Positions 1-43,317 of a DNA stretch of 43,317 nt are shown in pieces. The stretch is from Terrimicrobiaceae bacterium (GTDB lineage: Bacteria > Verrucomicrobiota > Verrucomicrobiia > Chthoniobacterales > JAATET01). Location of the stretch: positions 1-43,317 of the forward strand of contig JAQTOP010000020.1 of NCBI GenBank assembly GCA_028713285.1, read 5' to 3'. Both the position numbers and the translations under genes were made by a program. The notes under the pieces are model-generated. The model was not told the DNA's origin. It saw nothing but the letters and a program-made list of their open reading frames with translations, and did no database searches. The number at the start of each line of letters is the position of its first letter. Position 1 is the stretch's first letter.

Positions 1-513
1 TCAGATGGATTCATGCGGTTGCGAGCGCCGCGCGGCGGTGTGCGCGGTTTGCAGGTGGGTGAGGCCGATGGCCAGCGCGTCGGCGGCATCGGCGGGGGGC
101 GTTTCCGTGAGCTGGAGCAGTGCGCGCACCATGAAGGCGACCTGGCCCTTTTGCGCGGAGCCCACGCCGACGACGGCCTGCTTGACGCGTCGCGGTGCAT
201 ACTCGTGGATCGGCAGGCCGGACTGGGCCGCCGCGAGGATGGCGCAGCCGCGCGCCGCGCCGAGGGCGATGGCCGTCCTGTGGCTTTGCACGTAGATGAC
301 GCTTTCGATGGCCATGGCCGCCGGCTGCCACCTGCCGAGGAGGTCGCGGACGCGTTCGTGAATCGCGACGAGGCACGCGGAGGGCCGCAGCGCGGGGTGG
401 TTGCGGATCACGCCGTATTCGAGCGCGCGGTGGCGGCGGCCGTCGGATTCCAGCACGGCGTAGCCCGAGCATCGGAGCGAGGGATCGATGGCGATGAGGC
501 GTGAGTCAGGCAT
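1..513 (-). CDS. ruvC: Holliday junction endonuclease RuvC
   Basis: RuvC cleaves Holliday junctions during recombinational repair, working with RuvAB in the cytoplasm. The 170-residue product matches the usual RuvC length of about 170-175. The expected acidic residues of the RNase H-like fold are visible: D10 in the N-terminal AIDPS strand, E70 in AMAIES, and D142/D145 in the C-terminal DAADALA motif. A longer reading frame extends upstream, but the ATG at 513 gives the correct family length and overlaps the stop of the upstream glycosyltransferase by 8 bases, suggesting translational coupling. ruvA and ruvB are not adjacent on this side; anything downstream of base 1 is outside the window. 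Confidence is high. Confidence 0.95.
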   Translation of the reverse strand: MPDSRLIAIDPSLRCSGYAVLESDGRRHRALEYGVIRNHPALRPSACLVAIHERVRDLLGRWQPAAMAIESVIYVQSHRTAIALGAARGCAILAAAQSGLPIHEYAPRRVKQAVVGVGSAQKGQVAFMVRALLQLTETPPADAADALAIGLTHLQTAHTAARRSQPHESI

Positions 514-1435
514 CCGCCACAAGCAAATCGACCATCGCGCGAACGGAATCCAGCGCAATGTCCTCCATCCGGCCCGTGGACGGTACAATCACGCGAACAT
601 CGGGATTCGCCGGAGCCCAGACGGCGGGATCGGTCGGGCCGAAAAGCAGCACGCACGGCGCGCCCGCCGCGGCGGCCAGATGCGAAATGCCGCTGTCGTG
701 TCCGATGAACATGCGGCACCCGGCAAGCACCGCGCCGAGCGCCGGCAGCGGAAGATGCTCGGCGAACCGAACGTCGCGGCGCGCAAGCCTGGCGCGCAGC
801 TCGGCAAGCTGCGGCTGATCGCTCTCTCCGCCGATGACGAGCAGCGGCAGGCCGCGGTCGAGCAGGTGATCCGCAAGGCCCAGCCAGCGCGCGAGCGGCC
901 AGTTTTTTTGCGGGCCGCCGCTGCCGGGATGGATTGCCACGGGCGCGAGATCGCCGAGCAGGGAAGCGGCGTTTTGGCGATCCGCGGCATTCGGAAAAAT
1001 GTGCGCGGCGGCGTCCTCGAGGTAGAGCGCGAGCTGCTCGAGAGGGGCCGCGAGCTGTTGCGCGGCGTGGGCGTGGTCGCCCAGTTTCGGCTGGCCGACG
1101 AGGAGATTGCGCACGCCGGCGCGGCGAAGGTTGCCGCCAAAAAAATCGTCCGGATCGAAGAGGTAGCTCACGATCTGGTTGAAGCCGGCGAAGTAGGCGC
1201 AGAGATCGGAGTCCAGTTCCGAGCGGGGATTGAAGAATCCGGCGAGCGGGCCGGACTCGATGCTGCGCGAGGCGTTGGCGTAGTGGCGGCCTACGGCGAG
1301 TTCGACGATGTGCCGGTAGCCGAGGATCTCGATGTGCGCATCGGGGAATGCGTCGCGCAGCAGGCCGAGCGCTGGGAGGGTGAGGATGAAATCGCCAATC
1401 GCTCCGCCGCGAATTACGAGGATGCGTCCCGGCAT
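506..1435 (-). CDS. Glycosyltransferase family 9 (heptosyltransferase-like)
   Basis: GT9 enzymes transfer ADP-heptose or related sugars to lipopolysaccharide core or other glycans at the cytoplasmic face of the inner membrane. The 309-residue protein has the N-terminal GT9 signature GAIGDFILTLPAL at about residues 11-23 and the C-terminal nucleotide-sugar motif HDSGISHLAAAAGAP followed by LFGPTDP. Length is close to the family norm of about 310-350. No other LPS core genes are adjacent, so the acceptor cannot be deduced. It sits between a small lipoprotein gene (41-base gap) and ruvC (8-base overlap), probably in one minus-strand transcript. Confidence 0.88.
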   Translation of the reverse strand: MPGRILVIRGGAIGDFILTLPALGLLRDAFPDAHIEILGYRHIVELAVGRHYANASRSIESGPLAGFFNPRSELDSDLCAYFAGFNQIVSYLFDPDDFFGGNLRRAGVRNLLVGQPKLGDHAHAAQQLAAPLEQLALYLEDAAAHIFPNAADRQNAASLLGDLAPVAIHPGSGGPQKNWPLARWLGLADHLLDRGLPLLVIGGESDQPQLAELRARLARRDVRFAEHLPLPALGAVLAGCRMFIGHDSGISHLAAAAGAPCVLLFGPTDPAVWAPANPDVRVIVPSTGRMEDIALDSVRAMVDLLVADA

Positions 1436-1476
1436 CAGGCTGGCGGGCGGCCGGCGGTCAGGCGCGGCGCGTCCGG

Positions 1477-1647
1477 CTATTGTTGATTGATTGCCGAGCC
1501 GTAAACGCCGGGGCCTTCCCAGCTTGCCGGCTTGTTCCAGGGGATGCTGGATTCGCGCGGACGCTCGGTGGCCGGGTCGTTCGAGGCGCAGCCTGCCAGG
1601 GCCAATACGAGCGCGGCCAGTGCGGCGAAGGCGATCCGACGCGGCAT
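1477..1647 (-). CDS. Small lipoprotein (56 aa)
   Basis: This short product starts MPRRIAFAALAALVLALAGC, a textbook lipoprotein signal peptide with lipobox LAGC at about residues 17-20. The mature part would be only about 37 residues and ends VYGSAINQQ. The motif IPWNKPASWEGPG gives no family I can name. The start at 1647 was chosen because it places the charged n-region directly before the hydrophobic stretch. Only 4 bases separate it from the upstream coiled-coil gene, so the two are very likely co-transcribed and may act together at the envelope. Function unknown. Confidence 0.75.
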   Translation of the reverse strand: MPRRIAFAALAALVLALAGCASNDPATERPRESSIPWNKPASWEGPGVYGSAINQQ

Positions 1648-1651
1648 GCGC

Positions 1652-2437
1652 CTAGTTCTCGGTGGCCTGCTGGTAGATGACGCTGTCGCCTGGTTGGACG
1701 GCGACGCCGGCGGGCAGGGTGTTTGCGACAATGTCTGCAATCGAAGTCGAAGGCTCGACCGAGGTCACGCGAACCTTGCCGAGATATTGGCCGCCGCGCT
1801 TGAGCAGGAGCTCGGCATTCGTCACGACGCCCTGACGGTCGCCGATGCTGAGCACGACGAAATTCCACGCGGGATTGACGGCGAGCACGCGACCCTCGAG
1901 GCCCTGCTGCATCTGCTTCTTGCGGCGCTCGTCATCCTTCTTGCGCAGGTCGGCGAGCTGGCTCGTGGTCTCCTTGATTTTTTCATTCTGGCTGGCGACG
2001 AGCGCCTGGAGTTCCTGCAATTGGGCCGGATCGACGGCAGGCGCGCCGGTGTTGTCCTTCGCGCCCGCACCGCCGGCGTTCGCCACGTCCTTCTTGAGCT
2101 GGTCGTTCTCGTCCGTGAGCGTCTTGATCTGGGTGTCCTTGTCGGTCGCGGCGGTCTTCGCTTCGGTTAGTTGATTCTTGGTCGCCGTCAGATCGCTGCG
2201 CGCGGCCTCCAGATCCGCGACGATCTTTTCCTTGTCGGTGGTGGCTGCGTCCTTCGTGGCATTTGCGCTGGTCAGCGCTTTCTTGCTTTCGTCGAGATTC
2301 TTGCGCGTGGTGACGAGGGTGGCCTGCGCACTGGCGAGGTCCGCTTTTGCCTGGGTGAGGTTGCCGCGATTGACGAAGCCGAGACCGGCCGTGGCGAGAC
2401 TAATTACAACGGCAACGATCAACAAATATTTGGCCAT
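1652..2437 (-). CDS. Membrane-anchored coiled-coil protein
   Basis: The 261-residue product begins with one hydrophobic helix (residues 4-21) that could be an inner-membrane anchor or uncleaved signal. Residues 25-120 form a long Lys/Glu/Asp/Ala-rich heptad-like coiled coil, followed by a Gly/Ala/Pro linker around 122-136 and a second coiled coil to about residue 175. The C-terminal 80 residues (from GRVLAVNPAWNFVVLSIG to GDSVIY) look like a compact beta domain, a layout seen in envelope organising proteins. I do not know a specific function. It is the first gene of the minus-strand run towards ruvC. Confidence 0.8.
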   Translation of the reverse strand: MAKYLLIVAVVISLATAGLGFVNRGNLTQAKADLASAQATLVTTRKNLDESKKALTSANATKDAATTDKEKIVADLEAARSDLTATKNQLTEAKTAATDKDTQIKTLTDENDQLKKDVANAGGAGAKDNTGAPAVDPAQLQELQALVASQNEKIKETTSQLADLRKKDDERRKKQMQQGLEGRVLAVNPAWNFVVLSIGDRQGVVTNAELLLKRGGQYLGKVRVTSVEPSTSIADIVANTLPAGVAVQPGDSVIYQQATEN

Positions 2438-2763
2438 GGAAGGAAGGTAAGTGAGGGACGGTTAAATGTTCAGGGGGTGCGAGTATGGGATTCTATTCGG
2501 AATTGCAAGCAGCAAAAAAGCTACCCTGCGTGCATGCGTCTTCGCGTGCAAGTGCAATCATTTCGCGATTTGGAATACACGCGCCGGCCATCGGACACAA
2601 GTCCGGGATTCCGCGAATTGGCTGCCTCAAGTTTGGCGTCGATGTATCCGGGGAGACGGTCGCCGATTTCTTCGGCGCGCCCGGAGCAGTCTGGGATTGC
2701 GCGTGAGAATTATTTCACTACGCTTCGCAACTTCCCTTAGTCCACCCCCAATCATTCATCCCC
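2438..2763. other. Divergent intergenic region
   Basis: This 326-base stretch separates the minus-strand coiled-coil gene from the plus-strand pyrophosphatase gene and must hold promoters for both. A 73-codon reading frame lies inside (2485-2706) but shows no recognisable domain. I see no tRNA, no strong terminator hairpin and no obvious Shine-Dalgarno purine run in the 20 bases before the ATG at 2764; the sequence there is pyrimidine-rich. Confidence 0.5.
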
Positions 2764-4830
2764 ATGATCCTGGCCACCATCTCACTATTCCACGACGGAA
2801 TCCCCATCGCGCTCGGCTGCGCCGCGCTCGGCTTTGTCTTCGCGATCATTTTGATTCGCTCGATTCTCGTCGCTCCCGCCGGCAACGCAAAAATGACGAT
2901 GGTCGCCGGCGCGGTGCAGGAGGGCGCGAAGGCCTATCTCAACCGCCAGATTCTCACGATCAGCGCCATCGCCGCCGGGCTGATCGTCGCCCTCTATTTT
3001 CTCAAGGGCGCGCCAACGGCCATCGGCTTCCTCATCGGCGCGGTTTGTTCACTCGCGGCCGGCTACGTCGGAATGCGCATCGCGGTGCTGGCGAATGTGC
3101 GCACGGCGCAGGCTGCAACGGTGGGCCGCTTCCCGGCGCTCAAGGCGGCCTTCAACGGTGGCGCGGTGACGGGCGTCCTCGTTGTCACCCTCGCGCTCCT
3201 GGCGGTGGGCTCGTATTTCCTGATCGCGCTTCCCCGGCTCGGCCAGGAGAAAACGATCACGAGCCTCGTCGGACTCGCGCTCGGGGCGAGCCTCATCAGC
3301 GTCTTTGCACGACTGGGCGGCGGCATTTACACGAAGGCCGCGGACGTCGGCGCGGACCTCGTCGGCAAGATCGAGCAGAATCTTGACGAGGACGATCCGC
3401 GCAACCCCGCGACCATCGCGGACAACGTGGGCGACAATGTCGGCGATTGCGCCGGCATGGCGGCGGACGTGTTTGAAACCTACGCGGTGAGCCTCATCGG
3501 CGCCGTGCTCATCGGCTACCTCTCGCTGCGCGAAATCCCGGCGGCGATCATCTATCCCTTCCTGATCGGCGGGGCCTCGCTCCTCTCATCGATCGTGGGA
3601 ATTCTGTTCGTCAACGTGAACCGCGCCGGCGCCACGGCCTCGCTCACGAGCGCGGTTGGCGTGAGCGCACTGCTTTCCGCCGCGGCATTCTGGCCGATCA
3701 CCCACGCGCTGTTTCCGTCTGACTTCACGGTGGCCGGGCGGCTCTATACGCCGGATGCGCTGTATTTCTCGTCGCTCATCGGGCTGGTGTTGACCGGGGC
3801 GGTCGTGCTCATCACGAACTACTACACCTCGACGAAACACCCTCCGGTGCAAAAAATCGCCCGCGCCTCGGAGACCGGCCACGCGACGAACATCATCGCC
3901 GGCCTGGCGGTGGGCAACCACGCGACGACGCTGCCGGTCATCCTCATCGCCGCCGCGATCCTCGGCAGCTTCCATTTCGCCGGGCTCTACGGCGTCGCGA
4001 TCGCCGTGATGAGCATGCTCTCGCTCTCGGGCATCATCATCTCGCTCGACGCGTTCGGCCCGATCACGGACAACGCCGGCGGCATCGCGGTCATGAGCGA
4101 GATGCCGAAGCAGACGCGCGAGATCACCGACGAACTCGATGCGGTCGGCAATACGATGAAGGCCGTGACGAAAGGCTACGCGATCGCCTCCGCCGGCCTC
4201 GCGGCGCTCGTGCTCTTCGGTTCCTACGTTTACGAGCTGCGCGATCACCTGGACGGCGCGACCAAGGCGGTCTTCTCGCTCGAAGATCCGCGCATCATCG
4301 TCGGCCTGCTCATCGGCGGGCTGCTGCCGTATGCCTTCTCGGCATTCAGCATGGATGCGGTCGGCAAGGCGGCCGGCGCGGTCGTGCGCGAAGTGCGACG
4401 CCAGCTCCAGGCACATCCGGGCATTCTCACAGGCCAGGACATTCCCGAATACGGCAAATGCGTCGATATCGTGACGAAGGCCGCGCTGCGCGAAATGATC
4501 GTTCCGGCGCTCCTTCCGTTGCTGACGGTGGTCGTCGTCGCCTCGATCCCCGCGCTCGGGCCGCTGGCTCTCGGCGGCGTGCTCGTGGGAACCATCGTGA
4601 CGGGCCTGTTCCAGGCCATCGCGATGACTTCGAGCGGCGGCGCCTGGGACAACGCGAAGAAGTTCATCGAGGAGGGCAACTTCGGCGGCAAGGGCTCGCC
4701 GGCGCACGCTGCGGCGGTGACGGGCGATACGGTCGGCGATCCTTACAAGGACACGTCGGGACCGGCGATCAATCCGATGATCAAGGTCACGAACATCGTC
4801 GCGATCCTCATCATCCCGCTGTTTTTCTAA
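2764..4830 (+). CDS. hppA: Membrane-bound proton-translocating pyrophosphatase
   Basis: This 688-residue integral membrane protein hydrolyses PPi and couples it to ion pumping across the inner membrane. The diagnostic DVGADLVGK motif is at residues 194-202, followed by the Mg-PPi binding acidic segment [19 protein letters not shown] from residue 220. The C-terminal [15 protein letters not shown] motif is also intact. At the residue that separates the K+-dependent from the K+-independent subfamilies the sequence reads GNTMK with Lys at 466, which is the K+-independent pattern, so a K+-independent H+ pump is predicted. The gene stands alone on the plus strand. Its last 20 bases overlap the 3' end of the convergent pseudouridine synthase gene. 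Confidence 0.97.
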
Positions 4831-5575
4831 ACTTCGGCGAAGCGGCCTTCGCGGGCGCGCGGCGGACCTTGCCCGGCGCGACCTCCGCGCTTTCGCGCAG
4901 GGCGGCGATTTCGTCGCGGTCGAGAAACCGCCAGTAGCCCGTCTTCAGGCGGGGATCGCGCAGCGGGCCGATGCGGGTGCGGTGAAGTTTTTTCACGTCA
5001 TAACCGGAGCGCCAGAGCATCTCCCGAATCTGGCGCTTGAGGCCCTGGCGAAGCGTGATCTTGAGCCTGGTCGGCGCGAGGATGTGGACGGATTCCATGC
5101 GGGCGCGGCCCGACTCGAGCGTGATTCCGCGCAGCAGCTTCGGAATGCGCCCGGCATCGAATGCCTTGTCGATGACGACTTCGTATTCCTTGTCGATCTG
5201 GTGCGAGGGGTGGGTGAGCTGCTCGGCGAAGTCGCCGTCGTTCGTGAGCACGATCAACCCCGAGCTTTCCTTGTCGAGTCGGCCGACGTGGAAGAGGCGT
5301 CCGCGCTGGGACGGCACGAGATCGAAGATCGTTTTGCGGCCGAGTTCGTCCGAGCGGGTGCAGACGTAGCCGGCGGGCTTGTTGAGTAGAATGTAAACGT
5401 GGGACAGCGGATGGACGACTTTGCGGCCGACGCGGACGATGTCCGCCGGATCGACCTGCGTCGCGAGATCGGTAACGACGGCGTTGTTGACGAGGACCCG
5501 ACCGCTGCGCACGAGATCCTCGCAGGTCCGCCGCGAACCAAGGCCGGCCGAGGCGAGGAAGCGGTTGATGCGCAT
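4811..5575 (-). CDS. Pseudouridine synthase, RsuA/RluB family
   Basis: This enzyme isomerises uridine to pseudouridine in ribosomal RNA. An S4 RNA-binding domain occupies about residues 1-60 ([16 protein letters not shown]). The catalytic domain carries [17 protein letters not shown] with the catalytic Asp at residue 101, and KRQIREML further on, typical of the family. At 254 residues it is between RsuA and RluB in length, with a basic, Ala/Pro/Lys-rich tail. I cannot decide between 16S and 23S specificity. It lies downstream of the small basic protein gene, with a terminator-like hairpin between, and overlaps hppA tail to tail by 20 bases. Confidence 0.93.
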
Positions 5576-5583
5576 GATGAGAA

Positions 5584-5603
5584 AGGCCGGCGGGAGCCGG
5601 CCT
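5584..5603 (-). terminator. Terminator-like hairpin
   Basis: A perfect 8-base GC-rich inverted repeat (AGGCCGGC / GCCGGCCT) with a 4-base loop is followed on the minus strand by a short T-rich tract (TTTCT). It lies 36 bases beyond the stop of the small basic protein gene and just before the pseudouridine synthase start. It fits an intrinsic terminator or attenuator for the small basic protein transcript. Confidence 0.55.
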
Positions 5604-5639
5604 ATTCCAGGGAGGAGATGGCGGTGCGGAGGCCGGCGG

Positions 5640-5795
5640 CTATTCCTCCGGCTTGGTCTTCGGCAGGGCGATCACGCGCTGGCCGGGCTTGAATTGACCG
5701 CGCTTTTTCATCAACTCGACGCGCTCGAAGCGCTTGAGGACGCTGCGCTTTGCGGCGATGGCGCTGTTGCCTTTCAGACTGGGATGCTGGCTCAT
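5640..5795 (-). CDS. Small basic protein of the Verrucomicrobia/Chlamydiae type
   Basis: The 51-residue product starts MSQHPSLKGNSAIAAKRSVL and ends VIALPKTKPEE. It is rich in Lys and Arg, with the central segment KRFERVELMKKRGQFKPGQ. I recognise this as the small basic protein family conserved in Verrucomicrobia and Chlamydiae and suspected to be ribosome- or RNA-associated; its true function is, to my knowledge, not established. The start at 5795 was chosen over an in-frame ATG 14 codons upstream because the family starts MSxHPS. Its place beside an rRNA-modifying enzyme is consistent with an RNA role. It is the best lineage marker in the window. Confidence 0.85.
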   Translation of the reverse strand: MSQHPSLKGNSAIAAKRSVLKRFERVELMKKRGQFKPGQRVIALPKTKPEE

Positions 5796-5871
5796 AACGG
5801 TAGCCGCGTAGAATGGCCGAAGATCGCGGGAAATCAACGAAAAAGTGCCACGGCGCCGCGCATCGATGGGA

Positions 5872-7383
5872 TTACCGCGGAGCCAGCCGGCTGATTGGCA
5901 GGTCGGTCAGATGGTCCCGCCAATCGTCCACGCCGCGGGTCTTCGCCACGGGATTGACGGTCTGGTAAAAATGGCGCCGTTGCAGATCGCCGCGGGAAAA
6001 GACCGGGGGCCGCGTCGGATCCTGAATGAATGCGACCGCGGCGGTGAAGGCCGGCCCGGGGTCGAAACCGACGGCGTGGCCCGAGCGCGGATAGACAAGG
6101 TTCGTCGCGTTCGGCAGGCCCGCCGCGATGGATGCGCCACCGGCCACCGGCGTCTGCGCGTCCATTTGACCATTCAACAGGAGCGTCCGCACGGGACTCG
6201 ACGGCAGCGTGCGGGTGGCGCCGGGATTGAAGGGCACGCCCCAGCTCACGACGAGCCGCGCGAGCTGCAAAAGGTCGGGGCCCTCGGTGCGAATGAGCGT
6301 CCGGTTCCTTACGCCGAGGATGCCGCGCTCGGTGGCGAGCACATAGCCGGGAGCGGCGAAGTCGGCGCCGAGGACGGAAAGATACATGCCGAAAGGGTTG
6401 TCGCGGCGGAGGTCGCGTCGCGGCGCGAAGAGGCGCGCGACGAGCGCGTCGTATTGTCCGCGATCGAGCTGCGTGACCAGCAGCGGAATGAGGCGGATCG
6501 TCTGCGTGCGCTGGAGAAGCTCGCTGATCGTGCTGAGGAATTCGATGCCGTCGATGGTGACGGATTCGATTTTTCCGGTGTCCCGATTGGAAAGCTTGAG
6601 GTGGACCGGGTCGCTGTTGAGCCTTGGGATAAGATGGTAAAACCGCTGGCGAAAATTCGGGAAATCGCGACGCGCCGGCCCATTGGACTCGACGTCGCGC
6701 AGCATGGCCTCGATGCCCGCCTTCTCGATGCCAAGGGTCGTGGGCAAAATCGGATCGGTCGCCGGAAGATTCCCGCTCATCACGACGGATCGCAGGCTGC
6801 CGGGAAAGCGGCGGAGCATTTCCTGCGCGACGAAGGTGCCGTAGGAATTTGCGAACAGGTTGATCGGCCCGTAGCCGAGCGCGACGCGGGCCGCTTCGTA
6901 GTCCTGCGCGATCTCGGTGGTGTTGTAGGCGGAGGGATCGATGCCCTGGCCCTGGAAGAAATTGCGGTTCGCACCCGTGAACTGCCCGATCGTCACTCCG
7001 CCCCGGCGCATGAAGAGCACGGGATTCGAAAACCCGGCGCCCCGTGGATCGACGAAGACGATGTCGCGGGTCTTGTTGAGTTCGGCAAAAATCGGGAAGC
7101 CGTCGCTTGAAAGCGTGGCCGACCCGCCGGGGCCGCCCACGATGTAAAAGACCGGATCCGGCAGCGGAGTCGCGCTGCGGGAGGGAACCACGATGACGGC
7201 GAGGCTGATCTGTCGCAGGTCCTGCGGGTTCGAGCGGCTTTCCGGCACGGTGACGTAGCCGAACCGGGCGCGCGCAGCGTTTGGGAATTCGGTGAGGGGC
7301 CCGGGTTTCGGCGCCGGCGTAAACTGACCCCGGGCAGCGAGGGCGAACAGCAGGGAGGCAAAGGCGGGAAGCGGGAGTTTCAC
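5872..7383 (-). CDS. Secreted alpha/beta hydrolase, TAP-like
   Basis: This 503-residue protein has an N-terminal signal peptide (MKLPLPAFASLLFALAARG) and an alpha/beta hydrolase fold of the tripeptidyl/prolyl aminopeptidase-like kind. Visible landmarks are the oxyanion segment IVGGPGGSA (81-89), FVDPRGAGFS (110-119), the nucleophile elbow LFANSYGTF with Ser180, acid Asp408 in LNGQMDAQTP, and His436 in RSGHAVGF. The residue two before the Ser is Ala rather than the usual Gly of GxSxG. A peptidase or esterase acting in the periplasm or outside is likely; substrate unknown. The start codon is GTG at 7383, which fits the signal peptide. Confidence 0.82.
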   Translation of the reverse strand: MKLPLPAFASLLFALAARGQFTPAPKPGPLTEFPNAARARFGYVTVPESRSNPQDLRQISLAVIVVPSRSATPLPDPVFYIVGGPGGSATLSSDGFPIFAELNKTRDIVFVDPRGAGFSNPVLFMRRGGVTIGQFTGANRNFFQGQGIDPSAYNTTEIAQDYEAARVALGYGPINLFANSYGTFVAQEMLRRFPGSLRSVVMSGNLPATDPILPTTLGIEKAGIEAMLRDVESNGPARRDFPNFRQRFYHLIPRLNSDPVHLKLSNRDTGKIESVTIDGIEFLSTISELLQRTQTIRLIPLLVTQLDRGQYDALVARLFAPRRDLRRDNPFGMYLSVLGADFAAPGYVLATERGILGVRNRTLIRTEGPDLLQLARLVVSWGVPFNPGATRTLPSSPVRTLLLNGQMDAQTPVAGGASIAAGLPNATNLVYPRSGHAVGFDPGPAFTAAVAFIQDPTRPPVFSRGDLQRRHFYQTVNPVAKTRGVDDWRDHLTDLPISRLAPR

Positions 7384-7430
7384 GAGCGGGTTGCCGGATT
7401 TTCCGAAGCGAGGAACTGATCCAGGCCGAA

Positions 7431-8354
7431 TCAGTTTACGCGCGTCTCCGCGGGAGCGGGTTCGGTGATCAGCCGGAAGTCGCCGTTTTTATCGCGATAG
7501 AATCCGCGGAGCAGCACCTTCGCGGATGCGCCGACGTCGTGAATCTTTTCAGACATTTCCATTTCCTTGTGCGTCCAGCCATTGGCGATCACGCGGCCGT
7601 GCTTGTCCACGACTTCCTGCATCGGGCGGGTCAGCTTCGCATAGGCGGCGTCGCTCAGGCGGACTTTCGCGAGCGTCTTCCGGTTGTAGAGCGAGATCCA
7701 CCAGGCGCCATAGGCATCGGGAGCGTTGCTCGGGGTGACCTCGATCGTGAGATCGCCAACGGTCTTGATGCCCTTCTCGAGACCGAGGGAATACAGCGCG
7801 GCGACCTCTTCGCGCGAGGCGAGAAAGCCGGCCAGGAAGGCGCGGATATCGTGCCGGAGCCTGGAGTTGCCGGACTTGCTCCCGTAAATGCCGATTTCGA
7901 ACCCGGCCGGGTTCTCGGGGTCGCCATAGATGTCCAGCTCGACGTCTCGATTTGCACGGAAGGACAGGTAGGGGACGTTCTTGAAATCGCCCACGTCGAT
8001 GGCCGTGGCGGGAATCTCGACGAGGGACTTGATCGAATCGTGCGTGCGCAGGTCGTTGGCGATCACGCGCCATGCGGGCAGGTCGCCCTTGCGATTGACT
8101 CCGGTAAACATCATGCCCGTGTCCGCTTCGTCGCGGATGCGGACGATTTCGGTTTTCGGATACGAAGTCTCGCCCATCGCCTCCTGCAGCAGGACCGCGT
8201 CGCGCGTGTTTTTGAGGATCAAGCCGCGCACCGTCCTTCCATCCTTCAACACCAGGCTGTCCGGCGCGTGGAAGGAATCGTCATGGGCGCCGGCGCCCTG
8301 GACCGCGCAGAGCGCAAGAAGGATCGCGGGGAGGAGGCGAAGCGGAGAATTCAT
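7431..8354 (-). CDS. Secreted protein of unknown function with N-terminal SH3-like segment
   Basis: The 307-residue product has a signal peptide ending around AGAHDDS (residue 23). Residues 33-75 (LVLKDGRTVRGLILKN ... EIVRIRDE) look like the small beta-barrel repeat often found at the start of secreted Verrucomicrobia and Planctomycetes proteins. The remainder is mixed alpha/beta without motifs I can name. It has no catalytic signature. It is divergent from the GH1 gene, 58 bases away, so the two may share a promoter region, and lies 47 bases upstream of the secreted hydrolase gene on the same strand. Confidence 0.75.
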   Translation of the reverse strand: MNSPLRLLPAILLALCAVQGAGAHDDSFHAPDSLVLKDGRTVRGLILKNTRDAVLLQEAMGETSYPKTEIVRIRDEADTGMMFTGVNRKGDLPAWRVIANDLRTHDSIKSLVEIPATAIDVGDFKNVPYLSFRANRDVELDIYGDPENPAGFEIGIYGSKSGNSRLRHDIRAFLAGFLASREEVAALYSLGLEKGIKTVGDLTIEVTPSNAPDAYGAWWISLYNRKTLAKVRLSDAAYAKLTRPMQEVVDKHGRVIANGWTHKEMEMSEKIHDVGASAKVLLRGFYRDKNGDFRLITEPAPAETRVN

Positions 8355-8412
8355 CGTTGAAGGACGAGCATCCAGACGCTAGAGCCAAGCAGCTCCCCAA
8401 CCGAGGTTCAAC

Positions 8413-9738
8413 GTGAATATCGCCCGCCGCCCGATCCTCCTTCCGCTCCTGCTTCTCACCGGACTGGCGGGATGCGTGACAGCGCCGAAGCCTTACAAGC
8501 GGCCCGCCGCACCGGAAAAAATTGTCCGCACCGGGCCGTTCTGGTGGGGCACCTCGACGGCCAGCTTTCAGAACGAAGACCGGGGCGTCGCGAAGGATTC
8601 CCCTTATTATTTCCAGACCGATTGGGATGTCTATGCCGGCGAGGGACATATCCCGCCGCGTGGCGACGACGCCACGTTTTCGTGGACGCATTTCGACAAG
8701 GACCTCGCCGTCCTCAAGAAACTCGGCGTCAATCATTACCGCTACGGGATCGAATGGGGCCGGGTCGAGCCGAAGCCGGGCGTCTTCAACGAGGCCGCCA
8801 TCCGCCAGTATGTGACGATGGCCCGCAAACTGAAGGCGGCGGGCATCGAGCCCGTCGTGACGCTCTGGCACTTCACCTTTCCCGACTGGCTTTATTCGAC
8901 CACGGACAAGGCGCACTCGAATTTTCTTCATCCCGACGTCGAGACCGCGTGGCGCGGCTACGTCGAGCGCGTGGTCGGCGCGCTCGCTCCGGTCGTGCGC
9001 ATCTATGTGCCGCAGAACGAGCCGAACGGCGACCTCTACATCGGCTACTTCGGCGGGCACTGGCCGCCTGGCCTGCTGCTGACGCCCGGCGCGCTGAAAA
9101 AGGCGACGCGCACCTGCGTCGCCATGTTTCGCGATGCCTCCGCCATCATTCACCGCGACCGTCCCGATGCGATCGTGATGGGCATTTACTCGATCCCGAA
9201 CTGGCGGCGCAACGTCCTGCAGGACCCCACCGGCTTCGTGTATCACATGATGATGCGGCAGAATTTCGACCACCTTGACCAGGTCGCCGACGCGATGGAC
9301 ATGATCGGCGTGAATTACTATTACACGCAGGACGCCTCGGTCACGCGGTTCGTCTTTCGCCCCTACGGCGAGCAGGGGTCGGATTACACGCAGAACGGCT
9401 GGGAGATCAACCCCGAGGGGCTCGACGCCGTGCTCGAGACGGTCTCGAAACGCTATGGGAAGCCCATCGTCATTTCGGAAAACGGGATCGGCACGCAGAG
9501 CGAGCAAAAGAAAATCCGTTACTTTCGCGAGCACGTGAATCAAATGCGCCGCGCCATGGCCGACGGTGTGGACATCCGCGGCTACTTCTCCTGGACGCTT
9601 ATCGACAACTACGAATGGGCCGAGGGCTACGCCGCCAATTTCGGGCTCACGCATGTGGACCCGCGCACGAAGGATCGCATCATCGAGCCCGCCGGCGAGT
9701 GGTTTGCGAATTTCATCCGCGCAAATCCGATGCCGTAG
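8413..9738 (+). CDS. Glycoside hydrolase family 1 lipoprotein (beta-glycosidase)
   Basis: GH1 enzymes are retaining beta-glycosidases acting on beta-glucosides and related sugars. The 441-residue protein has both catalytic glutamates: acid/base E203 in PQNEP and nucleophile E356 in ISENG. The conserved early ASFQ-like segment (TSTASFQNE, about 47-55) and the late YFSWTLIDNYEW segment are also present. Unusually for GH1, it opens with a lipoprotein signal (MNIARRPILLPLLLLTGLAGC, Cys21), so it should be anchored in the envelope instead of cytosolic. The start is GTG at 8413, with a purine-rich GAGG about 6 bases before it. Substrate cannot be set from sequence alone. Confidence 0.93.
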   Translation: MNIARRPILLPLLLLTGLAGCVTAPKPYKRPAAPEKIVRTGPFWWGTSTASFQNEDRGVAKDSPYYFQTDWDVYAGEGHIPPRGDDATFSWTHFDKDLAVLKKLGVNHYRYGIEWGRVEPKPGVFNEAAIRQYVTMARKLKAAGIEPVVTLWHFTFPDWLYSTTDKAHSNFLHPDVETAWRGYVERVVGALAPVVRIYVPQNEPNGDLYIGYFGGHWPPGLLLTPGALKKATRTCVAMFRDASAIIHRDRPDAIVMGIYSIPNWRRNVLQDPTGFVYHMMMRQNFDHLDQVADAMDMIGVNYYYTQDASVTRFVFRPYGEQGSDYTQNGWEINPEGLDAVLETVSKRYGKPIVISENGIGTQSEQKKIRYFREHVNQMRRAMADGVDIRGYFSWTLIDNYEWAEGYAANFGLTHVDPRTKDRIIEPAGEWFANFIRANPMP

Positions 9739-9757
9739 AGCGACGCCTGCCGCAGAC

Positions 9758-10219
9758 CTACATCGGCCCGGCGCCGCCGGCCTCGGCCTTCACTTTTTGC
9801 AGCAGCGGGCCGAACTGGCCGGCCCACAGGCCCATCATCCGCGTGCTGTCCTCGAAGCCCGCCTCCCCGGCGTCGCTCACGCGGGTCACGCGCGGGATCA
9901 CGCGGAAATCGTTCGTGCCCGCGATTGGAGCGAGCTTGAGATGCACGCGGATCGTGGTGGTGGTGCCGTAGCTCCCATACATGATTTTGCCAAACGTGCC
10001 GGAGGGTTTGTCGAACGAGATCGAGTCCGGGTAGTTCACCGAGTCCAGCGTGTAGCCGTATTGCGGAAAGACATCCTGCGCGGCGGAGATGATCGCGGTG
10101 GCGTTCGTATTCGGCACCGTCACCGAGCCCGGGCCTCCCGAGCTGGCGACCGGGGCCGTGAGGCACCCGGCGAGGACGAAAAGTGCGGACAGGCAGGCGG
10201 CAAGCGTGAGGCGTTTCAC
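9758..10219 (-). CDS. Lipoprotein of unknown function
   Basis: The product read from a GTG at 10219 starts VKRLTLAACLSALFVLAGC (Val read as Met), a clear lipoprotein signal with lipobox LAGC. The 130-residue mature domain contains a run of beta-strand-like segments (IISAAQDVFPQYGY, TIRVHLKLAPIAGTNDFRVIPRVT) with no named family that I recognise. A longer in-frame reading extends upstream to 10342 and into the signal peptidase gene, but it would bury the signal peptide and is rejected. It follows lepB on the same strand by 58 bases. Confidence 0.7.
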   Translation of the reverse strand: MKRLTLAACLSALFVLAGCLTAPVASSGGPGSVTVPNTNATAIISAAQDVFPQYGYTLDSVNYPDSISFDKPSGTFGKIMYGSYGTTTTIRVHLKLAPIAGTNDFRVIPRVTRVSDAGEAGFEDSTRMMGLWAGQFGPLLQKVKAEAGGAGPM

Positions 10220-10277
10220 GCGGGCCAGAATGCCAGCCGGAAGGAATTCCTCAAGCACGTTGCGCAGGGGAGGGTGC

Positions 10278-11387
10278 TTAATCGACGAAGCCCCAGTGCG
10301 CGCCGAAAGGCCAGAAGACGACGAACGCCTTGCCGGTGACATTTTTTTCCGGCACGAAGCCCCAGTAGCGGCTGTCCGAGGAGTTGAAGCTGTTGTCGCC
10401 CATCGCGAAGTAGGTGCGCGGAGGCACCGTGTATGTCTCGTCCGTCTCGGTGAGGTAGAGCGCCCCTCCGCGGGGATTCGAGTAGCCGTTGTAGCCGTTC
10501 ACCCGGGTCATCACCCGGGCGAAACCCCGCTCACTCGCGAGTCTGCCGTTGATGAAAAGATTCGGCTCCTCGATGCGCAGGACGTCGCCGGGCAGGCCGG
10601 CGAGCCGCTTGATGTAATGCTGCGAGCCGAGGCCCGCCGGGATCGTCGCCTCGATGCGGGCGATGTCCGTGGTGCGGAAGACGAACACATCGCCGCGATG
10701 GGGCGGATCGAAGTTGTAGGCGAGCTTGTTGACGAGCACGAAGTCGCCGTTGTCCACATAGCCGCGCGCGAGGGGTTCGCCCTTCTGCACGAGGCGGCCG
10801 GGGAGCAGCCGGAACGTGGTGGCGACGACTGCGGGCGGCGCGAAGATCGAGTAGTGGCTGTTGGCACACTGCACGTCGGTGAAGGTGAAGTAATTCAGGT
10901 AGGAGCGCTCGTGAAGGCTCTCGACCACGTCGTCCTGCATGGCGGTGATGTCCACAAACGTCCGTCCGCGGATGACGAAGTCGAAGGCGCGGACGAGGAG
11001 GTTCGGCGGCGGCGTATCGGTGGCGGTGCCGATCACGCCATTGAGCGTGGGCTGCATCGAGCCGGTGGGAATCTTGAACGGCTCGAGCAGATAGGCGCGC
11101 ACGCCGGCGGCGATGACGATCGCGACGAGGAGGACTTCGCAGTTTTCCCGCCAGCCCGCATGCGACCGGGCGGGGGCCAGCTTGCCGACAGTGCGCTCCA
11201 GCTCGGCGATGCGCGACCTTGCCTCTTCGGGCTTGCGCTCGCGGGCTGCGAGCTCGAGCGCGGCGATGCGTTTCTCGATCTCGGCAACCTCTTCGGCGGT
11301 GAGCAGGTCGAGCCGGTAGCGAATGACGCGGCGGGCCGCCTCGGCGTATTGGCGGGCATCCTTGACATAGCGGGGCGTGAAGAACAT
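10278..11387 (-). CDS. lepB: Signal peptidase I, enlarged form
   Basis: Signal peptidase I removes signal peptides from exported proteins at the inner membrane. The 369-residue product has an N-terminal basic, helical extension of about 80 residues, one membrane helix (about 83-99), catalytic Ser110 in IPTGSMQPTL, and catalytic Lys260 in HYIKRLAGLPGD. The final conserved box reads FAMGDNSFNSSDSRYWGFVP. The distance of 150 residues between Ser and Lys is much larger than the 55 in E. coli LepB. The ATG at 11387 was chosen because upstream sequence in this frame is the shadow of the divergent metallopeptidase gene. The many exported proteins in the window would be substrates. Confidence 0.93.
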   Translation of the reverse strand: MFFTPRYVKDARQYAEAARRVIRYRLDLLTAEEVAEIEKRIAALELAARERKPEEARSRIAELERTVGKLAPARSHAGWRENCEVLLVAIVIAAGVRAYLLEPFKIPTGSMQPTLNGVIGTATDTPPPNLLVRAFDFVIRGRTFVDITAMQDDVVESLHERSYLNYFTFTDVQCANSHYSIFAPPAVVATTFRLLPGRLVQKGEPLARGYVDNGDFVLVNKLAYNFDPPHRGDVFVFRTTDIARIEATIPAGLGSQHYIKRLAGLPGDVLRIEEPNLFINGRLASERGFARVMTRVNGYNGYSNPRGGALYLTETDETYTVPPRTYFAMGDNSFNSSDSRYWGFVPEKNVTGKAFVVFWPFGAHWGFVD

Positions 11388-11415
11388 GGGTGGAGGAGCT
11401 TTAGCGAAGTCGTCG

Positions 11416-11793
11416 ATGGGACCAAAGGAGAAATTGGAACAGCGCCTTTTCGCGCTGGCCGAGGAAGTCGTCGAGGCGACGCTGGACAACCTGCCGAAGG
11501 AGATCGCGGTGGAGGTCGAACGGGTGTCGGTTTTCGTCGAGGCGGAGCCGGATGCCGAGGATGTGGCGCACGGCGTCGGGGCGGACTGGCTTGGCATTTT
11601 CGAGGGGGCGAGCCATTCGTTTCTCGACATGCCGGACCCTCCGCGCATCCGCATCTGGGTGAATAATCTCTGGACCTTTGCCGGCGGGCGCGAGCGCTGC
11701 TTTCGCCGGGAGGTGCGCGTCACTTTGCTGCACGAGATCGGGCACTATCTCGGGCTCGACGAGGCCGGCGTGGCGCGGCTCGGGCTCGAGTAG
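11416..11793 (+). CDS. Zincin-like metallopeptidase family protein
   Basis: The 125-residue protein has the zinc-metallopeptidase motif HEIGHYLGLDE near its C-terminus (HExxHxxGxxD), matching the short single-domain zincin family (PF06262 type). The core before the motif (RIRIWVNNLWTFAGG, RREVRVTLLHEIGHY) is typical of that family. In-frame ATGs at 11377 and 11386 would extend the product but would overlap the start of the divergent lepB; 11416 gives the usual length of 120-130. A GGAGGAG run at 11392-11398 sits rather far upstream of 11416, so the start is not certain. Biological role unknown. Confidence 0.85.
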   Translation: MGPKEKLEQRLFALAEEVVEATLDNLPKEIAVEVERVSVFVEAEPDAEDVAHGVGADWLGIFEGASHSFLDMPDPPRIRIWVNNLWTFAGGRERCFRREVRVTLLHEIGHYLGLDEAGVARLGLE

Positions 11794-11798
11794 TCGCG

Positions 11799-11811
11799 CG
11801 TCCGCCGGACG
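11799..11811. terminator. Weak symmetric hairpin between convergent genes
   Basis: A short inverted repeat (CGTCC-GCC-GGACG) lies in the 22-base gap between the stop of the zincin gene and the stop of rfbD. A bidirectional terminator is possible, but there is no T tract on either side. Confidence 0.25.
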
Positions 11812-11815
11812 GGAC

Positions 11816-12715
11816 TCAATACGGCGGATAGTCCCGCACGTAATCCCGCACGGCATCCTCCCATGGGCGCGGCGCGATTTTCGTGAGGTTGGTGAACCGC
11901 GCCGTGGACATGACCGTATAAACCGGGCGTTCGGCGACGAAGCCCTCGAGTTCCTCGATCTCCAGCGGCGCGACGGTTTTCGTCTTTACCGGCAGGCCCT
12001 GGTCGGCGGCGCAATGCAGCGCATGCTCGCCGTATTCGCGCCAGGAGCAGCCCCCGGCGTTGCAAAGATGATACACACCGCCGGGTGCATCCGCCGCGAC
12101 CAGCGCGCCGAGCCAGTCGGCGAGATCCTCGGTGTAGGTCGGCGTGGACCATTTGTTGGCGATGGCGGCGACCTTGGCGTGCCCGAGCGCGCGGCTGATC
12201 AGCATGTCGATGAAGCTCGCTTTCTCGGGACCGAAGACCCACGACACGCGCGCGACGATGGCCTCGGGCAGCGCGGCGAGCACACCGAATTCCCCGTCGG
12301 CCTTCGACTGCCCATACACGCTCAGGGGGCTGGGCGCTGCCTCCTCGTCGTAGGGCACGCGCTGGCGGCCGTCGAAAACGTAATCCGTGCTGATGTGGAT
12401 GAAACGCGCGCCGGTCCTGGCGCAACGCTCCGCGATGTGGCGGGCGGCGACGGTATTCACGAGGCGGGCCTGCTCGGGCTGGCGCTCGCAGGCATCGACA
12501 TTCGTCTGCGCGGCGCAATTGACGACCCAGTCGAACGGCTCCTTTTTCCCGAGGCAGCGGTCGATGGTTTTCGGATCGAGCAGGTCCAGCTCGGGCCGGG
12601 CGAAGGCTCGCACGGTATGCGGCGCCTTTTCGCCGCGCTTCTTCGGCCTGGAGCCCCATTTGCGAACCAGCGCGGCGCCGAGCCGGCCGCGCGCACCGAG
12701 GATGGCGATTTTCAT
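11816..12715 (-). CDS. rfbD: dTDP-4-dehydrorhamnose reductase family protein
   Basis: RfbD/RmlD reduces dTDP-4-dehydro-L-rhamnose to dTDP-L-rhamnose for surface polysaccharides. The 299-residue protein is an extended short-chain dehydrogenase with the NAD(P) motif GARGRLG at residues 7-13, the VNCAAQTNVDACE and HISTDYVFDG segments typical of RmlD, and the catalytic YxxxK as YGQSK. The RmlD-type substrate segment VSWVFGP follows. No rfbA, rfbB or rfbC gene is nearby, so the in vivo substrate could differ and the gene name is by family only. Confidence 0.85.
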   Translation of the reverse strand: MKIAILGARGRLGAALVRKWGSRPKKRGEKAPHTVRAFARPELDLLDPKTIDRCLGKKEPFDWVVNCAAQTNVDACERQPEQARLVNTVAARHIAERCARTGARFIHISTDYVFDGRQRVPYDEEAAPSPLSVYGQSKADGEFGVLAALPEAIVARVSWVFGPEKASFIDMLISRALGHAKVAAIANKWSTPTYTEDLADWLGALVAADAPGGVYHLCNAGGCSWREYGEHALHCAADQGLPVKTKTVAPLEIEELEGFVAERPVYTVMSTARFTNLTKIAPRPWEDAVRDYVRDYPPY

Positions 12716-12804
12716 TGGCTGGATGGCGGCGCTGGCTCCGCGAGGTTTTCTGGATTGCCCGCGCCTGCGGAGGCGTCCACGTTGATCCGCTGTGCAGGTT
12801 GAAC

Positions 12805-13272
12805 ATGCTCCATAACGAAGTGAACGAGATTGCTTCCGCTGATGGCGGCACGTCGCATGGCCAGGGTTCTAGCAGAGCGGTGTCCGCGTCCGCAACCATC
12901 CGATTTCCCGGGGGCGTATGGTATCAGTGCCAGCGCTGCGGAAACTGCTGCCGGTGGCCGGGCTTTGTGCGGTTGAGCGACGCGGACATCACGGCCATCG
13001 CGGCGTTTCTTGGGATCGAGGAAATCGATTTTATCCAGCGCTACACGCGGCTGCGGCCGCAGCGCGACGGCCTCGCGCTCATCGACAAGCCGAATGGCGA
13101 GTGCGTCTTTCTCGACGGGATCGACTGCGCGATCCAGCCGGTGAAGCCGCGGCAGTGCGCCGGTTTTCCGAACGCGTGGAATTTCCCCGGCTGGCGCGAC
13201 TCGTGCGAAGCGGTCGAGGTGCGCCCGGCGGGATTTGAATCGGGTTCGACAATCGACGGCGCGCCGCGATAA
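12805..13272 (+). CDS. YkgJ-like cysteine-cluster protein
   Basis: The product carries the cysteine pattern CQRCGNCC near residues 42-49 of the 155-residue reading, followed by ECVFLDGIDCAIQPVKPRQC. This is the layout of the YkgJ/UPF0153 family of putative zinc- or iron-sulfur-binding proteins. Biochemical function is not established for the family. The start is uncertain: in-frame candidates are ATG 12805 (AGG about 7 bases upstream; chosen), GTG 12880, and the ATG at 12715 that abuts rfbD. The gene lies 9 bases before dnaX and probably shares its transcript. Confidence 0.8.
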   Translation: MLHNEVNEIASADGGTSHGQGSSRAVSASATIRFPGGVWYQCQRCGNCCRWPGFVRLSDADITAIAAFLGIEEIDFIQRYTRLRPQRDGLALIDKPNGECVFLDGIDCAIQPVKPRQCAGFPNAWNFPGWRDSCEAVEVRPAGFESGSTIDGAPR

Positions 13273-13281
13273 TCACGGGCC

Positions 13282-14931
13282 GTGAGCAGCTACCGCGTTT
13301 TCGCCCGCAAGTATCGTCCGCAGACTTTCGACGAAGTCATCGGGCAGGAGCACATCACGCGCACGCTCCAGAACGCCGTCGCGCAGAACCGCCTCGCGCA
13401 GGCCTATCTCTTCGTCGGCCCGCGCGGCATCGGGAAGACCTCGACCGCCCGCATCCTCGCGAAGGCGCTGAACTGCGAAAAGGGCCCGACGATCACGCCG
13501 TGCGGCGTGTGCGACGCGTGCCGCGAGATCGCGCAGGGCAACAGCCTCGACGTGCTCGAGATCGACGGCGCGAGCAACAACTCCGTCGAGCACGTGCGCG
13601 AACTGCGCGAGAATGCCGCCTACGCTCCGGCGAAGGGGCCGTATAAAATCTACCTGGTGGACGAGGTTCACATGCTCAGCACCGCGGCGTTCAATGCCCT
13701 GCTCAAGACCCTCGAGGAACCGCCGCCGCACGTGAAGTTCATCTTCGCGACGACCGAGGCGCAGAAGGTGCCGGCCACGATCACGAGCCGCTGCCAGCGC
13801 TTCGACCTTCGCCGGATTCCCGCCGGCCTCATCGCAGCGCACCTCCAGCACATCGCGGCGCAGGAAGGGATCACTCTCGAGCCCGCCGCGGCCGATACCG
13901 TGGCGAAGGGCGCGGACGGCGGCCTGCGCGATGCGGAGTCGATGCTCGACCAGCTCGTGGCCTTCTGCGGCGGGAAAATCACCGCCGAGGATGTGCTCAC
14001 GGTCTTTGGTTTCACCTCGCAGGAGACCGTGGAGGCGTTTTGCGAACACATTTTTGCGCAGGACGCCGGCGCCGCCCTTGCGCTCGTCGCCGGGCAGGCG
14101 GCGGCGGGCAAGGACCTCTCGCGGCTGATCGCCGATGTCATCGCGCACCTCCGCGACCTGCTCGTGCGATCCGTTCAGCCGGGCGCCGCCGTGCCGGTCC
14201 CCCGGGAACGGCTGCTTGCACTGCTCGACCATTTTTCCGAGGCGGAGAGCCGCCTGCGGTGGGCGACGGACAAGCGGCTGTATTTCGATGTCGCCGCGAT
14301 CAAGGCCGTCCACCTGCTGGGCGAGGCCAGTCTCAGCGATGTGATCGATACGCTCGCCGCCATCGGCGGGGGAGGGGCGCCGCCGGAACGCAGCAGTAAA
14401 CCCGCCCCGCCCGCCCGGCGCGAAGCTCCGGCCGTCGCGCCCGTGAAGGAGGTGCCGCCCAGGGTGCTCCCCGCGGCGGAATCCACCATCGGCGAAGACG
14501 AACCGGTGGCGATTTTGCCGGCGGCGATCGCCGGGCCGGAGGGAATCTGGCGCGAGGTTGCGGCAGTGCTCACTGCCGAGTCGCCCATCCGTTTCGGCTG
14601 GCTCGAGCGGGGAGAATTTGCGGGCAGCGCGGCGGGGAAATTTCGTGTGCGCTTCCCGGTCTCCTCCCAGGACCATACCGAGTCGCTGTTTTGGGACGAC
14701 GTGCGGCGGCGCGCCGAATCGGCCCTGGCGGAAAAAACGGGCGACAAGGTGGAGCTCGTGTGCGAATTCACCCTCGAGGCGGCGCAAGTCCCCGAGCCGC
14801 CGGTCGAGGAGTTGCCCGCGGCCCCGGAGCCCGTCGCCGACACGCCGACCGATTCAATGCAGGATTTCAAGAACGACCCGCTCATTCGCAAGGCGCTCGA
14901 AGTTTTCAAAGCAGAAGTCCAGATGACATGA
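13282..14931 (+). CDS. dnaX: DNA polymerase III subunit gamma/tau
   Basis: DnaX is the clamp-loader ATPase of the replicative polymerase. The 549-residue product starts at a GTG with MSSYRVFARKYRPQTFDEVI. Walker A is GPRGIGKTS (46-54), the zinc module cysteines are C65, C74, C77 and C80, Walker B is LVDEVHML (125-132), and the SRC sensor motif follows in TITSRCQRF. After about residue 370 comes a Pro/Ala-rich linker and a C-terminal domain of tau type. The stop overlaps the ybaB start (ATGA), the common bacterial dnaX-ybaB arrangement. Confidence 0.97.
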   Translation: MSSYRVFARKYRPQTFDEVIGQEHITRTLQNAVAQNRLAQAYLFVGPRGIGKTSTARILAKALNCEKGPTITPCGVCDACREIAQGNSLDVLEIDGASNNSVEHVRELRENAAYAPAKGPYKIYLVDEVHMLSTAAFNALLKTLEEPPPHVKFIFATTEAQKVPATITSRCQRFDLRRIPAGLIAAHLQHIAAQEGITLEPAAADTVAKGADGGLRDAESMLDQLVAFCGGKITAEDVLTVFGFTSQETVEAFCEHIFAQDAGAALALVAGQAAAGKDLSRLIADVIAHLRDLLVRSVQPGAAVPVPRERLLALLDHFSEAESRLRWATDKRLYFDVAAIKAVHLLGEASLSDVIDTLAAIGGGGAPPERSSKPAPPARREAPAVAPVKEVPPRVLPAAESTIGEDEPVAILPAAIAGPEGIWREVAAVLTAESPIRFGWLERGEFAGSAAGKFRVRFPVSSQDHTESLFWDDVRRRAESALAEKTGDKVELVCEFTLEAAQVPEPPVEELPAAPEPVADTPTDSMQDFKNDPLIRKALEVFKAEVQMT

Positions 14932-15239
14932 ATATCCAAAAAATGCTCAAGCAGGCCCAGCAGATGCAGGCCAAACTCGCGGAAACCCAGGCGGAACTTG
15001 CCGAAAAGACCGTCGAGGCCAGCGTCGGCGGCGGCAAGGTGAAGGTCGTGGCCAACGGCGCGGGCGACGTCCTCTCGATCAAGATCGACCCGCAGGTGAT
15101 CGATCCCGCGGATGCGGAAATGCTCGAGGACCTCGTGCTGAGCGGCGTGCAGCAGGCCATCGAGGACGCTAAAAAAATGGCGGGCAGCGAGATGGGCAAG
15201 CTCACCGCCGGGCTGAACATTCCCGGCATGCCCTTCTAG
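14928..15239 (+). CDS. ybaB: YbaB/EbfC nucleoid-associated protein
   Basis: The 103-residue protein starts MNIQKMLKQAQQMQAKLAET and contains the conserved EASVGGGKVKVVANGAGDV and IDPQVIDPADAEMLEDLV segments, matching the YbaB/EbfC family of small dimeric DNA-binding, nucleoid-associated proteins. Length is normal. It overlaps the end of dnaX by four bases (ATGA), so it is translationally coupled, as in many bacteria where recR often follows. Here the next gene is a patatin-like lipase instead. Confidence 0.95.
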   Translation: MNIQKMLKQAQQMQAKLAETQAELAEKTVEASVGGGKVKVVANGAGDVLSIKIDPQVIDPADAEMLEDLVLSGVQQAIEDAKKMAGSEMGKLTAGLNIPGMPF

Positions 15240-15267
15240 CCGCGCCTGCCACCGCCGCGATGCGATC

Positions 15268-17904
15268 ATGCGGAGAACCTCATCCGATCCCTCTCAGTCG
15301 CACGCGGATGTTCTCGAAGAGGAACTCCGGGACGCCGGGTCGCCATGCACGGAGAATGCGGCGGACCCGCAGGATCGGCTGAGGGCCATCCACCGGCACA
15401 TCCACGCTCTCGATTCGAAGCGTTCGGCGCTCTGCCTCTCCGGCGGCGGAATTCGCAGCGCCAGTTTCGGGCTCGGCGTCCTCCAGGCGCTCGCCCGCGC
15501 CGGTTTGCTTGGAAAATTCGACTACCTCTCGACCGTTTCGGGCGGCGGCTACATTGGTGGTTGGTTCACCGCGTGGATTCAGCATCATCCGAAGGGTCAG
15601 GCTGGTGTGATCGAGGAACTCAGCGCGCCGCCGACCGCTCCCACCCAGCCGGAATGCGCGCCGATCCGCCACCTCCGGGCCTTCGGCAATTATCTCACTC
15701 CACAGCTTGGCGTCCTTTCGGCGGATGCCTGGACGCTCGCCGCGACGGTGCTTCGGGACATCCTGCTCAATTGGATCGTTCTGCTCTCGTGGCTCGCCGC
15801 GCTCCTGCTCATCCCCCGCTTCTCGGTGTTTGCCGTGCTGGCCCGCCCCGATCCGTTCACGCTGCACGTCCTGCTCGCATGCGCCTTTGTGAGCCTCGCC
15901 GCGGCGACGGCGTATGCGGGCATCGATCTTCCGAGCCTCGGCAACGCCCGGTGGCCGCAGCGGCGCTTCCTCGCAGGGTGGCTTGCTCCCATGACCGGCG
16001 CCGCCGCTTTTTTCTGCGCGTGGTGGGCGGGCTTTCGAAACACCAGCGACCTCGCGGGACCGCTGATGTCGTCGCTCTGCGGTCTGGTCCTGATCCAAAT
16101 TTTCGTCGGCCTCGCATCCGGAGCCGGGTGTGTGGCGAGTGCCGTGTTTCTCGCTCTTCGGGATCGCAGGGGGAAATCCCGCGCCTTCGCGCCGGATCGA
16201 ATCAAGCGCCTTGTCGGCATGGTGCTCGTCACCGTGCTGCTCACGGGTGCGCTGACGGGCTTCTTCGCCTGGTCGATCGCATCGCTGGTATTTCCAGATC
16301 CGGCGCGTGCCGCGCGGAATTTTTCATGCTTTGCGGTGCCGCTGCTGCTCGCGCTTTTTTTCGTTGCGAATTGCGTCTTCAACGGCGTGACGAGCTGGTG
16401 GGCGGATGATCAGGACCGCGAGTGGTGGGGCCGTGCGACGGGCTGGCTTTGTGCGGGAATTGCCGGCTGGGCGATTCTCCACGGATTGGTTCTCTGGGCG
16501 CCGGGAATCGTCGCGCAGATCGAAATCGCGGAAATCTGGAAGTGGCTGCTGGCTGCCTTTGGCGGAGTGCTGGGAATCGTCGCGGCAATCCTCGGCTTCA
16601 GCAAGGGCACCGTCGCCCAGTCGCCGGGCAGCTCGCCGTTTTCACGCAGCCGGCTCCTCGCGGCCGCCGCGCTCGGATTTTTTGTTCTCCTCTCCTGCGT
16701 GCTCTCCCTGTTTCTCGACGCTCCCGGCGGTCAATTGAAGGATCCGGCGTATTTGTGGGACGCCCGGGTGCGGGTGCAGTTCGCCGGGCTGCTCGGGCTC
16801 ATCGGCGTCCTCGCCGCCATCGGCGTGGCCATGGGTTTTTTCATCAACGTCAACAAGTTCTCGCTGCATGCCGTGTATCGGAACCGCCTCATCCGGGCCT
16901 TCCTGGGCGCATCGCGGGCGGAGCGCAAGCCGCATTGGTTCACGGGCTTCGATCCCGAAGACAACATCAAGATCCATCGTCTCAAACCCGGACGTCCTTT
17001 TCATGTCGTCAACATCGCCCTCAATCTCGTCAAGGGAGGCCAGCTCGCCTGGCAGGAGCGCAAGGCGGCGTCGTTCACCGTGAGCCGCCTGCACTGCGGG
17101 AGCTGGCCGCTCGGCTACCGTCCCGCAGCTCAATACGGAAACGGGATCAGCCTTGGAACGGCGCTCGCGGTCTCCGGCGCTGCCGCGAGCCCCAACCAGG
17201 GCTACAATTCCTCGCCGCTCGTCGCCTTCCTCATGACGCTCTTCAATCTCCGACTCGGCTGGTGGCTGGGCAATCCCGGCCGCCACGGCGCCCGCACCTG
17301 GCGTCGCCACGGCCCGCTCCACGCCGCGCTGCCCTTGTTCAACGAAGCGCTGGGCAACACGACGGATACCTACCCCTACGTGTATCTGTCGGACGGCGGC
17401 CATTTCGACAATCTGGGCCTCTACGAAATGGTGCTCCGGCGCTGCCGCCACATCGTCGCCATCGACGCCGGCTGCGATTCCGCTTACGTCTTCGAGGATC
17501 TCGGAAATGCCATCCGAAAAATCCGCATCGATTTCGGGATTCCCATCGACATCCGCGTCGTCTCGCCGAAGAAGCAGGGTGCCACGGCAGCCTATTTTGC
17601 CATCGGGACCATCCGCTACTCCGCGATCGACGGACCCGGCACCGACGGAAAATTGCTCTACATCAAGCCCGTGATCTGCGGCGCGGAGCCCGCGGACGTC
17701 GCCCATTACGCCGCCGCCCACCCGGACTTTCCCCACGAATCCACCAGCGATCAATGGTTCAGCGAGTCCCAGATGGAGAGCTACCGCGCCTTGGGATTCC
17801 ACGCGGTCAGCGCCATTTGCCAGGACTTGAAATCGCCGGATATTGCTTCGTTGTTCGCGGGATTGGAGGCGCGCCCGGCTTCGATTTCTTCCCGGGCAGC
17901 CTAG
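15268..17904 (+). CDS. Polytopic membrane patatin-like phospholipase
   Basis: Patatin-like enzymes hydrolyse acyl esters of phospholipids with a Ser-Asp dyad. In this 878-residue protein the oxyanion loop SGGGIRSASFGLGVLQAL lies at 58-75, the nucleophile elbow STVSGGGYIGG has Ser91, and the catalytic Asp709 is in LSDGGHFDNLGLYE. Between them lie about ten hydrophobic segments (roughly residues 155-535), so the dyad is divided by a membrane domain. The residue at the first Gly of GxSxG is Thr. Release of fatty acyl chains at the membrane is the likely activity. It lies 28 bases after ybaB and 99 bases before a five-gene oxidative cluster that it may feed, but it need not be co-transcribed with either. 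Confidence 0.87.
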   Translation: MRRTSSDPSQSHADVLEEELRDAGSPCTENAADPQDRLRAIHRHIHALDSKRSALCLSGGGIRSASFGLGVLQALARAGLLGKFDYLSTVSGGGYIGGWFTAWIQHHPKGQAGVIEELSAPPTAPTQPECAPIRHLRAFGNYLTPQLGVLSADAWTLAATVLRDILLNWIVLLSWLAALLLIPRFSVFAVLARPDPFTLHVLLACAFVSLAAATAYAGIDLPSLGNARWPQRRFLAGWLAPMTGAAAFFCAWWAGFRNTSDLAGPLMSSLCGLVLIQIFVGLASGAGCVASAVFLALRDRRGKSRAFAPDRIKRLVGMVLVTVLLTGALTGFFAWSIASLVFPDPARAARNFSCFAVPLLLALFFVANCVFNGVTSWWADDQDREWWGRATGWLCAGIAGWAILHGLVLWAPGIVAQIEIAEIWKWLLAAFGGVLGIVAAILGFSKGTVAQSPGSSPFSRSRLLAAAALGFFVLLSCVLSLFLDAPGGQLKDPAYLWDARVRVQFAGLLGLIGVLAAIGVAMGFFINVNKFSLHAVYRNRLIRAFLGASRAERKPHWFTGFDPEDNIKIHRLKPGRPFHVVNIALNLVKGGQLAWQERKAASFTVSRLHCGSWPLGYRPAAQYGNGISLGTALAVSGAAASPNQGYNSSPLVAFLMTLFNLRLGWWLGNPGRHGARTWRRHGPLHAALPLFNEALGNTTDTYPYVYLSDGGHFDNLGLYEMVLRRCRHIVAIDAGCDSAYVFEDLGNAIRKIRIDFGIPIDIRVVSPKKQGATAAYFAIGTIRYSAIDGPGTDGKLLYIKPVICGAEPADVAHYAAAHPDFPHESTSDQWFSESQMESYRALGFHAVSAICQDLKSPDIASLFAGLEARPASISSRAA

Positions 17905-17936
17905 GAATGGTTCCTTAAATTTCGGGAAAAATATCC

Positions 17937-17966
17937 TTGCCAACCGCAGCGGTGGGTTGCTACGAG
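17937..17966 (+). promoter_or_regulatory. Possible sigma-70-like promoter
   Basis: In the 99-base gap before the diheme cytochrome gene, TTGCCA (17937-17942) and TACGAG (17961-17966) are spaced by 18 bases, resembling a -35/-10 pair about 40 bases before the ATG. The preceding sequence is AT-rich relative to its surroundings. This is pattern matching only. Confidence 0.25.
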
Positions 17967-18003
17967 CACGGGGCTGGTCGTTGTTCGTGGAACCCTGCAC
18001 GAC

Positions 18004-20148
18004 ATGGAGCTCATCGCGAAAATTTTTCCGGGAGTCTGCTGCGCGGCTTTGGCGTTTGGCTCGCTGGCCGGGTGTTCGAAGAAGCCCATTGTCGATGAGG
18101 CGAGAGCCGCAGGGAAGACGACGGCGGATTTTCCGAAGGTGACGGCCGATGTGTTCGCGCCGATGGACCGGGGAAGCGTCCGCGAGAAGCTGAGCCCGCA
18201 GGAAATCATGGGCCGGAATACGTGGCTCCTGTGGTCGGCGGGGAACGAGCATTTTTGGAACAGCGTCGCGCAGGACAGCTACGGCCTGATGGACCTGCTC
18301 AAGATGCTGGACAACCGCAAATACCCGCGCGGCGAGCGATTCAAGAGGCTCGGCCTCGTGAACGAGCCCGGCTTCAAGGCGCCGACGAAGCCGGATGAGT
18401 TCGGCCTCTGGCTCGATGCACCCACCGGGCCCGAGCCCGCCGGCATCGATGAGAAAGTCTATGGCAAGCCGTCGGGCGTGCTCGGTTTCCGGCTCTTTCC
18501 GAATCCGGATTTTGACGAAAAGGCCCGCAGGAAGTGGGACGGCGAACGGTTCGCAAACGACCCGGCGTATTACAACGACAACACGCTCGTGCGGCCCTAT
18601 CGCGTCGGCGTTTCGTGCGGGTCGTGTCATATCGCGCCGAATCCCGTCAACCCGCCGGCCGATCCCGAGAATCCGAAATGGGAGAACCTGTCGTCGGCGA
18701 TCGGCAACCAATACATCAACGAGGGCCGGGTCTTCGCGTGCAATGTCCAGAAAGGCGGACTGTTCAACGAGATGATCGAGAACCAGCCGCGCGGCACTTC
18801 GGATACGTCGCGCATCGCCACCGACCACATCAACAACCCGAATGCGATCAACCCCATCTTCCTGCTCGCCGAGCGCCAGCGCATCGCCGCGACCGAAAAG
18901 ATCGCCGGCGGCGCGCTCAACATCCCGGGTGAGAAAATGGAGATGGCCGTGCCCCATATTTTGAAGGACGGCGCGGATTCCGTCGGCGTGCCCGGTGCGA
19001 CGATTCGCGTCTATGTGAACATCGGATTGTTTTCCCAATACTGGCTCTCCCGGCACAACCGGCTGATCGGGCTCACGCCGCAAAAGCCATTCGAAGTCGC
19101 GTATGCCCAGGCGAACTCGGTGTTCTGGCGGGCCACGGAAGAGCGGGTCGCCGACATCGCGGCATTTTTCAAAAAGCTGCAGCCGCTGCACCTCGCCGAC
19201 GCTCCCGGCGGCGCGGACTACATCACCAGGGACGAGGCGCTGATGGCCCACGGCAAAATGGTCTTTGCCGAGAGCTGCGCGGAATGCCATTCGAGCAAAC
19301 AGCCGCCGCCGCCCATCGACGCCAGCTCCGGCGAAGGCAGGCAGTGGTTGAGCGCGGAGATCGTGAAGCCGGATTTTCTCGCGAATAATTTTCTGTCCAC
19401 CGACCGGCGCTACCCGATTTCGAAGATCGAGACCAACGCCTCGCGGGCCATGGGAACGAACGCCATGCGCGGCCACGTGTGGGATAATTTTTCCTCGGAG
19501 ACCTACAAGAACCTGCCCGCGATCGCCGAGCGGGAATGGTATAATCCCTTCGATGAATCCCGGCCCATCCTGTTCACGCCCTACGGCGGCGGCCCGGGCT
19601 ATTATCGGGTGCCCTCGCTCGTGAGCGTCTGGAGCTCGGCGCCATTCTTCAACAACAACGCGCTGGGCAAGTTCACCGGCGACCCCTCGGTGGCCGGGCG
19701 GATGGAAGCCTTCAACGACGCGGTGCAGAAACTGCTCTGGCCGGAAAAGCGCCTGGGGAAGGCCTCGATCTGGCGCACGGAGAACGAATGTTCCCTCCAG
19801 ATTCGAAAGGAATTCCTTCCCGCTCCCCTGCAAAAACTGGCCGACGCCGACGGCTTCGTGCGCATCGGCCCGATTCCGAAAGGCACGCCGGTCAACCTTC
19901 TCGCGAACCTCGATCCCAACCTCGCCCAATTGGTTCGGATCAAGGCCGAGGTCATTCCGGCCCTTGTCAAAATCAAGGCGCAAAACCTGCAGGGGGAAGC
20001 GGCCGCAGCCGAGCTGAGAAAGGTGGTGCCGGCTCTGCTCGATGCCAACAAGTGCCCCGACTTCATCGAAGACAAGGGCCACTATTTCGGCTGCGATCTT
20101 CCCAACGAGGACAAGCTCGCGCTGATCGAATACCTCAAAACCCTGTGA
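18004..20148 (+). CDS. Diheme c-type cytochrome lipoprotein, RoxA-like candidate
   Basis: The 714-residue protein has a lipoprotein signal ending LAFGSLAGC (Cys24) and two heme c attachment motifs, CGSCH at 205-209 and CAECH at 425-429. It should therefore be an envelope-anchored, exported diheme protein. Size and the roughly 200-residue spacing of the hemes resemble rubber oxygenases of the RoxA/RoxB type (about 680 residues, hemes near 191 and 390), which cleave carbon-carbon double bonds of polyisoprene with O2. Diheme peroxidases of the MauG/CcpA group are usually shorter. Substrate is therefore a hypothesis: a double bond in a lipid or isoprenoid. The next gene starts 3 bases after its stop, and the cluster continues with heme-enzyme relatives. 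Confidence 0.8.
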   Translation: MELIAKIFPGVCCAALAFGSLAGCSKKPIVDEARAAGKTTADFPKVTADVFAPMDRGSVREKLSPQEIMGRNTWLLWSAGNEHFWNSVAQDSYGLMDLLKMLDNRKYPRGERFKRLGLVNEPGFKAPTKPDEFGLWLDAPTGPEPAGIDEKVYGKPSGVLGFRLFPNPDFDEKARRKWDGERFANDPAYYNDNTLVRPYRVGVSCGSCHIAPNPVNPPADPENPKWENLSSAIGNQYINEGRVFACNVQKGGLFNEMIENQPRGTSDTSRIATDHINNPNAINPIFLLAERQRIAATEKIAGGALNIPGEKMEMAVPHILKDGADSVGVPGATIRVYVNIGLFSQYWLSRHNRLIGLTPQKPFEVAYAQANSVFWRATEERVADIAAFFKKLQPLHLADAPGGADYITRDEALMAHGKMVFAESCAECHSSKQPPPPIDASSGEGRQWLSAEIVKPDFLANNFLSTDRRYPISKIETNASRAMGTNAMRGHVWDNFSSETYKNLPAIAEREWYNPFDESRPILFTPYGGGPGYYRVPSLVSVWSSAPFFNNNALGKFTGDPSVAGRMEAFNDAVQKLLWPEKRLGKASIWRTENECSLQIRKEFLPAPLQKLADADGFVRIGPIPKGTPVNLLANLDPNLAQLVRIKAEVIPALVKIKAQNLQGEAAAAELRKVVPALLDANKCPDFIEDKGHYFGCDLPNEDKLALIEYLKTL

Positions 20149-20151
20149 AAT

Positions 20152-20607
20152 ATGACCATCGCCGAACTCAAGAAAATGTCGCAAAAGGAACTCGATGATC
20201 TCTTTCGCGCCAAGCCGGCCGGGCCGATACCTGACGGAGAAGCCAAGGGCACGGCGCTCGTTCTTCCGGGCACGCCCGTCACGAATCTCATCGCGGATCT
20301 CGTTCGCCTGAAAGTCTGGAAAGGAAAGGTCTTCGAGCGCGACAAGAACGACCCGAACAAGGGCATCCTCCACAACAAGATTCTCCCATTGGGCCATCTC
20401 GCCATCGAGGCGAACGTTTACAAGGACAAGAGCTGGCTGGATGGCGCGGAGTGCGTCGTCCTCGATTACTCGGAGACGTCGTTGATCGCAAAAAAGGTCC
20501 GGGATGAGATTCGCGAAATCGAACCGGGCTTCTATCTCGGCAAGGTCTATTGGGGCAAAAAGCGCACCATCGACTTCGCCCTGGAATTTCAAAGGAGCGG
20601 CAAATGA
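20152..20607 (+). CDS. Conserved-looking protein of unknown function (151 aa)
   Basis: This soluble 151-residue protein has no signal peptide or membrane helix. It starts MTIAELKKMSQKELDDLFRA. Prominent segments are PAGPIPDGEAKGTALVLPGT, LPLGHLAIEANVYKDKSWLD, ECVVLDYSETSLIAKKVRDE and GFYLGKVYWGKKRTIDFALEF, which suggest a small beta-rich fold of lipocalin or similar size. I do not recognise a named family. Its position, 3 bases after the diheme cytochrome gene and 4 bases before the catalase-fold gene, means it is almost certainly co-translated with them and probably handles the same ligand or product. Confidence 0.8.
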   Translation: MTIAELKKMSQKELDDLFRAKPAGPIPDGEAKGTALVLPGTPVTNLIADLVRLKVWKGKVFERDKNDPNKGILHNKILPLGHLAIEANVYKDKSWLDGAECVVLDYSETSLIAKKVRDEIREIEPGFYLGKVYWGKKRTIDFALEFQRSGK

Positions 20608-20611
20608 GGCG

Positions 20612-21895
20612 ATGCCGCACAGGCACAGCCGGCGCGCCCGCCTGACCAACGCTGATTTTCCCGTGCCTTCGGATTCGAACACCAGCCGTCCGGCTCCGAG
20701 GGCCAACACGGGCTCGGCATTTCTGAATGCGGTGAGCGACACCTTCACCTTCCTCCTGCTGGCCGAGCGGAGGATCGATCCCTTTATCCGTCCGGCTTTC
20801 GACGCCGTCCTGCGCGACCCGATTGCGAGCCTGACGACCGCATGGATCAATCGGAAGCGCCCCAATGAGGGGCTGCGAATTGCGGAGGAAAGGCTCCTTC
20901 CGAACGAAGAGGCGCACCTGGATTCCATCATCGCGAGCTTCATGAAGCAGATGAGTTTGCTTTGGAAACCGGGGGGATACGAACGCGGCGGGAACACGAA
21001 GACGCACGGCATGGTGCGCGGGGAATTCATCGTTCACGACGGCCTCCCGGCCAGCCTGCGGCACGGAATCTACGCGCAGCCGCGCACATTTCCGGCGTGG
21101 GTTCGGTTCTCCGGGCCCGGGCCCTATGTGACACCGGACATCGACGACGTGGGCTTCATGAGCATCAGCATCAAGCTCATGGACGTGCCCGGACCGAAGT
21201 TGATGGACGATGAGAAATTCACGCAGGACCTGTTCGGCGTCTCGACGCCGACGTTCGTCACGCCGGACACCATCGCCAACGCGCAACTCCAGATCGAGAG
21301 CGTGAAGAACGCGCAGATTTTTTATTTCCTCAATTTTCACCGCCCGCACGTCGCGGACCTCATCATGCAATCGCTCTGGATCAAGACGCAGAGCAGTCCG
21401 CTCGAGGCGCCGTATTTCAGTTGCGTGCCCTACCTCCTCGGAGAAGGCCGGGCGATGCAATACTCGGTCTGGCCGAAATCCAAAAAACGCACGCCGGTGC
21501 CGCGCCTGCCGTTTCGTCCGCCGCACGATTATCTGCGCGCCGCCATGGCCGCCTCGCTCGCGGAAGGGGACGTCGAATTCGAAATCCGCCTGCAACCGCA
21601 GACCGATCCGCACCTCATGCCGATCGAAAACAACGCCGTGCTCTGGCCGGAAAAACTCTCGCCCCGCATCCCCGCGGCGACCCTTCGCCTGCCCCGGCAA
21701 AAGTTTGACTCCCCGGCGCAAATCGATTTTGCCCGCCGCCTCACCTACAACCCCTGGCACTGCGTTCCCGAGAATCGTCCGCTTGGCAACCAAAGCCGGG
21801 CGCGCGGGCGCATGTATGCGACGCTTTCCAAACTGCGGCAATCGAAGAACGCCGTGGAGCACTATGAACCAACCGGAGACGAAGTTTTCGAGTGA
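20612..21895 (+). CDS. Catalase-fold heme protein lacking canonical catalase distal residues
   Basis: The 427-residue protein has the catalase-superfamily outline: GMVRGEFIVHDGLP, PAWVRFSGPGP, and the proximal heme motif RxxxY as RGRMY with Tyr402 and Arg398. It corresponds to the short catalase-like group (y4iL/SrpA-like) and not to true catalases. In the straightforward alignment, the distal His of catalase falls on Asn128 (ERGGNTKTHG, 124-133) and the distal Asn segment GNNTP becomes GVSTP (209-213). Catalase activity is therefore doubtful. Relatives with altered pockets, such as coral allene oxide synthase, act on fatty-acid hydroperoxides. The start at 20612 lies 4 bases after the previous stop; a longer reading upstream overlaps that gene and is rejected. 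No signal peptide. Confidence 0.82.
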   Translation: MPHRHSRRARLTNADFPVPSDSNTSRPAPRANTGSAFLNAVSDTFTFLLLAERRIDPFIRPAFDAVLRDPIASLTTAWINRKRPNEGLRIAEERLLPNEEAHLDSIIASFMKQMSLLWKPGGYERGGNTKTHGMVRGEFIVHDGLPASLRHGIYAQPRTFPAWVRFSGPGPYVTPDIDDVGFMSISIKLMDVPGPKLMDDEKFTQDLFGVSTPTFVTPDTIANAQLQIESVKNAQIFYFLNFHRPHVADLIMQSLWIKTQSSPLEAPYFSCVPYLLGEGRAMQYSVWPKSKKRTPVPRLPFRPPHDYLRAAMAASLAEGDVEFEIRLQPQTDPHLMPIENNAVLWPEKLSPRIPAATLRLPRQKFDSPAQIDFARRLTYNPWHCVPENRPLGNQSRARGRMYATLSKLRQSKNAVEHYEPTGDEVFE

Positions 21896-21901
21896 CGCCC
21901 C

Positions 21902-23203
21902 ATGACTCCGCAGTCGAGCTTCATGGTCCTCGCGCCGATCCTTCCTTCGTGCGAAGGGGAATTGCGCGGTTTGCTCGCTTCGATGAATGCCGCGCCGGGC
22001 CGCGTGGACGTAAACAACCCCCTCATTCCCTTCGCCGAGTTCGACACGCTGCATTTCGCGCGCCTCATCATTCTCGATGACACAACGACCGAAGATGTCC
22101 GCGCGCACGGCCTGCCCGTCCGCATTTATCCGCTCTACCTCGCGTTCCTTGGGGACTGCGACGGCGACGAAGACGCCTTTCTCCGCGAGGCCTCGACGCG
22201 CGCGCCGGACGGATTGCGGGCGATCTTTTCCTGTTGCGACGGATTCACTTCCGATGCCGATCTCGTCGATTGGATGAAGGCGCGCAGGTGTCCGGCCATC
22301 GCGAATTACGTGAACTGGCGCGGCCGCACCGTCGCGCGCATTCGCGAGGAGGCGGCGCTCTGGGATGCAATCTCCGGTCTGCTGGCGTCCAATGTGCCAT
22401 CATTTCAGGCGCTTTCGCCGCCGGAGATTCACGCAAAGTTGCGCGAGTTCGTGCAAGCGGAGACCTCGGCGGGTCGCCTGAAGTTGTCCCCGGAGAGCCC
22501 GACGCCTTTCGGCGGATGGATGACCGACAAGCTCCATCTGGTAGGCGTGCCCTTGCTGCTCCTGCTGTTCCTGCCGCTCCTCGTCGTGATCGCCCCAATC
22601 TACATCCTCCTCCTTCGCCGCCTCGAGAAGACGGATCCCGAAATCTGCCCGACGGCGGACCAGGCATACTCGGACGCCCTCTCGCTCATCGAGGACCACG
22701 ACGTCACGAATCAATTCAGCGCGATGGGCAGCCTGAAGCCCGGCATCGTGCGCCTTCTGACGGTGATCGGAGTGCTCGGCACGGTCGATTATGCCGCGCG
22801 GCATATCGTCAGACGGGGCCGGCTGGGACGCATCCGCTCGATCCATTTTGCACGCTGGGTGTTCCTCGATAGTGGAAAGCGGATGATCTTTTTCAGCAAT
22901 TACGACGGCAGCGTCGAGAGCTACATGGACGAATTTATCAACAAGACGGGTTTCGGTTTGAACATGTCCTTTAGCAACGGCATCGGCTACCCGCGGACGA
23001 ACTGGCTTGTGCGCGACGGATGCCTCGACGAGCGGAAATACAAGGAATACCTCCGCCGCCACACGCTGCCGACCCAGGTCTGGTATAAGGCCTATCCGGG
23101 TCTGACGGCGGTCGATCTGGAAAGAAACACGCGCCTCCGCGACGGCGTCGAACGGTCGTCGCTGACCGGGCAGGAACTCCGCGAATGGGTTGCACTCCTA
23201 TGA
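21902..23203 (+). CDS. Membrane protein with two HFAR modules, unknown function
   Basis: The 433-residue product has two related soluble segments. The first contains LHFARLIILD (50-59) and DCDGDEDAFLRE (85-96); the second contains IHFARWVFLD (314-323) and NYDGSVESYMDE (333-344). Between them is a strongly hydrophobic hairpin-like stretch near 212-242 and a weaker one around 280-300. I do not know a named family. The repeated pattern suggests a duplicated ferredoxin-like (dimeric alpha+beta barrel) module, the same general fold type as DyP peroxidases, but this is inference. The gene begins 6 bases after the catalase-fold gene, and its stop overlaps the DyP start (ATGA), tying it to both. Confidence 0.78.
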   Translation: MTPQSSFMVLAPILPSCEGELRGLLASMNAAPGRVDVNNPLIPFAEFDTLHFARLIILDDTTTEDVRAHGLPVRIYPLYLAFLGDCDGDEDAFLREASTRAPDGLRAIFSCCDGFTSDADLVDWMKARRCPAIANYVNWRGRTVARIREEAALWDAISGLLASNVPSFQALSPPEIHAKLREFVQAETSAGRLKLSPESPTPFGGWMTDKLHLVGVPLLLLLFLPLLVVIAPIYILLLRRLEKTDPEICPTADQAYSDALSLIEDHDVTNQFSAMGSLKPGIVRLLTVIGVLGTVDYAARHIVRRGRLGRIRSIHFARWVFLDSGKRMIFFSNYDGSVESYMDEFINKTGFGLNMSFSNGIGYPRTNWLVRDGCLDERKYKEYLRRHTLPTQVWYKAYPGLTAVDLERNTRLRDGVERSSLTGQELREWVALL

Positions 23204-24687
23204 AATCCGGCAAGATCGACTACGGCGATGTGCAAGGTTTGGTCCGCTTCGGATACAAGCGGATGACGCAGGCGCGTTACGATCTCCTCCGAGTGAAGAA
23301 CGCCACTGCGGCCCGTGCCTGGCTGCGCGCCGCGCCGGTGACCACTGCCGTGTCGATGGACCCGCCGCCCAAAACCGCCCTGCAGATCGCGTTCACGGCG
23401 CCGGGTCTCCGCGCGCTCGGCCTGCCGGAATCCGCGATTGCAGGCTTCTCGCACGAGTTCCGCACCGGAATGGCGACGGAAAGCCGCGCGCGGCAGTTGG
23501 GCGATGTCGGAAGCAACGCGCCCGAATGGTGGGCGTGGGGCGGCCGCTCGAAGGAGCCGCATCTGGTCGTCATGTTTTTTGCCGAACCGGGACACTTCGA
23601 ATCGCTGGTCGAGATCTGCACCGGAGCCGCGTGGCAGGAGGCTTTTGAGCCGCTCGTGCCGCCCCTGGGCACGGCGGACCTCGATGGCATCGAACCCTTC
23701 GGATTTGTGGACGGAATCAGCCAGCCGCAAATCGACTGGGAGCAATCGAAGAAAACGTCCGATCCCCAGCTCGACTACACGAACATCGCCGCCCTCGGCG
23801 AGTTCCTGCTGGGCTATCGAAACGAATACGGAAAACTCACCGAGCGGCCGCTGCTCGAGCCCAGCGCCGCGAGCGAGGGGTTGCTCGCCGCGGCGGACGA
23901 TTCCGCAAAAAGAGATCTCGGTGTCAACGGCACCTATCTCGTGATGCGCCAGCTCCAGCAGGACGTGCGGGGGTTTTGGGAATTCGTCAACGGGCAGTCC
24001 GGCGGCAATCCGGCGGAAGCCGCGAAGCTGGCCGCGGCGATGGTGGGCCGCACGACGGGCGGCGACCCGCTCGCGCCTGTCCGAGATGAGCCGATCCCCG
24101 GAGTCGATCCGCAGGACGCTGCCGCAAATCAATTTACGTTCGATCAGGATCCGACGGGCAGCCGGTGCCCCTTTGGCGCGCACGTCCGCCGTGCGAATCC
24201 ACGGAATGCCGATTTTCCGGGCCGCCCGGCCAATTTCCTGAAGAAGCTCATCATCATGCTCGGCTTTGGGCCGAGAGGTTTCCGGGACGACCTGGTGTCG
24301 CCCGTGCGCTTTCATCGCATCCTGCGGCGCGGCCGCGAATACGGCGTCGAGCCGCCTCCGGCGACGCCACCGACCGCCGATCCCGAGCGCGGGCTGCATT
24401 TCATTTGCCTCAACGCCAATATCTCGCGCCAGTTTGAGTTCCTGCAAAACGCCTGGATCGCGAACACCAAATTCTCCGGCTTGAGCGGCGAGAGCGACCC
24501 GCTGCTCGGCAATCGCCAGACGATCCCGGGGTGTCCGGTGAGCAGCGATTTCAACATCCCGGCCGAGGGCGGGCTGCGGCGCCGCGTCTCGGGACTGCCG
24601 CAATTTGTCACCACGCGCGGCGGCGCCTATTTTTTTCTCCCGAGCATCCGGGCGCTGCGCTACTTCGCCGCACTCGGAGACGGATAG
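23200..24687 (+). CDS. DyP-type peroxidase
   Basis: Dye-decolourising peroxidases are heme enzymes that use H2O2 or other hydroperoxides to oxidise bulky substrates. The 495-residue product has the catalytic GxxDG motif as GFVDGISQP with Asp171, the proximal heme ligand His328 in CPFGAHVRRANPR, and the distal Arg in HRILRRG (372-378). All the core residues are present, so an active peroxidase is expected. No Tat or Sec signal is visible, so it would be cytosolic unless carried by a partner such as the neighbouring membrane protein. The ATG at 23200 overlaps the preceding stop by 4 bases and was preferred over one 5 codons upstream. Confidence 0.92.
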   Translation: MKSGKIDYGDVQGLVRFGYKRMTQARYDLLRVKNATAARAWLRAAPVTTAVSMDPPPKTALQIAFTAPGLRALGLPESAIAGFSHEFRTGMATESRARQLGDVGSNAPEWWAWGGRSKEPHLVVMFFAEPGHFESLVEICTGAAWQEAFEPLVPPLGTADLDGIEPFGFVDGISQPQIDWEQSKKTSDPQLDYTNIAALGEFLLGYRNEYGKLTERPLLEPSAASEGLLAAADDSAKRDLGVNGTYLVMRQLQQDVRGFWEFVNGQSGGNPAEAAKLAAAMVGRTTGGDPLAPVRDEPIPGVDPQDAAANQFTFDQDPTGSRCPFGAHVRRANPRNADFPGRPANFLKKLIIMLGFGPRGFRDDLVSPVRFHRILRRGREYGVEPPPATPPTADPERGLHFICLNANISRQFEFLQNAWIANTKFSGLSGESDPLLGNRQTIPGCPVSSDFNIPAEGGLRRRVSGLPQFVTTRGGAYFFLPSIRALRYFAALGDG

Positions 24688-24752
24688 CAGGCGCGCCGCT
24701 CGACACCCGCCCGCCTGCCCGGTAGCGTATCGGACTCGCACGGCGGAAGCAG

Positions 24753-25616
24753 ATGACGGCGAGATGGATGGCAATGCGGCATGCGGGCGCGGGATGGATC
24801 GCGGCTGGCCTCCTCGCGTCCACGGGCATCACCGCTTCCGGCGCCGAAATCGACGCGGACGCGTGGTCGCGGTATATGAGCAACGCCTCGAATTCCGACG
24901 TTCCGAGCCAGCGGCTGGCGGATGTTTTCCTCGGCGGACGCATCGGCGTGGGCGTGTCGGGCGTGATCGGCCGCGACTGGCGGTGGCATGGCGGAATTCT
25001 CACCGAAGGCGACGTGGCGCTGCGCTATCCCGGGCTCAGCCAGATCGAGGGCGGCGCGAAGGCCGGGCTCGAGTATAAATTCGGACTGGGTTGGCGGGCT
25101 CCCAAGCTGCAGGCGGAGATTTATTCCGGCGCGCGGGCGGCGGGGCAGGCCGGCGCCTCCGGGCTGAGGCTCGCGCCGTCGGTCGGGGTCACCTGGCAAT
25201 TTGCCGAACGCTGGGGCGTGAGCGGACGCTACGCGCCGGAGTGGTTCTACGCCGAGGGCGCGCTTTTCGACTCCGCCTCGCATTCGCTCTCGGCCTCGGC
25301 GTGGTTCGACGTCTTTCCGGCGACGCGCTTGCAATTGACCGGCGGCTTCCGCCACGGCGACGTGGTGTCCTACGCGATCCCGCCCCGCCCGGATCTCGTG
25401 GCGCTTGCCGATGTCAAGCAGCCGACCGATGTCTTCGGCGGCGAACGGATTGCCTATCGTTTTGTTGCGGATACCTACAGCCTCGAGATCGCGATCGATC
25501 AAACGCTGACCGAGCGGTTGAGCTTGCGGGCCGCATACCGATGGGAGATCACGCAAAAGGACGCCGTCGATTATGGAAACCATATCCTCGAATTCGGGAT
25601 TCGGTCCCAATTTTAA
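24753..25616 (+). CDS. Outer-membrane beta-barrel protein
   Basis: The 287-residue product has a signal peptide (hydrophobic AAGLLASTGITASGA, cleavage near residue 31) and then alternating amphipathic strands such as RIGVGVSGVIG, AGLEYKFGLGW, SVGVTWQFAERWGVSGRYAP and LEFGIRSQF, ending in Phe as outer-membrane barrels usually do. No specific transport substrate can be assigned. Its end overlaps the following copper-protein gene by 44 bases, so the two are linked, and the cyclase gene follows. Either ATG at 24753 or one a few codons on (24768) could be the start. Confidence 0.75.
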   Translation: MTARWMAMRHAGAGWIAAGLLASTGITASGAEIDADAWSRYMSNASNSDVPSQRLADVFLGGRIGVGVSGVIGRDWRWHGGILTEGDVALRYPGLSQIEGGAKAGLEYKFGLGWRAPKLQAEIYSGARAAGQAGASGLRLAPSVGVTWQFAERWGVSGRYAPEWFYAEGALFDSASHSLSASAWFDVFPATRLQLTGGFRHGDVVSYAIPPRPDLVALADVKQPTDVFGGERIAYRFVADTYSLEIAIDQTLTERLSLRAAYRWEITQKDAVDYGNHILEFGIRSQF

Positions 25617-26247
25617 GCCCCTGATCCTCGCGGTGGCCGCACTCGTTCTTGGCATTGGCGCGGCGCGGGCGGCCGACGTGACGGTGCTCGCGAAGGACGA
25701 TAAAGGTCGCGCCGTTCCGGATGCCGCCGTTTGGGTCGAGCAGGCGGGAAAACAGGCGCGGCCAAAACCGGTCGAGACCGAGATCGTCCAGAACCATCGG
25801 CAATTCATTCCGCGGGTGACGGTGATACCGGTCGGAAGCTCCGTGCAATTTCCCAACCGCGACACGGTGCAGCATCACGTCTATTCGTTCAGCCCGGCGC
25901 GGACCTTCGAGCTGCCGCTCTACATCGGCGAGTCGCCCCGAACGATCAACTTCGATCAGGCGGGCGTCGTGACCCTCGGCTGCAACATTCACGACTGGAT
26001 GTCGGCCAGCATCGTGGTCGTGAACACGCCATTTTTCGCGGTCACCGATGCCGGAGGGCGGGCGGTCGTGCGCGGCGTGCCCGGCGGCGACGTCGTCATT
26101 CACGTATGGCACCCGCGATTGCGCGGCGAGGCGATCGAGTGGCGGGCCGACCTTTCGGGCGGATCGATCCAGCGCGAGGCGGCGCTCAAGCTGCGGCCGG
26201 AATTCCGTCGGACGCCGCCGGATGCCGATGGAGGGACCTACCGCTGA
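25573..26247 (+). CDS. Periplasmic cupredoxin-like protein
   Basis: The 224-residue product has a signal peptide (PLILAVAALVLGIGAARA) and a plastocyanin-like core often annotated as methylamine-utilisation protein. Candidate type 1 copper ligands are His101 or His102 in TVQHHVYSF and Cys137, His140, Met143 in GCNIHDWM, all present. The C-terminal part (GRAVVRGVPGGDVVIHVWHP) resembles a carboxypeptidase-regulatory-like beta sandwich. A role in periplasmic electron transfer or copper sensing is likely. The gene overlaps the barrel gene by 44 bases and the cyclase start by 4 bases, forming a compact trio. Confidence 0.83.
   Translation: METISSNSGFGPNFKPLILAVAALVLGIGAARAADVTVLAKDDKGRAVPDAAVWVEQAGKQARPKPVETEIVQNHRQFIPRVTVIPVGSSVQFPNRDTVQHHVYSFSPARTFELPLYIGESPRTINFDQAGVVTLGCNIHDWMSASIVVVNTPFFAVTDAGGRAVVRGVPGGDVVIHVWHPRLRGEAIEWRADLSGGSIQREAALKLRPEFRRTPPDADGGTYR
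26230..26235 (+). promoter_or_regulatory. Shine-Dalgarno supporting a CTG start
   Basis: GGAGGG lies 8 bases before the CTG at 26244 and inside the end of the cupredoxin gene. There is no ATG, GTG or TTG in frame close upstream. This is the main reason for assigning the cyclase start to CTG. Confidence 0.55.
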
Positions 26248-27959
26248 AGCTGCATTTCTCCAGCCTGCGCGGGCGACTGGTGGCGGTGATCCTGTTGCTC
26301 CTCGCCGCCACGCAGGCGGCGACCTTTCTGCTCGTGGCGGCGGCGTCGCGCAGGGCCGCGCGCGAACGGATCGCGGTGGAATTGAGCGAAGCGTCGCGCA
26401 CGTTCGAGCGCATCGTCGAGCGGCGAATCCGGGAGTTGGGCCGCGCCGTCGAGCTGCTTTCGAGCGACTACGCGTTCGCATCGACCTTCACGCAGCTTCG
26501 CGAATCCAACAGCGCCGTCGCGCGGGCGACGCTCGAGTCCGCGCTCGAGAATTACCGGGGGCGCATCGGATCGGCGTCATTCCTTCGGCTGGTGTCGCTG
26601 GACTACAAGCTCCTGGCGGGCACGGAGCGGTCTGCTTCTGCGGGCGCCGGCGTTTCGGATCGTGCGGTCTTCGCCGCGGCGGAGGACTCGCCCGATTTCG
26701 AGGCGACGGCGGTCGAGGCACGCGATGGCCGCGCGCATCTCGTCGTGGTGCGTCCGCTGCTCACGCCCGACCCCGCGGCCTGGATCGTCGTCGGCTTCCC
26801 GCTCGACGACGCGCTGGCGGGGGAGTTTCGGGAGTTGAGCGACTTCGAGACCACATTCATCGACAAGGGGCGCATGGTGGCATCGACTTTTCACGACGCG
26901 CTTCGGCGGGATCTGGCGGGCGGCATTGCGCGGGGCGGGGAGCGCGCCGGGGCGGGGCTGCGCGAGGTGAGGCTGGGGAGTGCGCCTTATCTCGGAAGCG
27001 TCCTCGCGTTTCCCGGCGATCCGGATCACCGCGCCGCGATCGTCGTGCTGCGCTCCCTCGACACCGAACTTGCGCCGTTTCGAAAGCTCGAGAACGTGCT
27101 CCTGGCGCTGAGCGCCATTGCGCTGGGCGGCTCCGCGGTGGTGGGGTTCTTCGTTGCGCGCGGCGTTGCCCGGCCGGCGGTCCGGCTCGCCGAGGGCGTG
27201 CAGAAAATCGAGCGGGGCGACTACCGCGCGCGGGTGCCGGTGGAAACGCACGACGAGCTGGGCCGCCTCGCGGGCGCATTCAATCAAATGGCGGCGGGGC
27301 TACAGGAGCGCGACAAGGTGCGCGACATTCTCGGCAAGGTCGTCTCGCCCGAGATCGCGCGCGAGCTGATGAATTCCGAGGTGGCGCTTGGCGGAGAAGT
27401 GCTGGAGGCGTCCGTCCTCTTCACCGATTTGCGGGGTTTCACGGCCTTCAGCGAGACGCAAAGCCCGCAGGCGCTCGTCAGCCAGCTCAACGTCTATTTC
27501 ACCGCGATCACCGAGGCGGTCGAGGCTCACGGCGGCATTGTGGACAAGTATGTCGGCGATGCGGTGATGGCCGTCTTCGGCGCGCCCGTGCGCGTCCCGG
27601 ATCATGCGGACCGCGCCGTCGAGGCGGCGCTTGCGATCCTGCATGCGGAGGAGCGGCTCAATGGCGATCGCGCGAGCGAGGGACTGCCGCCTTTTCGGAC
27701 CGGCATCGGAATCAGCGCGGGAGTTCTCGTGGCGGGGAACATCGGCTCCGCGACGCGGCACAACTACACCGTCATCGGAAACGAGGTGAATCTCGCGTCG
27801 CGACTCGAGGGCCTGACGAAGTCGCCGGAATTCCGCGCCCGGATCATTTGTAGCGACGCGGTGCGCGAAGCATTTCAGCGTCCGCATTCCCTTCGCGATC
27901 TCGGAGAAACGGAGATTCGCGGGAAGGCTCGATCGCTCCGCATCTGGGCCGTCGAGTGA
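26244..27959 (+). CDS. Membrane-bound class III adenylate cyclase with extracytoplasmic sensor and HAMP
   Basis: The protein makes cAMP from ATP in response to an outside cue. Read from CTG 26244 it has 571 residues: a membrane helix (about 12-35), an extracytoplasmic sensor domain of CACHE-like size (about 36-280), a second helix (about 285-310), a HAMP linker (VARPAVRLAEGVQKIERGDY on) and a cyclase domain. Metal-binding Asp395 (LFTDLRGFTAF) and Asp439 (DKYVGDAVMAVFG), purine-contacting Lys435 and Thr509, and transition-state Asn516 and Arg520 (VNLASRLE) are intact. The CTG overlaps the preceding stop (CTGA) and follows GGAGGG at 26230; a GTG at 26280 would remove the charged N-terminus (KLHFSSLRGR). 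Neighbours suggest it senses something linked to the copper protein. Confidence 0.9.
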   Translation: MKLHFSSLRGRLVAVILLLLAATQAATFLLVAAASRRAARERIAVELSEASRTFERIVERRIRELGRAVELLSSDYAFASTFTQLRESNSAVARATLESALENYRGRIGSASFLRLVSLDYKLLAGTERSASAGAGVSDRAVFAAAEDSPDFEATAVEARDGRAHLVVVRPLLTPDPAAWIVVGFPLDDALAGEFRELSDFETTFIDKGRMVASTFHDALRRDLAGGIARGGERAGAGLREVRLGSAPYLGSVLAFPGDPDHRAAIVVLRSLDTELAPFRKLENVLLALSAIALGGSAVVGFFVARGVARPAVRLAEGVQKIERGDYRARVPVETHDELGRLAGAFNQMAAGLQERDKVRDILGKVVSPEIARELMNSEVALGGEVLEASVLFTDLRGFTAFSETQSPQALVSQLNVYFTAITEAVEAHGGIVDKYVGDAVMAVFGAPVRVPDHADRAVEAALAILHAEERLNGDRASEGLPPFRTGIGISAGVLVAGNIGSATRHNYTVIGNEVNLASRLEGLTKSPEFRARIICSDAVREAFQRPHSLRDLGETEIRGKARSLRIWAVE

Positions 27960-27975
27960 CCGGCGGGATCGCGGC

Positions 27976-29190
27976 CTACGCTTTCGCCGCAACCTGCGCG
28001 GCGAGGTAAACCTCCCGCACGCTGGCTCCGGCGGCCTCGGCCGCCCGACGGCACGATTCGAACTCCGGCGCCGCCTGCACCAGCTCGTCGCCGAGCCAGC
28101 CGCGTTTGATTTCCACGGCGCCAAAAGGCGTGCCGACGGCGACGATCTCGCGGCGCAGCTTCAACCGGCGGCAATCGTGCATCCGCACCCCGAAGGCGCT
28201 CGTCTCGCGCAGGATCAACCGCGCGAACTCGTCCGCCCGCGCCGGTTCCGTGAGCACCGTGAGCCGGAAGGCGGGCCGGTTTTTCTTCATGTGAATCGGA
28301 GCGACAAAGACGTCGAGCGCTCCGGCATCCAGCAGCTTCGCGGTCGCGGCGGCGAGGAGTTCCGGCGAAAGATCGTCGAGGTTGCTCTCGATTTCGGTGA
28401 CCGTGTCGCTTTCGGCGTCCTCCGACGTTTCACCGAGCACGGCGCGCAGCACATTCGGACGATGCGGCGTGTCGCGCGTGCCGGCGCCGTAGCCGATGCG
28501 CTCGACGGCGAGTGCGGGCATGGGGCCGAAGCTGACGGCGAACTCCGCGAGCAGCGCCGCGCCGGTCGGCGTGATGAATTCCATCGGCTCCTCGATCTGG
28601 CCGAGCGGAATGCCGGCGAGGATTTCGAGCGTGGCCGGGGCGGGGAGGGGAAAATGTCCATGCGCGCAATGGATGGTACCCGTGCCTTCGACCAGCGCCG
28701 AGGCGATCACGCGCGGAGCGCCCAGGGATTCCAGCGCGAGGCAAAACGCGACGATATCCACGATGGAATCCACCGCGCCCACCTCATGAAAATGCACCTC
28801 CTCCGGCAACATGCCGTGGATTTTACCCTCGGCGACGGCGATGCGTTGAAACACCGCGACGGCTCGCGATTTCACGAAGGACGACAGCCCGCCCGCCTCG
28901 ATCAATGCGCGAATGTCGGCAAAGCTGCGTCCGTGCGCGTGCGGTTCGTCGCCATGGTCGTGATGCGGATGGCCGTGCGAATGGGAATGCTCGCGCAGAT
29001 GCACATCGAATTTCACGCCCTCGATTCCGCAGCGAATCTGCCGCGAGAAATGCAGGTGGAATTCGCCGCCGAGTCCGAGTTTTTCGAGTTCGCTCGCCAG
29101 GGCTTTCTGATCAGCGCCGAGATCGCACAGCGCGCCCACGGCCATGTCGCCGCCGATGCCGGAAAAACAATCGAGAAACAGGGTGCGCAT
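27976..29190 (-). CDS. larC: Nickel-pincer cofactor biosynthesis protein LarC
   Basis: LarC inserts nickel into the pyridinium bis-thiocarboxylate cofactor in a CTP-dependent reaction; the cofactor serves lactate racemase and related racemases. The 404-residue product starts MRTLFLDCFSGIGGDMAVGAL, the family N-terminus, and has EEVHFHEVGAVDSIVDIVAF, FITPTGAALLAEF and ESNLDDLSPELLA, all LarC landmarks. A His-rich loop (HSHSHGHPHHDH) follows around residues 83-100 and may store or deliver nickel. Here the protein is one continuous frame, whereas Lactobacillus splits it by frameshift. No larB or larE is in the window. The start at 29190 was chosen over a long upstream extension that is antisense to the next gene. 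Confidence 0.93.
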   Translation of the reverse strand: MRTLFLDCFSGIGGDMAVGALCDLGADQKALASELEKLGLGGEFHLHFSRQIRCGIEGVKFDVHLREHSHSHGHPHHDHGDEPHAHGRSFADIRALIEAGGLSSFVKSRAVAVFQRIAVAEGKIHGMLPEEVHFHEVGAVDSIVDIVAFCLALESLGAPRVIASALVEGTGTIHCAHGHFPLPAPATLEILAGIPLGQIEEPMEFITPTGAALLAEFAVSFGPMPALAVERIGYGAGTRDTPHRPNVLRAVLGETSEDAESDTVTEIESNLDDLSPELLAAATAKLLDAGALDVFVAPIHMKKNRPAFRLTVLTEPARADEFARLILRETSAFGVRMHDCRRLKLRREIVAVGTPFGAVEIKRGWLGDELVQAAPEFESCRRAAEAAGASVREVYLAAQVAAKA

Positions 29191-29218
29191 GGTTCCAACG
29201 TGCCGTAGGGGTGGCACA

Positions 29219-30445
29219 ATGGCATGTCGGCTTTTACTCGGCAATGTCGCTGCGTTTGTTTTCCCGTTCCTCGCATCGGCTGCATCCCTGCCTGAATTCG
29301 CGGCGCTCAATGCGGCTTTCGGCGTTCCGGTTTGGGCGGACGACAATTTGTGGGACGATTCCGATATCGACGTGGCTCGACGGCTGCAATGGCAGCCCGA
29401 ATCGAGCACGAACGACGATTCCAGTTTCCGCCGATATGCCGGTGCGAACGAGAGAGTTCTCGGCGCGCGTCCATTCTCGCTGGCCCTCCATGGCAAGGGC
29501 GGAAATGCCGACGAAATCTCGATGGTTTTCGCAAACAAGGGAGATGTTGGCGCCTCCGAAAACTATCGCCTGGGAATGGATTACAAGAAGCAGATTGCGG
29601 CAGATACACGGACGATTCGCGAGACGCTCACCCGCGCGCTGGGGCCTGCGAAAGCGGCGCAATTCGGCCAGGGAGCGCGGACGCGTGAGCGGGTCGAGCG
29701 CTGGGACTGGAACGGCCACGCCATTTTGCTCGCGGCGCCGCGCGGCGAATACGTGGCAGTGCGCATCGTGCCCACTGCGACCGCGGACGGCGAAGATTCC
29801 GGCCGGGTGACGGAACTCGATCTGCGCGAGAAGCTCAAGGCGCGCGTCGTGCGCCGGCCAAACGGCGACGTCGTGTTGAAGGACATTCCCATGGTGGACC
29901 AGGGGCCGAAGGGATATTGCGTGCCGGCGACCTGGGAGCGCGCGCTGCGATATCTTGGCATCCCGGCGGATATGTATGTTCTGGCGATGGCCGGGCAGGT
30001 CGAGCTGGGGGGAGGAATGACTTCCGATGCGATGATGGCTGGCGCGAACGACATTGTCGTTCGGAATGGCCGTCGCATGGTGACAACCGGTGGACGCCTG
30101 ACTACACGGGCGGTTGCCAGCTTTATCAACGCCGGCTTGCCGATCATTTGGGACATGCTTCTCGTACGGGAACTGGAGGTGAATATCACTTATCGCACAA
30201 TGTACCGTCTGAATGTAAGCGACTGGGATGATTATCGGCAGATGCTGAAGCCGTGGCGAAAGAGTGCAACCCGCATCCGGACGAACGAAAACGACGCCCA
30301 CATGTGCATGATCATCGGCTATAATTTTAGCACCGGCGAGATAGCGATCTCGGACTCGTGGGGGCCGGAATTTGCCGAGCGATGGATCACCGAAGAAGAG
30401 GCAAACGCGATCAGCGGTGGACGTTTCACGGTGGTGACGTGGTAG
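29219..30445 (+). CDS. Secreted C39-like papain-fold protein
   Basis: The 408-residue product has a signal peptide (MACRLLLGNVAAFVFPFLASA). The first 210 residues have no motif that I recognise. The C-terminal part carries a C39-type peptidase pattern: DQGPKGYCVPATWERALRYLG with Cys234, and NDAHMCMIIGYN with His361 followed by IAISDSWG. This is a papain-like layout with Cys, His and Asp. It may be a secreted protease or an inactive binding version. The start at 29219 follows a G-rich stretch (GGGGTGG) and lies 28 bases from the divergent larC start; an upstream start would overlap larC. Confidence 0.78.
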   Translation: MACRLLLGNVAAFVFPFLASAASLPEFAALNAAFGVPVWADDNLWDDSDIDVARRLQWQPESSTNDDSSFRRYAGANERVLGARPFSLALHGKGGNADEISMVFANKGDVGASENYRLGMDYKKQIAADTRTIRETLTRALGPAKAAQFGQGARTRERVERWDWNGHAILLAAPRGEYVAVRIVPTATADGEDSGRVTELDLREKLKARVVRRPNGDVVLKDIPMVDQGPKGYCVPATWERALRYLGIPADMYVLAMAGQVELGGGMTSDAMMAGANDIVVRNGRRMVTTGGRLTTRAVASFINAGLPIIWDMLLVRELEVNITYRTMYRLNVSDWDDYRQMLKPWRKSATRIRTNENDAHMCMIIGYNFSTGEIAISDSWGPEFAERWITEEEANAISGGRFTVVTW

Positions 30446-30551
30446 GAAGTGCCGATTGAGCGCGCCACAGTGCCAAAACGATCTTGAGGAAGTCCAGCCA
30501 AGGCTTTAAACCCGCATGAAAGCATAAGAAAATATACCCTTGGACCGTGCT
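30446..30551 (+). other. AT-richer intergenic stretch before the DUF4139 gene
   Basis: This 106-base gap is notably AT-rich for the window, with AAAATATA near 30530-30537, and probably contains the promoter for the two following secreted-protein genes. I could not pick a convincing -35/-10 pair. Sequence composition changes here and stays lower in GC until about 34660. Confidence 0.35.
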
Positions 30552-32051
30552 ATGAACCTGTGCCCGCGACGCCGAAAAGTTTTCCTTCGAAGAAGAGATA
30601 TTTTGCCGTTGGCGTTGCTGCCGGTTGCCTGCCTCTTCGCGGGCGGTCCCGAGATTACGATTTATCGTGGAGGAATCGGAATGGTGAGAGAGTCGCTGAA
30701 CCTGGATTTGCACGCGGGGCTCAATCCACTACAGTATCGTCCGCCGACCCAGATTATTCCAGAGTCAGTCGTGCTTCGGGACGTCGAAGCAAAGCAGCGA
30801 TTCAGGCTGATCGAGCAAGATTACGTGCCCGCTGCCACTGCGGATGGGTTGCTGGCGGAGAATGAGGGCGCAACGCTGGACTTTCTCGTGCGCGAGCCGG
30901 GACAAGCCCCTCGGCTTCAATCGGCGAAAATCGTGCGCGCTCCCAGACCCCCCTCGATCTGGCCTGGTGCGGACTGGCCCACGGATGTCGCCCGAAATAC
31001 GGGAAATCAAATCGCCTATAGCCAGGGACAGGTTATCATCGAGGTGGACGGTCGCTGGCAGTTCACGCTGCCGGGACAACCAGTCTTTCCCGCTCGACCG
31101 GAGGCTTTGTTTCCGGCTCTGGCGTGGAAACTGACGGCCGATCAGCCTGGGAAGGCCATTGCAAATCTGAGCTATCTATCCCGGGGCCTGAACTGGAAGG
31201 TCGATTACACCGCGATTAAAAAGGGCGATTCGCTGGAGTTCTCGGGCTGGCTGACAATCGACAATCGGACCGGGCTGAAGTTTTCCGACGCAAGTGTGTG
31301 TCTCTCGACCGCAGATGCGGGCAAGTTCTATCGTCCTGAGGGGTGGCGGGAGGAGTCCTCCGGCGAGGGTTCACGGTCCGACGAAGACCAGGCCGCCACC
31401 ACGGCGTTCCGGGTACTCGATGGACCGGTGACCATCGACGACCAGGCGAGCCGCCAGTTCGGGTTCGCATCTGTCGCGGATTTGAAAACGCAGCGCCTTA
31501 ACATTTATGAGGCGTTTCGCCTTGACCCCGGCGAGCGGCGCCAGCGGGGAAGCGCTTCGTTTATCGAGGATTCCCAAGTGGGAACGATTTCTTCTTCGGT
31601 CATTCGGCTCGTGGATGAAGTCGTCAACGCTTCGTCCGAAGGTTTGGGGCGACCCCTTCCCGGCGGACGGGTGAGGATATACGAGCGCGGTGCTGATGGA
31701 TCCCTTGATTGGCTGAACGAAGACCAGGTGGATTTTACGCCGGAGAATGGGTGGTTCCGCATTCCGTTCGGTGCCGCGCCGGGGCTGAAAGGCAGTCGTG
31801 TGCGGACGGATTTCAAGGTCAACCAGGAGGGGCGCTGGGCCGACGAATCCTTCTCGATCAATCTGCGCAATGGCACATCGACGCCCGCCGAAATTCGCGT
31901 CGTCGAGAACCTTTTCCGCGGCGGGAATTGGAGTATCACGGAAAGCTCGAACACCTTTCTGAAAATCGGCGACCGGTCCATCGAGTTCCGAGTGTCAGTG
32001 AAGCCTGGCGAAGAGAAGAAGCTCACATACACGGTCCACTACTCATGGTAG
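30552..32051 (+). CDS. Secreted DUF4139-type protein
   Basis: The 499-residue protein has an N-terminal basic region and hydrophobic signal (ILPLALLPVACLFAGG). It contains the features of the DUF4139 family: EITIYRGGIGMVRE, LSYLSRGLNWKVDYTAI, SGWLTIDNRTGLKFSDA, and late SVIRLVDEV, RTDFKVNQEG and VVENLFRGGNWSI segments. Such proteins are mostly beta and of unknown function. The ATG at 30552 was preferred over a TTG at 30540. Its stop overlaps the start of the following beta-propeller gene by 7 bases, so the two are coupled and probably act together outside the inner membrane. Confidence 0.8.
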   Translation: MNLCPRRRKVFLRRRDILPLALLPVACLFAGGPEITIYRGGIGMVRESLNLDLHAGLNPLQYRPPTQIIPESVVLRDVEAKQRFRLIEQDYVPAATADGLLAENEGATLDFLVREPGQAPRLQSAKIVRAPRPPSIWPGADWPTDVARNTGNQIAYSQGQVIIEVDGRWQFTLPGQPVFPARPEALFPALAWKLTADQPGKAIANLSYLSRGLNWKVDYTAIKKGDSLEFSGWLTIDNRTGLKFSDASVCLSTADAGKFYRPEGWREESSGEGSRSDEDQAATTAFRVLDGPVTIDDQASRQFGFASVADLKTQRLNIYEAFRLDPGERRQRGSASFIEDSQVGTISSSVIRLVDEVVNASSEGLGRPLPGGRVRIYERGADGSLDWLNEDQVDFTPENGWFRIPFGAAPGLKGSRVRTDFKVNQEGRWADESFSINLRNGTSTPAEIRVVENLFRGGNWSITESSNTFLKIGDRSIEFRVSVKPGEEKKLTYTVHYSW

Positions 32052-34663
32052 AGGCGAAGGCGGCGTGGCTGGGCTGCGTGCTGCTTGCGCTGGCCACTAT
32101 CGGGAGCCGGGCAGGCGAGGAGCGGTTCACGTCGCTGGCGCGAGATTCCACCGGAAAAATTTGGGCCATCCCTGCCGGAGGCACGACGCTTGCCTTCCTC
32201 GATTCGACGGGACAATGGATCCGATCAAGCGCGCCGAGCGGACTCGCGGATGTGCGCGCAGTGAAATTGCAGACGCTTGCCGACGGAGCTGTGGCTTGCC
32301 TTTGGTCCGCATACCAAGCGGAGGGAAAGAACGCAGTAACGCTTCATCGAGGCAGCCAATCGGAGCTGTGGGCGTCTTTCGCCGCTCCCGCTCCTTCCTC
32401 GCCAGGGCTGCTCGGCTGCGCGAATGGCACGTTGGTGGTAACCGGGCAGGGGAACACGGTTGTGAGTCTGCGCAAGGGGGAACAGATCGCTTCTGTCCTG
32501 AAGTTGCCGGACGCTCTCTTCATTCGCCCCGCAACTTCCGGAGCGGATGAACATTCGAGAAGTTACGCCTCGGTGCGGGCGCTGGAGGATACGAAGCACA
32601 GGATTTGGCTCTGGTCATACGCGCTCGACGCGGGATCGGCATGGCGTTTGAAAGGTCTGGTTCAACTCGAAGGAAACACCTTCCGAGTGCAGGAGATCGA
32701 CGGTCTGGTTGCGGATGCACGATTTTCCGCGGTGACAGTCGTCGGTGCGCGGAGCTGGCTACTGCCGGTTGTCGGGAAGGGGTTGTATCGTTTGGACCCG
32801 CGGTCGTTTTCAACGGCAGAAGTGACTCCTCCGGACGGAGACAGTTTTCACTACATCGAAAACATTTTTTCGGCAGGACGGGACTGGTATGTTCTCAGTT
32901 GCCCACCACCGACAACCTACGATTCCGTGGATCCTGGCGGGCCTCGGGTCGCCGGCCGGGTGCAAATCAGCATGTCTTTGCACTACGACCCATCCCAATC
33001 CACCGGGGTGCTATGGCGGAAGGTTTCGAAGGGTTGGGAGCGGGTGATTTCCGGAGTGGATTATACCCCGCGCTTCGGATGGATCGAGCGTCCCGTGCTC
33101 GAAAAGAATGGCGTCCTGTTGATCGGGAGCAATGGCCGGGGTCCTCTGCGCGTTGATCCAGATTCCCGCCATCCGGTAATCCCTTTCAACTGGACCCAGA
33201 ACTTTCCTCTTCGGGATGCCGTGGCGATTTTTCCCTTCGGAACAGGAAGCTACGTTATTCTCGCCTCTGACGGATCGACGGCATCCAGTTCACTCAGGCC
33301 GGTTTTTTCCGATTTCCCGGCCGGATCATCCGCTCCGTTTCGCGCGCTGAGCCGGCTCCTTTGCGACCAGTCTGGTGAAGTATGGGGATTCGGTCCTGGT
33401 GGTGCTTTCGGACGATGGAAAGATGGAGAGATAGTTGAAGAATCCAGGCCCGGTGCCCCTGCGGGGTTTGTTTACACCTTCGAATTCGTCGAGGATGACA
33501 AGAATCACGGCTGGCTCATGGCACCGAATCGGGGGCCGCTGGCGGTGTGCGATTTTTCCACAGGGACCTGGCAGACCTATCAGTCTCTTCGCGAGGCCTT
33601 GGTTGCGCAGCTCCCTGGCGGCGTGAGTCTTTCCGTGCCGGCGAATCCGTTTTTCGAGCCGGTGTATTCAACCGATCATCGAATCGCGTATTTCGATCTA
33701 TTTGGCGGATTGTCCTATTTTGACGGAACTGGATGGAGGTCCTGGACGGTGCCGCAAATTGGTGAAAGCGACTCGACTGTGAGCGGATCACCGTTTTTCG
33801 ACCGGGAAAACCGGCTTTGCATGCCTCTTGACGGGAAAATCTATCAATGGTCCGGGAAGAACGGATGGCAGAATTTTGAACGACCGGCCGAGGTTCCTCC
33901 CACAACTGTTCCCTGGGATGGCGCCATTGATCTCCCCCTTGATTTTCCGGTCTCTCATCCGCTCTCGGTTGCACGGGACCGTTTCGGGGTGTTCTGGTTC
34001 ACATCGGGTGAGGATACTTTATTCAAAGCGGTGGCCGGTAAATGCGTGCCGATGTTCCGCGTAAATCAACCGAATCCTCTCCGCTACCAACCGAAGTTCA
34101 ACACGGTCATCGTGGACCGCTGGGGTAACGCTTTCCTTGGAAAGGAAGGATTCTCACTCGGTGGACGCGATTACGTATTCATCAAGAGCGCAGTTCCATT
34201 GCCGGATACGAAGGTGGAATACGTCTCGGTGAATGGGGATCAGGCAGAGATTTCCGTCGGCATGGAAGGGAAGGCTGGCGGGGATATCGTCTATTCCTGG
34301 CGCATCGACGGAGGCCCGTGGAGTGCCGCCTCCGCGGACACCAGAGTTCATTTAGACTCGTTGAGTGGTGGGCAGCACGTCTTTGAGGCGCGGGCGTTCA
34401 ATGCCGAACTGTCACCGGATCAAACACCCGCCCGGACATCGTTCTTCGTTGCGATAAGCGATGCCACGCGACTGGAAGCGCTCGTTGCGGTCCTCGGTCA
34501 TGGCGATACGGAGGAGAGGGAGAAAGCGGCGGCGCAGCTACGGTCGTTCGGTCCCGCCGCCTTGCCTGCGCTGCGAAGATTACGGGAGAGTGCGCCGCCG
34601 GATTCGGTGTGGTGGATCGATGCGGTAATCCAGTCGATCGAAGAAGCAAAGGACCGCAAGTAA
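32045..34663 (+). CDS. Large secreted beta-propeller protein with HEAT-like tail
   Basis: The 872-residue product has a signal peptide (AAWLGCVLLALATIGSRA) followed by repeats of the kind found in two-component sensor propellers: FTSLARDSTGKIWAI, YASVRALEDTKHRIWLW, LLCDQSGEVWGFG, LSVARDRFGVFWFTSG, FNTVIVDRWGNAFLG. A beta-sandwich segment like the Y_Y_Y domain follows (YSWRIDGGPWSAAS, GQHVFEARAFN). The last 60 residues (LVAVLGHGDTEEREKAAAQL and on) look like one HEAT repeat. No kinase or membrane helix follows, so it is a free-standing propeller. Base composition is lower in GC than flanking genes: 25 of 60 bases at 33661-33720 are G or C against 37 of 60 at 35281-35340. Confidence 0.75.
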   Translation: MVEAKAAWLGCVLLALATIGSRAGEERFTSLARDSTGKIWAIPAGGTTLAFLDSTGQWIRSSAPSGLADVRAVKLQTLADGAVACLWSAYQAEGKNAVTLHRGSQSELWASFAAPAPSSPGLLGCANGTLVVTGQGNTVVSLRKGEQIASVLKLPDALFIRPATSGADEHSRSYASVRALEDTKHRIWLWSYALDAGSAWRLKGLVQLEGNTFRVQEIDGLVADARFSAVTVVGARSWLLPVVGKGLYRLDPRSFSTAEVTPPDGDSFHYIENIFSAGRDWYVLSCPPPTTYDSVDPGGPRVAGRVQISMSLHYDPSQSTGVLWRKVSKGWERVISGVDYTPRFGWIERPVLEKNGVLLIGSNGRGPLRVDPDSRHPVIPFNWTQNFPLRDAVAIFPFGTGSYVILASDGSTASSSLRPVFSDFPAGSSAPFRALSRLLCDQSGEVWGFGPGGAFGRWKDGEIVEESRPGAPAGFVYTFEFVEDDKNHGWLMAPNRGPLAVCDFSTGTWQTYQSLREALVAQLPGGVSLSVPANPFFEPVYSTDHRIAYFDLFGGLSYFDGTGWRSWTVPQIGESDSTVSGSPFFDRENRLCMPLDGKIYQWSGKNGWQNFERPAEVPPTTVPWDGAIDLPLDFPVSHPLSVARDRFGVFWFTSGEDTLFKAVAGKCVPMFRVNQPNPLRYQPKFNTVIVDRWGNAFLGKEGFSLGGRDYVFIKSAVPLPDTKVEYVSVNGDQAEISVGMEGKAGGDIVYSWRIDGGPWSAASADTRVHLDSLSGGQHVFEARAFNAELSPDQTPARTSFFVAISDATRLEALVAVLGHGDTEEREKAAAQLRSFGPAALPALRRLRESAPPDSVWWIDAVIQSIEEAKDRK

Positions 34664-34777
34664 GTCCGGCGGATTCAGACGGCGACAGTGGAGCGGATGC
34701 AGAGTCAGCCGCACGGCGAAATTTTTCCCATTGCGCAGTGGATTTCCCGCGCGCCGTTGCATTAACTGGCGCGCTCA

Positions 34778-36721
34778 ATGTCTGACTTCGGCACGGCTGA
34801 CGCGATCGCCCTCTACAATGTGGACCGCTGGGGGGGCGGCTATTTCACGGTGAACGCCGCCGGCAACATCGCCGTGCGTCCGAATACGCGCGCCAGCGAG
34901 GAGATCGATCTCATGGAACTCGTCGCCGAGGCCCGGTCGCGCGGGCTGGCATTCCCGATGGTGATTCGCTTTCAGGATTTGCTGCGGCACCGCGTCGAGA
35001 CGATCAATCAGGCCTTCGCCGAGGCGATCGCCGAGCTGAACTACGGCGGCGTCTATCGCGGCGTGTTTCCGATCAAGGTGAACCAGCTCCGCGAGGTCGT
35101 GGAGGAGATCCTCGACGCGGGCCAGCGATTTCATTTCGGCATCGAGGCCGGCAGCAAGCCCGAGCTGATGGCCGCGCTCGCGGTGCATGCCGACCCGGAC
35201 AGCCTCATCATTTGCAACGGCTACAAGGACACCGAGTTCATCCGCATGGCGCTGCTTGGCCGCAAGCTGGGCAAGACGGTCGTCCTCGTCGTCGAGAAGA
35301 TCGAGGAGCTCTCGCACATCCTGCGCGTGGCCAGGAACATGGGCGTCGAGCCCTTCATCGGCCTGCGCGTGCGCCTGCTCTCGAAGGGCGCGGGCAAATG
35401 GGCGACGAGCGGCGGCGAGAACGCGAAGTTCGGCCTCGCCACGGCGGAGCTCGTCGAGGCGAGCGAGATGTTGCACGCGGCGGGCCTGGCCGATTCGCTG
35501 AAGCTGCTGCATTTCCACGTGGGTTCGCAGGTGCCCGACATCGGCACCATCAAGCGCGCCACCCGCGAGGCCGCGCGGTTTTATGCGAAGCTCAAAAAAA
35601 TGGGTCACGCACTCGGCTATCTCGACGTGGGCGGCGGCCTCGGCGTGGACTACGACGGCTCGCGGACGACCTTCGACAGCTCGACGAACTACTCGCTCGA
35701 CGAATACGCGCGCGACATCGTTTACAGCATCGCCGAGATTTGCGATGCCGAGAAGGTGCCGCACCCGACCATCGTGAGCGAGGGCGGGCGCGCCATCGTC
35801 GCGCACCATTCCGTGCTGGTGGTCGAGGCGTTCGGCTCCATCGAAAAAAGCCGGGAGGGCAAGTCCGTGCTCGCGAATGGCGACGACCCGAAGCCGGTCC
35901 ACGAGATGATCGAGGTTCGCGAAAATCTCGGCAGCAAGAACCGGCTCGAGAACCTGCACGACGCGCAGGAAATCCGCGAGCGGGCGCAGGGGATGTTCGA
36001 TCTCGGGCTGCTCGACCTGCCCGCCAAGGCCAAGGTCGAGACGATCTACTGGGAGATCGCCGGCAAGATCGTCGAGATGTTTCGCGGCATGCGCTACGTG
36101 CCCGAGGAGGTCAAGGAAATGGAAATCGCGCTCGGCGACCAGTTTCTCTGCAACTTCTCGGTCTTCCAGTCCCTGCTCGATCATTGGGCGCTCGGCCAGC
36201 TCTTCCCGGTGATGCCGATCCACCGCCTCAATGAAATGCCCGACCGCAACGCCACGCTCGTGGACATCACGTGCGACTCCGACGGCAAGGTGAGCAAATT
36301 TGTCGATCTCCAGGACGTGAAGGAAACCCTTCCGCTTCACCGCTGGGTGCCCGGCCATCCGTATTATGTGGGATTCTTCCTCACCGGCGCCTACCAGGAC
36401 ATCATGGGCGACCTGCACAATCTCTTCGGGCGCGTGAACGAGATGCACGTCTTCCTCGATGAGGACGAGGAGAGCGGCTACTACGTCGAGGAGGTGCTCC
36501 CCGGCAGCACCATCGGCCAGGTCCTCTCGCTCACGCAATGGGACACGAACGAACTCGCGCGCCGCATGAAAAGCCAGACCGACGCCGCCATCAAAGGCGA
36601 CCGCCTCAAGCCGAAGGAGGGCATGCGCCTGCTCGACGATTACGAGCGCGCGCTCACCGGCTACACCTATCTCAACTTCGACGACCAGGCCGCGGATGCG
36701 GCGCAGGACCGGCAGCCATGA
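34778..36721 (+). CDS. speA: Biosynthetic arginine decarboxylase
   Basis: SpeA converts arginine to agmatine, the first step of the agmatine route to polyamines, in the cytoplasm using PLP. The 647-residue length is normal. PLP-binding Lys100 lies in VFPIKVNQ, the HFHVGSQ and YLDVGGGLGVDYDG segments of the alanine racemase-like barrel are intact, SEGGRA follows, and the second-subunit Cys499 is in VDITCDSDG. The stop overlaps the gcvT start (ATGA), an unusual link between polyamine synthesis and glycine cleavage. A 114-base gap precedes it with no clear promoter. Confidence 0.97.
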   Translation: MSDFGTADAIALYNVDRWGGGYFTVNAAGNIAVRPNTRASEEIDLMELVAEARSRGLAFPMVIRFQDLLRHRVETINQAFAEAIAELNYGGVYRGVFPIKVNQLREVVEEILDAGQRFHFGIEAGSKPELMAALAVHADPDSLIICNGYKDTEFIRMALLGRKLGKTVVLVVEKIEELSHILRVARNMGVEPFIGLRVRLLSKGAGKWATSGGENAKFGLATAELVEASEMLHAAGLADSLKLLHFHVGSQVPDIGTIKRATREAARFYAKLKKMGHALGYLDVGGGLGVDYDGSRTTFDSSTNYSLDEYARDIVYSIAEICDAEKVPHPTIVSEGGRAIVAHHSVLVVEAFGSIEKSREGKSVLANGDDPKPVHEMIEVRENLGSKNRLENLHDAQEIRERAQGMFDLGLLDLPAKAKVETIYWEIAGKIVEMFRGMRYVPEEVKEMEIALGDQFLCNFSVFQSLLDHWALGQLFPVMPIHRLNEMPDRNATLVDITCDSDGKVSKFVDLQDVKETLPLHRWVPGHPYYVGFFLTGAYQDIMGDLHNLFGRVNEMHVFLDEDEESGYYVEEVLPGSTIGQVLSLTQWDTNELARRMKSQTDAAIKGDRLKPKEGMRLLDDYERALTGYTYLNFDDQAADAAQDRQP

Positions 36722-37791
36722 GCAGCCGCACCGCGCTCTACGACCGCCACGTCGCCCTGGGCGGCCGCATGGTGGATTTTGCCGGCTGGGAAATGCCGGT
36801 GCAATACACGGGCATCCTCGACGAACACCGCGCCGTGCGCGAGGCGGCCGGTATGTTCGACATCTCGCACATGGGCGAGTTTTTCGTGAGCGGCGCCGCC
36901 TCGACCGCGTGGCTCGACGGCCTGCTGACGAATCACGTCGCGAAACTCGCTGTCGGCGAGGCGCAATACACGCTCCTCCTCAACGAGCGGGGCGGCGTCA
37001 TCGACGACCTCATCGTTTATCGCCTCGGCGACGGGGAATACCTGCTCGTCGTGAATGCCGCGAAGATCGCCGAGGACGCCGCATGGCTGCGCGCGCACGC
37101 CGTCGAGGGCGTGACGTTCATCGACCGCAGCGGCGAATTTTCCGCCATTGCCGTGCAGGGTCCCGTCGCGCGCGGAATCTTCCAGACGGTCTTCGAGGAG
37201 GCGCTTTCGGCGGAGCACAATCGCGTCGCGGAAATCCGATTTGGCAACGAGGAGGGCTTCGCCGTCACCACGGGCTACACGGGCGAGGACGGCTTCGAGG
37301 CCGTGATCCCGAACGCCGCGGCCGGCGCGCTGTGGGACGCGCTCGCCGCAGCCGGCGCGAAGCCCTGCGGCCTCGGCGCGCGCGACACGCTGCGCCTCGA
37401 AATGGGCTATCCGCTCAACGGTTCCGACCTCGCCCCCGACCGCACGCCGCTCGAGGCCGGGCTGGGATTCTTCGTCGATTTCACGAAGGGCGAATTCATC
37501 GGCAGATCCGCGCTTGCGGCGCAGAAGGAGGCGGGATTGCCCGCCCGGCTCGCGGCCCTCGCCGTGACGGAAAAATCTCCGCCGATGCGCTCGCACTATC
37601 CGGTCTGGGCGAACGGCGGGCTGGTCTCGGAGACGTGCAGCGGAGCGCTCTCGCCGACGCTCGGCCACGGCATCGCGATGGCCTACCTGCCCGCCGCACT
37701 CGCGAAGCCGGGGCAGGCGGTGGAAATTGAAGTGCGCGGCCGCCGCTACAAAGCTAGCGTCGTGAAGAAGCCCTTTCTCAAGCGCGATTGA
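36718..37791 (+). CDS. gcvT: Glycine cleavage system T protein (aminomethyltransferase)
   Basis: GcvT transfers the methylene group from the aminomethyl-lipoyl H protein to tetrahydrofolate and releases ammonia. The 357-residue product begins [20 protein letters not shown] and includes [20 protein letters not shown], the folate-domain YTGEDGFE and [15 protein letters not shown], all highly conserved in GcvT. The ATG overlaps the speA stop by four bases; gcvH follows after 6 bases. Confidence 0.97.
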
Positions 37792-37797
37792 TTTTTT

Positions 37798-38174
37798 ATG
37801 AACGTTCCAGACGACCTCAAATACGCCGAATCCCACGAATGGATCCGGGTGAACGACGGAATCGGCACGGTCGGAATCACCGACCATGCCCAGGCGGAGT
37901 TGACGGACATCGTCTTCGTCGAGCCGCCAAAGTTGGGAGTGACTTTCGCCGCGAAGAACGCGGTCGCCGTCGTCGAGTCCGTGAAGGCGGCGAGCGATAT
38001 CTACACGCCCGTTTCCGGCGAAATCGTCGAGGTGAACCCCGCGCTGGATTCCGACCCCGCCTTGTTGAATACGGACCCCTTCGCCGCCGGCTGGATTTTC
38101 AAGATCAAGCTCTCCGATCCCGCCGAACTCGACTCGCTCAAGACGCCCGACGCCTACCGCGCGCAGATCGCAGG

Positions 38175-38178
<4 letters not shown>
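37798..38178 (+). CDS. gcvH: Glycine cleavage system H protein
   Basis: GcvH is the lipoyl carrier that shuttles the aminomethyl intermediate between GcvP, GcvT and the L protein. The 126-residue product has the typical start ([10 protein letters not shown]), the [19 protein letters not shown] segment and the lipoyl-lysine motif [12 protein letters not shown] with Lys63. Length is normal. It overlaps gcvP by four bases (ATGA). Confidence 0.98.
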
Positions 38179-41036
<2,858 letters not shown>

Positions 41037-41081
41037 CCGCTTCGGCCGGATGGCTGGCGTTACCGATCGAAGTTATACCAA

Positions 41082-41100
41082 GTCCAGTTAAGAACTGGAC
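41082..41100 (+). terminator. Hairpin after gcvP
   Basis: A perfect 8-base stem (GTCCAGTT / AACTGGAC) with loop AAG lies 45 bases after the gcvP stop. It lacks a strong T tract afterwards, so a factor-independent terminator is plausible but not certain. The rest of the 190-base gap to the integrase end holds GC-rich, C-tract sequence and no gene. Confidence 0.4.
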
Positions 41101-41226
41101 AGTTGCGGGGTAGGGGCGTCGCGCTGCGGCGCCCAGGTCGTCCAGATGGGGCTGGGCCCCCCCACCCGGCGACGACCCGGCCGTTCCCTGCTCAAGGATC
41201 GTCCACATTTGAACTGGAAACGGTAT

Positions 41227-42199
41227 TCACTCTTCACATATCGCGAGCCGGTCCAGCGGGCTGGGCACCCCTGCTACGGAAGGCGCGAGATAACGCATCG
41301 TCGTATCCAGATGCGCGTGACCGAGGAGCTCCTGCAAATCCCGCGCCGCCGCACCGGCTGCATGCGCATGCGTGGCGTAGCAATGCCGCAGCACGCGAGG
41401 GGTGATCTGCCCCGCGAGGCCCACCCTGCCTGCCGCCGCGCGCACCGCCCGCTGCACGTTCACCTCGTGCATCCTCCAGCGCACCTTTTCGCCCGTGCGG
41501 GGATGCTTCGAGGGCTGGTGCGCCGGGAAGACCCAGGCCCAGCCTTCGGTGAGGGCCAGCCGCGGCGATTTCTTTTGGAGCAATCCGGGCATCGCCACCG
41601 GCAATCCCGCCGCCGCATCTCCCCGCCACACGGCGCGCGCCATCCGCAACTGCGCGGACAACTCCTCGACCAGCGAAACCGGCGCCTCCACCACGCGATC
41701 CTTCGCCCCCTTCGCCCCGCGAATTATCAGCCGCCTCGCGGCGAGATCCACATCCTTGATTCGCAATTCCAGCGGCTCCGTCACCCGCAGGCCGCAGCCG
41801 TAGAGAAATCGCACGATCAACCGCGTCGGATAGCCCCCGCAATCCGCGACCGCCCCCAGCAACGCCGCGGTCTCCTCCAGCCCCAACGCCGTCCGCACCT
41901 GCGCCGGCCGTCGCGCCCTCGCGGCGTCGATCTCACCCAATGGAGTCCCCAGAACGACCCGATAAAAAAAACGCGAGGGCATTCAGCGCCTGATTTTGCG
42001 TGCTGGCAGCCACTCCACGGCGCGCCTCGTCCCTGAGAAATCGCTTCATTTTCTGTTCCGACGTCCAGTTATCCGGATACTCGCGCACGGCCTGCATATA
42101 CGACCGAAGCCAGAGGCAATACGCCTTCTCCGTGGCAGGCGCCAGATGCCGCAGGCGCACCGCCCCCTTCAGCTTCTCCACTGATTCAGAAATTGTCAT
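41227..42199 (-). pseudogene. intI: Integron integrase (tyrosine recombinase), frameshifted
   Basis: Integron integrases insert and excise cassettes at attI and attC. The N-terminal part (from ATG 42199: LRHLAPATEKAYCLWLRSY ... STQNQALNALAFF) and the C-terminal part (FFYRVVLGTPLGEID ... GVPSPLDRL) are both typical of IntI, including the IntI-specific insert (EGWAWVFPAHQPSKHPRTG). They are in different frames: the 8-T run at 41964-41971 (minus strand) needs 7 T to join them, giving 323 residues, a normal IntI length. Box I Arg (YGCGLRVTE) and nucleophile Tyr (TTMRYLAP, codon at 41290-41292) are present. The His of the usual HTLRH box is Arg (PRVLRH, codon 41395-41397). The gene is probably inactive unless slippage restores the frame. 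Confidence 0.88.
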
Positions 42200-42289
42200 T
42201 GACCGGCATCTACCCCATCGCCTATCTGGTTTGCAACACATCAATATGCGTCCCAACATTTCCCCAGTCGCATACTCAACATGTTAGGC
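42200..42289 (+). other. Candidate attI region with GTTAGGC core
   Basis: Immediately upstream of the integrase start, in the position of attI in integrons, the sequence contains ACTCAAC (42274-42280, an RYYYAAC box) and GTTAGGC (42283-42289, a GTTRRRY box) facing each other and separated by AT. That is the layout of an integrase simple site; cassettes join at the G/TT of the second box. The region probably also carries the integrase promoter, which I could not define. Confidence 0.65.
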
Positions 42290-42309
42290 CTTTTCCCGCG
42301 CAACCCCTT

Positions 42310-42945
42310 ATGCCAAAGAAAACTACATTAGCGACGACACCACCGGACAACGATCCACTTAGCAAGCTGTATAACGCGATCGAGAGCTTCATTTCAGCTG
42401 TACCCAGCACTGATGAGCACAAGAGCAAAGACCCGGTCGCTCGTGCTCGCCACATCAGCAACTCGGCCGCCGCGAAAGCAGCGCTCGTCTCCGGGGGTCT
42501 CGCTCTGCCGCCCGGTCCCCTAGGTTTAGCTACCATTCTACCGGATTTGATCGCGATATATAAGATTCAGGCGCAGATGGTCGCTGACATTGCAGGAGTC
42601 TTTGGCAAGACTGCATCTCTTACACCGGAGCAGATGCTTTACTGTCTCTTCAAGCACGCCGCGGCACAGCTCGTCCGTGATTTAGTTACCCGCGTTGGCG
42701 AGCGTGTTCTTGTCCGCCGCGTCTCCCTGCGAGTTATGCAACGCATTATTCAGAAGATCGCTGGCAGGGTGACGCAGCGCGTCATCGGTAAGGCGATTTC
42801 ACGTTGGTTACCGATTATTGGCCCTCTCGCGGTCGGCGGCTATGCCTATTACGACACGGCTCAGGTCGGCAAGACGGCCACCGAGTTATTTCAGCAAGAG
42901 ATCAAGGTAGAAGCGCGCCAGGCGAGAAAGAAGCGTAAGGCCTAA
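42310..42945 (+). CDS. Cassette-encoded EcsC-like protein
   Basis: The 211-residue product begins MPKKTTLATTPPDNDPLSKL. The core ALPPGPLGLATILPDLIAIYKIQAQMVADIAG is characteristic of the EcsC family, helical proteins of unclear role associated with membranes, often found in mobile or accessory contexts. Residues 110-170 are very Arg/Val-rich (LVTRVGERVLVRRVSLRVMQ) and the tail is basic (ARQARKKRKA). The start at 42310 lies 21 bases after the cassette boundary; an upstream extension would run across attI. Its stop TAA is part of the GCCTAAC half-site, a common economy in cassettes. Function unknown. Confidence 0.72.
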   Translation: MPKKTTLATTPPDNDPLSKLYNAIESFISAVPSTDEHKSKDPVARARHISNSAAAKAALVSGGLALPPGPLGLATILPDLIAIYKIQAQMVADIAGVFGKTASLTPEQMLYCLFKHAAAQLVRDLVTRVGERVLVRRVSLRVMQRIIQKIAGRVTQRVIGKAISRWLPIIGPLAVGGYAYYDTAQVGKTATELFQQEIKVEARQARKKRKA

Positions 42946-42946
42946 C
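42940..42946 (+). repeat. attC half-site (RYYYAAC, reads GCCTAAC)
   Basis: GCCTAAC is the inverse complement of GTTAGGC at 42283-42289. It overlaps the stop of the cassette gene. The matching inner boxes and a nearby GTTRRRY are not visible in the following 140 bases, so a complete attC is not shown; the nearest candidate, GTTGGGC, lies at 43187-43193, giving an unusually long 254-base span. Confidence 0.5.
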
Positions 42947-43261
42947 CCCTATGAAGGATGTCAAGTGGGGTGGTGAGTTTTGGCAAGTTTAAGTTACGTG
43001 GTATTTGAAGGTTGAAGATGGATGGAACGCTTCCGCTTCGGTGAGATGGGCAGGATGTTTCACCTGTTTTAAACTCCTATCCGTGCTTCTGTCGGGCAGA
43101 GCACAATGTGACGTATGAAGTCGGGTGAAGCGGAACGTGGGCGCGGCTTAATCCATAGCGACGAACATCTCGGGGTGAGAGTTCCGGTTGGGCTGCAAGC
43201 ACGCGCCACGTTGCCAAAGGGATGAAAGAGGGCTTTTCGGGTGGTGGGTTCTCCTTGGGTT
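42947..43261. other. Non-coding stretch at the array edge
   Basis: This 315-base stretch has no convincing gene on either strand. It includes the only later GTTRRRY box (GTTGGGC, 43187-43193). It may be a long or decayed attC, the remnant of another cassette, or the end of another mobile element. Confidence 0.35.
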
Positions 43262-43317
43262 TTAGTTGAGGGTGAAGCCGAGGTGCTCGGCAGTGCAGCG
43301 GGCGGTGTGGATGCGCC
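43262..43317 (-). CDS. Possible C-terminal end of a minus-strand gene, cut by the window edge
   Basis: Reading the minus strand from the window edge gives an open frame ending RIHTARCTAEHLGFTLN and a TAA at 43262-43264. Eighteen codons are too few to identify a family. It opposes the cassette gene, so if real it marks either a reversed cassette or chromosomal DNA beyond the array. Confidence 0.2.
   Translation of the reverse strand, partial: RIHTARCTAEHLGFTLN

Follow-up and report, generated by a model that had tools for sequence, protein, structure and literature searches.

A five-gene block recurrent across bacterial phyla, found in a Terrimicrobiaceae bacterium and possibly encoding a lipid-oxidizing heme redox module

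Six adjacent genes on one strand of a Terrimicrobiaceae genome, several of them related to peroxidases or oxygenases, raise the question of whether they form a functional unit and, if so, what such a unit may oxidize. The stretch of DNA analyzed, referred to here as the window, is 43,317 nucleotides long (contig JAQTOP010000020.1). According to the ORF calls, the row extends from 15268 to 24687 on the + strand and comprises the following genes.

15268..17904, +: accessory patatin-like protein, rich in hydrophobic segments (PF01734, E = 1.2e-6)
18004..20148, +: exported diheme c-type cytochrome, a distant RoxA/oleate-dioxygenase relative (two CxxCH motifs, subthreshold NF040606 match)
20152..20607, +: core protein of 151 amino acids (recurrence in loci)
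20612..21895, +: catalase-fold protein with a remodelled distal side (profile, AlphaFold2, and Foldseek)
21902..23203, +: HFAR protein, two ABM-like repeats plus one hydrophobic helix (AlphaFold2, Foldseek, and hhalign)
23185..24687, likely start 23200, +: DyP-type peroxidase (TIGR01413, PF20628, and active-site residues)

Gene row and its recurrence

The six genes lie where an earlier note on this DNA had placed them, and the tight packing it described was borne out: from the second gene onward, the intergenic gaps are 3, 4, and 6 bases, and the HFAR and DyP genes overlap by 4 bases if DyP starts at the second ATG (23200) or by 19 bases if it starts at the first (23185). Of 68 loci at which the HFAR-DyP pair lies on the + strand, 54 show an overlap of 4 or 19 bases. 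The patatin and cytochrome genes are separated by 99 bases. By inspection, the cytochrome appears to be exported and has a lipobox, LAGC, close to its N terminus, and a signal peptide is not evident in the remaining block proteins, in agreement with the export mismatch that the note had pointed out between the cytochrome and the catalase-fold and DyP proteins. The 151-amino-acid, catalase-fold, and HFAR proteins of the window had no Pfam or NCBIfam matches. The downstream genes (24753 to 27959) were rejected as block members, as the loci of relatives lacked consistent homologues, and a role in anti-phage defence was rejected after PADLOC returned no matches.

To determine block membership, we surveyed 80 loci of relatives and used the 49 with wide flanks for the counts; the survey was anchored on a gene other than HFAR or DyP and carries the corresponding bias. 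The core consists of five members, namely, the diheme cytochrome (43 of 49 loci), the 151-amino-acid protein (47 of 49), the catalase-fold protein, and the HFAR and DyP proteins (48 of 49 each), and the complete set was present at 43 loci. The small protein had not been singled out by the note. The block is present in at least seven bacterial phyla, so that the predicted co-occurrence across phyla was supported, with 43 to 48 of the 49 loci per gene, whereas conservation of the gene order was not, the order being shuffled among loci. Since the five genes recur across phyla while HFAR and DyP are rare in Verrucomicrobiota (1 and 2 of 289 sampled genomes, respectively), the six-gene row is not a chance arrangement. 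Judging from the sequences, genes 18004 to 24687 appear to be a module that has spread horizontally among bacteria. No account of this gene set was found in the literature searched.

Block-bearing isolates belong to Variovorax, Rhodoferax, Rhodanobacter, and Stenomitos, and many of the phyla with the block are uncultured soil groups.

The patatin gene, which had been regarded as a core part, is an accessory gene outside the core: it occurs at only 3 of the 49 wide-flanked loci and stands without the block in a genome of the same genus. Its product exceeds the PF01734 cut-off (29.3 versus 27.7 bits) and has about 10 hydrophobic segments; by inspection only, the Ser-Asp dyad motifs GGGIRS, VSGGG, and DGG are present, and the serine motif is TVSGG and not GxSxG. 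Two other genes adjoin the block elsewhere. (i) A GMC oxidoreductase gene, absent from the window, joins it at 34 of the 49 loci. (ii) A fatty-acid alpha-dioxygenase (alpha-DOX) gene adjoins it at five cyanobacterial and two betaproteobacterial loci, and at one of the former (L027) it heads a same-strand row with the block. The neighbouring alpha-DOX aligns with the rice enzyme (E = 2.7e-124) and retains the YRxH motif. Alpha-DOX was found in 6 of 7 block-bearing cyanobacteria versus 4 of 292 sampled cyanobacteria, one of these four being itself a block genome (P = 6e-10, or 6e-7 with close relatives collapsed). Two other cyanobacteria carry alpha-DOX, a 303-amino-acid protein, GMC, and patatin in a single row, and their GMC proteins are 44 to 45% identical to that of the block. 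Patatins do recur next to alpha-DOX in other genomes. An ORF at a further locus (L041, 14578 to 17643) was rejected as an alpha-DOX on alignment.

Heme proteins and HFAR protein of the block

The assignment of the cytochrome to the RoxA type proved tenable in the sense of a distant relationship, as seen from the following features.

18616..18630, +: first heme motif, CGSCH (alignment of relatives)
19276..19290, +: second heme motif, CAECH (alignment of relatives)
20080..20082, +: His693, likely distal ligand of the second heme (conservation and RoxA profile alignment)

The CxxCH motifs (residues 205 to 209 and 425 to 429) are both present in 55 of 55 relatives, and His693, which is conserved, was aligned by profile to RoxA His641 (E = 0.0044). 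His209, His429, and His693 thus give two CxxCH motifs plus a C-terminal axial His, as in RoxA and FadCcp; they are spaced by 220 and 264 residues, the corresponding distances in PA2077 being 245 and 236 (PMC4496055). The cytochrome scored 29.9 bits against NF040606 (cut-off, 150) and about 12 bits against the Rox models (cut-offs of 900 or more), and no NF040606 member at threshold was found in the window genome. The MauG-type motif PY(F/L)HNGSVP is not retained; the window sequence reads PFFNNNALG and the family consensus APFLxNNxxG. At one locus (L010), the cytochrome and 151-amino-acid genes occur without the other block members and are followed by two diheme cytochromes above the NF040606 cut-off with RoxA-type motifs. 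The oleate 10S-dioxygenase and diol synthase of Pseudomonas aeruginosa are diheme proteins of this NF040606/RoxA type (PMC4496055). For the 151-amino-acid protein, neither a family nor a structure was found, a profile search against the PDB included.

The label "catalase-fold" was correct. The AlphaFold2 model (pLDDT, 75.5; pTM, 0.81) matched coral allene oxide synthase (AOS; 1u5u) first in Foldseek (E = 5.5e-13), followed by catalases (E of about 1e-10), and 1u5u was also the top PDB match in the profile search (E = 7.4e-5), whereas a Pfam sequence match (PF00199) was obtained for none of 37 family members. Three positions stand out.

20993..20995, +: Asn128, replacing the catalytic distal His (aligned with His75 of human catalase and His67 of coral AOS)
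21239..21241, +: Val210, replacing the distal Asn (human Asn148; alignment, Val in 77 of 78)
21815..21817, +: Tyr402 in RxxxY, expected proximal heme ligand (Tyr in 78 of 78)

Asn128 and Arg398 are each invariant in 78 sequences, and the distal His is retained in 13 distant relatives. Tyr402 and Arg398 were placed on the proximal side by alignment with distant relatives only, and the protein is predicted to hold heme. In coral AOS, a distal Thr-His pair handles the hydroperoxide (PMC5617202); Thr66-His67 corresponds to Gly127-Asn128 in the window protein. With Asn and Val in place of the distal His and Asn, the protein is not expected to act as a catalase, and neither catalase nor allene oxide chemistry can be assumed; the coral-type reaction proposed earlier is accordingly not supported. 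This family, unnamed in Pfam, is nevertheless the most conserved of the block despite the loss of catalase residues (median identity, 74% over 80 loci).

The HFAR protein, for which transport had been suggested, is not a transporter, since a lone hydrophobic helix lies between two ABM-like domains.

22052..22063, +: HFAR motif of repeat 1 (residues 51 to 54)
22523..22627, +: sole hydrophobic stretch, about residues 208 to 242 (continuous helix 203 to 244 in the model)
22844..22855, +: HFAR motif of repeat 2 (residues 315 to 318)

Its model (pLDDT, 89.4; pTM, 0.89) and Foldseek indicate a duplicated ferredoxin-like (dimeric alpha+beta barrel) ABM-like domain, with matches to 9lmn (WhiE-ORFI, E = 3.8e-6) and 9ltx (E = 1.5e-4), and the two repeats align with each other (hhalign probability, 98; E = 3e-13). 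A relationship of HFAR to DyP by sequence was unsupported in profile comparison. The DyP protein scored 87.3 bits against TIGR01413 (cut-off, 100.5) and 24.6 against PF20628 (cut-off, 20); its active site is complete, with Asp176 (GxxDG), proximal His333, and distal Arg381 (numbered from 23185) each present in 65 of 65 sequences.

Possible function and alternative explanations

We assign a probability of roughly 0.5 to the reading that the five-gene block is a heme redox module, most likely oxidizing a fatty acid or similar lipid. An oxygenase would put O2 into the substrate, namely, the exported RoxA-like cytochrome in the window and alpha-DOX, which may replace it, in the cyanobacterial versions. 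The hydroperoxide or oxidized product would then be handled by the catalase-fold protein and DyP, with HFAR as their possible partner or as a substrate-positioning domain. Where present, GMC would oxidize an alcohol or aldehyde product or supply H2O2, and patatin would release the acyl chain. We infer the substrate and every reaction of the block, and a product would presumably be transferred between periplasm and cytoplasm. The lipid reading is favoured by the linkage of alpha-DOX, GMC, and patatin, by coral AOS as the nearest catalase-fold structure, by the NF040606 cytochromes of L010, and by a 3-hydroxyacyl-CoA dehydrogenase adjoining the HFAR-DyP-catalase clusters of Deinococcus radiodurans and A. 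lwoffii. Against it stand the lack of alpha-DOX in the window genome, a cytochrome without the MauG-type His and far under the cut-off, the missing distal His of coral AOS, and the apparent export of the cytochrome away from partners without an evident signal peptide. Of the oxylipin-like route put forward earlier, the co-occurrence, the alpha-DOX and patatin linkage, the AOS-like fold, and the distant RoxA type were upheld, whereas patatin as a core part, transport by HFAR, and the AOS reaction were not. It is possible, although we propose it tentatively, that the block represents an undescribed cross-phylum oxylipin pathway in which a distal-Asn catalase-fold hemoprotein catalyzes a novel lipid reaction involving hydroperoxide or O2, together with DyP and a duplicated ABM-like partner.

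As the nearest structures of HFAR are polyketide-tailoring proteins (WhiE-ORFI and Abx(+)O), secondary-metabolite oxidation would fit too. In that case, the block would tailor not a fatty acid but a natural product of hydrophobic character, whether polyketide, terpenoid, hopanoid, or carotenoid, with ABM-like HFAR, DyP, and P450 or catalase-fold proteins oxidizing an aromatic or isoprenoid compound. P450-HFAR-DyP fusion proteins (1443 to 1620 amino acids) in Novosphingobium and Sulfitobacter and the isoprenoid cleavage by RoxA-type cytochromes (PMC6797691) agree with this, but the recurrent neighbour families examined included no synthase for polyketides, terpenes, or carotenoids, the recurrent additional genes being alpha-DOX, GMC, and patatin, and we regard it as unlikely. 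Defence against peroxides or lipid peroxides, with DyP and the catalase-fold protein as scavengers of H2O2 or organic peroxides and the cytochrome as a periplasmic peroxidase, appears quite unlikely: most block parts come from peroxidase-like superfamilies, the DyP active site is complete, and the D. radiodurans relative adjoins a catalase-family gene, but the distal residues of the catalase-fold protein are replaced, alpha-DOX and GMC in the same row are possible peroxide producers, unlike in simple defence, and the D. radiodurans DyP is reported to be inactive at physiological pH (PMC10820274). That two or more unrelated units (cytochrome plus small protein; HFAR, DyP, and catalase-fold protein) travel together with no common pathway is highly improbable, since random neighbours would not persist as all five do at 43 of 49 loci in varied orders, even though L010 has only the first unit, Granulicella and Bradyrhizobium have HFAR and DyP without the others, and divergence is strongly unequal between the parts.

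If the lipid reading holds, the block would add a route in at least seven phyla to the few bacterial oxylipin routes known. It also provides a context for DyP peroxidases, the natural substrates of which are mostly obscure, including the solved and physiologically puzzling D. radiodurans enzyme.

Comparison with known systems

Coral AOS/hydroperoxide lyase (catalase related, 1u5u; PMC5617202) is nearest to the catalase-fold protein by fold and profile, and the places of the heme-contacting Arg and proximal Tyr are retained; unlike coral AOS, which has His67 and Asn137, the window protein has Asn128 and Val210, and it has no lipoxygenase domain. The P. aeruginosa oleate-diol synthase pathway (PA2077/PA2078, "FadCcp"; PMC4496055 and PMC5155153) shares an exported RoxA-superfamily diheme cytochrome and the axial His pattern of two CxxCH motifs plus a C-terminal His, but the window cytochrome lacks the PYFHNGSVP motif, and the described pathway comprises two cytochromes and includes no DyP, HFAR, or catalase-fold protein. 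RoxA rubber oxygenase (4b2n; PMC6797691) likewise has two c-type hemes with similar spacing and a C-terminal His (His641, His693 here), although the sequence link is weak and the MauG-type motif is not retained in the window. Plant and cyanobacterial alpha-dioxygenases (4kvj; PMC9305512) are encoded beside the block at cyanobacterial and betaproteobacterial loci, whereas none was found in the window or its genome. Finally, the DyP of D. radiodurans (DR_A0145, 8re2/8re3; PMC10820274) is the closest solved structure to that of the window (8re3, E = 1e-42), and in D. radiodurans an HFAR gene is likewise followed by a DyP gene and then a catalase-family gene; in this cluster, HFAR is single-repeat, the catalase-family protein retains the distal His, and neither the cytochrome nor the small gene was seen.

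The gene row and its surroundings

The earlier note had placed six ORFs in a row, and all six proved to be real and correctly positioned. The genes are as follows.

15268-17904, + strand: patatin
18004-24687, + strand: block of five genes, encoding a cytochrome, a small protein, a catalase-fold protein, the HFAR protein, and a DyP
20152-20607, + strand: small protein of the block (151 aa)
21902-23203, + strand: HFAR protein of the block, named after its motif

The block genes are tightly packed, with gaps of 3, 4, and 6 bases and an overlap of 4 or 19 bases, depending on the DyP start chosen; the patatin gene lies 99 bases apart. Among the six ORFs, known sequence families were recognizable for the patatin, cytochrome, and DyP only. 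Downstream, the window contains an unnamed ORF at 24753, then a cupredoxin-like protein and, next to it, a HAMP/adenylate cyclase protein (together 25573-27959) and, on the - strand, a nickel insertion protein (27976-29538; PF01969, E = 6e-137).

Distribution of the block across genomes

The catalase-fold alignment was scanned against the genome collection, resulting in 197 relatives, and the best 80 of these 197 loci were read, which by their titles include Cyanobacteria, Acidobacteria, Verrucomicrobia, Proteobacteria, Nitrospira, Chloroflexi, and Planctomycetota. Forty-nine of the 80 had wide flanks (at least 8 kb to the left and at least 4.5 kb to the right of the catalase-fold gene) and contained HFAR (48/49), DyP (48/49), the small protein (47/49), the cytochrome (43/49), and a GMC oxidoreductase missing in the window (34/49), frequencies that are valid for this set only since the anchor was a single gene and the loci were the closest 80. 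GMC and fatty-acid alpha-dioxygenase (alpha-DOX) counts, here and below, were obtained by tblastn with chosen queries. Across phyla, the gene set is conserved (43 to 48 of 49 loci) but its order varies, being cytochrome-small-catalase-HFAR-DyP in Verrucomicrobia, cytochrome-GMC-small-HFAR-DyP-catalase in Variovorax, and small-HFAR-DyP-catalase in Cyanobacteria, with further orders elsewhere. At Nitrospira and Sulfuricella-type loci (L043:5152-7125, Nitrospira; L085; L093), the block contains or adjoins a gene for an unnamed protein that carries two CxxCH motifs.

At the order level, the small protein was present in 7 of 97 genomes, the window included, and larger stretches revealed the remaining block genes around it in five of the six others. 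No small gene was detected in the same-genus genomes searched, and one same-genus genome (G001) has the patatin without the block. Among 289 sampled Verrucomicrobiota, HFAR was found in one and DyP in two. Transfer between phyla is suggested by sequence identity: the catalase-fold protein of the window shares 82% with a copy from a cyanobacterium and 80% with one from an acidobacterium, but 73 to 78% with copies from the window's own order. In another genome of this order (L010:9945-13080), the cytochrome and small genes are followed by two RoxA-superfamily diheme cytochromes that replace catalase, HFAR, and DyP and score 164 and 195 bits against the diheme cytochrome family model NF040606 (cut-off, 150).

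Alpha-dioxygenases and a proposed lipid substrate

The best-supported reading is that the block oxygenates a fatty acid or related lipid. The cytochrome (or an alpha-DOX) would carry out the oxygenation, and DyP and the catalase-fold protein would then act on the hydroperoxide or oxidized product. By inspection, the cytochrome looks exported and the other block proteins do not, a compartment mismatch that the earlier note had pointed out and that weighs against this reading.

PF03098 proteins were identified beside the block in Stenomitos (two), Lyngbya, a Synechococcales MAG, and Microseira. All five retain the YRxH motif, and the one tested matched rice fatty-acid alpha-dioxygenase at 2.7e-124; characterized cyanobacterial alpha-DOXs convert fatty acids into fatty aldehydes (PMC9305512). 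The Microseira gene heads the same-strand row, 11 bases from the next gene. Alpha-DOX was present in 6 of 7 block-bearing cyanobacterial genomes versus 4 of 292 sampled cyanobacteria, one of which bears the block (Fisher P = 6e-10; 6e-7 with close relatives collapsed, the lineages being not fully independent). The five cyanobacterial loci with alpha-DOX yielded neither the cytochrome nor GMC, so alpha-DOX may take the cytochrome's place there; both alpha-DOX and cytochrome are present in two betaproteobacterial loci. A longer alpha-DOX relative with YRLH and, by inspection, a lipobox-like N-terminal stretch adjoins the small gene in these two betaproteobacterial loci, which are from MAGs. Two other cyanobacteria have a single row made up of the genes for alpha-DOX, a 303-aa protein, a GMC (44 to 45% identical to that of the block loci), and a patatin (PF01734), and a block-bearing Thermoanaerobaculia genome has a long alpha-DOX relative near a window-type patatin, with an unrelated gene between them. 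In cyanobacteria, a 311-aa protein without a Pfam match is located 3' of alpha-DOX whether or not the block is present (L027:5640-6575).

Comparison with known proteins

The HFAR model confidently shows two ferredoxin-like repeats, a duplication that aligning the repeats confirmed, and the protein has a single hydrophobic helix; its nearest structures are WhiE-ORFI and Abx(+)O. On plasmid records, the HFAR domain adjoins DyP (Granulicella and Bradyrhizobium), adjoins DyP and catalase (Acinetobacter lwoffii and Deinococcus radiodurans), or is fused to P450 and DyP (Sulfitobacter and Novosphingobium). These giant fusions (L014:5793-10655 and L015:5841-10172; 1620 and 1443 aa) are each adjoined by a TPR protein, and a 3-hydroxyacyl-CoA dehydrogenase adjoins HFAR-DyP-catalase in D. 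radiodurans (L100:6801-11027) and A. lwoffii (L017:2831-8524).

None of 37 catalase-fold members matched Pfam. The catalase-fold label stood, with coral allene oxide synthase (AOS; 1u5u) as the top match of both the profile (7.4e-5, catalases next) and the AlphaFold2 model (5.5e-13; pLDDT, 75.5; pTM, 0.81). Human catalase and coral AOS possess a distal His (His75 and His67, respectively), whereas the window protein has Asn128 at the aligned position; Val210 aligns with human Asn148, and Tyr402 is the putative proximal Tyr in the alignment. Within the family, Val210 is conserved in 77/78 members and Asn128 in 78/78, the latter count being biased because GGNTKT served as the scan pattern. All 13 distant relatives, selected without this pattern, keep His at the Asn128 position, and this contrast is independent support for the predicted His-to-Asn replacement.

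The DyP active site is complete, and the closest structure is the D. radiodurans DyP. The cytochrome has lost the MauG-type motif and scores far below the cut-offs. Diheme proteins of the same superfamily include an oleate dioxygenase and a diol synthase (PMC4496055), and the motif comparison with PA2077/PA2078 was based on a published table. Two CxxCH motifs and His693 are conserved in the cytochrome, the latter aligning with its RoxA counterpart, His641.
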